NCBI GenBank assembly: GCA_021229015.1
Contig: CM037787.1
Coordinates: forward strand, 31,961,709 to 32,025,708
Reading direction: 5' to 3'
Length of the DNA stretch: 64,000 bases
Source of the DNA: Solen grandis
Lineage: Eukaryota > Mollusca > Bivalvia > Adapedonta > Solenidae
Position 1 is the stretch's first letter. Every line of letters begins with the position of its first letter. Below are positions 1 to 64,000 of this stretch, one piece after another. A program made the translations under genes and the position numbers. The notes below the pieces were generated by a model. The model saw only the letters and a program-made list of their open reading frames with translations, was not told the origin of the DNA and made no database searches.

Positions 1-3000
1 ATGTAATCCATTTTAAATAAACGCTTCGCGATTCTGGTCCGGCTCATTAACACAAATCTATCCAGTACCGTACAATGTTTAGCACATGGCCTTTGCCTCT
101 TGCCCAATCAGGAGTTAATATTCGTTTAATATCACCGTAGTCTATATTGCGTAGTCCAATACACTTGTACAAAAGTGATGTACTATTCAGCTGGCAGTTT
201 GTTGCTTAAATAAAGGACATTTTTCCTACGTCTCCACCCATTTCGATCAGCTACTGCCGTTATCGGTAGAAACCCGAATATTATCGAACATAGACAATGT
301 CGTCGGAAACACGCAAACTGTTTCATTTTATGCTAGGTTTATTGAAAACTGAATTGCTGTAGACGTCATATAATTATTGTTTTAATATTCGACCATAAGA
401 GAGAATACTTTATGAAGGGGATAACAAATTGAGCAAAGAAAAGCTGATCTGAAAAAGAACGACATTACTTTATTTTGTTTAAAGTGTCCCGTGGCTACCA
501 TACGTGTTGTTTTGTTCGCGCTTATTTGCTGGAATATTTTGATTTAGCACACAATTTGAAGGTAAATGAATGTTTTATTTTCATCACTATAAACTTATGT
601 TTCATATGATTTGGAAAGACTGCCCTGCACATAACTAACCCCAGTAACGTACTAATTAATGATAAGTTTAAAATAACTAGCCATAGTGTTCTGGAGCAAC
701 ATGTAACCGAACATTTGCCATTTCACTTCGTTTTGGGCGAAATATAGTCTCCAGTATTACTTTAATTTCGTTTACTCTTAAACTCTCTGACTAGCATTAG
801 CACGTGCTTTTAAGCCAGTAGATCACAGCGTTTCTTTTTCAGTTATATGGAAAGGAATTTCTTTTATAATAATCGTTTTCCGTACATCTGACCATTCATT
901 GGCTCGTTCAATTTGAATTTAAACGCGTTCAGCGATTTTTTTCTAACGGTCAGGTTTCTCTGAACTTGTGCACATAAGTACTTTAGACTATTACTAAAAG
1001 ATATGAATTAGGCGTCACCATGCTCGTTTTAGGGATTTAGTTTATAGTAAAACATCACTGTTTGCTAAAGAAATTTGAAGAAAAAATCAAAACACTAAAA
1101 ACTATAAAATTGCATTCTACATATTTTAATAACATATCAAAACAATATTTTTAGAATATTTTATCATAATTTATAGTTGATTAGTTGATAATACAGTTTA
1201 TAAGTTACAGGTGAAAAAACTGTCAAACATGCATTAAAAATACATAAAAAGTCATGTCTTCAACAAATTATAAACAAAATCACCAAAACATCTCTCTCTA
1301 TATACATTTTCTCGATAAAACATTTTTAACGGACATATTTCCTTTATTTGTTCAGATGCGATTCTGTGATATAAAGGCTGTCTGAAAATGTAAAAAAAAA
1401 CATGTATACCTCATTTTGCTCAATTTGCATTAAAAAAAAAAAACCACTAAAATGTGAGTTTTTGGGTCATCATTATTTGGCAAGTATACTTTTAATCATG
1501 TTTCAACTACAGGATTTTAATTCTTGAATTTTGGGGTTTCCTTCAATATTATACTAAAGATAATTGAAATTAAAAAAGAACACATTTAAAACCACCCTCT
1601 GAAATATCATTAATTGTTTCATTCTTTTGTTTTCCTTTGAACACGTGAATCTAAATGACTAACCGGAACCCGTTGCGTACAGAACGCCAGCTCTTTGATC
1701 TCGAGTGTTTGGGTTCGATCCCCTGGCATTCAGATATTGCTTTGAGATACCAGGAATTCAAACCCAAAGACTCAAATGCAGTCGCATATGTTTCGAAGGA
1801 TTCATGCAGTTCATTAGATGGATTTAGGACTTAGTCGTTTCTGTTAAAAATGTTTGAAATATCAGTTACATGTGGTTCCAAAGTATGTATCTCGTATGAC
1901 GCTATGTTCGTATGACGTAAATGTTCCTAAAAACAACGATGGATGCAGGCCTTGTGCATATTTAGCTCAGTTCTTATATACTCCAAATTTATCTAAAATT
2001 GTATTTGCTTTTTCTTTTGACCGTATTTACACCATTTGCATAGATAGGTATTCGTTGGATATTTCAATTCAAATTTATGTTTGTAGTATTTGAATGCGCA
2101 AAATAAATTAAGAAGATTCTGAATAGGAAATGGCCAATTTAAAAGTTAGATTTTATATAAAATGAAATGAGACATAGATTATGATCATTGTTAATAAGAT
2201 GAGCTTTATTCTCCACATTCAACGTCTTTATTCAATAAATAAGGCAAATATCAAAATAAAAAAAATATTCAACATGAATAATTTGTTATCAAAAACCATT
2301 TGGAAATTTGGAAACATTAGAATATATTATTATACATTGTATTAAGATTTCTAATCAGTACCCGCTATGTCGCAAAAAATGTTTTCTCTCTTCTATCAGA
2401 AGACAAAAGTCAATAATTAATGTGAGCGGGAACGAGATCACCTCTGGCAAGATGCTTGATTACGTCTGATAAACGAGAATGACTGTAACTTGATATTGAC
2501 TTGATATGAATCTGTTGATAAAAATGGTACCGAGGGAAGAAACGCTTAGTATCCATAAAGAAGGGGAACTTTTTAATATTGTGTCACCCTCATTCTTTTC
2601 CCATATGTAATGGAGACAGTCTAAATCTGGATTAATACGTACTTTTAATGATACAGTATACTTAGAAAAATAGTTAAATATTCACAGTAACATACTAATT
2701 TCAGGCTGCACATTTCTACATTACCTGTCCTGTCCTGTCCTGTCCTAGATGTTTTGCTCTCAGATTCATTATTGAAGTCTATAATAATAATAATACAAAT
2801 GATAATAATTATTCACATCAAAATTTAGCTAAATTTTAGTATGATACACGTACATGTATCGAACTGTTTGTAAAAACATCGTTTTTTGTGTGTGTGTGTT
2901 TTTGTTTGTTTTGTTTTTTACTTTTTTTTCTCCCATAATTGAAAACCTCAAAATATGTGAAAAACTATACGTACAAGCATTACAGTATTACATGAGCACA

Positions 3001-3025
3001 TACATAACATAATAAAAGTTAAAAA

Positions 3026-3028
<3 letters not shown>
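1..3028. other. No gene seen
   Basis: AT-rich, stop-dense sequence downstream of sulfotransferase copy 1. It holds a TCCTG triple repeat (2728-2747) and the SINE remnant listed. The 79-codon frame at 1854 has no recognisable feature. Confidence 0.6.
1650..1735 (+). repeat. tRNA-like SINE remnant
   Basis: GTTTGGGTTCGATCCCC (about 1706-1722) is a good B box with an A-box-like stretch 50 bp before it. It cannot fold as a tRNA by eye. Confidence 0.4.

Positions 3029-3068
<40 letters not shown>
3029..3068. repeat. AT microsatellite next to sulfotransferase copy 1
   Basis: A perfect (TA)n run of about 40 bp, 16 bp after the stop codon. A similar run is at 55527-55574. Confidence 0.95.
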
Positions 3069-3071
<3 letters not shown>

Positions 3072-3083
3072 GAAGAAGAATGA

Positions 3084-6000
3084 TCAATCGTACTGGAAGT
3101 GAAACATGCTGTCCTTCATCAGTTCCTCCCACTCGCGGTCAAAAGCTTCACTCTGGGTCACTGTAAAATGGTTCTTCCAATCTCCTATCTCTCCTGTGAA
3201 AGAATTTCATGTATGAAACAATTCAAAAGACTGAAAAAATAAACATAAGTAGCAAAAAAAACAAATGCTTCGTAGCTTGATTTGTTGCTTAGAATTGGTC
3301 ACTGTAGAAGCATAGAACAAAAGGTTTCCGATATGTCGGTACAGCTTGATTTTACAATGAATTTACTGTCAGAAATTTGCATATATTGCAAGTACTGTTC
3401 ATTGATTCTATTTCAATATTCATTGCTACTGCCGAATTGTTCCGAAAAATGATTGTCTAATCTACTTACCAAGTTTTCCCTATGGATAACGTAATATCAA
3501 CGATTAAATAATGTGGCAATTGATGCAAGCATATTTATGAGTTTCGTGCATTTTGGGATTTTCATAATACTATATACTAATTTTATACCTTTTCGAAAAA
3601 TTATATTTCTTTTATTTTCATCCAATGCAAAGGAATCTGTCCTTCCTTCATTGACGTCATCCCCTAATTTCTTCAAAGAGCACCTTTCGTAAATTGCCTC
3701 CAATCTCACGTCATTATGGTTACAGCCAATATATTTCTGCAGATTCCGCATTTCTTGGAGTCCATTCTGCATGAAAATCCATTAATTATACAACTGATAT
3801 AATAAATATATGAAAATGGTATTATTATTCATGACGATGTAAAACTCAATTGATAATTATACGCGGGTTGTTCAACAATTACGTAGACAGTGCGTTTTAC
3901 TTGTAAACGCCTTAAGATATAACTTAACCCTATATGTTACTGTTTTCAATTTATGTTAAAAAAAATACCAAAGAAAAAACGCTGTGCTGAAGTGCGTGCT
4001 GTTGTGTTACTAGAGCAACCGGTGACCGGCCCATGCCAATTTTGCATGTATATGTGCTTGAAATACGAATAGAAACATTAGAATAATACAAGTAAAATCT
4101 TTAAACACGCGGTAATATGTTACATGACGTTTAGAGAACGTCACCAACAAATATCTTGTCATTTGGTGTTAATTTTTTAAAAATAACGTTTTTGCCATAG
4201 CCGTCGTCACTACGTTACAAATGACACAGCATGTCCGCATAGAAATTAGGCCGAACACAAAATTATGCATCCAGCTAGACGACACATCAACAGATACTTA
4301 CAAGAAACTACAGAAAGCCTGCTGAAAATGTTTCATTTCTTAAACGCTTGTTTTTAAGTGGCATAGACGCATTATAAATGGACAAGTCAATAAAGGCCGT
4401 GGGAGGAAATCGCCACAAAGCAATCAGACGTGACGTCGTTAGAAGACCTCATCAAATGTGATGCGAATCACTGTACGAGAGCTTTTAAGCGCTACAGCAA
4501 AAAAATACGGAACAACTTACAATATTTTTACGAAGACATTGAACATGCGGAAGGTATTTACAAATTTTGTGAACAAAAATTTTCATTTTATCGGCATTAT
4601 TTGGAAACAGCACCTTTCCATATTTAGTTCTATTCGGTCTTTTCTCCGTTAATTTATTTTCATTTTTTATTAGTAATGCGTTCTAAACTTAGACTAAATT
4701 TTGCTTATTATATAATTATTTCATCTTTTTATAAATTATTTTGATGTCAGATATTGATTCACTAATTATATTGTGATTAACGCAGTAGAATATTTAATTT
4801 TTGTTTAAGATACACGCACGTTGGGTCCCGCGGCTTCAGACTGACGTTGAACAGAACAGGCGGGTTCACGAATCTCGGCAGATCCTACAGGAACATATTT
4901 TTTAATCAATGGCCTAAACGACATGCACGTTGAATTGAGTGTGCTGGTCATACTTTGAAAAAGAATGCACATGCGTGTAACAGTCGCATACATCAATTAC
5001 TGACATTATGACGTCGTTGACGTCAATTTGCAACTGGCAGCGTGGACTGGTAACGTCATGGTTACCAATTTATATAGCATACTGCCCCTCATACAGTGCA
5101 TGAAACGAAAACCTGTTTTGCAAATTAATTCAATAAAAAAATAAATTTACTGTGTAATATATTTTATTTATGCTCCTCATGCGACAAAAAAGTTATACGC
5201 CCAGTCTACGTAATTGTTGATCAACTCTCGTAATACACATATTACCACTGTCATACTGGACAGATCTCTTATTGCTAAAAAACTTAACAGCTCCTGATGA
5301 GAGTAAATGTATCATAAAACAAATAATAAAAGGACAGCAATCAGGAAAAGCATTATCATATTTTTGTACATCCTATTACATGTAGATACTTTTTCTATAG
5401 CTTGTTTTCTGAGTGATATCTGTACCGTATGATGACTAACTCTTGACACTTTGACTACACGGAATTATGGGGTAGAAATGATGAGCAATACACGCGGGAA
5501 TTGCATAACATATAGCATTATTATGTACTAAGATAGCCTAAACATAGATCAAATATAGGATTGTAGAGATACCTTTTTCAAATCTTCGAAGTAAACCACG
5601 TGCATATCTAGGTCTTTGTTATCTTTCATTGTCCTCTCCATGGATTTAAGGTAGTTCGCATATATATTATATGGCACTAGAAAAAATGAGAAACAAAACA
5701 ATACATTAACAATCGCGTAGTGTAGGTTGTTAAAACATTAACGAAGGACGTACCTGACTACGGATCCGGGTGTTTGGGGTTCGAACCCCGTTTGGAACGA
5801 GAATTGTTTATGACCTTCCCAGCGCAAAGTACTGGTCCAACCCAGGAACCGCCGAAAGGAATAAGTATAAGTCGAAAGGACTTGTTTCCCAAATCGACTT
5901 AAGTTAATAAGTTTAAACTTAAACATTCAAACAGGCCGATAATGTATCAAAAATAGATACCATTGTATGAAGCGTAAATACTAAAATGTAACAAAGACAT

Positions 6001-8535
6001 AGATATAGCGTCCACTCCAACGCAACATTATTGTAATTAAGCGGATTTTTTTTCCATTTAATTCATGCGGGTACGGTGAAACATAATATGATAAGTATTT
6101 CGATAGTGAAGCTCTTAATAACGTTCGGTCCGAAAAGGGTTTCAATGTTCATCTAAGAGAAGTATTTTGATAACACGATTATTCAAAATAAAAACTTCAG
6201 TCGGGATATTTTATTAATTCTTGAATTTTTTTTTTGGCTTACATGTAAACTTTCAAAACATATCAACGGAAAGCATAAAAGCCTTCTCACTATAAAGAAG
6301 TGCAATTTGAGTTATGGAAATCTCTCAAAGAAATATGTATGGTTTTATTCCCCAAACCCCATAAGAAAGCCAATATTATTGATATCGTAATCCAAAAGTA
6401 CTGAGCCTATCATCGACAATATTTGTAGACCATTTTCTATCTTTTCGTGATCATTTACGCATGTGGACAAACACACATATCTTTAAGTGTTTGTATTCAA
6501 AGTTGTTGAAAATGTCATAAATAAAACATGGTCTTCTGTTTACATAAACATCGTTTAGATAAATATGACCTTTAGATAATTACATACTTGGTCCTGTGTT
6601 GAAGAGCCTGATGAACTTATTCCAGGATTGACTCATGTTGTAATCCAATGATCGTTTCAAATAATAGTATAACGAAACAGCTGTATCCTTTGGGTTCCGC
6701 AGCAGTAAAACTTTTTTGCTCTTTTTTATATACTCTATCGGGGCCCTTTCCACGTTAAAATGAGAATTGACGACTTTCGGGCTTGACAGAGAAACAATTT
6801 CGTTGACCGTATAATCGTTCAGTAGTCTAGGCATGTAAGATGGCGAATCTTCCATGGGTCCATCGTAAAGGAGGAGAGAGAGAAGGTTTGATGTCCAGTG
6901 TGTTCCTGCAAACGGCCAGGATAAGCATTAAGGGCTAAGTGACACTACATTATCGAGTACATTGTACTAGTATAACCCATTCCATATATGAATGGTCGTA
7001 TATATGTTTGTTTCAGCATGTGGTCTACTTAGAATTTAACATCCTGAAGCAGGTACTTACGGTACCACGTGACACGTTACGCATCAGGCTGTCCTCACCA
7101 GTTCCGGGTAGCGAATTCGTATGTTCAGCCTGTGAATTGAACGCATGCGCGGAGACTGAATGTTATCAATCATGTGACGGCAAACGAAAATAGAAATTCT
7201 CAAGATAGGTTTTATAATTCTAAATATAGGTTCAATACAATTCGTAACGCTATTGACTGTAATGGAGAATACATCCATTTTTATTTTTACAATCACGGTT
7301 GCTTGCACTGGGTGACCATGTGTCTGTCTGTCTTTGTTTCCTGACAAATAAACTTAACAACGTGTTGGACACATTGCACGGGAAAACGCTTCTTTTGTAA
7401 ACGCCTCTTCGGGGAAATAGGCTAAATATAGAATACGGTGTACCCGAAGCGGTTGCTTACGGTACCACATGGCATGTTACGCTGCATGTTTTCATGTGAC
7501 GGCAACCGAAAATAAAAAATATAAATATAGGTTTTATAATTCTAATTTAATTTCAATACGGATGAATGCATTTAGTGACCATGCGTCTGTAGATTGGTAT
7601 TGATAAATATAATACAGACACATAGTTTAAAATCCAGTTTTAAGTCAATGACCATCAGTAAACGAGATGCTTTAAGTCAATGAGCATTTGGGGCGTGAGG
7701 TCATGGGTTCGATCTCAGGCCGCGACATACCAATGTCGTAAAACATGGTACTTGTATAGCTCCCTTGGCGCTCAGCATGCAATGTTAGTTCCAGGATTGA
7801 TAGGCCCGATATCAGGATAATGTGACTAGGTGTGGTATCATGCCACATGTCTACGGCCTGATACTGCAGTGTTGCAGCTTAATAACTGTCTCTAAACTGA
7901 CTGTAACAGTGTCGGCTGTACGGCAAGCTAAATAAACAATGTGTTGCGATGGGGAATTGAATTACCTTCATCTAAGGGTTAGGTTAGCGTATAGTCAACT
8001 AATTAAATGACCCTTATATACACAGAGCAGCAAGTTGTTATCGTTAAAGTGTAAGTATATTTGCAGTAATCGTATAACCGAATACTCAAATATATATTTC
8101 GTTTGTTGTTGTTGTTGTATTGGGGTTTACCGTCGCTGCGATAGTATTTCAATCACATAGCGACGTCCATCTAATTACAGGTGGAGGAAGACCCCGAGTA
8201 CACAGAGGTACCCGGGTAGAACCACCGACCTACCGCAAGCCAGCTGGAAGGCTTCCTCACATGAAAAATCCGAAGTCCCTACCTATTTCGTTTGTATTCA
8301 TACCTGTTTTGGGATACGAACAGAGTAGAATGTCTCCATCAGAGCATGGAATGTGTTTTATTTCTTGAAATCTCTTTGCTATAGAGCCATTTGGATATCC
8401 ATCCACAAAACGTTTCAAAAGCATGATTTCTTCATATTTGACTAGGACTATATCCTCCTCTCCATCATCATCTTGTATTTTAATTATCTGCTCCATTTCA
8501 CCGTCAAGTGATCCTATGAATTGTTCTAATTCCAT
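3084..8535 (-). CDS. Cytosolic sulfotransferase (SULT family), copy 1, five exons, apparently intact
   Basis: The product should transfer a sulfuryl group from PAPS to a small acceptor in the cytosol; the substrate cannot be told. Minus-strand exons are 8535-8304, 6905-6588, 5676-5573, 3766-3589 and 3193-3084. All introns are GT-AG, phases agree, and the sum is 942 nt (313 aa plus stop), normal for SULTs. Visible motifs: YPKTG at residues 74-78 with the PAPS-binding lysine K76, followed by THW; candidate catalytic H126 in VVNSHFNVERAP; the 3'-phosphate-binding block LLLRNPKDTAVS (R147, S155); and RKGEIGDWKNHFT at 276-288, the C-terminal PAPS signature. The start is the first Met of exon 1. 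The reading frame is open further 5' to a possible acceptor (ttttttgtag), so an upstream 5' exon is possible. Intron 1 carries two SINEs; a mariner relic lies in intron 3. Family assignment is firm; expression is unknown. Confidence 0.9.
3862..5230 (+). mobile_element. Mariner-type DNA transposon relic
   Basis: The inverted ends share TCAACAATTACGTAGAC and are flanked by TA dinucleotides (3860-3861 and 5231-5232); 1,369 bp is typical of mariner. Around 4400-4620 a decayed frame resembles the second helix-turn-helix region of mariner transposases (ITVRELLSATAKKYGTTYNI, then LNMRKVFTNFV). Stops interrupt it and the catalytic DDD/D part cannot be recognised, so it is inactive. It lies in intron 3 of sulfotransferase copy 1. 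Confidence 0.75.
5740..5830 (+). repeat. tRNA-like SINE remnant (family S3) in copy 1 intron 2
   Basis: The B box GGGGTTCGAACCCCG is followed by CCCAGCGCAAAGTACTGGTC. The same unit is at 11490-11570 in copy 2, and a related tail is near 18115-18165. A lone B box in decayed sequence, so not a tRNA gene. Confidence 0.5.
7670..7945 (+). mobile_element. tRNA-derived SINE (family S2) in copy 1 intron 1, decayed
   Basis: The B box (GGGTTCGATCTC) lies near 7705, followed by the S2 body (GTGTGGTATCATGCCACATG). The 3' end is diverged. The same insertion is present in copy 2 (53320-54385), so it predates the duplication. Confidence 0.75.
8107..8283 (-). mobile_element. 5'-truncated SINE (family S1) in sulfotransferase copy 1 intron 1
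   Basis: Only the 3' body is present, with a (CAA)n tail on the minus strand and target duplication TATTTCGTTTGT (8095-8106 and 8284-8295). It lies 19 bp after the exon 1 donor. The matching spot in copy 2 (about 54540) is unoccupied. Confidence 0.8.
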
Positions 8536-8571
8536 CAGCTCGTCACCTATGTGAACTACAAAAAAAGACGA

Positions 8572-8637
8572 GAGGTAAGAGCGCTCGCTCCGGAATCGAG
8601 AGGTCGGTCGTGTGTTCGATCCCCGGTCGCGACATTC
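8572..8637 (+). mobile_element. SINE S2 fragment upstream of copy 1 exon 1
   Basis: Only the tRNA-like head remains (B box GTTCGATCCCCGG, then TCGCGACATTCC), cut off where the hairpin satellite begins. The fuller copy is at 54838-55085 beside copy 2. Confidence 0.65.
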
Positions 8638-9215
8638 CAATTCACAGCCAGCTGGTCATTCGGCTGTAGCTGGGAATTCGAGAATAACCAATTCCACTCT
8701 GGCTGATTATTCGGCTGTAGCTGGGAATTCAACCTACACTATGTATTATATTTTAATTAAAAAAAATATTTTCAATTCCCAATTCCGAGCTAGCTGGTTA
8801 TTCGGCTGTAGGTGGGAATTCAAACAACATTATTTATTATATTTAAATTAAACTTGTTTGAATTCCCATTCCCAGCCAGCTGGTTATTCGGCTGTACGTG
8901 GGAATTCGAGAATAACTAATTCCCAGCTGGCTGGTTTTTCGGCTGTAGCTGGGAATTCAACCTTCACTATGTATTATACTTAAATTATATAATATTTTGA
9001 ATTCACAACTACCTGGTTATTCGGCTGTAGCTGGCAATTCGCGAATAACCAATTCTTAGCTGGCTGGTTATTCGAATGTAACTGGATTTTGAATACCCAA
9101 TTTCCAGTTGGCTGGGAATTCGGTTTTACCTGGGAATTCGCGAATAACCAATTCCTAGCTGGTAAGGAATTCGGTTGTAACTGGATATTGAATACCCAAT
9201 TCCCAACTTCCAGCT
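8637..9215. repeat. Hairpin satellite with GAATTC-type arms (about ten units)
   Basis: The unit is about 42 bp, AATTCCCAGCT...CCAGCTGGGAATT-like, containing GGTTATTCGGCTGTAGCTGG. Each unit is an imperfect palindrome. Units are separated by AT-rich spacers of varying length. The array begins inside a SINE. Confidence 0.8.
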
Positions 9216-9304
9216 AACTTCACAGACCTCAGAATAATAGCATAAATATTTTAATGTTGTCTGTCTGATATAAGCCTTCTAAATTTGTTTTAACAGAATT
9301 AAAA

Positions 9305-9493
9305 ATGGCATTGACGAAAAGTAAAAACATCAGACTAGAGCTCGAAACCACTTGTTTCACGCCGATCAATGAGTCTATAAATTGTGAGTGGTGCGATCAG
9401 AAACGGACACATGATTTAACGGTAGTATACATAGCCTTCACGGTACTTACCATCTTGCTTGCACTAATTTATACCAGCGCCAAGCCCGGTTAA
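9305..9493 (+). CDS. Unrecognised 62-codon reading frame with one hydrophobic segment
   Basis: The frame is preceded by a good splice-acceptor-like sequence (tttgttttaacag, ending 9295). It encodes a short polar N-terminus with three cysteines and then a likely membrane helix (VVYIAFTVLTILLALIYTS, about residues 40-58). It sits between a hairpin satellite and the LINE fragment. No family is recognised and no partner exon found, so it may be chance. Confidence 0.2.
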   Translation: MALTKSKNIRLELETTCFTPINESINCEWCDQKRTHDLTVVYIAFTVLTILLALIYTSAKPG

Positions 9494-9496
9494 TTT

Positions 9497-10760
9497 TATC
9501 AAAACATTTTTCGAAGAGCAATAGAGTTTTTTTCTTTGCATTAAACGTTATTGTAATTCTAGAATGAAACAAAAATATGCAATCAATTGAAGATTTTTTC
9601 TTCTGAAATCCAAACTGGTTAGGAATTATTTTGTATGTCTAATATACCATTTTGTGAGCCTATTTAACAATGTTTGAGAATAGATTTTCCTTATACATTT
9701 ATAAGCGTTATTCCTCTGTAATTTCTGGTGTCATCTTTGTCACATCCTTTGTATGTTGGAATAATTATACCATTGCCCCATGTACTTGGATATATATCAC
9801 TTGTAAAAAGAAAATATTAAATAATTTAAGAATAACTGGTGCTAATATATCAAAGGCGTTCTTATAAATTTCAGCAAATATGTTGTCTAACCCGCTGCTT
9901 TTATTGTTGTTTTTCTAGCGTTATAACTATATTTAATTCATCATCATATACTCTTTCATTTATTTGTATATTCTCATTGTCTATATTCCCTTCTTCTGTT
10001 TTATGTGTATTGTTTTTCTTGTGTATTGTCGATTTATTCTTTTCCAGAACTGTTTTGGTTGAGTTTTGCTCAATTTTGTCATCTCTACAGATTCTGAGAC
10101 AGAAAATTTATATTTTTTTCTCCGCTTAACGCGATTATATGTGTTTCTCAGATTAATAATTTCCTTTCTGTTTGTACAATTTTTATTTTTCATGTAATTA
10201 TTTCGAGCTTTTTTAAAGCAATTTCTAGCGTTATAACATTTATCGTCAAACCATGTTTTTTTATTGTAATTCTTTTTTGGGGTGATATTTAATATACCTT
10301 TTCTAGTGCCAAATGCTTCTTTTGCTACATTTTGCAATATTTCTGTAATAGATTGTGTTACTTCATCTATGTTCAGCGAATCATTCTGTTCTAAATACAT
10401 ACATTTGTTTTAATCTCTCATCATGGATAATTTGTTTAAAATCGTCTATTTTATTGTCGTCCCATTTAAATATGAAATCGTCATCTGCACTAAAATTGCC
10501 ATCACTTGGAGTATTACACGAGTAAACATTTTTACCACCCACTGCGAACATAAGGGGATTATGGTCGGAACACGCCCCGGGTTCCAAAATCTTAAAATCA
10601 GTAACTACCGGTAAGTTATAATCATCAAGTTGCAATAGAAATAAACCTATTGTATTCGGCCCGTTAATGGAATGATATGTCAAGTCACCAACACCTGCAT
10701 CGGAGTGCAGCCGACCGTTACCAGTTATTATACCTGTACTACTACATAGCAATCTTCAAG
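9497..10760 (-). pseudogene. Non-LTR retrotransposon (LINE) fragment, endonuclease to early reverse transcriptase
   Basis: Read on the minus strand: the C-terminal part of an APE endonuclease (LLCSSTGIITGNGR, a NGPNTI block, GACSDHNPLMF), then a linker (KTWFDDKCYNARNCFKKARN, later KQFWKRINRQ), then the first reverse transcriptase motifs (KSSGLDNIFAEIYKNAF about 9840-9900; NYRGITLIN about 9690; IPNQFGFQKKKSSIDCIF about 9590). At least two frameshifts and several stops break it (one at about 10390). The catalytic YADD region and the element 3' end are missing. The clade is not assigned. Confidence 0.85.
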
Positions 10761-10917
10761 CAGAGCTGTCGTTCGTTCCTCACTAAACCATCTCTGCAAT
10801 GAGCTCAATGACAAGAATCTTGTCAAAACGAAAAACAATTATTTAACGTCCATTGAGATGTATTTTAAGGATCTAAATTATAGAAACATTGAATAATTAA
10901 TTTTTGACTATGGCTAT

Positions 10918-11159
10918 TTGAGTTTACCGTCGCTTCGACAGTATTTCAGTCATATAGCGACGTCCAGCTAATTACAGCTGGAGGAAGACCCCGAATGAAC
11001 GGAGGCATCCGGGTAGAACCACCGACCTACCGCAAGCCAGCTGGAAGGCTTCCTCACATGAAAATCCGAATGACCCTTCGGGTTTCGAACCCACGCAGTG
11101 AGGGGCTGAGTGAGTTCTAAAGTCAGTGACTTTACCCTCTCGGCCACGGAGGCCCCAAA
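10918..11159 (-). mobile_element. tRNA-derived SINE (family S1), near full length
   Basis: On the minus strand it begins GGGGCCTCCGTGGCCGAGAG (A-box-like), has a B box (GGGTTTCGAAACCC-like, somewhat altered) and shares its body with 11744-11991. Confidence 0.8.
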
Positions 11160-11299
11160 TTAATTTATGAATCATCATAAAACGTATGGAAAATAATGAA
11201 TAAATTAATTAATAAATAATGAATAAATTAATAAACTATTAATTAATTAATAGTAATATTCTTTATTGTGACAATTACTTATTCGTACTTTCAGAACTT

Positions 11300-11399
11300 N
11301 NNNNNNNNNNNNNNNNNNNNNNNNNNNNNNNNNNNNNNNNNNNNNNNNNNNNNNNNNNNNNNNNNNNNNNNNNNNNNNNNNNNNNNNNNNNNNNNNNNN
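11300..11399. other. Scaffold gap (100 N)
   Basis: A run of exactly 100 N, the usual placeholder for a gap of unknown size. Its right edge cuts exon 3 of sulfotransferase copy 2. Confidence 0.99.
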
Positions 11400-11409
11400 T
11401 TATATGGCA
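11400..11409 (-). CDS. Sulfotransferase copy 2, first 10 nt of exon 3, cut by an N run
   Basis: The acceptor ctag is followed by ten exon bases identical to the start of copy 1 exon 3, and then the N run begins. The flanking 11410-12018 is clearly homologous to copy 1 intron 2 (5677-5948), so this is not a chance match. The missing remainder of the exon is the piece that starts at 61500 on the other strand. Confidence 0.75.
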
Positions 11410-11743
11410 CTAGAAAAAATGAGAAACAAAACAAAACATTAACAATTGCGTAGTGTAGGTTGTTAAAACATAAACGAAGGACGTACCTGACTACGGATCC
11501 GGGTGTTTGGGGTTCGAACCCCGTTTGGAACGAGAATTTTTCATGACCTTCCCAGCGCAAAGTACTGGTCCAACCAAGGAAACGTCAAGAGAAATAAGTA
11601 TAAATCGAAAAACTACTGTACCTACTGTTCCAACAACCAATTTAATAAACCAGAAATAATCCAGAAATGAAGATAAAATAAATTGCATAATGGTTTCCCA
11701 AATCGACTGAAAATAATAATTTAAACTTAAACATTCAAACAGG

Positions 11744-11991
11744 GGGCCACCATGGCCGAGCGCTTACAGTCGTGGACGACAAATCTCTCAGCCCCTCACC
11801 TCTGTGGGTTCGATCCCGGTAGGGCCTTCGGATTTTTCATGTGAGGAAGCCTTCCAGCTGGCTTGCGGTAGGTCGGTGGTTCCACCCGGGTACCTCTGTG
11901 TACTCGGGGTCTTCCTCCACCTGTAATTTGCTGGACGTCGCTATATGATTGACATACTATCGCAGCGACGGTAAACCCCAATACAACAACA
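11744..11991 (+). mobile_element. tRNA-derived SINE (family S1), full length with target duplication
   Basis: It starts GGGCCACCATGGCCGAGCG (A box), has B box GGGTTCGATCCCGG and a (CAA)n tail. It is flanked by ACATTCAAACAGG (11731-11743 and 11992-12004). The corresponding site in copy 1 intron 2 (about 5922-5934) is empty. Confidence 0.88.
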
Positions 11992-12026
11992 ACATTCAAA
12001 CAGGCCAGACAATGTGTGTTATCTTT

Positions 12027-12027
<1 letters not shown>

Positions 12028-12060
<33 letters not shown>

Positions 12061-12072
12061 TATATATATATA
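12028..12072. repeat. TAA/TA microsatellite
   Basis: (ATA)n followed by (TA)n at the exact place where homology between copy 1 and copy 2 intron 2 breaks off. Confidence 0.9.
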
Positions 12073-13064
12073 ACTACAAATTGTACCTTTCGTGTACTTT
12101 GCGTATATGAACAACCTTTGGGAGATATTTTTATATATATGAAATAAAACCTCACAACTATGCATTACATGCATTCTTTCACTAAATAGGCTTTGTTAAG
12201 TGTTATTAAACATATATCCTTATAGATTCGGTCAAAAATACATGTCATAAAAAATATACATTTTTTCGCTGTCGCCTAAAGGTAAAGCACTGGTTGTTCA
12301 TGAAAAACTGCAACGTTTGGGAGACTGTAGCCGAGAGATTGCAATGCGTGTGTATTTATATATACATGTATTATTATATATAATTACATTTTGCAATGTG
12401 TCAGTAAGACGTATAGTGAAACTGTCCAATTAATATAGGCTTGTTTGTCCTCTACCGATGTTCACACCGAAGGGGACTTTAGGTTTGCCCCCCGTCTGTC
12501 TCGCTGTCTGTCTGTCCGTCCGTCCGTACGTCCGGATGTCCAGAAATCTGGATCCCGCGGTAACTTAAAAACCGTTCAGGATAAAATTATGAAACGTGGT
12601 ATATGATTAAACACGCCTCTGTGTTTTTTTCTCGGACCAAAGTTCTGGTGGCTATGGTAACAGAAAAATGTGCACCTCACCGGTAGGAGACTCGTGTGTT
12701 ACGTGCAACACCAGTTGCTTGTTTAACGGGGTTCGGAATATGGGTTTATGAAGTCGGCATCGGACTAAACTCCATAATTTAATTACCAGGTTTTCAATGA
12801 GAATAATATAACAATACGTTAGGCATGCAGAATTCAAAGTTGCATTGTAGTAAAAACTTGGAACAGCCATCATTCATAGTCCGATGTCAAAACCCCGCAC
12901 TTCGAACATCGTTTAACATGTCTATTAGTAACATAGTCGATAGAGCGGTATGGTTGTCTCCTGGGAGACTGAGGCTCGCATCTCGGTCCGAAGAAATGCT
13001 ACTACTAGTAAACCAAGGAAAAACGCACCATTTCACACCTAATTCTAAAGTACAGGTATAGTAG
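12073..13064. other. No gene seen; GTCTGTCTGTCCGTCC block
   Basis: Around 12440-12560 lies ACCGAAGGGGACTTTAGG followed by a pyrimidine-rich GTCTGTC/GTCCGTC run, a pattern seen also at 19495-19540 and 22960-23005. The rest is unremarkable. Confidence 0.5.
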
Positions 13065-14420
13065 AAAAAGGTGTAAAATAAAGGAAACTAATGATATTAA
13101 TCACTCCAATAAGAAGTTCATTTTGTGTGTGAGTGTTAATATTCATAATATCATATATATATTAGACAAATCCAACCTTTGGGTTACATCGTTACGACCT
13201 CTAGGCGACACATGTCGCCCAAAGGTTGGATTCGTCTTAGTGTATATGTATTATGAATATTAACAATCACACATATACACATATATGTCTTTCATATTCG
13301 AGTATTTAGGGACGTATTTCACAACAGCAGAGCCATACCTTTGTTATCTTTAAGTCATAATATACCCCAATTTGGTCTACAGGACCACAGTTGTAGACTT
13401 GAGAGTATAAATATTTTGTTGGGGGATGCATATGTGCAATTTGATCAGGTTTACTCCAGTTAATGTTAAAGAGTGTAAAATATAGGAAACTAATGTTAAT
13501 CACTCCAATACGAAGTACGTTTTGTGTATAGGTGAGTGTTAATATCCATAATATCATATATATATTTACCGCCCCCGGTGGTCGAGTGGTTATAGCGTCC
13601 GCCTCGGTCCCCGGCTGCGACATTCCAAAGTTGTAAAAATATGGTACTGTTATAGCTCCCTTGCTTGGCGCTCAGCATATAAGGGTAATTGCAGGACTCG
13701 TTGGTCCGGTGTTAGGATAATGTGACTGGGTGTGGTATCATGCCACATGTCTACGGCAGTGTGGCAGCACTATATCTGTCTCAAGTAGACATTGTCTCCA
13801 AATGACTGAAATATTGTAGGTGGGACGTTAAACCCAACAAACAAACAAACATATATATATTTAGACAAATCCAACCTTTGGGTTACATTTTACGACCTTT
13901 CGGCGACACAAGTCGCTCAAAGGTTGGATTTGTCTAAATGTATATGTATTATGAATATTAACGCTCACACATACACATAAATGTCTTTCATATTGGAGTA
14001 TTTTGTATCAATTCATTTTGATTTTACCCTCTCTTTAAGTTACTTCTTTCTGTTCAAGTTACCCTCTGGTATACCATAGATATTGTCCTTAATCTGAACA
14101 AAATAGGCTAAAAAGGAACATCTAGAACTAGTCAGAGGTATACATGTTAACAATGGATTTTGATTAATATGTATCACTAAAATGCATGTTTACATTTGTT
14201 AAGTTCGTTTCTGTTACAACAGTTGTTTTAAGCTTGAATTAACAAAAAAGGGGGGTATAAATTGAATGTAACAAAGCCATACCTTTGTTATCTTTAATTC
14301 ATAATATACCCCCGTTTGGTCTACAGGACCACAGTTGTTGGACTTGAGAGTATAAATATTTTGTTGGGGATGTATATGTGCAATTTGATCAGGTTTACTA
14401 CAGTTAAAGTTGAAAGTTGA
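13065..14420. repeat. Two-part tandem duplication with a hairpin core
   Basis: Block X (13065-13300, with AGACAAATCCAACCTTTGGG and its inverted copy) is followed by block Y (13325-13470, GGTCTACAGGACCACAGTTG). Both recur as X' (13470-14010, split by a SINE) and Y' (14270-14420). The hairpin also occurs near 43370-43440. Confidence 0.75.
13569..13849 (+). mobile_element. tRNA-derived SINE (family S2), full length with target duplication
   Basis: It starts CCGCCCCCGGTGGTCGAGTGG (A box) and ends GGGACGTTAAACCCAACAAAC with a CAAA-type tail. It is flanked by CATATATATATTTA (13555-13568 and 13850-13863). The B box region is partly deleted. Confidence 0.88.
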
Positions 14421-14499
14421 CACTTAATTGACACAAATTACAATCAAAAGTTTGAACCGAACCGATTAATTTATTTCAATAGAACTACAAAGGTATCTA

Positions 14500-14704
14500 A
14501 AGGTATCATGTGGCATGATATTATACCCAGTCACATTATCCTGACACCGGGCCAATCAAACCTGGAACTACCTTTATATGCTGAGCGCCAAGGAAGGGAG
14601 CTATAACAGTACCATTGTTTACGACTTTGATATGTCGCGGTCGGGGATCGATCCAACGACCTCCTGCAACCGATGCGGGCGCTCTAACCACTCGGCCACT
14701 GGAG
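14500..14704 (-). mobile_element. SINE S2, 3'-incomplete, minus strand
   Basis: On the minus strand the tRNA-like head (GTGGCCGAGTGGTTAGAGCG) is followed by the S2 body as far as the GGCATGATAC stretch; the GACGTTAAAC tail is missing. Confidence 0.75.
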
Positions 14705-17700
14705 AAAGTTTATGACTTATATCTAGAATATACTTAGTCCAAGCTCATGCCTTTTTTTAAATCCAATATGAAATTAAAAACAATATGAACAGTGACAGAT
14801 AAACATATATATATTCACATTTTTACAATGACATTGAAACATGACAGTGCAGCAGTTTGATAATAAAACCCCCATCCAACTGCTATTTTTAATGAAGTAA
14901 CCATTGACCATTTACTGCAAGATGATAATAACAAAATCTTAATGAACGTGTGTTAAGATAGCATTGGTACGGCACCTTGCTTTTTAATATTTTAATTAGT
15001 GGTGGAAATTAGTATTAGTACGAAATGGAAGGTCAAGAGGCTAGGGTCGCATCATAATTTTATAGCTCATTTTATAATATATCAAAAACCCTCATTTCTA
15101 GTCCCCCCCCCCCCCCCCCCCCACTTTTTTGCTTTTACTGGTTCAGTTTTTTAAGGTTTTTTTTCCCAAAGGATTATATATAAGGCAATAAATGACTTGC
15201 ATCACCTTCACCAACAAGTACGAAAACCAATAGGCGCGAACGTCATTTATAGGGACCATCTTAAAATGCAGCTGTGTTAAGACAGATACTTATAAACTTT
15301 CCGAAATAACGCGCTCTAGAGTTAACTAGAGCGCACCCACCCGTCATGAGCTAGGGTACCGGACAAATCGGTGGGGCATGAGGAAATCTTATATGACAAC
15401 AATAACTCTCCCTTATCAAATTATTTTAGCTAACGTGAGTTTAATTGAAGAAAAGAACAGGGCAGATGCATGATTAGGGTAATTCTTTAAATTTAATTAT
15501 ACTTAAGAGAGAGAAAGAGAGTGGGAGCGGGATGGGGCGTGGAAGAAAGAGGTAGATAACTGGTCCGATATGACTAAGTGCGGCATGATAAAACATATGA
15601 TGTGTAATTGTTTATGTCAAAAGCAACAGAACGAATGACTGAGTAAACAAAATAACCATTAACTTTTTACAGTTTTATTTCCCAGAAGTTGTAATTGTAC
15701 CTTATGCTTTCATGGCAATATATCCAAACTGCAAAGTTGACTTATACAACCAGTGGAACTATTTTCAACGCGAAAGTATGGATAAAAGGCGGTAATGTGA
15801 TTGTAAGTAGAAATTATAGTGTCTGACTTTTGACTTTAGAGGCTTTCCCTTCTCAAAAAGAAAAAAAAACATACACCTAGCTCAGGTTACTTAACGCTTT
15901 GCTACTGAACTATTCTTATCAAGGCAATAATTAATGGGAAGATTATAAAATTCAGGGACTTGTACTTTAATCCCACCACTGTTCTTGTTGTTGATTATGA
16001 TGATGATGTTGATGTTTGTTTTGAAATTAACATTAACACAGCTAACTGTCTGGAAATTCCATGCATCTTGCAGACCCTAACAATTAACTCTTCTAATAAT
16101 TAAAAAAAAAGGAATTGCCTGTTCTGAAAAATGTCCCCTTATTGATCTATGTATTAGTTGTTTACATGGACTTTTTAGAACACGCTTTAGATATCTCTGA
16201 ACCAAACGGTCTACAGCTGAGGTTATTTAGCAATGCATAGAGGAAATATTTAGACCAACTGTTTGCAAATTATGTATGCATATTCTGGAATGGCTTTGCT
16301 TTATTTAAGTCGTGTTTCAAAAACATGCAAGGCGGCGATGATGCTTTACGTCAAAATTAGTCCTGTAGTCTCTGGTTAAGGGAAAAAGCAAGTACCACAT
16401 AGCAGCGATCATATCATTTCCCGAAATGACAGAGAATCACGCCAACAATAGTCCTTCGGTCCGATTCTTTGACGCTTGCGTCAAAAGATTCTTGTATTGT
16501 GTTTGTAATTTGCTGCTGAAAAAGTACAGGATCTAAACTAATAGATACGCTACTCAGCGAAATTTTGTATATTCTCGGCGTGAATTCTCGGAGTTGCGCC
16601 AGAACGAGAGTTTATAGTAACTTTAAGTGATAGCAAAATAACGAACGGTAGAACGATTCAATTATTTTGTATTATTTATCATAGTAATTCTTTAATTTAT
16701 TTGATGTTGTCCGATACCTGATTGTTTGTGATTGAACATACAGGTAGGTGAAATGCAAAAAAGAAATCTTTATCAGATCTCATACACACACACATTGATT
16801 ACTCCAGGGTCTCATTATACAGAGACCCTGATTACTCAAAATATTCACTTTGATGTTATGTTATACTAACGGGAACTCAAGACGCCATTCTCGAAGATTG
16901 TGCATTTGTAACTATTTCTCAATCACAAACCATACAACTACTGAATGTTGACTGAATTTCTGTGATACTTTGTATACATAGTTTTGTTTAGTAATGGGCC
17001 ACATCATACACAAAACCAGCCATTATCTTAGTAAGTATATATATATCCAGTAATGTCGTAATTTGATGAGGTGTCGAGAAGAGCAAGTACTTTAGAAAGG
17101 TTGGGTAAAACTGCATTGATCTTTTCTCCAACGCAATGCGATGCAGATATGTCCTTCAATGTTCGAAGGAGTTAGGTCTCCCAACCTCATCATTACTGAT
17201 GTTAAAGCCGGGGTCTACTTTCTATAAGAGTAACCAGACTTCACTCTTTTTTTTTCTATGGAGCTCATAACTTATATGCGAAACGAATGACCATGATTGA
17301 GATAGGACCTTTTCAGTACGGTAGGAAAAGAAGTATGTTACAGAGAACGAATAGCTAGTATGGGATGGTCTCGTCCTTGTTCAATACTGCAATACTGTAG
17401 GATAGTTCAATGTAATACTAACGTGGAAACAGCCATGTATAAAATGTATAACTTCACGAGACTTCACTTCAGAATGTTGGAAAAAAATACATCTGCAGCT
17501 GCCCTGCGTTCAGTTACCGTGAACATTGGCTAACGTGAGCGATTACATCCCTGTTACCATAGCATATAGGAAACAAGGAACAAACTTGCAACCGTTTGAT
17601 TATCGGTTGCGCATCGCTACGTGACTGAGAAACTGATCCAATGACTAATTGTACATATCATGGGGATTGACTGCTGCGGAGAGTTTGCTATTTGCTGACG

Positions 17701-17865
17701 TGAGCTACTGTAATTTAAGCGATTACGATTATAACTCTGACTCTCATTTCAAGCGGGACATTCATTAATGCGAAACACGTTCATGGCTTAATAACAGATT
17801 CTGTCCATTATTAGTCTCTTCTTATTTTGAGTCCTGAAGACTACACTTGGGCTAATCATGCCAAG
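14705..17865. other. No gene seen
   Basis: Stop-dense in all frames, with a 20-base C run and short AT microsatellites. Nothing resembles a known domain. Confidence 0.6.
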
Positions 17866-18830
17866 AAAAAAATCATTATCTCGTTCTTACAACATATTAT
17901 CTTGAAATAATGAGATACATATCTTTTAATAACGAGATATTGACACATAAAAATGAGTCAAATATCTTGAATGAATAATTCACGAGATACTTATATTATA
18001 ATTACAAAATAATATGACCATATTTCAATTGCTATCTACATAAAAAAATAGCAATCATTTCAATCATGTATTTAAGCTTGATTTCGAAACATGTTTTTAT
18101 AGCTGATAGTATCCTTCTCGGTGGTTTCTGGGTTGGATCAGTACTTTGCGCCTGGGATAATCATGAAAACATTCACAATCAGGTACGTTATCAACAGAAC
18201 ACATGACCTCCTTATTAGCACAATAAATGTTTAATTCTTGAAGTTATCTGATACAATACATGCATAACACCGTAAACAGGCCCCTTTAGTTAACAACAAA
18301 ATAAAAGTTTTGTGATTCATCATTGGGACCTTTGTACTTGTATTCACGTTAAAATGAAGCGCCCGTTGTAATGGTCCTGCACTATATTGGACTATGGTTG
18401 CATTGGTGTCACATTAAGATGGAGGGCATTATTGGAATGGATCTGTCTGCATTGTGTATGTATACCATTCTGTTGCAACAGTTTTTTGGTTTTTTTTGTT
18501 TGTTTTTTTGCTGATTTAGCCAACATTTGAATATTTAAGTCTATCAAATTACTCAGATATGAATTAATATATTCTATCAATATGAACAATTCAAAGATTT
18601 GAATTATTTTTTATATTCTGTTTTTTATTAATTATTTCCTTTTAAGTTTGTGACTATTTTAACTTTTTTTTAATATAATTTATTGATGTACATACATGTA
18701 TATCAGATACGTAAGTATAATTAGTATCTCGAGATCTTTTCTCGTTGTAATCAGATACTATCTCGTAATAATGACACATGATCTGGTTATAAGGAGATAA
18801 ATCGTTATGATTATCATTTAACTTACTCCT
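17866..18830. mobile_element. Possible MITE with TATCTCG-type ends
   Basis: Motifs such as TTATCTCG, TAACGAGATA and CTCGTAATAATGA cluster at 17870-17995 and, inverted, at 18720-18815. Exact ends and target duplication were not resolved. Confidence 0.35.
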
Positions 18831-19130
18831 GATTGGCACTAGGCGGCTTTCATATGAATCTGAATTCTCAATTATGTAAAATGTCCATTCATTATTCTCG
18901 CAGATGAAGATGGTACTTAATTACGATTTTCATACTTTTACTCAAACTATGCGCGTTTGTTTCCATGGGGATTTGAATATAATACTCAAATATTAGCCTG
19001 AGATCATACTTAAGTAAATTCGAGAACACAGGGCCCACATTTTGTGAAAAGTTGTAAATATCAGTTTTCAATGTAACTATTAATGACGACTTTATCGTTA
19101 TAGGTGAAAAACTATTCAATAACTTTGTGT

Positions 19131-19430
19131 GTTTGTTTGATGGGTTTAACGTCCCAACAAAATTAATTCAGTCATTTTGAAAATATGTCTACTTGATACA
19201 AATATATATCTACCACACTGCAGTATCACACCTTAGACATGTGGCATGATACCATACCCAGTCACATTAGCCTGACACCGGACCAACCAGTCATGCAATT
19301 ACCCTTATATAGCGTCAAGCAAGGGACATATACCAATACCATTCTTTGCGATTTGGTATGACGCGAACGGGGATCGAACACACGACCGCCCGCTCCAGAG
19401 GCGGACGCTTTAACCACTCGAACGCGGGTA
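19131..19430 (-). mobile_element. SINE S2, near full length, minus strand
   Basis: The 3' tail (GTTTAACGTCCC on the plus strand) lies at 19143 and the tRNA-like head ends near 19430 (GCGTTCGAGTGGTTAAAGCG on the minus strand). Confidence 0.8.
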
Positions 19431-20995
19431 CGGCGTTCCTTATTATTGAACGTTTGTTGCTGTAAGCAGAGGTGAAACATAAGTATTACTTTTCCGTTAT
19501 CGGTCTGTCCGTCCGTTCGTCTGTCTGGCCGTCACACTTTTCCCGTCACGCTAAAGAACTCTTGTTTTGAAATGAAATTGCGAAAGACTGAATATTTGTG
19601 CTGTGTAAGATCTAACCACAGTTGCTTTCAAGCGACAAGAGATAAAACCTCTGCGCGCCATATATAAATGTACCCTAAAGGTTGTAATGGTGTTAACCAA
19701 AAGTCGGAATACCGGTATTTTATATATTTAGTAATAATATTAATAAACTGTAAACACAAATATAATTGGCGATTTTATCTGTCTGTCAAGGTTATATTTT
19801 ACATCCAGAGATTAACATTTTACCAAAACCTCTATTCATTTTTGATAAAGTATGATATATTGTTGTCTTGACCTTTGACCTGGTGCACCTAAATAAATAA
19901 ATCAGGAATATAATCTATACACACATTCACATGCATGTACATTATGATAAAAATGATTGTACATAGCAATTCTAATCAAAACTACAGTGGACTTTAATAA
20001 TTCTGTCACAACTGAATAATATCCACATGCATAAACTTATCTAAATAAATGAAAAAAATCTTTCTTGCTATTATTGAAAATAGGACATTTATTAAATACT
20101 CGAAATTTCATATTCTATTTTATGAATTACTACTAAATGCAGTTTTGTATCATAGGAAATTTATATTATTTGCTTCTTTATTTTCGGGAGGGGGGGGGGG
20201 GTAAACTTAAAACCGGTTTCTCCTTCATAAAATAACATACAATCCAGGGGTTGTGAAAAATGTTATCACACTAACAAGAGAGATAGAGAGAGAGAGCACA
20301 TATGAGAAAATTCAGAACACTAGTAAAGGAGACAATTTGTTTGCACACAACGGTTAATTTTGCCGAAATAGCGCTGGACTGTATATTTAAGTTCGATCCT
20401 GAGAAGGAACGTGAGCACTGGCTCAGCTCAGGCAAATTCAGTCGTATAACCGGACATCTGTCGATAATTATCTTTTATTGTATACTTTTCATGTCCCTTT
20501 TGAGAAACTGCTCCAATGAGTATATATCGATGGAATATATTACTAAATTTATCGCTTATTGACGTCACTCTTATTTCTCCTTACTTAATTCTACAGAGTT
20601 CAAGTTTAAATAACTGGATCAAAACTATTTAAGACATATTTTATCGGGAACAGTATTGTTTTTCTTATCATCAATATCACGTTTGCTCCATTGATAGTTT
20701 AGTGGCACGTGGGTCGAAGATTACTGATAATGGTTGTAAAATAAATAAATGAATGAATATGTTTACATTCTCCTACACTGGTCCGGTACAATGTAACCAG
20801 ATATCCATGATACCGTACTGGGAACAGCAGGCAGAAATTTTCTCATTTATCTAGCAAATCAGAAACTCTGAAGGATTAACCACTTTGTCTCGTCTTAGAG
20901 TGTACGTCTGTTAAAACTCGATGAGCCTGATAAGCGACACTATATTCATGTGCTGGTTTTAGTTTAGGTTTTCAAAATTGAATACATATATCTTT

Positions 20996-21037
<42 letters not shown>

Positions 21038-22904
21038 GGAGCATCTAACAGATGCAAAGGATGGGCGATTCCTGTTCTAAATCTTTAAAATATTGACGTT
21101 TTTGTAAAACAATCTAAGTAACCTGTCAATGTTCACTACCAACTGATATACATCACAGCCCTTCTCAAAAATTTATTTGCTTTCCATATTTTTTTCTTTG
21201 CTCTCCATATTTTCTTTCACTACAAAAACATTCATTAATGAAATTCTATTTATTTTTTCTACAAAAGTAACTTCTGATATCTAGTTGTCATTTAAACGGG
21301 GCGACATAATTGAAATAAAAATGGCTTAAGGCACAAAATGCTCAAAATAAAGTTGTAAGTAATAGAAAAAGACGTTTGGTATCATACCAAAATGCAAATA
21401 AAGTATATAAGTAAATAAAGGGCAGCAAATATACATTGTTCTCTTAGACTTTTGGAGAAAACATGAGGTACATGCCTTATTAATGTTTTATAAATGTAAA
21501 TTCATATTTTGAAGAAAAGATACTGTCCAGACTGTAACAGACACCTTGAAAAATATTTTTGCAAGTGAATCCGTAGAGAACAAGTACGACAATATTTTTT
21601 CACTTAATGACATCGTTGAGATTGTTCAGAGTCGTAGTTTTCAATGTTACGACTAACCGCAATACACGACTTAATTATTCAATGTCCACGTTGTTCCCAT
21701 GACAGTGGCAAAACTCGCAAACTCTGTACTGTCGGAAATATTATGTGTCATGTCGATTATTTTACAAAAAGCTTGTGAACAGTATACTCCAGTCATGTGA
21801 TGGAAGTAAAGTCTATAGCTGCGACATTTGTTTGCAGCTGTAAGTTATGAAAAATTGATATAAAAGTAAATTTTGCGTGTGGCACCAATGTTTTCATGGC
21901 ATATTCAAGAATTGAAAAAAGAGGTCTTTCTGTGAAGTATTCTTTTAAAATTTGTTTTAATCTTGGCAGTTAATGTCTGACAAATAAATGGTCAAATTTA
22001 AGGTCTTCCAACCCTAATATCATCAAAGCAATGTACATGTATATAACATATTAATAAGCTTTAAAATGTCAAATAATGGTAATCTTATGGGCAAATTGAC
22101 ATGTTATGACAAGTGTCAGATGTTTATGAATACCTCCCCTTGATATTTTGATGCCATGAGTTATCTCCCCTGAAAACTAAAACGCTCATTTTAACTTCAC
22201 CATTTTCCTATGGTAAAGTTTAGAATTTTTTCACGAAAGGTGATACATAATAATAAAATGCACCTCTCTATCACGAGTTTTTTTCATAAACCAAATTCAG
22301 CTTTTCATATTCACAGTTAATGTATATTTTTCATAGGCTTAAATGTTAGATTATATGCAGATTATCTCCCTCAAATTTGATAAAACTTGAGAAAAAAAAC
22401 CTTCGTATTTTTTTATATTTTTGAATGTCTTCAAAATGACAAAGATTCATAGAAATATTACCATCCAGTGGCAAGATATGGAATATGGCTATTTGGATTT
22501 GAAGACCTTAAGAAAAAAGCATCATTCCAGAAACTAGAAAGCTATTTCTGATAAAATAATGAAAATACTTAAAATTGAGTTTGGCTAATGTTTACTATGA
22601 AATACTTGCACACATTCGACTTCTATTTATACATAATTTCCCCATTTTGATATATAATGGGTACAATGTGTTTGAACATGTACACTAAAAAGGCAATTAA
22701 AAGTCCAATTCATCTATACAGGCGATACATGATGGAAGAAATTTATAAATTAATTAACCATGATTTCAAAAAGTGTGTACATTTTTATAAACATGTAGGT
22801 TTTAAATTTTTGTTCCGGTCTTAACTAAACTGGTTTATATATGATGGATGATATCTTGATATTTTCACTCAAAAGTCTTGGTTTCACTAATGTATAACTT
22901 GTTA
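19431..22904. other. No gene seen
   Basis: AT-rich and stop-dense. An 86-codon frame at 20302-20562 has a hydrophobic stretch but no family resemblance, and lies next to a GA-rich run. The (TG)n run is listed. Confidence 0.55.
20999..21036. repeat. TG microsatellite
   Basis: An uninterrupted (TG)n run of about 38 bp. Other homopolymer runs nearby: C at 15103-15122 and G at 20190-20200. Confidence 0.95.
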
Positions 22905-23690
22905 TGCACCGCCAACTCCGTTGTGAAGCATTAAAACGTTCGACTGTGCTCTCGTTCGTGTGTGCGTGCGTACGTCCGTGTCTCCGTTCATGTGTTCGTC
23001 CGTCAAACCTGAGGTTTGCCTTTGCGTTTAAACTTTTTTTAAATCTTTATGAAACTAGGTACTCATGTATGTCATGATATGACCTATCTAATATCTATGC
23101 AAATTTATGGCTGTGACCTATATTTCACTGTTGGATGAACGAGGTAAAATTGATTGTTCTGCCTCAGGTTTACCTTTGCGATTAAGCTGTTTTTCTATGT
23201 AGATGGATTCACATCTTTATGAAACTAGTTACACATGTACATTATGATATTAACGTTTAAAATTTATGCAAATTTATGGGCGTGACCATTTTTACACTGT
23301 GGGGAGAACATTGTTAAATTGTTTTTTTCTGCCTAAGCTTTACCTCAGGTTTACCTTTGTGTTTAAGCTTTTTTTCCATGAAGATGACTTCACATCTTCA
23401 TGAAACTAGGTACACATGTACGGCGTAATATGGTATATTTTATATGTATGCAAATTTAAAGCTGTGACCTACAATTCATGGTTGGATGAACATGGATAAA
23501 TTGATTATTCTGCCAAAGGTTTACCTTTGTGTGTTAGCTTTTTTTCTGAAGATAAGTTTTCATTTTTATAAAACTAGGAACACATGTACATCATGCTATA
23601 ACCTATCTGATATTTATGCATGACTATGGCTTTAACATATTTTTACTGTTTGTGGTTGTCACTAACACTTCATTGGTGGCAACTCTGCTT
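22905..23690. repeat. Four-unit tandem repeat (about 155-180 bp)
   Basis: Units start near 23012, 23166, 23347 and 23518, each with AGGTTTACCTTTG...AAACTAGGTACACATGTAC...GCAAATTTATGGCTGTGAC. The structure resembles dispersed molluscan repeats; the interruptions exclude coding use. Confidence 0.7.
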
Positions 23691-24819
23691 CAGGTTCTTC
23701 TTACGCCAACTAATAATGCTTGGGTCTGATAAATTATCACAGAGCTATGGTCCTTTGTAATTTTGGTCAATCTTATTTGCATTTTATCTCCAAAACCTCT
23801 GGTTTAACTTGGGTGAAACTACATGAGATTAATAGTGCATGCAAGTGTTTTTTGCATGTATATTATTATCAAAAGTATTGAGTTCTTATGGTCGCTGGGT
23901 CGTGGTTGTTGTCCTCGAAAATAGAGTCGCAGAGATACACTCCCTTGTTTTTGTTAATACATTCAAGACGTTTATAAGCATAGTTTTCAAAAGAAAAATC
24001 CAGAAATTCTTCATGTATTTTTAATTATGATCACTGTTAATTGCCTGATCTTTGTATCAACACACACTTTTCTGAAGTACAAACATTCAATTCATTAGTT
24101 TGAACTATCAATTATCTCCGGAGTAATAAATGACCAGTTACCTGCTGATACTCCCTGCGGTTAGAACTGGGTATTTGAAGCAAGGTTATGATAAATACAA
24201 GAACTTACGAATCGAACAACAACGCTTAAATTACTGCTATACATGCATTCCATTTAAAAACAAGAGGTTCCATTTTCACCTCTTCTTATGTAATTCGTTA
24301 AGGATATCATTAATGACATTGATACCGATCTAATTGATTGCTTTCAAGCTGAACAAAATGGAGATCTTTAAAATGTATTTGAAACTCTAATTTCACAATG
24401 ACAGCGTTTGCCATTAAAGGTTTAGAATATGAAGTTGCCCAAATAACGACAACCTTTACAATACCATTGAACAACTATAGAGATGAAAAGGAAACGGTGG
24501 ACAAGGATGAATCAAACTGACCAATCAAACCTAATTATATACATATGCCTAGTTTTGAAGTGAACCAAAATGGTTGAAAATCACAAACATGCAAATTTCC
24601 TGTTCCAGTTGTTCTTAATCATTTCAATCTTGCATAATGCCTCGATCACGGAACATTCTCTCTGTCAACTTTGTTATAGCGTGTGCAAGGTCAACACTGA
24701 GTACAATTTGACTATACAAGCTTTCTTTTTTTTCTTTTTCTGAGTTTTTCTTATAATGACTTTGTCACTTTGAAAGATGAATTGTGTGCTAGAAGTTGGA
24801 AAAAACATCTGACATCATC

Positions 24820-25385
24820 ATTCGATATTCAATATCGAGCTACAGGCGAACTTCTAATCACATATAAGATCCAAATTCGGCAAAAAAATCAACCAAGCTT
24901 CGAATATCGAGCCACATATGACATCATTACTCGATATTTGATATCAATACACGGTAAAATTTGGCCAATACTGATCAAGATTTCAATATCAAACGATGTT
25001 TAGCATTATAAAACTGGTGGTCAATTTCACGTCAGCTTTGAGATCGATTTTCATAACTTGGTATTGACGAATATCGGACTTTGTTTCAATACTGAGCGTA
25101 CCCGGACATAATCGACTATATAGGACATGCAAATATCGAGCTATTGGCGAATTTCGAGCTACGTCTGAGTTCGAGATTCAAAAACAATAATTCAGTTAAT
25201 ATCGAGCTAGATTCCAATACCGAGTCAAGTTGGACATCGTTACTGTCCATATAGAACATACTTATATCGAGCTAGTTGCGAATTTTTAGCCAGGTCTGAG
25301 ATCAAAATTCAAATTTTTACTACAGCCGAATATCTAGCTAGATTCCAATACCGAACCAAGTTGAACATATTAGACCCTTCTTGAT
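24820..25385. repeat. Degenerate tandem repeat with AATATCGAGCTA motif
   Basis: AATATCGAGCTA-like strings recur at irregular 50-120 bp spacing, alternating with GATTCCAATACCGA. No coding potential is seen. Confidence 0.55.
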
Positions 25386-27984
25386 ATAATCTCATGCATA
25401 TTCAGTAAGGTAACCAGAACGAGGCTTAGATGGGTCAGTTCAGACTCTGAGCTGTTAACAAACTCAGCAGCTTACATTGATAGAGATGTCAGTGGTGTAC
25501 ATATTTACACAGGCTTAAGCTTTGTTGAGGCCTAGAAAATTATTAAATAACTTACATTTTCATCAGAGAAGAATTCCTTGAACAAAAAATCCAAGTTTTT
25601 CAGTGAAGACTATCTACATTAAGACAGTTTCCGTGTATCAATAATTTAAAACACAGAATCCCTAATAAGCCCAGCCATGCATATTTCACAAATACACAAC
25701 CTGCTGACCAGATGTATACACATGGTTAAACCAATTTTCAACACCTACAATAAAGTCATTAAGGTTACATTCCATTGTAGATAAGATAACCTTTTAGACA
25801 ATAACATATAAGTAACCAACTTCTTTTGAACACCTAGCTAACATAAATTACCAACTTCTTTTGGACACCTAGCTAACAGTATCCCAAATGTCTGTTTTAG
25901 TTCATGATAATACTGATGTATGCAGCAAATGCCGCAAATCTCAAAGAAAGAATGAAATTTCACATACCCAATGTTAAGCCATTTTAATCAAGAATGGAAT
26001 TAAATCACACATTTCTTTGTAATATAATATTTAATTTAAAGAGTATGACATACGTTTTCCTCCTTTTCTCGAGACTTGAAAAGAAACCCCCAAAACCAAC
26101 ATTCATTTTCATTATATTATATATCAACAATAAATTATGGGTGAAATAAACTTTTACAAGATATATTTTCAGTGGATAGCATAAATATTTAGTTCAGTTA
26201 TATGAAAGTTTTTTTTCTTCAGGCAACTTATAAGTTTTAAGTAATCTGTATAAATGTAAAATAAATGCATTATTTCATTTCATATAATACTAGTTGCAAA
26301 ATGTGACTGCCATATTAGGCAAATGTGTATGTTGCAAGCACATTACAGGCTTACTTTAACAGATTGCTGGATTAAAAATATATTAACACATCTTTACACT
26401 AAACATTGCAGATTTAAGAGGTAAGGAACCTCAGGATCTTGAAGTTTGTGGTTATTCGAACCGTAACCCAGCCATAGAATCCAGATCAATTAATTCCACA
26501 TTATATACTAGTAACCAGGCCAGTGAGAGACCAGATCCAGTATCATAAAATATATTCACAAATGGCAATACTAGCTAGCTCCCGCCAAGTCTGGACCAGC
26601 TTTAAATGACTCGATTGCATAAAAACAGTATTTTAAGCAGAAGATGTGTGTTTTCCTGGCCTGCCTATAAGAAATTACAGTTGAACCTGTATTAGCAGCC
26701 ACCTGTACAAAGCGACCAACTGCATTAAGCGGTCACTTTAAATACAATGTTTTACAAAACTTAAGCATTTTGTCATATATTTGTACTTAATTTAGCGGTC
26801 ACCTCTGTTAAGTGGTCACTTTCTCTTATTCCCTTGAATGACCATTTAAGACAGGTTTGTCTGTACATGATTCACAAATATAAGTCAGTTTATCTCGGAC
26901 TCAGACAGATCATATCAACAGTCTTAATATATCTGAGATAAGGTACTTTGGAGAAATAAAATTAAATAAAATAAAAAAACTGGACAGCTTCGGCACAAAG
27001 TCAGGAAGCACAGACTTACAGCACCTAACGTGGGTAAAATAGTAAAATGCGGAAAATATTGCCGTTAGCCTGATATCTGTATGTCTTATATGGTCAGTAA
27101 TAGGCCCTTCTCGAAATTTATGCCTACCAGGGATTCTTTTCCCAGAACGAGGTTTAAATGGGTCAGGTGTACGCACCAGTACAACTGATAACCACTAAGA
27201 TAGTTATGGTGTCCACTGGTGGAAGCACATACACAAGTATACTTTTGAAATAAATTTCTCATTATCATAGCAGTGTTTCAGTTTATAATTCTAATGGAAG
27301 ATATGTTGCAGATATATCCTATATCTGGCTGTCCAGAGATACTGTAAACTGAGTTTAAATCACTATGTTCAAGAACAAGGGTATTCATTGATTATATAGA
27401 AATAAAAACACAACAACCATCTTTTCTGGTCTTATGCTCTTAATTTTATATATTTATAACATAAGTGTATGTTCACTAAATCATCATTAGGCAATGCTTC
27501 ACATGCTTGGAGTTACATATAATATTATAGTTTATCTTTGTATACTGGGTGTATGTCAGATGTATTACAAAATTCTCCAGTTTACACACTGAAAAAAGAC
27601 CAGAATTATAGTCAAATAAACAATGTATGGAAAACTAAGTCCAATTTGCATTTTAATAAATTACCAAAACTGTATTGAAGGAAAGTGTTTCTAATAAAAT
27701 AATTCTTAGCAACAGTGTTAACCATGGATGTAGTAGTATTTAGTGTTTCTTTATTTTAAAGTGTTCAGAGATAGTCCCTGGACACTTGAGAATTCAAGAA
27801 GTCCAAATGGCCGATTTCTTGGTGGGTTATATATACCTTATGGTTCTGGAACCAGAACTGCCAACAATTCCACAAGGATACATATGCTAAGAATTTCCTT
27901 CTATAGCAGCATAAGCATTACATTCAAAAACTAATCCCCGTTAATTGGCATCAGTTGTTACATGTCAAGCCAGGTCTGAGATCA
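25386..27984. other. No gene seen; old repeats
   Basis: Two related 80-bp stretches (25420-25500 and 27140-27225, sharing CAGAACGAGG.TTA.ATGGGTCAG) and an AGCGGTCACTTT repeat block (26680-26870) suggest degraded transposons. Confidence 0.5.
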
Positions 27985-29284
27985 AAATTAAAGAGGGCCA
28001 AGATGGCCCTGAATCGCTCACTTGAGAAACATTGCCAATTATTGTATTATGAGTCATATTGAATACATGATCGACACAGAAGTACAGCAAGATTATTTAA
28101 ATTCCATGATACAAATGTACCTGCCATCCATTTTTTGGGGGTTATAGCTCTGATAAGTCTATATAAAATCAAGTGACCCTTGGGGTCAGTTTTGAAAACA
28201 GGACCATGAATTGAACAGACTTGGTTGAGGCCCACTGGTGTAAGTCTCAACTGACCAGGCTTTGTGGTTTCTGAGAAGATGATCTTCTGAGGGTTTTCGA
28301 ATACAAGTCTATTTAAAATCAAGTGACCCCTAGGGTTGGAACAATTTTGACCAAGGACCATGATTTGAACAATCTTGTTAGAGGTTCACTAGGTCATGTT
28401 ACACACCAAGTATTAGCACTTGGCCTAAGAGGCCTCCGCTTTTTTATTATCTTGTCATTAATTAGAATATGATAAACGCCCGTTCTTTACATAATATTCC
28501 ATCAGTTCAACACAAATTGCTTTTTACTCATGCAATATGTTTAAAACCTAATCAGTCTGAAAGTTAATACCAAATGTCAAAAATTCCAATTATCATTAAT
28601 CTTTTCCAGAAATGTATGGGAAGAAATGCAGAGGTGTAAAATGATGTAAATTGAAATAACTTCTTAATGTAACGCCCAATTCTGAAATGGTTGGTACCAT
28701 AAGAGACACCTTGAATTATCAATAATGCACACGCATTGTATATGGATTTATCATGACCATCTTTTGAGAACCTCAATAATGGCAAAAAAGCTTCATGTCA
28801 TTGACTTCTACCAATAACTTTACAACTACTTGTATAATCTGTAAAAATAGCATATCATTCAAAAATATATATCTGGCTATTATGCATAATCTTATTTTTT
28901 CACCAAAAAAAAAAATGATACTGAGAAAAAAGGTATTGCATTCAAAAGGGTAATCTTGCTGTAGTTGCTGCAATCTGAGTTCAAATGATACTGGCTCAAT
29001 GGCATCCTGTTTGAATTTGAACCTAAAAAGACAAAAAAAAACATAAAAAAACAAAAGAGAGACAAAGAGGTGGCGGGGGGGGGGGGGGTAACAAGAGCAA
29101 AAATGACCCGAATTTGCTCTTCTGAGAAATATTGCCTTCACTGCCTCTAATATAACATAGTCATACTAAATACTAATCCATGCAGAAGTACAGCATCATA
29201 ATCATAATTCTACACATAAACTGTACTTGTGGTTAAATTTTTGATGGCCATAGCTATAATATCATTTTTCCTGTGGTGGGACCA

Positions 29285-29540
29285 ATTTTGACCCCTGATA
29301 TAAGTTCTAGAACATTAAAAAACTTACAAAGAACTTAAGAATTGTTCTTGAACTAGACATATAATTCTTGAACCTGGGTTCTAGAAACATTGGCTTTTCT
29401 TGAACTAGAGTAGCAGACATATAGTTCTTGAACCTTGGTTCTAGAACCATTGACTGTTCTTGAACAACACATACATTTCTTGAACCTTGGTTCCAGAACC
29501 CAAGTTGATCTTGAACTAGACCACCATTTCTTGAAGTTGT
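29285..29540. repeat. TTCTAGAAC/TTCTTGAAC minisatellite, block 1
   Basis: The roughly 60-bp unit contains GGTTCTAGAACCATTG and GTTCTTGAAC. A second block of the same motif is at 30290-30625. Confidence 0.7.
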
Positions 29541-30289
29541 TTTAACTTGTGTGAGTTGGTTGAGTTTTTTGTTGTTTTTTTTTTGTCGATCTATATATAC
29601 ATAATGCCAGGATTCATTTTTCCAAGGGAGGAAGTGTGTTACCAAGACTTCAATTTTCACTATTTCTTTATTGTGCTTGAAGCCAGTATGTTGTGTTTTA
29701 AGTATATGTTTGTTCATTCATGATTGTGTCTTTGTCCACTGTAATGTCAGCGTAAGTTCTTTTTAGTTGTGGAACTAGTTTGGCAGCTTGACGTATCTAC
29801 TTCTTTATTCTAAATTTATCTAACCAATCACATTTCAAAGCTATCAATCAACTGACTTACTATTCACATAAACCTTTATTCGGGCTAGGTCTTGGGTCTG
29901 AAAACTACTCTGTTCGAATCTCCTAAGAAGAGTAATTTGGTCACCTTAATTTGCATTCTTTGACGCCACCACTAGGTAATCTATTTATTTAAGATAGCAT
30001 TTGTAAAACTTAAGTCTATAATGTATTTACTTAGCAAAGAGAGGCATTTTAATATTGAATATTTTTTCTACAAGAATATAGGAATCACAGTCTGCCAACA
30101 GTACTTGACAATTATAATGAAATGACAGAGAATGAACGAAGACTTTGTGGAAAGATGAATAACTTCTTTTGTGGCCTGCCACTCCTTTGTGGCTTTGTGG
30201 TATGGCCTGCTTTGTGGTATGCTTAATTCATTCACTGTGAATAGCTGCCCTAGGGCATGTTCCATACATTTCTAATTCCATTTAATGTT

Positions 30290-30625
30290 AATGGACTGTT
30301 CTAAAAGGTTCTAGAATAATCCTTGAACCTACAAGTTCTAGAACGACCATTTAATGTTCATGAACTGTTCTAGAAAATTTTCCAGAATATGTTAGATAGG
30401 TTTCTTCTAAGATTAAAATTTCACAGGGAAAAAAATAAGCATAGAAGCTCAAGAACCGTTTTAAGAACATGCTCAAGAACTTGTGTAATTAGTTCTTGAA
30501 CATGTTCTACATTTATTCATGAACCTACAGGTTCTAAAACGGTCATTTAATATTCATGAACTGTTCTAGAACATGTTCCATAAAATGTTCTAAATTTGTT
30601 CTAAAACAGTTCTTTAAATCATCGC
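30290..30625. repeat. TTCTAGAAC minisatellite, block 2
   Basis: Units with GAACTGTTCTAGAACATGTT and CCTACAGGTTCTA; the same motif set as 29285-29540. Confidence 0.7.
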
Positions 30626-31119
30626 AGGGGTGTCGCATATTATATTTAATTTATAAACTCCGTTCTAATTGCATTCTAACAATAATAACTTTTAAAATTT
30701 CCTTAAAATGATATTGAAGTGACCGCGGGGCAGAGACAATTTTTACCACAGGGTCATGATTTACAGAAATTTGGTAGATGTCCACTGGGCCATGTTACAC
30801 ACCAAATATCGACACTCCAGACCTTTTCGTTTCTGACAAGAAGATATTTCTATTTCTTTTGTCCTATTTAAGTCTATGTAAAATCAAGTGATCTCTGGGA
30901 CCTGCCAATTTTGACACCAGTGCCAAGATATGAACAAACTTGGTACATGTCCACTAGGCCATGTTACATGTTAAACTGAAGGCCTTTTGGTATCTGACAA
31001 TAAGAAATTTTAAAAAGATTTCTATACAAGTCTTTGTAAAATCAAATGATCGACTCCTGTGTACATAACAAAGATCTAAGCTCAAGGTCTTGTGTTTTCT
31101 GACAAGAAGATACTTCCAG

Positions 31120-33994
31120 TTTTTCTTATATGGCTGAATGGTAAGAAGCGCATTTACTCTGAGATAGCCATAGTCCACCATGGTTATAACATACCAAATC
31201 TGTAAAAATGGTACTGCCCCTGCAAAAGATGACCACGACTGAAAATGCTTACCCATGGTCATACCGCAGTCTTAAGGGTCACTTAACATAGTTAAACCAT
31301 GATTAGAAAAGGTGTAAATGAACTGTCCATAAACTGCTATTATAAATCATCAATGTTCAGCCATATGAATCCATGCTGACCATGGATGACTTTACTAATG
31401 ACATCTCTTACCATGACTGACAAAGGTAAGATTATGGTTATTTAAACCAACCGTTGTCATACCAATACAGACCATAGTTAAAATGTTACCGATCATGTTT
31501 TTTATATGATAATACTAAGTAAACTATAATGAACACTGTCAAACAATGAATTCTAGACAATTGAATAACTCTACAGAGGAATTGCCCTTGAAAAACAACA
31601 TATATTAACATAAATATTTTTTATCAATTCTTCAAACAGTTTTATTCAACCTAGTAAGGGCAAATTGATGGAAGTCCAAGTATAGTTTGCTGTGTCTATA
31701 AATCAGACTCAACTATTTCACCACACATTTTAATTGAAGCTGTTAATTGTCTGCAATTGAATTATTTCCCATATAACCATTCAATTCCTTACAAACAATC
31801 TGTTAACTTACTCATTATATGATAGAGAAGGAGAGAGAGAGAATCTACTCATTATAAGAGAGATAGAGAGAGAAGGGGTTGGGGGAGGGAGGGAGAGATA
31901 GAGAAGCTTCTCATTTATATGCGAACGAGAATATTTACTCATAACAAGAGAGAGAGGGGGGGGGGGGAGATTTAATATATATCAAGACTGTTCATTAAGA
32001 AACTTTAAAAGAGACCCATAATTTCATACATCTAAACTTCTACAAGAATGACTGATTTCGGAATATATTGATATTTTAACAATTGTCCAAATAATAAATA
32101 GTATCTAGGTACAAAATCATCATCTGTCATAAAGTAACAGTTACTTGAGCAAAGTGCCTTCTCACTAAGATTCAAAACAAAATGCACACAATGGTTTTTG
32201 AGGTCCTTTTATATGGGTTCCCCATTAATTGTCCCCGATACAAGTCAACAGAGGTCAGCTGCCCTTGTCAAATGGAATTCATGAAATCATTATTTTTACA
32301 TTACCATCATGAATTATTAATGACTTATCCTTGATAGATTATTAATCTTAATGTATGATGTTTTATCCATGAGGTGAGGTGATGTGCACTTCATGAAGGT
32401 ATGAACATTTTTTTTTTCTACCAGATTTATATAGCACTTTTTTCAAATTGAACAATTCGCTCAAAAGTGCTTTACAAAAGAACAATAAATACAACAAGTA
32501 CAGCAGAAAAAAAATAAGACCGTAAAAACATAATCGAACTGATAAAAATAAGACATTATAATACAACATTTATGAACTATTCATGGAATTGATCAGGAAC
32601 TTTTATGAGAATTAATATATAAATAATTCTTGAATTCTTGAGTTCTTGAATTAATCATGAATAAAAATAGGAACAAAGACTTTTTCAAAAATCTTCATTT
32701 GTTCTTAAGATATGAATATTGTAATTTCCAAACTGAATATTTTGACAATAATTATTGGTTAAAGACCATCATGTTCATATCAGAATAACATGCCTGAAAA
32801 TGATGCACATTATAAGAAAACTTAATGACAAAAAAGCACATTAGTGAACCACAAACAGATAAACTAATGGGTTATTTCATTTGTTATCTTACATTAGATG
32901 AAAATTCAGAAGTTAATAAAGCACTTAAAATATAATCGGTTGTGTAGTGAATCCAACAACACTTGTTCAACTTTGCCAGCATCTTAAAAATGAGTTCCCT
33001 TTTCAAACAATTGTCCATCTCATGGCATGATTGTTTTTTGTTTTTTTCATTGCATACCCCAATGAAAAATTCACTGCAATTCTAGTGGAATACCAAAAAG
33101 ATTCCATTTGAATCTGGAAAAGCAATGAAATACCGGAAAGAATCCACCTGAATCTGGAATACCAAAAGAAGTCCAGATAGATTCAACTGGAATCTGCTAT
33201 GTTACTGGAATGCCAGATAGATTCCAGCGGAACTTGAATTTGAATTTGAAAGACCAGCAGGGGTGATATTTCACATGAATAGGAACTGAGAGTGTTGACT
33301 TCCCTTGTTTTCATGAAATCAGCCATTTTGTGGCCTCATGGTGTAAGTAATTCATCAGATTTGCCTTAACTTTGATGATTTTTGTAATACAATATCAATG
33401 TTATCTCTAATCACTAAAGTTTACTAAATTAAAACATTGAAAATACAGTACACAACATTTTGGTAAAATTAAATAACTCAAACACTATCAAATTTATAGT
33501 TAACTGAATGTTCTTAATTCTTGTTTGTTTTTAACTGTCATTTTAGTATCAGAAAACATAAATAAAACAACAGTTTCCTCACTTTGACTCATGGTGTGTT
33601 ATTCTGTTATTGTCATGCTCATACAACCCACTGTATGTATGTATGCTTTGAAAATAGATTGGAACTCATTAATGTCATAGGTAAAAGGATCATTTGCATC
33701 AAAAAGTAAGTAGATGCAAAAAAAATCTAATCTACCAATTTACTGTAAGTAAGCTAAAAATATTGTATTTTATTGTATTATTTTGTTAACGGGAAGTTGA
33801 AAGTTGGCCATTTTCATCCATTTATGATGTCATAGAGAGCACTTCATGATATCATTTCCCTTAATCTTGTGATAATTATCAGAGTTTATTTGTTATGTAT
33901 TGTTAGTTTTCTCTTTTAATCACTTAACACGTTTAGCTTTGTAAATAATTGAACAATTATTTAAATATTTAAAATGAATAAATCTTGATATTGC
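31120..33994. other. No gene seen
   Basis: Stop-dense and AT-rich, with purine-only GA/G tracts at 31825-31970 and dispersed repeat fragments. Confidence 0.55.
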
Positions 33995-34627
33995 TTTGGA
34001 ATTTCACTGGTATTGATCTGGAATTCTACTAGTTTTGAACGGGAATTCCACTGGTATTCATCTGGAATTCATTTGGAATTCCACTGGTATCTATCTGGAA
34101 TTTCACTTTTTAGCTCACATAAGCACAACGTGCTCAGGTTGAGCTTTTGTGATATCCCTTCGTCCGGCGTCCGTCGTGCGACGTGCGTCGTCAACAATTT
34201 GGCTTTTAAAAGTATTAGGCAAATTTTGCTCTTTTTGGCCTTTTTCAACATCTTTGACAAGTTCGAATTTGAGATATGTGGGGGTCAAAAAGTAGGTCAT
34301 GGGGTCAAATCTTAGAAAAACCTTGTTGACACTCTATAGGCCACATTTTTGGCCATACCTTCATGAAATTTTGTCCGAATGTCTGTTTCCATAAAATCTT
34401 GGACAAGTTCGAAGTTGGGTCATGTTGGGTCAAAAAGTAGGTCAATATGAAAAATCCAACATATGTTGCTCATTAACAATCAGGTGAGCGATTCAGGGCC
34501 ATCATAGCCCTCTTGTTTTTGTTGATATTGTTTATTGACTGGAATAACAATATTCCATTGAAATTTAATTCCACTGGAATTCCAGACAAAGTTTCAGTGG
34601 TATTCCAGACGGATATTTCCACTGGAG
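33995..34627. repeat. GGAATTCCACTGG minisatellite split by a dispersed repeat
   Basis: Units of GGAATTCCACTGGTAT occur at 33998-34107 and 34540-34627; related GGAATACCA/CCAGATAGATTCC units lie at 33080-33230. Between the halves, 34108-34517 is a dispersed repeat ending in GGTGAGCGATTCAGGGCC. Confidence 0.65.
34108..34517 (+). repeat. Dispersed molluscan-type repeat (GAGCTTTTGTGATA...GGTGAGCGATTC)
   Basis: It starts TTTAGCTCACATAAGCAC and ends AGGGCCATCATAGCCCTC. Other partial copies lie at 27985-28435, 29087-29300, 37400-37456 and 60820-61399. I recognise the type as common in bivalve genomes but cannot name its class. Confidence 0.6.
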
Positions 34628-34699
34628 TAATAACTGAAAAGTACTCAGAATACAAATTAATCATATTGCATGTTGTGAAATGAACCCTTATGACCTGAA

Positions 34700-34960
34700 A
34701 GCAAAGACATGAGCATCATGCTGGGTCGGCGGATTGTTCAAAGAACATCATGCTGGGTTGGAAGTTTGTTCATTGAGCATCATGCTCGTTAGATGAGCAT
34801 CATGCTGGGTCGGCAGATTGTTCACAGAGCATGATACTAAAAGACATGAGCATCATGCTGGGTCGGCGGATTGTTCAATGAGCATCATGCTGGGTCGGCG
34901 GATTGTCCATTTAGATCATGCTTTAAAAAATGAGCATCATCCTGCTTTTGTATGTAGATG
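34700..34960 (+). repeat. GAGCATCATGCTGGGTCGG satellite, small block
   Basis: About six units of roughly 40 bp, each starting GAGCATCATGCT and ending GGATTGTTCA. It is in the opposite orientation to the larger block at 40240. Confidence 0.8.
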
Positions 34961-37900
34961 ATCCAATTATAGAGCGTCGTAGGTATCAAAAAGAAACCCC
35001 GTGAACATGACAAATCAGTGAAATGAAAATTTCTCTGTACCAATCAAATAACTCTTTTCAAACAAACCCTCACATTTGGCGCCTTTCTTACAGTTGAGCA
35101 AATATGAATAGAGAAAGACGTATTGAATTATTACAGATTTGATTGGCCATGTATCTCAACGGCAGTGTGAAAAATCTTTTCTTTTTGAAAAGGTCTTAAT
35201 TCAGTGTAACCATACCAGTTTTTAGCATTTGAAAAGCTATTATTGATGTGATTTTTGTGACAGCAAAGAAATGCTCACGAACTCTGAAGGGTTTCCCTAA
35301 CGTTAGGAAATTCTGTACATCAGACAAAAGAATCATTCGGGCGTATGTGCGAGGCAAAATCTTCCTCTTCGAATGCACTAGATCTATAAAAGGAGTATAA
35401 GCAGTTTTCTTCTCCGAGTCGAGGCAAAATATGCTACTTGTGAAAGCTTAAAATGACGAAACATACTACATAGTATGGCTACACTGTTAATATTTACTTA
35501 AATTTTAATATTTTTGCTAAATAAAAATAATAATGTAATGGTCTGAAAAAAAAACACAGTGAAGGAAAAAGTTAACTTGCACACTCTGTATGGATGAATA
35601 CTGAGGGGCACGTAAAGGCATCATATCGGGAAAACAGTTATTTTTGGTGGTCACAATACTGTGCAGACACATGTAATTCATAAACCGAGTGTCCGCTATT
35701 ACTGTTCGATAATCTGGATAACTGCATGTTTTTTCTTCAGTTATCGCATGGGCGTGGAAACACCGCCCCATAAAAAGTGTGGTATCTAATCTAAGCATGG
35801 GTAATTTTCTACAGAAAACTACCTAGGCCGTGTTAAAAGAATGTATAAGAAACTTTCGCGTTTTTATGCGTCCAGGCATATTCGCGGCGTAAAACTGTCG
35901 CGGATTTGAGCAGACCGCGAATCCCGCGAAGGAAAACAAGCTAGGAACAAAATGTATTCATTGAATAGGATGACATGGCATCCTTATACACTTAACGGTT
36001 GTTTTTCTGGACAGCGGTCATTGTATTTTAGTTAATAGTTTGTGTAGGTTTTTAAAAGGAATTACTTGTATACTAGTATTAATGGTTATTTTGGGAAAGA
36101 TGTCCATCGTAATTTTTACGCAACAAAAATCAAACAAAAAAATGAGGAAATACATACATACATAACTCCGCCTCGGGAGCGGGAGGCCGTGGGTTCGATC
36201 CCCGGCCGCGACATACCAAAGTCGTAAACAATGGTACTGTTATAGTTCCCTTGCTTGGCGCTCAGCATATAAAGGTAGTTGCAGGACTGGTTAACCAGGT
36301 GTCAGGATAATTTGACTGGGTGTGGTATCATGCCACATGTCTACGGCGTGATACTGCAGTGTGGCAGCACTATATCTGTCTCAAGTAGACATCGTCTCCA
36401 AATGACTGAAATAGTCGGTGGGACGTTAAACCAAACAAACAAACATAACACAACATAAGCTTTATTCAGCAATAAATATATGTCATAAAATTATAGCCGA
36501 ATAAATACAATAATAATTTGTGGTGGCATGTACAAGAATGTGTACCGACACCTTTTGTCAAGTATTGAATTATTCCACATTAGATCTAAGCTTTCAAAAA
36601 AAGTAAAAAAAAAAAAAAGGAAAGCCGATCCTACGACCGATTGACCCATTTTTCCCAGCCTATAACCAGAAACAAGACTATTTTTACGCCTTATTTATAG
36701 AATGACCGAAGGGATGACGTCCAGTTGGTACCACATACGGATGAGTTGTGTAAATGTGTATATGTGTGTATTGCAATGTTGTATTGCTCTTTTTATCTTG
36801 GACATGTATTGTTACCATGTCATTGTTCTTTGTATTCATATAATATAAATTGCCAATTGGATCTAGAGAGCCTGCAGTGCATATAAGATTTGACGGAACA
36901 TTAGAATTGAGTATTGAACATATGCTTATGATGCTATGATATGAATTATGTAAGTTCAGCAGTGAAATCACGTAAGTCTCAGACATTGTATTTTGTCTAT
37001 TTCCGGCTGGAAATCGTCATTCTTGTGGAATCCTGAAATATTTGTTATACAGAAATCAAAATAACACGAAACGAACTTACTTATGTAATAGTAAATCTAT
37101 CAAACGACTATGGTTGACTTTTTTAATATGTACTGAGATGAGCGGGTAACAATAATGCTCTACCATAATTGGTAAAATAAAAGTTGATCCCTTGATAAAT
37201 GAGACCGCTATATACTCTCAATATGAAATTTTCAAATTCTTCTTCTATCAAACAAAAAATGCAGAATTTAGTTTCATTGGTAGTAAAAGTTGATTCCTTG
37301 AAAAATGAGGTCTGCAGATTGTTGGCTAGTTTTCTTTAAAATTTGAATCTGACTGTTGCTGAAGGTAACAAGGTTGAATAAAGTGACCCGAATTGTTTTG
37401 ATTAGGTTGATGGTACCATGGTGAGCGTTCTGGGGCCACCATGGCCCTCTTGTTTCATTGTCAAATATGTTAAAGGCAAGGTGAGAAGCAGGAGTATAAG
37501 TGATAGTTCTAGTTATCGCCAGTCCTTGACCAAGCGTTTGGCGCACGTTTGCAAAACAAAAATCTCACATTACCGGAATGATTAATACTTGTAAGGGTAT
37601 AGTCAAGTTTTAATATCCATGTATTGTTATTTATAGACATTACCTTGACATGGCGTTAAGTTATGCAAACGCTTGCAAAACAGAAATCTCATATTACAGA
37701 ATGATAAATACTTTTACTTTTCAATGTGTCTCACTGCTTCAATACCTGCCAATAAGAGGTTGAAATATATAGGAATTGTAAGGTTAATATAACCCACACA
37801 ATTTGATTTCATGCTCATGTACATTTCCAGTGCAGTTCAAATTATATATCTTAGGATAACGTCTTAATGAATTATGGATTAATGAATATTACACTCATGA

Positions 37901-40239
37901 TAGTAATTACCCAATCTTACAATAAAACAAGTTTTTGGTAATAGTTCATCTGTAAAAATGTCTCTGTGGTTGTTATTGGTTATAGTGATGTTGCTTCTAC
38001 ATTAAGCAACCAAACTCACCCAATTATTTAAAAATTGTGGTAAAAATAAATCCTAGTTGCACCATCAGTTCACTTTAGAATACATGACACTACCAATTTT
38101 ACTTTTTAGTCATTTTATTTAACAATGGTTATATATCAGTGCATGTCATACTGACATTCGTTGGTACAAACACATTCTTGTCGCAATTCATGGAAAAGAT
38201 TATATCTGCATTCGTTGGTATTCAAACACATTCTTGTCGCAATTCACTGGAACAAGGATTATATATCAGTGGATACTCTTGGGTACTAACCCGTTCTGTC
38301 TTTTTGATTGTTGGTCCTTGTTTGCCGCAATTATGTTCATTTTAATCTTTTAATCGGAATATATTTGTTCCCACCCCAGAGACCCCCGCCCCCCTGGAGA
38401 TTACAACACTGCTTACATTGTAATACATTGACAAATTGACAATGCACTGTACCCTCGCTGTGTATCAGTTACGCGTAATCGTGGTTGTTTGCAGGTTTCA
38501 TAGAAAAGAAATCCACGTATATCTTGATCCTATGGGCCATGAATGATTTCATTTGTGAAGTAATACAAGAAAAGGGTCATATATGTCAAGGATAAATATG
38601 CTGTTATGTGGAAATGTACACCACAATACAAAATTCGTTTTCTCCCTATAACCTACGTCAATCTTTAAAATTTCAATAGAATAGAATAGAATGGCGAGGG
38701 ATGGATCAACAAATTATGTCATATTCTAATTTACAAGAAAAAAATAATAATTTTCGAGATATAAGCTGTTAAATACACTTGGAGTAACACAATTTTCGTT
38801 TTTCTGCCATAACTCAAATGATACAACCCCGATCTTCAAAAACTAAATATCTTTTGAAAAGTCATTCAAAGCGCTACAAATTTTCCATAGTGTCTCGATA
38901 GAATATTTATAGTTTTTGAGATATTTAAGGCCGAATATTCTTTTGGGACACTAATCCCTACTTGACCTGTTGGTAGGATTCGTCCTATAAACTGGTATGA
39001 TTCGTCTTGGCACGCATTTGCAAGCGTATGCTTCGTCTTACATTCTGCACATAGAATGTTAGAGTCATCTAGAGTTGATTTTTTTTGACAAGTGTTATCA
39101 TATTTGCAAATTGATTATGTTTATATATCTTTGCATTTCGTAGGAGTAATTTTAAGGACTGCAATCAGTTGCCAATTATTAATAAATATGTAGATTTTCT
39201 AAAGGGAAATAATACAATAAACAATTAAATTCACTCTTATTCAATACTTCGGCAAAAGTCAATTGACCTCCCAGAAAAGGTGCCAAACGTAGCGTCATCA
39301 TTTGACGTTGTTTTGTATTACGTTGACATCGTTCATAACAATAACAATATGGCGACTATTCAAACGTCTATTATGTAGAACTTGCTAACAATTCGAAATA
39401 TTGAACAAGAGAGAATCAAATTGTTATTTGCCATTCATATACAATTGTCTTGCACTTCTTATATTCTAGAAAGCAGAAAGCATTTAGCACTATACACTTA
39501 TTAAAGAAAATGTGACAGTCTTATCTGCATGCAAACCCTATTGGGTTTGTACTGTTTTTCATTAGGCCTTACCATTTCTTGATTTTTTTTGTGTGTGAAA
39601 TTAGCACAGCGATATACATTAAAACTTGATAATAAAGTTTCATGATACGTAGTGTAAGATCTTATTTTCCCCAGATCATGGAAAATAAGATAATATCATT
39701 CACATTTTCGAATGTGACACATGGGATTGACCGAAAATGTGGAACACATATTTTTCAAAGATTATGTCGAAACTGAAAGATACAACATCAATAATTATGT
39801 TGTTGTCCTTAAAGTTGTATGCAATGGCGAATCAAGATATTGTAGTAAACTGTAGTTTAATGGGCACGTTAATATGTTAGTGAATTGGAACAACAACGAC
39901 AATAACCCTAACTAAACATTCAGCAACTATCTATAAAGCAACCAACTGAAAAGAAAAAACAAAGACGATTGTCACAACTTCGCTCACAACATCCATTCTT
40001 ACAACGTCAAGGAATATAACCAGCATTTAAAAGGCTTTCATATTTTTATTTTTTTTGTTATTATTATTGTTTTTGCTACAGTCATTATAAAATATGAACA
40101 ACTGAGGTATGTACGAAGCCCCGTATAATTAACGAAAATTCTTGGAACGGTTCTAGTTGCATCGGCTCATCTAATTGGTCAATCGATATCGCGCGCTATT
40201 AAGCTTGTTGTGTGGTGTATGCTGGTTGTGCCGATGCTA
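34961..40239. other. No gene seen; spacer between the two inverted satellite blocks
   Basis: One SINE (36167) is the only clear feature. Short frames at 35196, 35517, 36684 and 37274 have no recognisable domain. Confidence 0.55.
36167..36442 (+). mobile_element. SINE S2, 5'-truncated, short target duplication
   Basis: It begins inside the tRNA-like head, with B box GGGTTCGATCCCCGG near 36192 and the GTGGGACGTTAAACC tail. ACATAAC occurs at 36160-36166 and 36443-36449. Confidence 0.82.
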
Positions 40240-41140
40240 AAATAGCGAGCATCATGCTCGTTGAACAATGATGCTAATCCTACGAACATGATGCTCAGTG
40301 AACAGTCTGCCGACCAAGCATGATGCTCAATGAACAAACTGCCGACCCAGCATGATGCTCATGTCTTTTAGCATGATGCTCAATGGGCTGTAAGCCGACC
40401 CAGATGATGCTCATGTCTTTAGCAAGATGCTCATGAACAATCTGCCGACCCACATGATCTCATCTACGAGCATGATGCTCAGTGAACAATCTGCCGACCC
40501 AGCATAATGCTTATGTCTTTTAGCATTATGCTCAATGGGCTATAAGCCGACCCAGATTGATGCACATGTCTTTAAGCAAGATGCTCAGTGAACAATCTGC
40601 CGACCCAGCATGATGCTCATCTGACGAACATGCTACACAATGGGCTATCTGCCGACCCAGCATGATTCTCATCTAACGAACCTGATGCTCAATGGGCTAT
40701 CTGCCGACCCAGCATGATCTTCCGAGCATGATGCTCATTCACCAGTCTGTCGATCCTGCATCGTGCACATTCCAGCGAGCATCATGCTCAAATGTTTCTG
40801 CGTGTATTTCATTATGTTTTAGCCCGATGCAGCATCATGTTAAAGAAATTAAAATGCCGACCCAGGGTGATGCTTATTGAACAAATATGATGCTCATTGT
40901 CGAGCATGATGCTCGTTGAGCAAGATGTGTTAACAACCTTCTGGTGTAATAAAGACCCTAATCTTTCCCCTCATCTAACGAGCATGACCAGCATGATGCT
41001 CATTGACCACTCCGCCGACCCTGCATGGTGCTTATTCAAGCGAGCATCATGCTCAAATGTTTTTGCGCGTACGAAAGGGTCTTTATTATGTTTTAGCCCG
41101 ATGCAGCATGATGTTAAGAAATGATGCTCATTGAACAAAT
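40240..41140 (-). repeat. GAGCATSATGCTC satellite, large block
   Basis: More than fifteen degenerate units of TGAACAATCTGCCGACCCAG followed by CATGATGCTC. The short open frames across it are artefacts of the repeat. Confidence 0.8.
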
Positions 41141-42239
41141 GAATGATCAAACGTTCACTTATCACTATACAAAACAAGTTTTGAGTGCATCCATCGTATA
41201 GTATTCAAGAAATGCTCTTAACGAATATGCCATTTCCAGGATACGAAGGGGTCTGAAGGTTTCAAATTCGACATGTGTTTTTCATCATTTTGATATGTTC
41301 TTTGTGTAGTTGAATTAATTTGAACGTTTATACATAAGTTAACATATTTCTGTCGAAAGATCGAGGTTTTAGGAATGTAAATACAAAGGGAACAAGCTGA
41401 CCTCTTTTCCGGAGGGATAATTTCGATTTTTAAGTGGAACAATTAAAACTTACAGTATTCATCAGCTGTTTAGTGACCTTAAAGTTTAGACTGGAAATTC
41501 TGGTGAAGACAAAATAGCCAACGGCCGAAAAAGAATGAAATGTGATACACATAAAAGAGCAACATTCAAGACAGTTTTCTTCAAGACAAAGTTGGCTAAC
41601 ATCACTTCGTCGGAATTTACCTGACAGTGTTGTGACATGATGCTCTCTTAGATATTTTTTTTTTTTTTGTTAAATTAAAAAAAAGAGTCAAATAACATCA
41701 TTTTATGACAAATTATTCTTAATTAAAAACATTTGATCTTAGGGTTATACATTAGCAGTTAGCTAGGGTTTACCAGTATGAACCGGGTACAACCGTAACT
41801 GTGCAGGTTTGAGATATAGAGGATGCTTGTTTTGAGTAGATCTAGAATATACCTCATCGAAACAGAGCTGGATCCAGGAGTGCAGGTTATTTTAAAAAAA
41901 AAATGTAGGCAGTGATAATGCAAGCAGCTTGCCTCTTTGCCGGGGCCTTGCCCCGCCCTTGAACCCGCCACTGCGAAAAGTAATTTAAGATATTATATCA
42001 ATTAGAAGTGAGATATAGTCCATATCTACGAAAAACAAACACATTTATTGTTATTTCGTGGAAACAAAAACGGTGGTGCTAGAATAAATAGTTTTTCACG
42101 GCTAATGAAACAGTCTTATAGATTTCGATCCACGAAAATGAATAACCATAAGGCTACGTTACGTTCACAAACAAAAATATTATGCAGGTTTTAAGTTGTC
42201 TTTTTTTCTTTATTTTTTTTTTTGCTTCTCACTAAGATT

Positions 42240-42560
42240 GGAGCTCGATAAAACCATAACGAAAACGTTTCGAGATCCCTCCCCCATTTTCAAGTGCCCA
42301 ACCCGGGATCATAAAAAGATGTTTTCGAATTCCCTTCGGGGTAACATGGAAACGTTGATTCCGGGTTAGGGGGGGGGACTTGAAATGGGGGTAGTTTGAA
42401 TTCAATTTCCCCCATCCGGGAATTTGAAAACGTTTTATATTCCCGATTGTGGCATATTGAAAACGCACTGAGACCCCCATCACTCATTTTTTTAATGTCT
42501 TACCCAGGAAATTACGAAGAAAGTACCCGAATAAATTTGAAAACGTTTCCAAATCCCCGT
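42240..42560. repeat. G/C-rich degenerate repeat (CCCGGGATCATAAAAACG-like)
   Basis: Strings such as AACCCGGGATCATAAAAAG, TTCCGGGTTAGG and CATCCGGGAATTTGAAAACG recur, with AAACGTTTTC between them. The open frames on both strands follow from the repeat. Confidence 0.4.
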
Positions 42561-42993
42561 ATCCAACATCATAAAAATGCATTTAACGAATATCAAGTAT
42601 TAATAGACACATCGGTATTCTAACGACACATTTAAATATAAGATATAAAGTAAGATATAAACTTTTCCAAGGACGGAATATAGGGGAAGAGGGTTTTAAA
42701 ACGTTTTTCCGCGTTGGGAGAGCTTCACCAGCGTTATCTATATATATATGAATTCAATAAAGGAAAAAATAATATCAGTAGAAATATAGACTATTTTAAA
42801 TTCCAGGTCGCGGGAGGGCATTAAAACCATTTTTATTTTCCCTAAGAGGGGATTTTGAAAATGTTACTAAAATACGTTTTATCGTCGTACAACCGTAATT
42901 GCACCGTGGACCACCAAAATGTTTTAAATAAATTTTAATAAATAATGAATTGTTCACCAAAGGTTGTTATCAATATAAACACTTTTTTTAAAT

Positions 42994-43233
42994 TTGTTGT
43001 TGTATTGTTGTTGTATTGGGGTTTACCGTCGCTGCGATAGTATTTCAATCATATAGCGACGTCCAGCTAATTACAGGTGGAGGAAGACCCCGAGTACACA
43101 GAGGTACCCGGGTAGAACCACCGACCTACCGCAAGCCAGCTGGAAGGCTTCCTCACATGAAAAATCCGAAGTCCCTACCGGGATTCGAACCCACAGCGAT
43201 GAGGGGCTGAGAGATTTGTAGTCCACGACTGTA
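42994..43233 (-). mobile_element. tRNA-derived SINE (family S1), slightly 5'-truncated
   Basis: It has the same body as 11744-11991 on the minus strand, with a long (CAA)n tail at 42994-43018 and a B box near 43185. It ends before the A box. Confidence 0.8.
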
Positions 43234-43438
43234 AATATAAAATGACCTGTTGACTAGCCTGTACTCAATGGACCTCACTCAAAAGTGTAAAGATATGTTC
43301 CAATAAGTAAAACTATTTTAAAAACGATTTGTGAGTTTAACAATCACTTATCACTTGGGCGACAGCTGATATATCCTTCGGGCGACACATGTCGCCCAAA
43401 GGTTGTGATTTTGTTGCCCAAAGGTTGGATTTTTCTAA

Positions 43439-43479
<41 letters not shown>

Positions 43480-44031
43480 AAGCGCAAACTACTAAAAAAA
43501 GTAAAAATAAGCATAGATAATGCAACATTGTTTTAGTTACGAGGTGCACGGTGAAACTTACTATAATATACGTTTTGATCGTGCAGCTCTTTATAACGTT
43601 CGGTTTGAAATAAGTCTCAATTTGCATGTAAGAGAAAAGTTTTGATAACACAACTATATTTTTGGAAAGGATGTTGCAAAGTCATTATTCATGTATAACT
43701 ATCAAGGATAATTATAAATATAATTAAAATCTGCTACTGAAAGTTCTGTTATGGAAATCTTTCAAACAAAAAATATATACGGCTTTATTTTCCCAATCCA
43801 TTGAGCAGCTTACAGTATTCATCTCGTAATCCAAACCGAACAAACTGAGCCTATCATCGAAAATATTTGTAGACCATCTTCTATCTTTTCGTGATCATTT
43901 GCGCTTGTGGACTTGAACGCACACATGTGTGTAAGTGTTTTTATTCAAATTTGTTGAAAATGCCATAAATAAAACATGGTCATTTCTTCTGTTTACATAA
44001 ACATCGTTAAGATAAATATGACCTTTAAATA

Positions 44032-44037
44032 AATACA
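44032..44037. repeat. Target-site duplication, left (AATACA)
   Basis: Six bases directly before the element, repeated exactly at 52273-52278. The unoccupied site in sulfotransferase copy 1 is 6579-6584 (ATTACA), within otherwise matching flanks. Confidence 0.9.
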
Positions 44038-44069
44038 AGTAGTAATAGCAGCTCTTTACCCCCAAGACT

Positions 44070-44125
44070 GCGCATGCGCAGGAGTGACGTCATCAGATTA
44101 TTTGCGCATGTGCGGCGGCCATATT
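44070..44125. promoter_or_regulatory. Promoter-like motif cluster at the left end of the element
   Basis: Within 90 bp of the terminus lie GCGCATGCGC (44070-44079, a perfect NRF-1-type palindrome), TGACGTCA (44085-44092, CRE), a GCGCATGTGC variant and CCATATTGG (about 44117-44125). The cluster is identical at the other end. Confidence 0.45.
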
Positions 44126-44134
44126 GGTTTTCTA

Positions 44135-44226
44135 TATTTAGAATGATATCATGATCTATAGTTAGAAATGGCATCATGATCTATATTTAGAATGACATCA
44201 TGATCTATAGTTAGAAATGACATCAA
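44135..44226. repeat. Iteron-like repeats near the left terminus (about 25 bp x 4)
   Basis: Four tandem units alternate between TTTAGAATGACATCATGATC and GTTAGAAATGGCATCATGATC types. The same set occurs inverted at 52085-52178. Confidence 0.6.
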
Positions 44227-45425
44227 TGTACAGAGTTGTACATTTGACCTAGGGCTAAGGAGATTGAAGGTCAAGTCTTAGGCGGAGACACATTGTAAAC
44301 ACCAAAGAACATGAGATACAAAAGAGGTATTGATAGTCCCAATAATATACAGAGCTGACTTGTATATACAGTCATAAGGCTTAATCACGGACATTGAGGG
44401 TCAGGTCCTCAGCCTTAGACGGGGACTATACAAAATCTTAAATCAATAATGTTATCAACATATGATCATCATACAATAAACATACAATATATAAAACTAT
44501 ATCAAATAATATTTAGAAAAAAAAATAATAACGACATTACTTACGATGTGAACAGCTCCACGTTCTGTTATAAAATGAACTCAACACTCATGTCTTATGC
44601 GTGATCTGCCGTTTATGGTCATAATACTTCCGGAAACTATATTTAGAAATGTATTTAGCACTGTACAACTAGAATAAACCAGAATTAACCAGTTTTTAGG
44701 TCGCGTTTGGAACATTTTCAAAATGTATATAAGATTTATAATAACCAATCAGAATAGAGAGCGATGACGTTATGTTTAAAAATAAAGTCAATATTGGAAC
44801 GCATTTTTTGAACATGCCTGTACACGTTACTTCAACACAAAACGGAAATAAAGATCAAATTATCAGAATTCAGACGTGTGTGGAACACACTTTTTGAACA
44901 TGTCTGTACACATTATTTCAACACAATTTTTGAACATGTCTGTACACGTTATTTCAACACAAAACGGAAATAAAGATCAAATTTTCAGAATTCAGACGTG
45001 TGTGGAACACATTTTTGAATTTTTAAAATTTTTAAAAATGGAAATAAAGATCAAATCCTCAGAATTCAGGTGTGCGTGGAACACAATTTTTGAACATGTC
45101 TGTACACGTTATTTCAACATAATGACTTCTTTGCGAATATTGAAATCATTTAAAGCAGGCACCAGTACATTTCATAATCACATACACTGTGACCTATATA
45201 GCAACAGAAAGAAAAAACATCTTACCTACCATGCATGGATACATTTTACTTTGAATCTGGAGTAACACATTCCATTTGTTAAATTCTTTCTCTCTCTCTC
45301 TCTCTCTTAATTTCTGTAGAGTTTGTATATGATTATATAAGCACATTCTCATACTTGAAGTATCAAAGTTAATGAAGTACATGAACACGTACATGTATAC
45401 ATGTAACATTTTCATGTTATATTCC

Positions 45426-45473
<48 letters not shown>

Positions 45474-46627
45474 ATATACCATTTTAAGTCAAAGTATTTC
45501 CGGTAATTATTCTTGGAAATGTATTTCCAGTATACAACTAGAGTAAACCAGAGATAACTGGTTTACAATTTGAACCGACCAATGCCATGTCTTCATTTTA
45601 TATCGATTGAACAAGTATAGACATGTTGTCTAAAAATAACCATGACTTAGATCAACAACCAATCAGAAACGAAATGTAGTATTACAACCAATAACATGTT
45701 TCATTCCATGAATAGGCATGACATTGCACAACAACCAGCAATCATTTTTACTCCATGAACCTATGAGGCTAACACACACACACACACGCACACTTTCAAA
45801 CAAATGTGAAAGCGTTCTGGAAATTAAATGGACATGCCGAGTAAGGTAATCTTTTTAATATATAAATCACCTACCTTTTTTCCTCAGTATCCATTTTTTT
45901 ATATCACACAACAGAATTTCCAAAAAGTGAATGACATGTATATCCATTAGTCTTTAGAAATTTCCTGCACACAAAAAATTCCAACTGATCACTCTAAGAG
46001 AGCATACATAGAAAAAAAACCTGTGTACTCTGTGCGTGAAAAAGATTATGTTTTGGGCTTCGTTAACTTAAAACGCATGTGTGTGTGTAATCGACATAAT
46101 CCTAGAGCGGTGTGAAATAGCTAATTAAAAAGTCATTACCTCTTTCAGTTTACCAAATTATATACCATTCGAATATAAGTATAAAACATTGAACGAATTT
46201 TGTTATTTTGATTTCAGAAATCAATTGATTGATATTGTTTTAGTGCAAATTAAGTCTAAACACATGATTGATCTGATATGGATTCATTATTGATTATATA
46301 TACAAAAAACCAATATTTTCTTTTTTTCTGCTCTAACATTTAGTCAATTGAGTATACGAATTTTGTTATTTTGAATTTTTGAAACTCAGTTTATTTATAT
46401 TGTTTTAGTGCAAATCAAGTCTAAATACATGATTGATCCAATATTGATTATTTATCGATTTTTGTTATATAATACAAAAAAAAATTTCCTTTGTCATTTG
46501 AACAAACAAATAGTAAGAAGCTTCAAAATAAATCTGTTGTTTTTATTTTCAATCGAATTATTGTCAATTATCGATTTCATTGATTTCCCCCACCCACTTT
46601 TTTAAAGGTACAATGTTAAAAGGTAAT

Positions 46628-46926
46628 ATCTCCCTTAGTTGTTATCCGATTTGAATCATTTTCATAGCAATGGAAAGCTTAAAGTGAGATCTTTACTTTG
46701 AAACTCTTAACCGGAAGTCCATGATGAATAAAAACCGGAAATGACGTCATCACATGTAAAAAATGACTCTATCTTCCTTAGTTATTATCCGATTTGAATC
46801 ATTTTTATAGCTATGGAAAGCTCAAAGTGAGATCTTTACTTTGAATACTCTTAACCGGAAGTCCATGATGAATAAAAACCGGAAATGACGTCATCACATG
46901 TAAAAAATGACTCTATCTTCATTAGT
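46628..46926. repeat. 144-bp tandem array, left inner edge (two copies plus a start of a third)
   Basis: Units begin at 46628 and 46771, and a broken third begins at 46915. Each holds CCGGAAGT and CCGGAAAT (ETS-like cores) and TGACGTCA (CRE). The array ends where the core begins. Confidence 0.8.
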
Positions 46927-46974
46927 TTGAACTTCGAGGGTAGAAAAAACCATACGAAAATCTTGTCCTATAAG

Positions 46975-47049
46975 ATGGACAATGTCATGAACTACGACGA
47001 GGGATTTTCAGAGCTGGATCTAGAGATGTGTGAAGCCTGTTTAATATAA
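46975..47049 (+). CDS. Possible 24-codon reading frame at the left edge of the element core
   Basis: A short acidic frame (MDNVMNYDEGFSELDLEM...) opens just after CTATAAG and closes before the ATPase promoter. It could be a tiny protein, a leader, or the tail of a gene lost by deletion. Nothing confirms translation. Confidence 0.2.
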   Translation: MDNVMNYDEGFSELDLEMCEACLI

Positions 47050-47086
47050 GAACAAGCAGGATCAAAGTCTTGGGACTTATAAAAGC

Positions 47087-47097
47087 TTATAAGGGGA
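47087..47097 (+). promoter_or_regulatory. TTATAAGGGGA motif before the ATPase gene
   Basis: The 11-base TATA-like motif ends 28 bp before the ATPase ATG. The identical string ends 31 bp before the ATG of the second gene. Exact repetition at matching distance suggests a shared core promoter. Confidence 0.6.
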
Positions 47098-47125
47098 AGT
47101 GCCTCCTTTTTTCAGTTCATAAAAT

Positions 47126-48694
47126 ATGTTTTCTACAAAGTGTTTAGAGTGTGAACAAGTATTCACAAGAAGGGAAAATATGTTAAGACATTGTGCATTT
47201 AAACATGGAAATGAAAAGACAGTCAATGAAAGGCCTCCTCCTCCGGAATTGACTCCTCCTCCTCCTCCTCCTCCGGAATTGACTCCTCCTCCTCCTCCCT
47301 CCTCAGGGGGAGGAATTCTTCCTCTTTCTCCTCCTCAAGGGGGAGGTTCGATATTTCAGGGAGTACAGACACAAAAGAAAGTTAGGGAAATACCTCCTTC
47401 AACATTAACTAATGGACAGGAATTTGTTTTTCAACATCCCTTTACGTGTATGGTCAGCGGACCGACCTCTTGTGGTAAAACTTACTTCGTATCACAGCTA
47501 CTACAGAGGGCTTATGAAAAACTTCGTCCCGCTCCGCAACGTATTATCTGGTTATACAAGAGATGGCAACCGTTATATGACGAAATACAAAGAAACGTTT
47601 TTCCGGAAGTAGAATTCAAAAAAGGAGTACCTTTTAATCTTGAAAAAGACGAGTTTTTGGACCCTAGAGTCAGAAATGTGATCATATTAGATGATATGGC
47701 TACGGAAGCGGTGAAAGACCAACGAGTGACCGATTTATTCACGGAAGGTAGCCACCATAGAAATCTGTCTGTCATCGCTATCAACCAAAACCTGTATATC
47801 AGCAAAGATCCTACCCAGAGACGAAATTGCCATTATCTGGTATTATTTAACAACCCTATAGACAGACAACAGGTTATGACCCTTGCCCGACAAATGTACC
47901 CCAGTAACCCCCAAGAACTGTTAAGACCTTTTGAAAAGGCTGTTAGTCATCCCTATGGCTATTTATTCGTAGATTTAAAGCCACTTACACCAGCTTCACT
48001 GCGCATGCGCACAAATGTGATGGAATTTATAAGGGAAACAGATTGTAGAATGGAACCACAAAACGATATACAGAGACAGGATACTGTTCCAGTCGAAACT
48101 TTGCAAAACATCATGATTTCTTGCGACGACTGCGGTTCTATGTTTTCAGACATTAGTAACTTACAAAAACATGTCAGAGCATGGTGTCCAGCGGTGTTGA
48201 AAAGAAAAGCTGAACATACTAGTAATGAAGATGAGCCTACGAGTAAAGTAGGCCGTCGAGATTGGATCACCTGCGATGATGGTTCTGATAATGAAAGTTC
48301 TATGGACGAACAAGACTTCATTGAAGACATAAATGAATATTTCGAATCCTTAGCCAAAAAAGCTGGTGAGAAAACGGAAACAATTTGGGATGAAAAATAC
48401 TACGAATATAGAAATGAAGGAAACTCAGAACAGAAAGCCCGTTCAAAAGCCTACGAGTTTGTCTTTGAAGACGATAAAAAAGAATTCATGCGAATGTGTA
48501 CAGATTTTTTGAGAACAGCGGCTCAAATAGAAGGAAGCGTCGTTCATCAGAAAATTCTTCGAGAAATTTTGGATTCAGACAATAAAAAGAAAGTGATTAA
48601 ACGAGTATTGAAAAAGTACAATCATTGGTTCGATGAGGTCATTGGTCACGGAGAGATAGATTCGGAATCTAGTGATGATGATGATGATGAATAA
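47126..48694 (+). CDS. A32/FtsK-HerA-type DNA-packaging ATPase flanked by two zinc fingers
   Basis: The single-exon gene encodes 522 aa. In viruses and Polintons this ATPase class is thought to pump the genome into the capsid. Domains: a C2H2 finger (C6, C9, H22, H27); a low-complexity proline/glycine linker (36-75); an ATPase core with Walker A GPTSCGKT at 112-119, Walker B VIILDD at 185-190 and a polar INQN at 219-222; a second finger of C2HC type (C333, C336, H349, C354); then a charged, helical C-terminus ending in an acidic tail (510-522). The start is the first ATG after a TATA-like motif. The stop is followed 30 bp later by AATAAA and then the small downstream gene. There are no stops or frameshifts. 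The family call rests on motif order; I cannot name the nearest relative. Confidence 0.85.
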   Translation: MFSTKCLECEQVFTRRENMLRHCAFKHGNEKTVNERPPPPELTPPPPPPPELTPPPPPSSGGGILPLSPPQGGGSIFQGVQTQKKVREIPPSTLTNGQEFVFQHPFTCMVSGPTSCGKTYFVSQLLQRAYEKLRPAPQRIIWLYKRWQPLYDEIQRNVFPEVEFKKGVPFNLEKDEFLDPRVRNVIILDDMATEAVKDQRVTDLFTEGSHHRNLSVIAINQNLYISKDPTQRRNCHYLVLFNNPIDRQQVMTLARQMYPSNPQELLRPFEKAVSHPYGYLFVDLKPLTPASLRMRTNVMEFIRETDCRMEPQNDIQRQDTVPVETLQNIMISCDDCGSMFSDISNLQKHVRAWCPAVLKRKAEHTSNEDEPTSKVGRRDWITCDDGSDNESSMDEQDFIEDINEYFESLAKKAGEKTETIWDEKYYEYRNEGNSEQKARSKAYEFVFEDDKKEFMRMCTDFLRTAAQIEGSVVHQKILREILDSDNKKKVIKRVLKKYNHWFDEVIGHGEIDSESSDDDDDE

Positions 48695-48696
48695 GT

Positions 48697-48707
48697 TTAT
48701 AAGGGGA
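48697..48707 (+). promoter_or_regulatory. TTATAAGGGGA motif before the small basic gene
   Basis: The second exact copy of the motif, starting 3 bp after the ATPase stop codon and ending 31 bp before the next ATG. Confidence 0.6.
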
Positions 48708-48724
48708 GAAGACTAATAGACATA

Positions 48725-48730
48725 AATAAA
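48725..48730 (+). terminator. Polyadenylation signal AATAAA for the ATPase gene
   Basis: It lies 30 bp after the ATPase stop and 8 bp before the next ATG, so the 3' end of one unit and the promoter of the next overlap. Confidence 0.45.
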
Positions 48731-48738
48731 AACTAATA

Positions 48739-49047
48739 ATGAACATTGACAGATGGTCACAACATTTTCGCCTCATGGCCGAGGGAAAACTACGTCCTAA
48801 TCATAAAGGACACTACGTTGTAGAAAAAATACAGACTGGTGGCACGTCTAAAGAACCGACCATTCAGTATGTTACCCCTGTGGCACAAGCAGTAGAAATG
48901 GCCAAGTCAGAACTCAAGAGACAAGACTCTCCACCAAGGGAAAGAAAGTCTACTTCCATGAAACGTCAGAATATGAGTTTCCCTGTAAAATCAAACAAAA
49001 GATTTCGACCACCAGGAATTCCAGCCAATTCAACCTTCTATGTTTGA
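48739..49047 (+). CDS. Small basic protein of the Polinton-like element, function unknown
   Basis: The protein has 102 aa and is strongly basic in its second half (ELKRQDSPPRERKSTSMKRQ, then KSNKRFRPPG). No membrane segment or catalytic motif is seen. It starts 44 bp after the ATPase stop, with its own copy of the TTATAAGGGGA motif 31 bp before the ATG, and is followed by two AATAAA-bearing repeats, so it looks like a separate transcription unit. Size, charge and position would suit a virion core or DNA-binding protein, but this is inference; I do not recognise it. The reading frame stays open over its whole length in AT-rich DNA, and it shares promoter and polyadenylation layout with its neighbour, which argues that it is real. 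Confidence 0.65.
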   Translation: MNIDRWSQHFRLMAEGKLRPNHKGHYVVEKIQTGGTSKEPTIQYVTPVAQAVEMAKSELKRQDSPPRERKSTSMKRQNMSFPVKSNKRFRPPGIPANSTFYV

Positions 49048-49059
49048 GACTAAGGACAA

Positions 49060-49199
49060 TATAATTGTAGAACAGAAAATGTGTGCATGTTAAAACGATT
49101 TATATTGCAAAATAAAATAAGTTATAGATTTAAATTGTATAATTGTAGAACGGAAAATGTATGCATATGAAAGCGAATTGTATTGCAAAATAAAATAAA
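49060..49199 (+). terminator. Duplicated 78-bp repeat, each copy ending in AATAAA
   Basis: Two units (starting about 49061 and 49139) share ATAATTGTAGAAC...GAAAATG...TATTGCAAAATAAAATAA. AATAAA occurs at 49111, 49189 and 49194. They sit directly after the small basic gene and probably serve as its polyadenylation region. Confidence 0.5.
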
Positions 49200-49242
49200 T
49201 GTGTTTGTTTTCTTTGACAATAGGATCCTCAAAACAACCAAC

Positions 49243-49305
49243 TCTTTAAAAAATGGGAAATCAATGAAATCGATAATTGACAATAATTCGATTGGAAATC
49301 AAAAT
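49243..49305 (-). repeat. Extra partial copy of inverted-repeat sequence inside the core
   Basis: About 60 bp repeat the stretch 49813-49880 of the right inverted repeat (GGGAAATCAATGAAATCGAT and onward). The 144-bp array therefore has the same sequence on both sides on the right. Confidence 0.65.
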
Positions 49306-49356
49306 TAGCTTTTCATAGCTCTATAAAAAAATATATATAAATCGAGTGAAAACTAA

Positions 49357-49789
49357 AGGAAATAGGGTCAATTTTGACATGTGATGACGTCATTTCCGGT
49401 TTTTATTCATCATGGACTTCCGGTTAAGAGTATTCAAAGTAAAGATCTCACTTTGAGCTTTCCATAGCTATAAAAATGATTCAAATCGGATAACAACTAA
49501 GGGAGATAGAGTCATTTTTTACATGTGATGACGTCATTTCCGGTTTTTATTCATCATGGACTTCCGGTTAAGAGTATTCAAAGTAAAGATCTCACTTTGA
49601 GCTTTCCATAGCTATAAAAATGATTCAAATCGGATAACAACTAAGGGAGATAGAGTCATTTTTTACATGTGTTGACGTCATTTCCGGTTTTTATTCATCA
49701 TGGACTTCCGGTTAAGAGTGTTCAAAGTAAAGATCTCACTTTGAGCTTTCCATTGCTATGAAAATGATTCAAATCGGATAACAACTAAG
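49357..49789. repeat. 144-bp tandem array, right inner edge (three copies)
   Basis: Units begin at 49357, 49501 and 49645 on the inverted strand and carry the same ETS-like and CRE motifs. The middle copy keeps TGACGTCA followed by TCACATG; the innermost-but-one differs by single bases. Confidence 0.8.
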
Positions 49790-50958
49790 GGAGATATTAC
49801 CTTTTAACATTGTACCTTTAAAAAAGTGGGTGGGGGAAATCAATGAAATCGATAATTGACAATAATTCGATTGAAAATAAAAACAACAGATTTATTTTGA
49901 AGCTTCTTACTATTTGTTTGTTCAAATGACTAAATATTAGTGAAAAAAGGAAAAAAAATCGATAAATAATCAATATTGGATCAATCATGTATTTAGAATT
50001 GATTTGCACTAAAACAATATAAAAAAAAATTGAGTTCTAAAAATTCAAAATAACAATATTTGTATACTCAAATGACTTAATGCTAGAGCAGAAAAAAAAA
50101 AGAGAAGGAAATATTATTTTTTGTATTATATAACAAAAATCGATAAATAATCAATATTGGATCAATCATGTATTTAGACTTGATTTGCACTAAAACAATA
50201 TCAATCAATTGATTTCTGAAATCAAAATAACAAAATTCGTTCAATGTTTTATACTTATATTCGAATGGTATATAATTTGGTAAACTGAAAGAGGTAATGA
50301 CTTTTTAATTAGCTATTTCACACCGCTCTAGGATTATGTCGATTACACACACACATGCGTTTTAAGTTAACGAAGCCCAAAACATAATCTTTTTCACGCA
50401 CAGAGTACACAGGTTTTTTTTCTATGTATGCTCTCTTAGAGTGATCAGTTGGAATTTTTTGTGTGCAGGAAATTTCTAAAGACTAATGGATATACATGTC
50501 ATTCACTTTTTGGAAATTCTGTTGTGTGATATAAAAAAATGGATACTGAGGAAAAAAGGTAGGTGATTTATATATTAAAAAGATTACCTTACTCGGCATG
50601 TCCATTTCATTTCCAGAACGCTTTCACATTTGTTTGAAAGTGTGCGTGTGTGTGTGTGTGTGTGTGTGTATACGCCTCATAGGTTCATGGAGTAAAAATG
50701 ATTGCTGGTTGTTGTGCAATGTCATGCCTATTCATGGAATGAAACATGTTATTGTTGTAATTCTGATTGGTTGTTGATCTAAGTCATGGTTATTTTTAGA
50801 CAACATGTCTATACTTGTTCAATCGATATAAAATGAAGACATGGCATTGGTCGGTTCAAATTGTAAACCAGTTATCTCTGGTTTACTCTAGTTGTATACT
50901 GGAAATACATTTCCAAGAATAATTACCGGAAATACTTTGACTTAAAATGGTATATCAC

Positions 50959-50993
<35 letters not shown>

Positions 50994-52084
50994 GGAATAT
51001 AACATGAAAATGTTACATGTATACATGTACGTGTTCATGTACTAAATTAAATTTGATACTTTAAGTATGAGAATGTGCTTATATAATCATATACAAACTC
51101 TACAGAAATTAAGAGAGAGAGAGAGAGAGAAAGAATTTAACAAATGGAATGTGTTACTCCAGATTCAAAGTAAAATGTATCCATGCATGGTAGGTAAGAT
51201 GTTTTTTCTTTCTGTTGCTATATAGGTCACAGTGTATGTGATTATGAAATGTACTGGTGCCTGCTTTAAATGATTTCAATATTCGCAAAGAAGTCATTAT
51301 GTTGAAATAACGTGTACAGACATGTTCAAAAATGTGTTCCACACACTGAATTCTGAATTTGATCTTTATTTCCTTTTGTTGAATAACGTGTACAGCATGT
51401 TCAAAAACCTTTTGTTGAAATAACGTGTACAGACATGTTCAAAAATTGTGTTGAAATAATGTGTACAGACATGTTCAAAAAGTGTGTTCCACACATGTCT
51501 GAATTCTGATAATTTGATCTTTATTTCCGTTTTGTGTTGAAGTAACGTGTACAGGCATGTTCAAAAAATGCGTTCCAATATTGACTTTATTTTTAAACAT
51601 AACGTCATCGCTCTCTATTCTGATTGGTTGTTGATCAAAATCATGGTTATTTTTAGATAAAAACTGGTTAATTCTGGTTTATTCTAGTTGTACAGTGCTA
51701 AATACATTTCTAAATATAGTTTCCGGAAGTATTATGACCATAAACGGCAGATCACGCATAAGACATGAGTGTTGAGTTCATTTTATAACAGAACGTGGAG
51801 CTGTTCACATCGTAAGTAATGTCGTTATTATTTTTTTTTCTAAATATTATGTTGATAACATTATTGATTTAAGATTTTGTATAGTCCCCGTCTAAGGCTG
51901 AGGACCTGACCCTCAATGTCCGTGATTAAGCCTTATGACTGAATATACAAGTCAGCTCTGTATATTATTGGGACTATCAATACCTCTTTTGTATCTCATG
52001 TTCTTTGGTGTTTACAATGTGTCTCCGCCTAAGACTTGACCTTCAATCTCCTTAGCCCTAGGTCAAATGTACAACTCTGTACAT

Positions 52085-52178
52085 TGATGTCATTTCTAAC
52101 TATAGATCATGATGTCATTCTAAATATAGATCATGATGCCATTTCTAGCTATAGATCATGATGTCATTCTAAATATAG
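52085..52178. repeat. Iteron-like repeats near the right terminus
   Basis: The inverted counterpart of 44135-44226, with only one or two base changes. Confidence 0.6.
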
Positions 52179-52183
52179 AAAAC

Positions 52184-52240
52184 CAATATGGCCGCCGCAC
52201 ATGCGCAAATAATCTGATGACGTCACTCCTGCGCATGCGC
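52184..52240. promoter_or_regulatory. Promoter-like motif cluster at the right end of the element
   Basis: The mirror image of the left cluster: TGACGTCA at 52218-52225 and GCGCATGCGC at 52231-52240. It sits about 40 bp from the donor of sulfotransferase copy 2 exon 2. Confidence 0.45.
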
Positions 52241-52272
52241 AGTCTTGGGGGTAAAGAGCTGCTATTACTACT

Positions 52273-52278
52273 AATACA
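52273..52278. repeat. Target-site duplication, right (AATACA)
   Basis: An exact repeat of 44032-44037. On the minus strand it forms part of the first 9 bases of intron 2 of sulfotransferase copy 2. Confidence 0.9.
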
Positions 52279-52281
52279 TAC

Positions 52282-52599
52282 TTGGTCCTGTGTTGAAGAG
52301 CCTGATGAACTTATTCCAGGATTGTCGCATGTTGTAATCCAATGATCGTTTCCAATAATAGTATAATGAAACAGCTGTATCCTTTGGGTTCCGCAGCACT
52401 AAAACTTTTTTGCTCTTTTTTATATACTCTGTCGGGGCCCTTTCCACATTAAAATGTGTATTGACGACTTTTGGGCTTGACAGAGAAACAATTTCGTTAA
52501 CCGTATAATTGTTCAGTAGTCTGGGCATATAAGATGGCGAATCCTCCATGGGTCCATCGTAAAGGAGGAGAGAGAGAAGGTTTGATGTCCAGTGTGTTC
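52282..52599 (-). CDS. Sulfotransferase copy 2, exon 2
   Basis: The exon is 318 nt, the same length and phase as copy 1 exon 2. It encodes GTHWTSNLL, the candidate catalytic histidine in VVNTHFNVERAP, and the 3'-phosphate-binding block VLRNPKDTAVSLYYYWKRS. It differs from copy 1 by only a handful of residues (for example N/D, T/S, W/L, R/S) and has no stop. The donor GTATGT is intact, but 9 bp into the intron the sequence switches to the end of the Polinton-like element. The next coding piece on this strand is the start of exon 3 at 11409. Confidence 0.88.
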
Positions 52600-53319
52600 C
52601 TGCAAGCGACCAGGATAAGCATTAAGGGATGAGTGACACTACATTAGCGAGTACTAATATAACCCATTTGCCACGACGTTCCATCGTATATATGTTTGTT
52701 TCAGCATGGGGCCTAACTTAAATTGTAAGAGGGGGATTGTACATATGCATTTGGTTTGTTATCATTTGTTTTAACTAGCAAATGTGACATACACTATATA
52801 GAAACCCACTTGTTCAGTTTCGTTGAATGGTATTACCCATCATATTTTTAAATCACAATAACTTAGATATGTCTTATAAATTTGATTCTCCTAACTAGCT
52901 GCTATATACCTTTGGTTAGCACCTATACTTTTACAAAACTATGGCCTTATCCTTCCTTTGTCATCTTTTATTTCAGCAGCTCATTAACATGTTATTGATA
53001 GAATAGTAAGTTGGTAAAGTCTTTGTTTCCTGACACACAAAAAAACAAACTTGGCAATGTGTAAGCCACATTGCATGGGAAAACGCTTCTTTCGTAAACG
53101 CCACTTCGGGAAAATAGGCTTAATATAAAATACGGTGTCCCGAAACTATATGTTGTCATTTGACGGCAAACGAATATAAAAATTCTAAATATAGGTTTTA
53201 TATTTCTAATTTCATTTCAATACGGATGAATACATTTAGCAACAATGCGTCTGTAAATGGGTATTGATAGACATATAATTTAAAATCCAGTTCTAAGGTA
53301 AGTTCTATCTGTGAACGAG

Positions 53320-54385
53320 CTACTTTAAGTCAAGGAGCTGTGGGAGCGTGAGGTCATGGGTTCGATCTCCGGCCGCGACATACCAATGTAGTAAAACATG
53401 GTACTTGTATAGCTCCCTTACCTGGTGCTCACATTACAAGGGTAGTTTCAGGATTGATAGGCTCGGTGTCAGAATAATGTGACTGGGTGTGGTATCATGC
53501 CACATTTCAACGGCGTGATACTACAGCATGGCAGCATTGTAAACGTCTTAAGGACGTTTCAGCGGGTTACGGCAGATTTTGATTTTGGTTTGTTTGTTTT
53601 TTGTTTTTTGTTGTTGTTTTTTTAATTTCTCATTTATTTTAAGTTGAATGATAGAAGAAAGCCCAAATTTTAAGATTCATATAATAAGAATATCATCAAA
53701 AGTATATTTTCCAAATTTTGAAGGTACAAAAAGTCACATTTTACTGTTTTTATGCAAATTTGGCTAAAATTTCAATAAAAAAAGCATTTTTAGTTAAAAA
53801 AACAAATCTGGTGATGAATATATTTTTTTACATTTTCAAAAAGCATTTATGTCAGAAAATTGACTCTGAAAAAAATAAAGAAAATATGTCCGTTGAAAAT
53901 TTTTAATTACAAAAATATATATATAAATTCACATTTTTTAGATAGTTTTTGTATACATTTTGGTCCGGGCGCAAATGAGATTTTATGCCCGTTTAGTATC
54001 TTCAATGCATATTTGACAGTATTTTTATCTGTAACTTTTAGAATACATTATAAGTTACAAATGGTGATAAAAATATTTTAAACATATCATTTTAATATGT
54101 TGTTACAGTAATTAGAAACGAAATCTTTTTTATTTTTTAATGTCATGTTTTTTCAACAAATTTCAGCAAATAGTGATGCTTAACATAAGCTTGATCTCTA
54201 AAACAAGCATGGTGACCCCTATTTTTATTTCATATATCTTTTAGTTAAAGTGTAAAGTACTTATATGCAATTTTTTAGAAAAATCTGTCCGTTAGAAATA
54301 AACCGCTCAAACGCCTTTAAGTGGATATAGTCTAAAACGACTGACATACTGTCGGCGGGACGTTAAGTCAAACAAACGAACACTG
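53320..54385 (+). mobile_element. SINE S2 in copy 2 intron 1, split by a MITE
   Basis: The head and body run 53320-53551 (B box GGGTTCGATCTCCGG) and the tail 54317-54385 (GGCGGGACGTTAAG, then CAAACAAACG). The insertion between them is described separately. Confidence 0.8.
53552..54316. mobile_element. TTAA-flanked MITE inside a SINE
   Basis: The 765-bp AT-rich insert is flanked by TTAA on both sides (53548-53551 and 54317-54320). Its inverted ends are GGACGTTTCAGCGG and AGGCGTTTGAGCGG. A TTAA duplication is the habit of piggyBac-type transposases. No transposase frame is present. Confidence 0.75.
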
Positions 54386-54553
54386 TGCTCGATGAGGAAA
54401 TGAATTATCTTCGCCTGTAGTTTAGCGTATTTTAGTCAACAAATTAAATGACCGATTATAAATAGAAAAGTATGTGGTTATCATTAAATTTTAGTGTATT
54501 TTCAATAACCGTTTATCCGCAAACTAGAATAAATATTTCTTTGGTATTCATAC

Positions 54554-54746
54554 CTGTTTTGGGATACGAAAAGAGAAGAATGTCTCCGTCAGAGCATGGA
54601 ATTTGTTTTACTTCTTGAAATCTCTTAGCTATAGAGCCATTTGGATATCTATCCACAAAACGTTTCAAAAGCAAGATTTCTTCATATTTGACTAGGACTA
54701 TATCCTCCTCTCCATCATCATCTTGTATTTTAATTATCTGCTCCAT
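54554..54746 (-). CDS. Sulfotransferase copy 2, exon 1
   Basis: This exon is a close paralogue of copy 1 exon 1. It reads from an internal Met (MEQIIKIQDDD...) to FSYPKTG and ends at a GT donor (54553-54552) in the same phase. The upstream ATG used in copy 1 is conserved, but a 1-nt deletion between the two ATGs puts it out of frame, so the likely start is the second Met, which shortens the N-terminus by 13 residues. The 5'-phosphosulfate-binding loop YPKTG is intact. The SINE that lies just beyond the donor in copy 1 is absent here. Exon 2 follows at 52599. Confidence 0.85.
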
Positions 54747-54837
54747 TTCGCTACAGGTGATCCTACAAATGGTTCTAATGCCATCAGCTCGTGACCTGTA
54801 TGAATTACAAAAAAGAACACAAAATATATCTATCAGT

Positions 54838-55085
54838 GATTAGAGTTCTCGCTCCGGTATCGAATGTTTAGGGTTCGATCCTCGGTCGCGACATCCCAAA
54901 GGCGTAAAAGTGATAATGGTATAGTCACCTGCTTAGCGCTCAGCGTATAAGGGAAGTTCCAGGTCTAGTTTAGTTCGTTGTCAAGATAATGTGACTAGGG
55001 TTGGTGCCACATGTCTATGGCGTGTTATAGTAGAGTGGCCTTACTATGTCTTTAAGTAGACATAGTCTACAAATGACTTTAGACT
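54838..55085 (+). mobile_element. SINE S2 upstream of copy 2 exon 1
   Basis: The B box GGGTTCGATCCTCGG lies near 54875, and the S2 body follows up to AGTAGACATAGTC, truncated before the GACGTTAAAC tail. The orthologous fragment in copy 1 is 8572-8637. Confidence 0.75.
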
Positions 55086-55524
55086 ACCACGTGTTCGTTA
55101 TACGCAATATACAGAATAGACGAAGAATGCATGATGCACTGCCTCATTTTATTAAATTGAACATCGTGCTATTTAATAACCCTTATTTTTATTGAATAAA
55201 CAAATAATTCTTAACAAATAACCGTTTCATAAATAATATTTTGAATATAAAGAAACTGAACCATTTTTTTTTTAATTTAATATTTCCATTTCAATTAAAG
55301 ATATATTTCAATATATCTTGAAGATGTTACAATACATACGTACAAAGGTTCAGTATAATGCAATTTCATGGAAAATTAGGAATATATTATGAGAAAGAAA
55401 TAGAGTGATAATAGAGAAAATAGGAAAGGTTGACAATAATCGAAAAAAAGGATAGAAAAATAATAAAAAGATGAATGAAATCAGAGGAAGTAAAAAGGTG
55501 AAAGGTGATACTGTTTATAATTAT

Positions 55525-55526
<2 letters not shown>

Positions 55527-55574
<48 letters not shown>
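55527..55574. repeat. AT microsatellite
   Basis: A perfect (TA)n run of about 48 bp. Confidence 0.95.
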
Positions 55575-55579
<5 letters not shown>

Positions 55580-56069
55580 GAAAAATATATTTGTTTTAGT
55601 TTTAGAAAATATGTCTTTTAAACAAGGTGTTCGTTAAAATAAAGACATTGAAAACATTGTTTCTGTTTTACTACAACTTTGATGACTGGTTCTAGAACGC
55701 TACGTTACTTTCAAACAGACATGCAGGAAATATTGTTTTGGTAAATGATCAAGTGCTTTACTATTTCAGCGAAAAAAAATAGATAAACAATAAATAAATA
55801 AATAATGATTTTTTGCATCTTTGTAAACTGCTTTGATATCATTCTAACGTGGATTTAATTTCACAGTAAAATGCAGATAGAACTTAGATTTATTCGTCAG
55901 ATATCTTGCAATACAATTATTTATAAAATAAGTGTTATGATAAATGCGCATATGATGTGCTATTTTATTAAAATCGAAAATGTTTACAAATTATACTAAA
56001 CCTTAGTTTTTCTGTCAAAGCGAGTTTAAATCCTCCACTATACGGAACTTAGACCTAACACTGTATCAC

Positions 56070-56955
56070 AGACCGGTGGGGACTTCATAACTTCAAACTT
56101 CACAGTTCAGACTTCTTACTTCAAACTTCATAGATAAACGTTAAATATCTTTGAAGTATGAAGTGTGAAATTCAGACTTCACACTTCACACATATTTGCT
56201 ATGAAGTGTGAAGTCTGAAGTGTGAAGTTTGAAGTGTGAAGTATGAAGTGTGAAGTTTGAAGTGAGAAGTGTGAAGTTTGAAGTGTGAAGTGTGAAATCT
56301 GAAACGTGAAGTTTGAATTACGTCATCGTTATATTTTGGGGAAAAAACCAATAAACATTAAGCTTTTGCAAGCATTTCCTTTCTCTAGTAGTAAATTTGG
56401 ATGATGATGGGTTGTATATTTAAGTTTACCTTAAAGCATACAATTAACTATTTAAATAATAATTATTTACCAATAATGTTTCCCTAATGAAAACAAAATT
56501 TAGGAAACATAAATATGAGACAACAAATAGGATAAAATGCATATGCAACTTATTTTCACCCTATAAAGACTCTATGAAATGGTCATTTAATCCATTCCTA
56601 TTTAATGATAATATCCTTGTTGTTATAACTATTGATGAGCACAAAAAATCCTGATCAACCAGCAATCTCATAACTAATAATATGGGTATCAGAGTTACAT
56701 GTACTGTATGTACCAACAGTTTAAGTTATATGTCCACGCTATAACAAAAACGCGCGAAAATATACGTCATCAAATCACATGACTTTTATTCAATCTTCAT
56801 ACTTCACACTTCATACTTCACACTTCACACTTCAGACTTCATACTTCATACTTCACACTTCACACTTCATACTTCAGACTTCACACTTCAGACTTCATAC
56901 TTCAGACTACATATTTCACACTTGGAAGTTTGAAATGTGAAGTCCCCACCGGTCT
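56070..56955. mobile_element. 886-bp element with long hairpin ends built of GAAGTNTGAA repeats
   Basis: Perfect 18-bp inverted ends AGACCGGTGGGGACTTCA (56070-56087 and the reverse complement at 56938-56955). Subterminal arrays of GAAGTGTGAAGTTTGAA lie at 56145-56310 and, inverted, at 56795-56935. The core (56320-56790) is AT-rich with no gene. No clear target duplication was seen. Confidence 0.65.
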
Positions 56956-57287
56956 TTCGTACATTATTCCCAACACTGCAATTGCGGTGAGAAAGAGCAA
57001 CAACCGTCGCGATAAAGTACATTAAAACGACGTTAATTTACATTTAAATCGTATTTATAGATTTATTAACTTAAAGTACCGTACGATATTAAAGTGAACA
57101 GATATATCCCTTTGTATCGTATGCTAATATATCCATCCACGTGAGTAATTCTCATCTGTATAACATTCATTGAGACTTTGACGAACGTAGTGTAACATAA
57201 AACACTAAAACCACAAAGCTGTCATTAAAGTGCTAAAGAGCGTGTTTACATGTGTTATTAAATCTTTCTTGTCTTGTTAGATGGTCC

Positions 57288-58920
57288 ATATGCATGTAGA
57301 GGTGACTCGTTAAATAAATGGATATCATGTTGAGGGGATTCGTCAAATACAGGGCTAACATTTAGAGGTGACTCTTTGAATACAGGGCTAATATGTAGAG
57401 GTTATTCGTCAAATACAGGGCTATCATGTAGAGGTTTCTCAATAAATACAGGATTATCATGTAGAGGTGGTATACAGCTTTTATATAGTGGTGATATGTA
57501 AAAGGGAACATGTAGAGGTGACTCGTCAAATACGGCTAACATGTAAGGTGATGATATCAGGGAAAATATAGAAGGCCAAAATGGTTTGTTAAATACAGGG
57601 CTAACATGTAGAGGTGACTCGTCAAATACATGGCTAACATGTAAAGGTGAATCGTTATATACAGGGCTAAAATATAGAAGTGACTCAATAAATTCAGGAT
57701 TATCATGTAGAGGTGACTCGTCAAATACAAGTTTATCATGCAGAGGTGGCTCGTTAAATACAGAGCTAACATGTAGAGGTGACTCGTCAAATACAGGGCT
57801 AACATGTAGAGGTTACTCTTTAAATATAGGGCTAACGTGTAGATGTGTCTCATTAAATACCGGACTAACAGGTAGAGGAGGTGACTCGTCATATACAGCT
57901 TTAATATGGTGATATGTAAAATACAAGGCTAACAGGTAGAGGAGACTCGTTAAAAACAGGGTAAACATGTAGATGCCACTCTTTTAATACAGGGCTAATA
58001 TATAGGGGTGACGTTAAGTAAGAGAGAAAAAAATTTGGGCTAAAAGGGGGTTAAATACAGGAAAAGGGTCAAATACAGGGCTAAATTGTAGAGGATAATC
58101 GCCAAATACAAGGCCAACATGTAGAGGTGACTCTTTAAATACAGGCCTAACATGTAAAGGTGACTCGTCAAATACAGGAATAACATGTAGATGTGACTCG
58201 TCAAATACAGGGCTAACGGGTAGAGGTGACAAGTCAAATACAGGGCTAACATGTAGAGGTTACTCTTTAAATATAGGGCTAAAAAATGTAGAGGTGACTC
58301 AACAAATACAGGGTTATCATGTAGTGGTGAATCGTTAAATACAGCCTAAAATGTAGAGGTGATTCGTCAAATACAGGGTTAAATTGTTGAGGGTATTGTC
58401 AAATACAAGGCTAACATGTAGAGGTGACTCGTAAAATACAGGCCTAACATGTAGATGTGACTCGTAAAATACAGATATAACATGTAGAGATGACTCGTCA
58501 AATACTTGGGATGTAGAACTTCAAATACAATGCTAAAATGTAGAGATGAATCGTCAAATACAAGGCTAACAGGTAGAGGGGACTAGTCAAATACAGGAAT
58601 AACATGTAGAGGTAACTCTTTAACTACAGGGCTAGCATGTAGAGGTGACTCATTAAATACAGGAATAACATGTAAAGGTGACTCTTTAACTACAGGGCTA
58701 AAATGAAGAGGTGACTCGTCAAATACAGTGCTAGCATGTAGAGGTGACTCATTAGTTGCAGGGTGAACATGTAGAGGTGACACGTTAAATACAGGGCTAA
58801 AAGGTAGAGGTGAATCGTCAAATACAAGGCTAAAAGTTAGAGGAGACTCGTAGAATACAGGGCTAACATATAAAGATGACTCGTCAAATACAAGACTAAC
58901 ATGTAGATGTGACTACAGTT
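57288..58920. repeat. 33-bp minisatellite, about 1.6 kb
   Basis: The unit AATACAGGGCTAACATGTAG followed by AGGTGACTCGTCA repeats roughly 45-50 times by eye with point changes. Because 33 is a multiple of three, long open frames appear on both strands. Confidence 0.85.
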
Positions 58921-59888
58921 AAACCTTGTAGTACAGACGCTTTGATCCTTAGGTAAATTTCCGGATTAATAAATTTCCCGTATTAATGAATGAACTTTTT
59001 ATCTCTCTTTTTTTCCTTTCTTTCTTTCATATACTTTCTCATTGTACTCTTTGTGTGTATGTATGTTTATTACATTTGTTTTGTATCCATTAATAATAAG
59101 TAATTTAAAATAATATGCTTAGGCCTTTATATGATTATGCATTTAAATTGATGTTTACAGATGATGCATCTGTTTGAATTAATTGTAATCCATCCTTGAC
59201 ATCAGCATTATGCCATACTTTAGGAGAAGAAAAGGACACATTAAGTATGCGACAGCATAATTGTGACCCATTCTTGTCCTGCATTCGTGAGCAAAATGAA
59301 ATAGATTTATTTTGTTAGCTAAAACAGTCAACAACAAATAAATAATAAATTTAGGCATTGAAAAACAGAACATGAACAAAAAACGATCTAAAGGACGGTT
59401 GGCTTTTATGTCTCTTTAAAAAGCATACGTCTGCAGTTGTGAATAAATTTTACCTTCTTCACTCGCTAATAAGTACTTAATATGTAGATTGCGGCTATAC
59501 CAGTCCTTTATTGCCCCCTCTTCTCCCGACTGATTAGTGAGAATCGCTCGTAGTTGTTATGTGTAAACAATTTGCAGGTGACACTTCCATGGCAGTCACG
59601 CGCTCAGAGTTGTCCGAATAATGTCTGAAGATAGCAGGAGAGAAATCTAGTCTGAACTGGTACCCGGATTATCGAGTCATTTTGTACAGCAAAAGGAAGA
59701 TTTTTTCCCAAAATTGATGTCCGGATCCGGAACGCGAATTTCCTTAATATCGAAGCCGCTTTACAGAGGTTACCGCTAAATGATGTTTAAATATTTATCA
59801 AAATGCTAGATTGGTTATATTTAAATTGACTGCTAAATACATGCTGGTCGTTTAATAGAGGTGGCCTCTATTACAGGTTAATTGTATA
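58913..59888. mobile_element. Possible MITE with ACAGTTAAACCTTGTA-type ends
   Basis: The left end (58914) and the reverse complement of the right end (about 59850-59888) share a TACA.TTAA.CCT.GTA pattern. A related single end (GTTGAACCTGTATTAGCAGCC) lies at 26681-26710 in a block of 'ggtcac' repeats. Confidence 0.35.
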
Positions 59889-60819
59889 TGCAGCGTCCTA
59901 CTGTTTGCATGTCTTTGCCATTTCTGTAAACCCTATATCAGATTATACTGATACTCGCGATCTTAACAAGTAATGTGTATAACAACCTACAACAGATGTA
60001 TACGCACATCTTTTGTCGAAATCAGCCGTTTAACTTCTACCCTACATTGCCGTGTTTTGATGCCTTGGCAAACAAAGCGAACCAACATCAGACCCCTCAA
60101 GGAGCTGGGTTTCCTCTGCTTTCTCAAATAGTATTGGAGCCCAGATTCTATAGAATCTGTATTCCATTGAGTCATATACATTTTCTGATACTGCAAATAA
60201 ATACTCAACAAGTCATACATTTCTACATGATTATTTATGAGGCAAAGTGTTAAAATTATAAAAAGACTGAAAGTTTTATTACAAAATATCACGTATTTTA
60301 ATATTTACACGTACGCAACAACTTCATCATTAGTTAATTAATTTATTAATTTTATCTTCTTTCCATTTATTATCTTGTTCATTATGGTATTTACAATATG
60401 CGGTTTGTTTAAAATTGAAAATGAAACGCGAGGTATAATGTGTCTGCGTGTGTAGGAACAAAAAATATCTAAAATAGCAACATACACACGATAATATCAA
60501 TATCTACACCTTCGTTGTGATTTATAATAGAACTACGTTAAACGCCGGGAACTAAGCAGACGTATTCAAATTGAATTACTGGCCTTCCAAAAGCAACTCT
60601 ATAGAAAGAGGTAGTCAATGGTTGACCTGGTGTACACAAATAGTAATAATGTCATGGTTTTGCTTATGGCTCTGTTTTGTGGGGAGCTTATAAAAAAAAG
60701 GCGGGGCGTAAGGTAGTGAAACCCTAATACATGAATTTTGAAATTCTGGTTTCTTCTTATTTTATACCTAAAGAAAAATTTGGTGCGATATAAAGAATTC
60801 TAACTACATATTCTTAACA

Positions 60820-61399
60820 AGAGGGCCATGATGGCCCTGAATCGCTCACCTGATTATAAATGAGCAACATATGTTGGATTTTTCATATTGACCTACTTTT
60901 TGACATCACATGACCCACTTTCGAACTTGACCAAGATTTATGGAAACAGACATTCCGACCAACTTTCATGAAGATTGGGCCAAAAATGTGGCCTCTAGAG
61001 TGTTAACAAGGTTTTTCTTAAGATTTGACCTCATGACCTACTTTCTGACCCCACATGACCCAATTTCGAACCTGTCCAAGATTTTATAAAAAACAAACAT
61101 TCTGAGCAAGTTTCGTGAAGATTGGACCAAAAATGTGGCCTCTAGAGTGTTAACAAGGTTTTTCTAAGATTTGACCTCATGACCTACTTTTTGACACCAC
61201 ATGATCCAAATTCGAACTTGTCCAAGATTTTATAAAAAACAAACATTCTGAGCAAGTTTCGTGAAGATTGGGCCAAAAATATGGCCTCTAGAGTGTTAAC
61301 AAGGTTTTTCTAAGATTTGACCTCATGACCTTCTTTTGACCCCACATGACCCAAATTCGAACTTGCCCAAGATTTTATGGAGAGAAACATTCTGACAAA
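60820..61399 (-). repeat. Dispersed repeat with about 146-bp internal tandem units, cut by the N run
   Basis: It opens CAAGAGGGCCATGATGGCCC. Units of TTGACCTCATGACCTACTTT...CCTCTAGAGTGTTAACAAGG start near 60889, 61024, 61171 and 61317; the last is truncated. Confidence 0.7.
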
Positions 61400-61499
61400 N
61401 NNNNNNNNNNNNNNNNNNNNNNNNNNNNNNNNNNNNNNNNNNNNNNNNNNNNNNNNNNNNNNNNNNNNNNNNNNNNNNNNNNNNNNNNNNNNNNNNNNN
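61400..61499. other. Scaffold gap (100 N)
   Basis: A second run of exactly 100 N. Its right edge starts inside the same exon at the complementary break point. The sequence between the two gaps is exactly 50,000 bp. Confidence 0.99.
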
Positions 61500-61593
61500 T
61501 ATATATGCGAACTACCTTAAATCCATGGAGAGGGCAATGAAAGATAACAAAGACCTAGATGTGCACGTGGTTTACTTCGAAGACTTGATAAAG
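61500..61593 (+). CDS. Sulfotransferase copy 2, remainder of exon 3
   Basis: The sequence begins directly after an N run and encodes IYANYLKSMERAMKDNK followed by a HVVYFEDL block, ending at donor GTATCTC, exactly as in copy 1 exon 3 with a few substitutions. The intron after it also matches copy 1 for about 90 bp. It starts precisely at the base where the minus-strand piece at 11400 stops. Exons 4 and 5 (GLQEMRNLQKYIG... and GDWKNHFT...) were not found up to 64000, so they are beyond the window or lost. Confidence 0.85.
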
Positions 61594-64000
61594 GTATCTC
61601 TACAATCCTATATTTGATCTATGTTTAGACTATCATAGTACATTGTAATGCTGTTTTACGAACTTGACGTAGGGTTTGCAAGATAACCTATGGAAGATAT
61701 AGATTTAGAGCACCAAAGGAACTACGGGATTTGTGGCCGTAACAATCAATAAACAGCACCAAACTACATGGTGAATTAAAAAAGGTAATATATACTGTTT
61801 CAAACAGTGAATATTACCATTTTGTGTTTTTACCTATTCTGTAAAATGTTTTTTCATAAGACAATGTTGTCATATTTTACGACATTTAAATTGAATTCTA
61901 CTTTAAGTAATACATGAAAGAAATGTCGATTACACTCTTTTTTGTGCTCCTTTACTGGATTTTTTTGTAGACCGAATATCGATTTATAAGTGTCTTGTCT
62001 CTGTTTAAACTAATCCACCACCAGGGATGGCCAGTCCGTGTCATCTGGATGTTCTGTTTGCTGTAATTATCATATATATCTCAGTAGACATTATAGTAGA
62101 CATTTGCGACCTAAAATAAACATAGATATTAAACTAGAAGTCGTTTGTTTAAGATACAAACGAAGCGGCTTTCCGTTTGCTTATTTCAAAGGTATTAAAT
62201 ATATAAGTTAATACAAAAAAATGGAATAATGATGCATAATAATGTATGATTTAATACGTAAGTCATCATTATCTTAAATATATACTTACGATTATAAAAA
62301 AAAAAAAAAAAAAAATTTTAAGATAATAAATCCTCAAGAATTGTTTTCTTACGTTATTCAATCGATTTTAATTTTTTTATTCTTTATTTAATATCCTTTT
62401 CTTTGTAAGCATATGACTTAACATGTATTCATTGCAATTTGATCCACAATTGAAATTGTAAAAAAGAAAAAAAAGTACTTTAAAATCTATTACTTTCAAC
62501 CTTTAAATTGATTGAGTTTTACATTTGCAAAATTAGATGGAAACAAAGGCAGAGGTGTACGCAAAATAATGAAAATATTTTCTTATTTCTATGTCATTAA
62601 CGTTATAAAAGTCTTGAAACTTTCAACTATTCATTTGCTTTGTATATTTGCTTATTTTTACAGATTTAGAAAAAGAAACCGTTAAACATTTAGAAAACAT
62701 AAAAAATCGATAGGAAGATATACATGTATTTGTCATTTTCTTCAGGTTTTCAGAAAGCCGTGATAGCAAATGCAATAAGATATCCGTAAAGGTTTTCTGG
62801 CTCTAGTATAATTATACTAATTCATCGTAAATGCGACTCATTTACTCAAAAACGTATCACAATTCACTATTCAACGCAGGCATTCATTCCTGCAAAAGAA
62901 CAATCGGATCTTGCTCAACCAACCCAATGACTACTTACATTTCTTTCTGCAAATTAATAGATTTCCATGAATTAGCCCTTTTACGAAAAACATGAATAAG
63001 TCATGTTTGCTAACGTAATCACTTGAAATTTACTGGACTTTTTGCGCATGTTAAGGTACGGCATTATTACTTATTTAAATTTAATATATACAATCTTTTG
63101 ATCTTTTCAATATATTTTGCTTACACATCAATAATGTCATAAACAAGTTACACAACATAAATTCTTTTAGGTATGCTTAAGACTGGCATCAATACTCATG
63201 ACGCTGGAGCGCGAATATGTATTGAAATGAATTATTTTTATATTTTATCGACATAAAAATCAAGTGACTAAAGAAAAATGTCTTTTTTGCAAGGACATGT
63301 TCAGCTAACGTTCTATTAATCAAGAAAAAAAAAAGTATCTTCGAGAATGCGAACAGGTTTGTTTTCACATTTTCAAGAGCATTCATCAAACATGAATAAC
63401 TGCCATGTTTGATGACGTAATCACTTGAAAATTTCAAGACCTTATGAACGTACTAAGTTTCGACATTTTTGTAAAGTTTAAGTTCATTGGTCTAATTGGC
63501 GATTTTATATGATTTTTCAAAATAATTCTTGCTTAAGTATGCATGACGTCATAATCACGTGACAAAACAAACATTTATTGCAGTATGCATCACTTCAATT
63601 TTAACTCTATCAATTCTGAAGATATAATTAAGATTGACTTTAAATTCATGATACCAGAGCGAAAGAAATCTTTAAAAAGAATATTTTTTGTCTTTTTGAT
63701 GACGTCATATCCACGTGACTAAAGAGAAAATCATTCAGAAAATAGATGTTAACTTCTATGCCGATATGCTGTCCAATTTTCATGCTTGTAACGCATCAGG
63801 GGGCTTTGTTACATTTAATTTAATTTTTGATCAAAGTTCGAAACTCGGTATTGCCATGAAATCTTAATCTTTTCGAATTTGGCAATTTGAATGCCAAGGT
63901 GGACATCTACATCCTAAAATACATCTTTTGTAAAAAAATCAAGATAATCGGACCAATACTGAAGGCTCTAGAGCGCGAACAAATTTTTGAAGCTGACGTC
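61594..64000. other. Presumed intron 3 of sulfotransferase copy 2; no exon found
   Basis: The first 90 bp match copy 1 intron 3 and then diverge. A 19-base A run lies near 62296. Exon 4, expected about 1.8 kb downstream by analogy with copy 1, is not seen. Several GTCATAATCACGTGAC-like strings occur at 63410-63720. Confidence 0.55.

What the first reader, a model, noticed from the sequence alone, without database searches (positions are those of the whole stretch)
44038..52272. Minimal Polinton-like element carrying only a packaging ATPase and a small basic protein
Seen: a 6-bp duplication (AATACA), 5'-AG/CT-3' ends, inverted repeats of about 2.9 kb, and a 2.4-kb core with two open genes. Known: Polintons are usually 15-20 kb, with polymerase B, integrase, protease, ATPase and capsid genes. 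Here only the packaging gene is kept, intact, while everything needed to copy and insert is gone. One reading is a satellite that borrows polymerase, integrase and capsids from full Polintons but brings its own packaging motor, perhaps to favour its own DNA. A recent deletion derivative is the simpler alternative.
Basis: partly seen in the sequence, partly recalled or inferred. Interest (0 to 1): 0.9.

Follow-up and report, generated by a model that had tools for sequence, protein, structure and literature searches.

The report
Polinton satellite with its own packaging motor
In a genome that is likely a mollusc's, an 8-kb mobile element found in dozens of copies shares its ends with full-length virus-like transposons (Polintons) but lacks their polymerase, integrase and likely capsid genes; it carries an intact gene for a predicted packaging motor unlike theirs, so it is likely a satellite that borrows their enzymes and shells and would favour its own DNA in packaging.

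Summary
It is not a one-off: 83 loci with this ATPase lineage were scored (77-100% identity, contigs C1-C19). All 20 copies fetched have both genes in the same order; 16 of 17 copies with both ends found (window included) have perfect 6-bp duplications; 36 of 47 ATPases at 96% identity or more lack in-frame stops; substitutions show moderate purifying selection. A 19-kb Polinton in the same genome (polymerase, integrase, protease, likely capsid gene) has the same ends, shares the small gene (87% over 60 aa), the repeats and a TATAAGGG motif before genes, but its ATPase is 31-37% identical and of another class. So this is not a plain deletion derivative. I read it as a satellite lineage: helper-type ends and small gene plus a packaging ATPase from another Polinton lineage. 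Helper dependence is inferred from missing genes; self-packaging is untested. A side finding: bases 8-28 of the ends form a hypervariable tag, different in 16 of 16 independent copies yet the same at both ends in 16 of 17.

The parts
44032..44037 (.). Target-site duplication AATACA, left copy
52273..52278 (.). Target-site duplication AATACA, right copy
44038..46933 (+). Left terminal inverted repeat (about 2.9 kb, no recognisable gene)
   Evidence: 2470 of 2896 bases covered by matches to the capsid-side part of a full-length Polinton (L031), 883 by its polymerase-side part (L032)
49345..52272 (-). Right terminal inverted repeat (about 2.9 kb, no recognisable gene)
44045..44064 (+). Hypervariable terminal tag, left end (element bases 8-27; alignment columns 8-28)
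   Evidence: 16 of 16 independent copies differ here while columns 1-7 and 29-70 are invariant
52246..52265 (-). Hypervariable terminal tag, right end, identical to the left one
   Evidence: 16 of 17 copies have the same 28-mer at both ends
46627..46927 (+). Inner 144-bp tandem repeats (2 copies), about 92-94% identical to an array at the matching place in the full-length relative
49328..49796 (-). Inner 144-bp tandem repeats (3 copies), right arm
47087..47096 (+). TTATAAGGGG promoter-like motif 39 bp upstream of the ATPase ATG
   Evidence: present at 38-39 bp in 18 of 21 copies; the core TATAAGGG also lies before genes of the full-length relative
48697..48706 (+). TTATAAGGGG promoter-like motif 42 bp upstream of the small-gene ATG
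   Evidence: present at 40-43 bp in 19 of 21 copies
47126..48694 (+). A32-like, predicted packaging ATPase, 522 aa: N-terminal C2H2-like finger, proline-rich linker, Walker A GPTSCGKT (47459-47482), two invariant Walker B aspartates (D189, D190), second C2H2 (residues 332-351), helical C-terminus, acidic tail
48739..49047 (+). Small basic protein, 102 aa; 87% identical over 60 aa to the gene just upstream of the capsid-like gene in the full-length relative

Best explanation
The element is a non-autonomous Polinton relative, present in dozens of copies, that likely lives as a satellite of the full-length Polintons whose ends it shares, and it encodes a predicted packaging ATPase, of a different lineage from theirs, that would serve to load its own DNA into borrowed capsids. 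Shown: the same ends as full-length elements; 6-bp duplications at different sites; no polymerase, integrase, protease or capsid gene of its own; two conserved genes, each behind a TATAAGGG motif that also precedes genes of the one full-length element read; an ATPase under moderate purifying selection; a small gene close to the helper's. Inferred: the helper's polymerase copies it by protein priming from the AGTAGTA ends, the helper's integrase inserts it, the helper's capsid and protease make the particle. Inferred and untested: its own ATPase, perhaps with the small basic protein, recognises a packaging site in the long repeats (the 144-bp arrays are the best candidate) and so gains a share of capsids. 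Its long repeats resemble the capsid-side end of the helper, present at both ends, as expected if one end replaced the other during replication through a panhandle. The ATPase was most likely gained by recombination with another Polinton lineage.
For: Copies and layout: 39 further core matches at 93-99%; 83 ATPase loci at 77-100% identity; ATPase then small gene in 20 of 20 fetched copies, with both inverted ends found in 16 and one in 4. Mobilisation: 16 of 17 copies with both ends have perfect 6-bp duplications; a 178-bp element with the same ends has one too, so the ends suffice. Helper: C1:71857623-71876587 has the same ends and codes for PolB, rve integrase, an adenovirus-type protease, a capsid-like gene, BIR, TBP-like and ATPase genes. 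Seven further loci with the helper-type ATPase have a listed end beside or around them. Different motor: 31-37% identity to that helper's ATPase, another clade, and a longer C-terminal part; helper-type stop-free loci have open frames of about 325-337 aa. 0 of 83 ATPase loci of this lineage lie within 15 kb of any of 75 scored PolB loci; the 16 that lie inside listed end pairs are in 5.8-9.0-kb elements, the 3 helper-type ones inside pairs are in 17.7-27.9 kb. Selection: dN/dS 0.36 by NG86, 0.55 after correcting for transition bias, one-sided P = 0.007. Promoter-like motif.
Against: No transcript, particle or packaged DNA was seen. The selection test uses the 16 of 21 copies with intact frames and is moderate. 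Only 31 of 83 loci have an open frame of 500 aa or more without a stop. PolB scoring covered 75 of 1021 candidates, so a full-length element with this ATPase could have been missed; one ATPase locus of this lineage lies 22 kb from a PolB. Of 12 helper-type ATPase hits in the region whose ends were listed, 6 have no listed end within 25 kb (several of these are short, decayed pieces). The A32 match of the window ATPase is below Pfam's cut-off (21.1 against 22.8 bits), the helper's more so (15.5), the capsid-like gene has only a sub-threshold Pfam match (P2_C, E = 0.059), and the fold searches were weak. That the ATPase packages rather than, say, interferes with the helper is inference.
Confidence: 0.75

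Rival explanations
1. Plain deletion derivative (defective-interfering-like genome) of a full-length Polinton that happens to keep an ATPase gene and has been trans-mobilised in bulk, with no role for its genes.
For: Ends, repeats and small gene resemble the full-length family's; smaller derivatives exist: two read (178 bp and 2.6 kb) have no match to either protein, and end spacing suggests others of 0.6-3.7 kb, so genes are not needed for mobilisation.
Against: The ATPase is not the full-length family's (31-37%); it is under moderate purifying selection; it sits in elements of the same size from 77% to 98% identity.
Confidence: 0.12
2. Derivative of a second, autonomous Polinton lineage that carries this long double-finger ATPase and that I did not find; the shared ends would then be those of that lineage.
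For: A Polinton with a double-finger ATPase of the same build (523 aa, 40-41% identity) lies beside a PolB hit in the genome (C1:76.436 Mb); two bivalve homologues have this ATPase followed directly by an integrase or chromodomain (P0079, P0118).
Against: 0 of 83 ATPases of this lineage lie within 15 kb of 75 scored PolB loci (not exhaustive); the small gene is 87% that of the other, short-ATPase family.
Confidence: 0.15
3. The ATPase and small protein act against full-length Polintons (a packaging decoy, perhaps useful to the host) rather than for the element's own packaging.
For: Both gene products are homologous to packaging or virion-operon proteins of the Polintons and could compete with them (inference).
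Against: Copies keep inserting as complete elements with matched ends, which a host-kept decoy would not need.
Confidence: 0.08

Closest known systems
Polintons / Mavericks (full-length, same genome, e.g. G000:C1:71857623-71876587)
   Same: AGTAGTA ends, 6-bp duplication, end repeats, small gene (87% over 60 aa), TATAAGGG motif before genes
   Different: Window element lacks polymerase, integrase, protease and capsid-like genes; its ATPase is 31-37% identical and of another class; 2.9-kb repeats at both ends
Transpovirons (about 7-kb elements carried by virophages and giant viruses; passages of PMC7031253 seen, size from the abstract start)
   Same: Small element with terminal inverted repeats, carried in another element's particles together with its own DNA-binding protein and helicase
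   Different: Unrelated genes (no A32-type packaging ATPase that I know of); episomal, not inserted with 6-bp duplications
Phage satellites that redirect packaging (PICIs, cf-PICIs, P4; passages of PMC10803314 seen, details recalled)
   Same: Small genomes that use a helper's particles; some bring packaging-redirecting genes (terS, sid, ppi named in the passage)
   Different: Bacterial and terminase-based; no homology known to me
Defective-interfering adenovirus-type genomes with long symmetrical ends (recalled, not tested)
   Same: One end duplicated at both ends, as the repeats here suggest
   Different: Those are one-off deletions; this is a multi-copy lineage with a foreign ATPase

Membership tests
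Polinton/Maverick (autonomous) | AG...CT terminal inverted repeats | tested here: met
   AGTAGTA...TACTACT in the window copy and the 16 others with both ends found
Polinton/Maverick (autonomous) | 6-bp target-site duplication | tested here: met
   16 of 17 copies; L028 is the miss (inverted flanks); L011 and L014 share one insertion site
Polinton/Maverick (autonomous) | Protein-primed DNA polymerase B | tested here: not met
   no frame of 150 aa or more besides the ATPase in the window; 0 of 83 ATPase loci within 15 kb of 75 scored PolB loci
Polinton/Maverick (autonomous) | rve-type integrase, adenoviral protease, capsid genes | tested here: not met
   in the full-length relative the integrase is over cut-off, the protease just under (20.8 of 21.3 bits) and the capsid gene recognised from memory and adjacency
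Polinton/Maverick (autonomous) | A32-type packaging ATPase | tested here: met
   Walker A Gly-Lys and both Walker B aspartates invariant in 22 aligned proteins; Pox_A32 E = 2.5e-4 but under the cut-off; many of the 120 homologues listed carry PF04665 or PF02456; activity not tested
Polinton/Maverick (autonomous) | 15-25 kb length (PMC6431247 passage) | tested here: not met
   8.2 kb; 5.8-9.0 kb in the 16 other cases inside listed end pairs
Virus satellite | Lacks essential genes that a co-resident helper has | tested here: met
Virus satellite | Shares cis signals with the helper | tested here: met
   ends, repeats and promoter-like motif
Virus satellite | Own lineage, not a simple deletion of the helper | tested here: met
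   ATPase of another clade, constrained, in old and young copies; limits as in evidence against
Virus satellite | Replicated and packaged by the helper; affects helper yield | not testable with these tools
   needs particles or infected cells
MITE-like non-coding derivative | No coding capacity | tested here: not met
   two constrained genes; relatives without either gene exist (L033, L034)

The most novel reading that the evidence does not exclude
Polintons have satellites: a long-lived eukaryotic lineage of chimeric mini-genomes with the helper's ends, promoters and a virion-operon gene but a packaging motor taken from a rival Polinton lineage. Helper and satellite alike carry a combinatorial 20-bp end tag that is renewed from a shared pool of short words and copied to both ends before each insertion.
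Probability: 0.55. Interest if true: 0.92.

Novelty: new variant of a known kind. Interest (0 to 1): 0.86.

Why it matters
Polintons code for capsids, yet (from memory) their particles have been hard to find. A satellite whose only genes are packaging- or virion-related, and under selection, argues that Polinton DNA in this animal lineage really is packaged and that elements compete for capsids. It also gives a eukaryotic counterpart of phage satellites, and a concrete sequence set to look for in virion DNA. The matched hypervariable end tags are a separate, testable puzzle about how linear protein-primed genomes copy and recognise their ends.

Tried and rejected
Chance or artefact: rejected (428 end motifs against 0 in the reversed control). 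One-off deletion: rejected by copy number and by the foreign ATPase. Origin from the most numerous PolB group (one member read, C15:4.8 Mb, L029/L030): rejected, no AGTAGTA ends found in the two stretches, ATPase 37%. Relatives in IMG/VR: two scans, none confirmed. Relatives in GTDB contigs: one scan, none confirmed. Fold searches with a model of mean pLDDT 67.5: PDB best E 0.038, viral best E 6e-4 to an unnamed protein, a Klosneuvirus packaging ATPase at E 0.36; too weak to use. PHROGs: nothing useful. Literature: the searches showed, in titles and abstract starts, no paper on Polinton satellites or on non-autonomous Polintons with an ATPase; several listings were cut (25 of 60, 12 of 29, 15 of 129). 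Only passages of PMC4028283, PMC6431247, PMC7031253 and PMC10803314 were seen. Repbase is not held, so entries there cannot be excluded.
Full report
1. The observation. The window holds an 8,235-bp element at 44038-52272 with a perfect 6-bp duplication AATACA on both sides and ends AGTAGTAA/TTACTACT. Its inverted arms are about 2.9 kb each, with an inner array of 144-bp tandem repeats (two copies left, three right). The core has two intact ORFs on the + strand, 522 and 102 aa. No other stop-to-stop frame of 150 aa exists in the window.

2. The two proteins. In an alignment of the 522-aa protein with 21 homologues, the Walker A Gly-Lys and the two Walker B aspartates are invariant and the rest of Walker A nearly so. 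It has a C2H2 finger on each side of the ATPase domain and an acidic tail. Pfam gives Pox_A32 at E = 2.5e-4, under its cut-off. Of 546 homologues at E <= 0.001 the best 120 were listed, and many of those carry PF04665 (A32) or PF02456 (adenovirus IVa2, name recalled). The named animal homologues in that list are bivalve proteins (Pecten, Mytilus, Solemya, Pinctada, Mya, Ruditapes, Mizuhopecten, Mercenaria); one is labelled a Sedimenticola MAG, probably host DNA. I therefore take the host to be a bivalve; the genome itself is unnamed. In a Mya and a Mytilus prediction the same kind of ATPase runs straight into an integrase or chromodomain (P0079, P0118), which marks it as a Polinton gene. The 102-aa protein is basic and has 18 relatives at E <= 1. 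In one of them (P0132) it runs into a sequence that I recognise from memory as the start of a Polinton capsid protein.

3. Copies in the source genome. G000 (1.32 Gb) has 39 further scored matches of the core at 93-99% DNA identity (40 of 673 candidates scored) and 83 scored loci for the ATPase protein at 77-100% identity, the window's included (83 of 4053 candidates), on each of contigs C1-C19 and two small ones. All 20 have ATPase then small gene in the same order; both inverted ends were found in 16 and one end in 4. The ATPase frame is 515 aa or longer in 16 of 21 copies, the window included, and the small frame 101 aa or longer in 18 of 21. No other ATG-started ORF of 130 aa or more was found in the stretches, except two in L018, of which one lies outside the element and the other lies upstream where that copy's left end was not found. 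Of 17 copies with both ends (window and 16), 16 have a perfect 6-bp duplication. Two pairs (L011/L014, L012/L013) share flanks, so they are one insertion each. Among the 83 loci, 36 of 47 at 96% identity or more have no in-frame stop over the aligned stretch, 6 of 15 at 93-95%, 2 of 13 at 88-92% and 0 of 8 below; 31 of 83 have an open frame of 500 aa or more and no stop. The lineage is thus both old and recently active. The 77% locus at C13:52.36 Mb still sits in a 7.9-kb element with matched ends; whether it keeps the small gene was not looked at.

4. Selection. Over 461 codons and 120 pairs of the 16 intact copies, mean dN is 0.0067 and dS 0.0187, ratio 0.36. Correcting the expectation for the transition bias seen in the repeats raises this to 0.55, with one-sided P = 0.007 for fewer amino-acid changes than neutral (48 against 33 silent). 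For the small gene the ratio is 0.16 over 18 copies, on few changes (11 against 12). This is moderate evidence that the proteins do something for the element.

5. The full-length relatives. The family-wide end motif occurs 222 + 206 times, against 0 + 0 for the reversed pattern; the first 100 places were listed. One pair of ends, C1:71857623-71876587, encloses 18,965 bp with a PolB hit. Read as two stretches (L031, L032) it has a GTCATT duplication and: BIR (PF00653), TBP-like (PF00352), rve integrase (PF00665) and a 1347-aa PolB (PF03175), all over Pfam's cut-offs; an adenovirus-type protease (PF00770, just under, 20.8 of 21.3 bits); an ATPase that matches the window's (E about 1e-37) but Pox_A32 only weakly (15.5 bits); the small gene; and a capsid-like gene known by memory, adjacency and one sub-threshold coat-protein match (P2_C, E = 0.059). 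The capsid-like and ATPase genes are each in two frames in this copy, and an insert that I read from memory as a retrotransposon lies in the left repeat. A search with part of its ATPase found 39 loci that I count at 80% or more identity (150 of 1832 candidates scored). Six of the 39 lie within 3.1 kb of a scored PolB. Of the 12 in the part of the genome whose ends were listed, six have an AGTAGTA end within 25 kb and six do not; two more, on C11 and C13, have such an end within 10 kb. A second long element (C4:21.2 Mb, 27.9 kb, helper-type ATPase) has a TAAATA duplication.

6. What is shared and what is not. Matches to L031, which holds the capsid-side end, cover 2470 of 2896 bases of the window repeat, and matches to L032, the polymerase-side end, 883; the C4 element gives 1671 against 407, though there the capsid-side stretch fetched was twice as long. 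So the long repeats look like the helper's capsid-side end placed at both ends. The inner 144-bp arrays (92-94%) are more conserved than the sequence between (about 80%), which makes them the best candidate for a packaging or control site; that is inference. The small gene is 87% identical over 60 aa. The motif TATAAGGG occurs 7 times in L031 plus L032, all on the strand of the PolB, ATPase, integrase, small and capsid-like genes, where about 0.8 is expected from a letter shuffle; the window outside the element has 4 in about 56 kb. In the window element it stands 38-42 bp before both start codons, and once more inside the ATPase frame; 18 and 19 of 21 copies keep the two upstream ones as TTATAAGGGG. 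The ATPase, however, is 31-37% identical to the helper's. In a FastTree tree of 124 sequences over about 140 residues it lies in a clade of 10 with support 0.999 that holds a Solemya and a Mercenaria protein, far from the helper's. An ATPase of the same build in this genome belongs to another Polinton at C1:76.436 Mb: 523 aa, 40-41% identical, two fingers and acidic tail, a PolB hit nearby. None of the 83 ATPase loci of this lineage lies within 15 kb of any of the 75 scored PolB loci, and one lies within 25 kb (75 of 1021 candidates were scored, so this is not exhaustive). One search had 159 of 428 ends, forming 47 pairs: 16 loci of this ATPase lie inside pairs, all of 5.8-9.0 kb; 3 of the 19 helper-type ATPases given lie inside pairs, of 17.7, 19.0 and 27.9 kb; 28 pairs (0.18-31.5 kb) hold no scored ATPase.

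7. How it probably works. The integrase signature (ends plus 6-bp duplication) without an integrase gene means insertion in trans; a 178-bp element with the same ends and a TGCACT duplication shows that the ends are enough. A 2.6-kb element with such ends shows no clear duplication in the sequence printed. Replication by the helper's protein-primed PolB, and packaging in its capsids, follow from established Polinton and adenovirus biology (recalled, partly in PMC6431247 passages). The two selected genes are an ATPase of the packaging class and a virion-operon basic protein, so self-packaging is the economical reading. Transpovirons, whose own proteins travel with them in virophage particles (PMC7031253 passages), and phage satellites that redirect packaging are the nearest working analogies.

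8. The end tags. In 16 independent copies, alignment columns 1-7 are invariant, columns 8-28 differ at 0.308 per site between copies, and columns 29-70 are invariant again. All 16 tags are different, yet 16 of 17 copies have the same 28-mer at both ends. Elsewhere the arms of one copy differ by 0-1.3% at clean sites; counted over whole BLAST alignments, repeats and indels included, by 0.05-4.6%. Among 32 end pairs in the listed part, 23 are identical, against a 0.012 chance for two different elements; of the 9 others most differ by one base, and two (31.5 kb and 0.6 kb) are probably not true partners. The tags are built from a limited pool of words in many combinations (54 of 68 elements distinct). 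The words are not fully independent: 2 of 6 position pairs exceed all 300 shuffles and a third equals the highest. The eight helper ends seen use words from the same pool. I cannot explain this. Template switching between co-replicating ends followed by copying of one end to the other through a panhandle is my best guess; diversifying selection on end recognition would explain why it is kept.

9. Limits.

Noticed in passing
44045-44064 and 52246-52265; ends of L009-L028 and of G000 elements: Hypervariable, combinatorial 20-bp tag between invariant blocks at both ends: unique per independent copy (16 of 16), matched within a copy (16 of 17), word pool shared with full-length Polintons.
   Followed up: partly
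44065-44106 and mirror; 144-bp repeats: The invariant subterminal block contains GCGCATGCGC and TGACGTCA, and the inner repeats TGACGTCA; I recognise these from memory as NRF1- and CREB/ATF-type sites; not tested.
   Followed up: no
L028 (G000:C9:33.893-33.904 Mb): No duplication: the two 600-bp flanks are inverted copies of each other (99.7%) and the arms have no isolated difference at 1739 clean sites, as if the element sits at the centre of a large inverted duplication.
   Followed up: partly
L033 (G000:C3:81651781-81651958): A 178-bp palindrome-like element with the same ends and a perfect 6-bp duplication: a minimal trans-mobilised derivative.
   Followed up: yes
G000: The genome is rich in Polintons: 1021 PolB candidates, 75 scored, many with open frames over 1,200 aa, including a large group with nearly equal scores (such as C15:4.81 Mb).
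   Followed up: partly
L031:6527-6892 and 7239-7526: The full-length relative carries BIR (inhibitor of apoptosis) and TBP-like genes; the TBP-like protein might read the shared TATAAGGG motif.
   Followed up: no
52271-52549, - strand: The frame next to the right end reads like a sulfotransferase (from memory); the element may sit in or beside such a gene.
   Followed up: no
L011/L014 (C4:31.92 and 31.95 Mb): Two copies 31 kb apart in opposite orientation share the same flanks: a local duplication after insertion.
   Followed up: no
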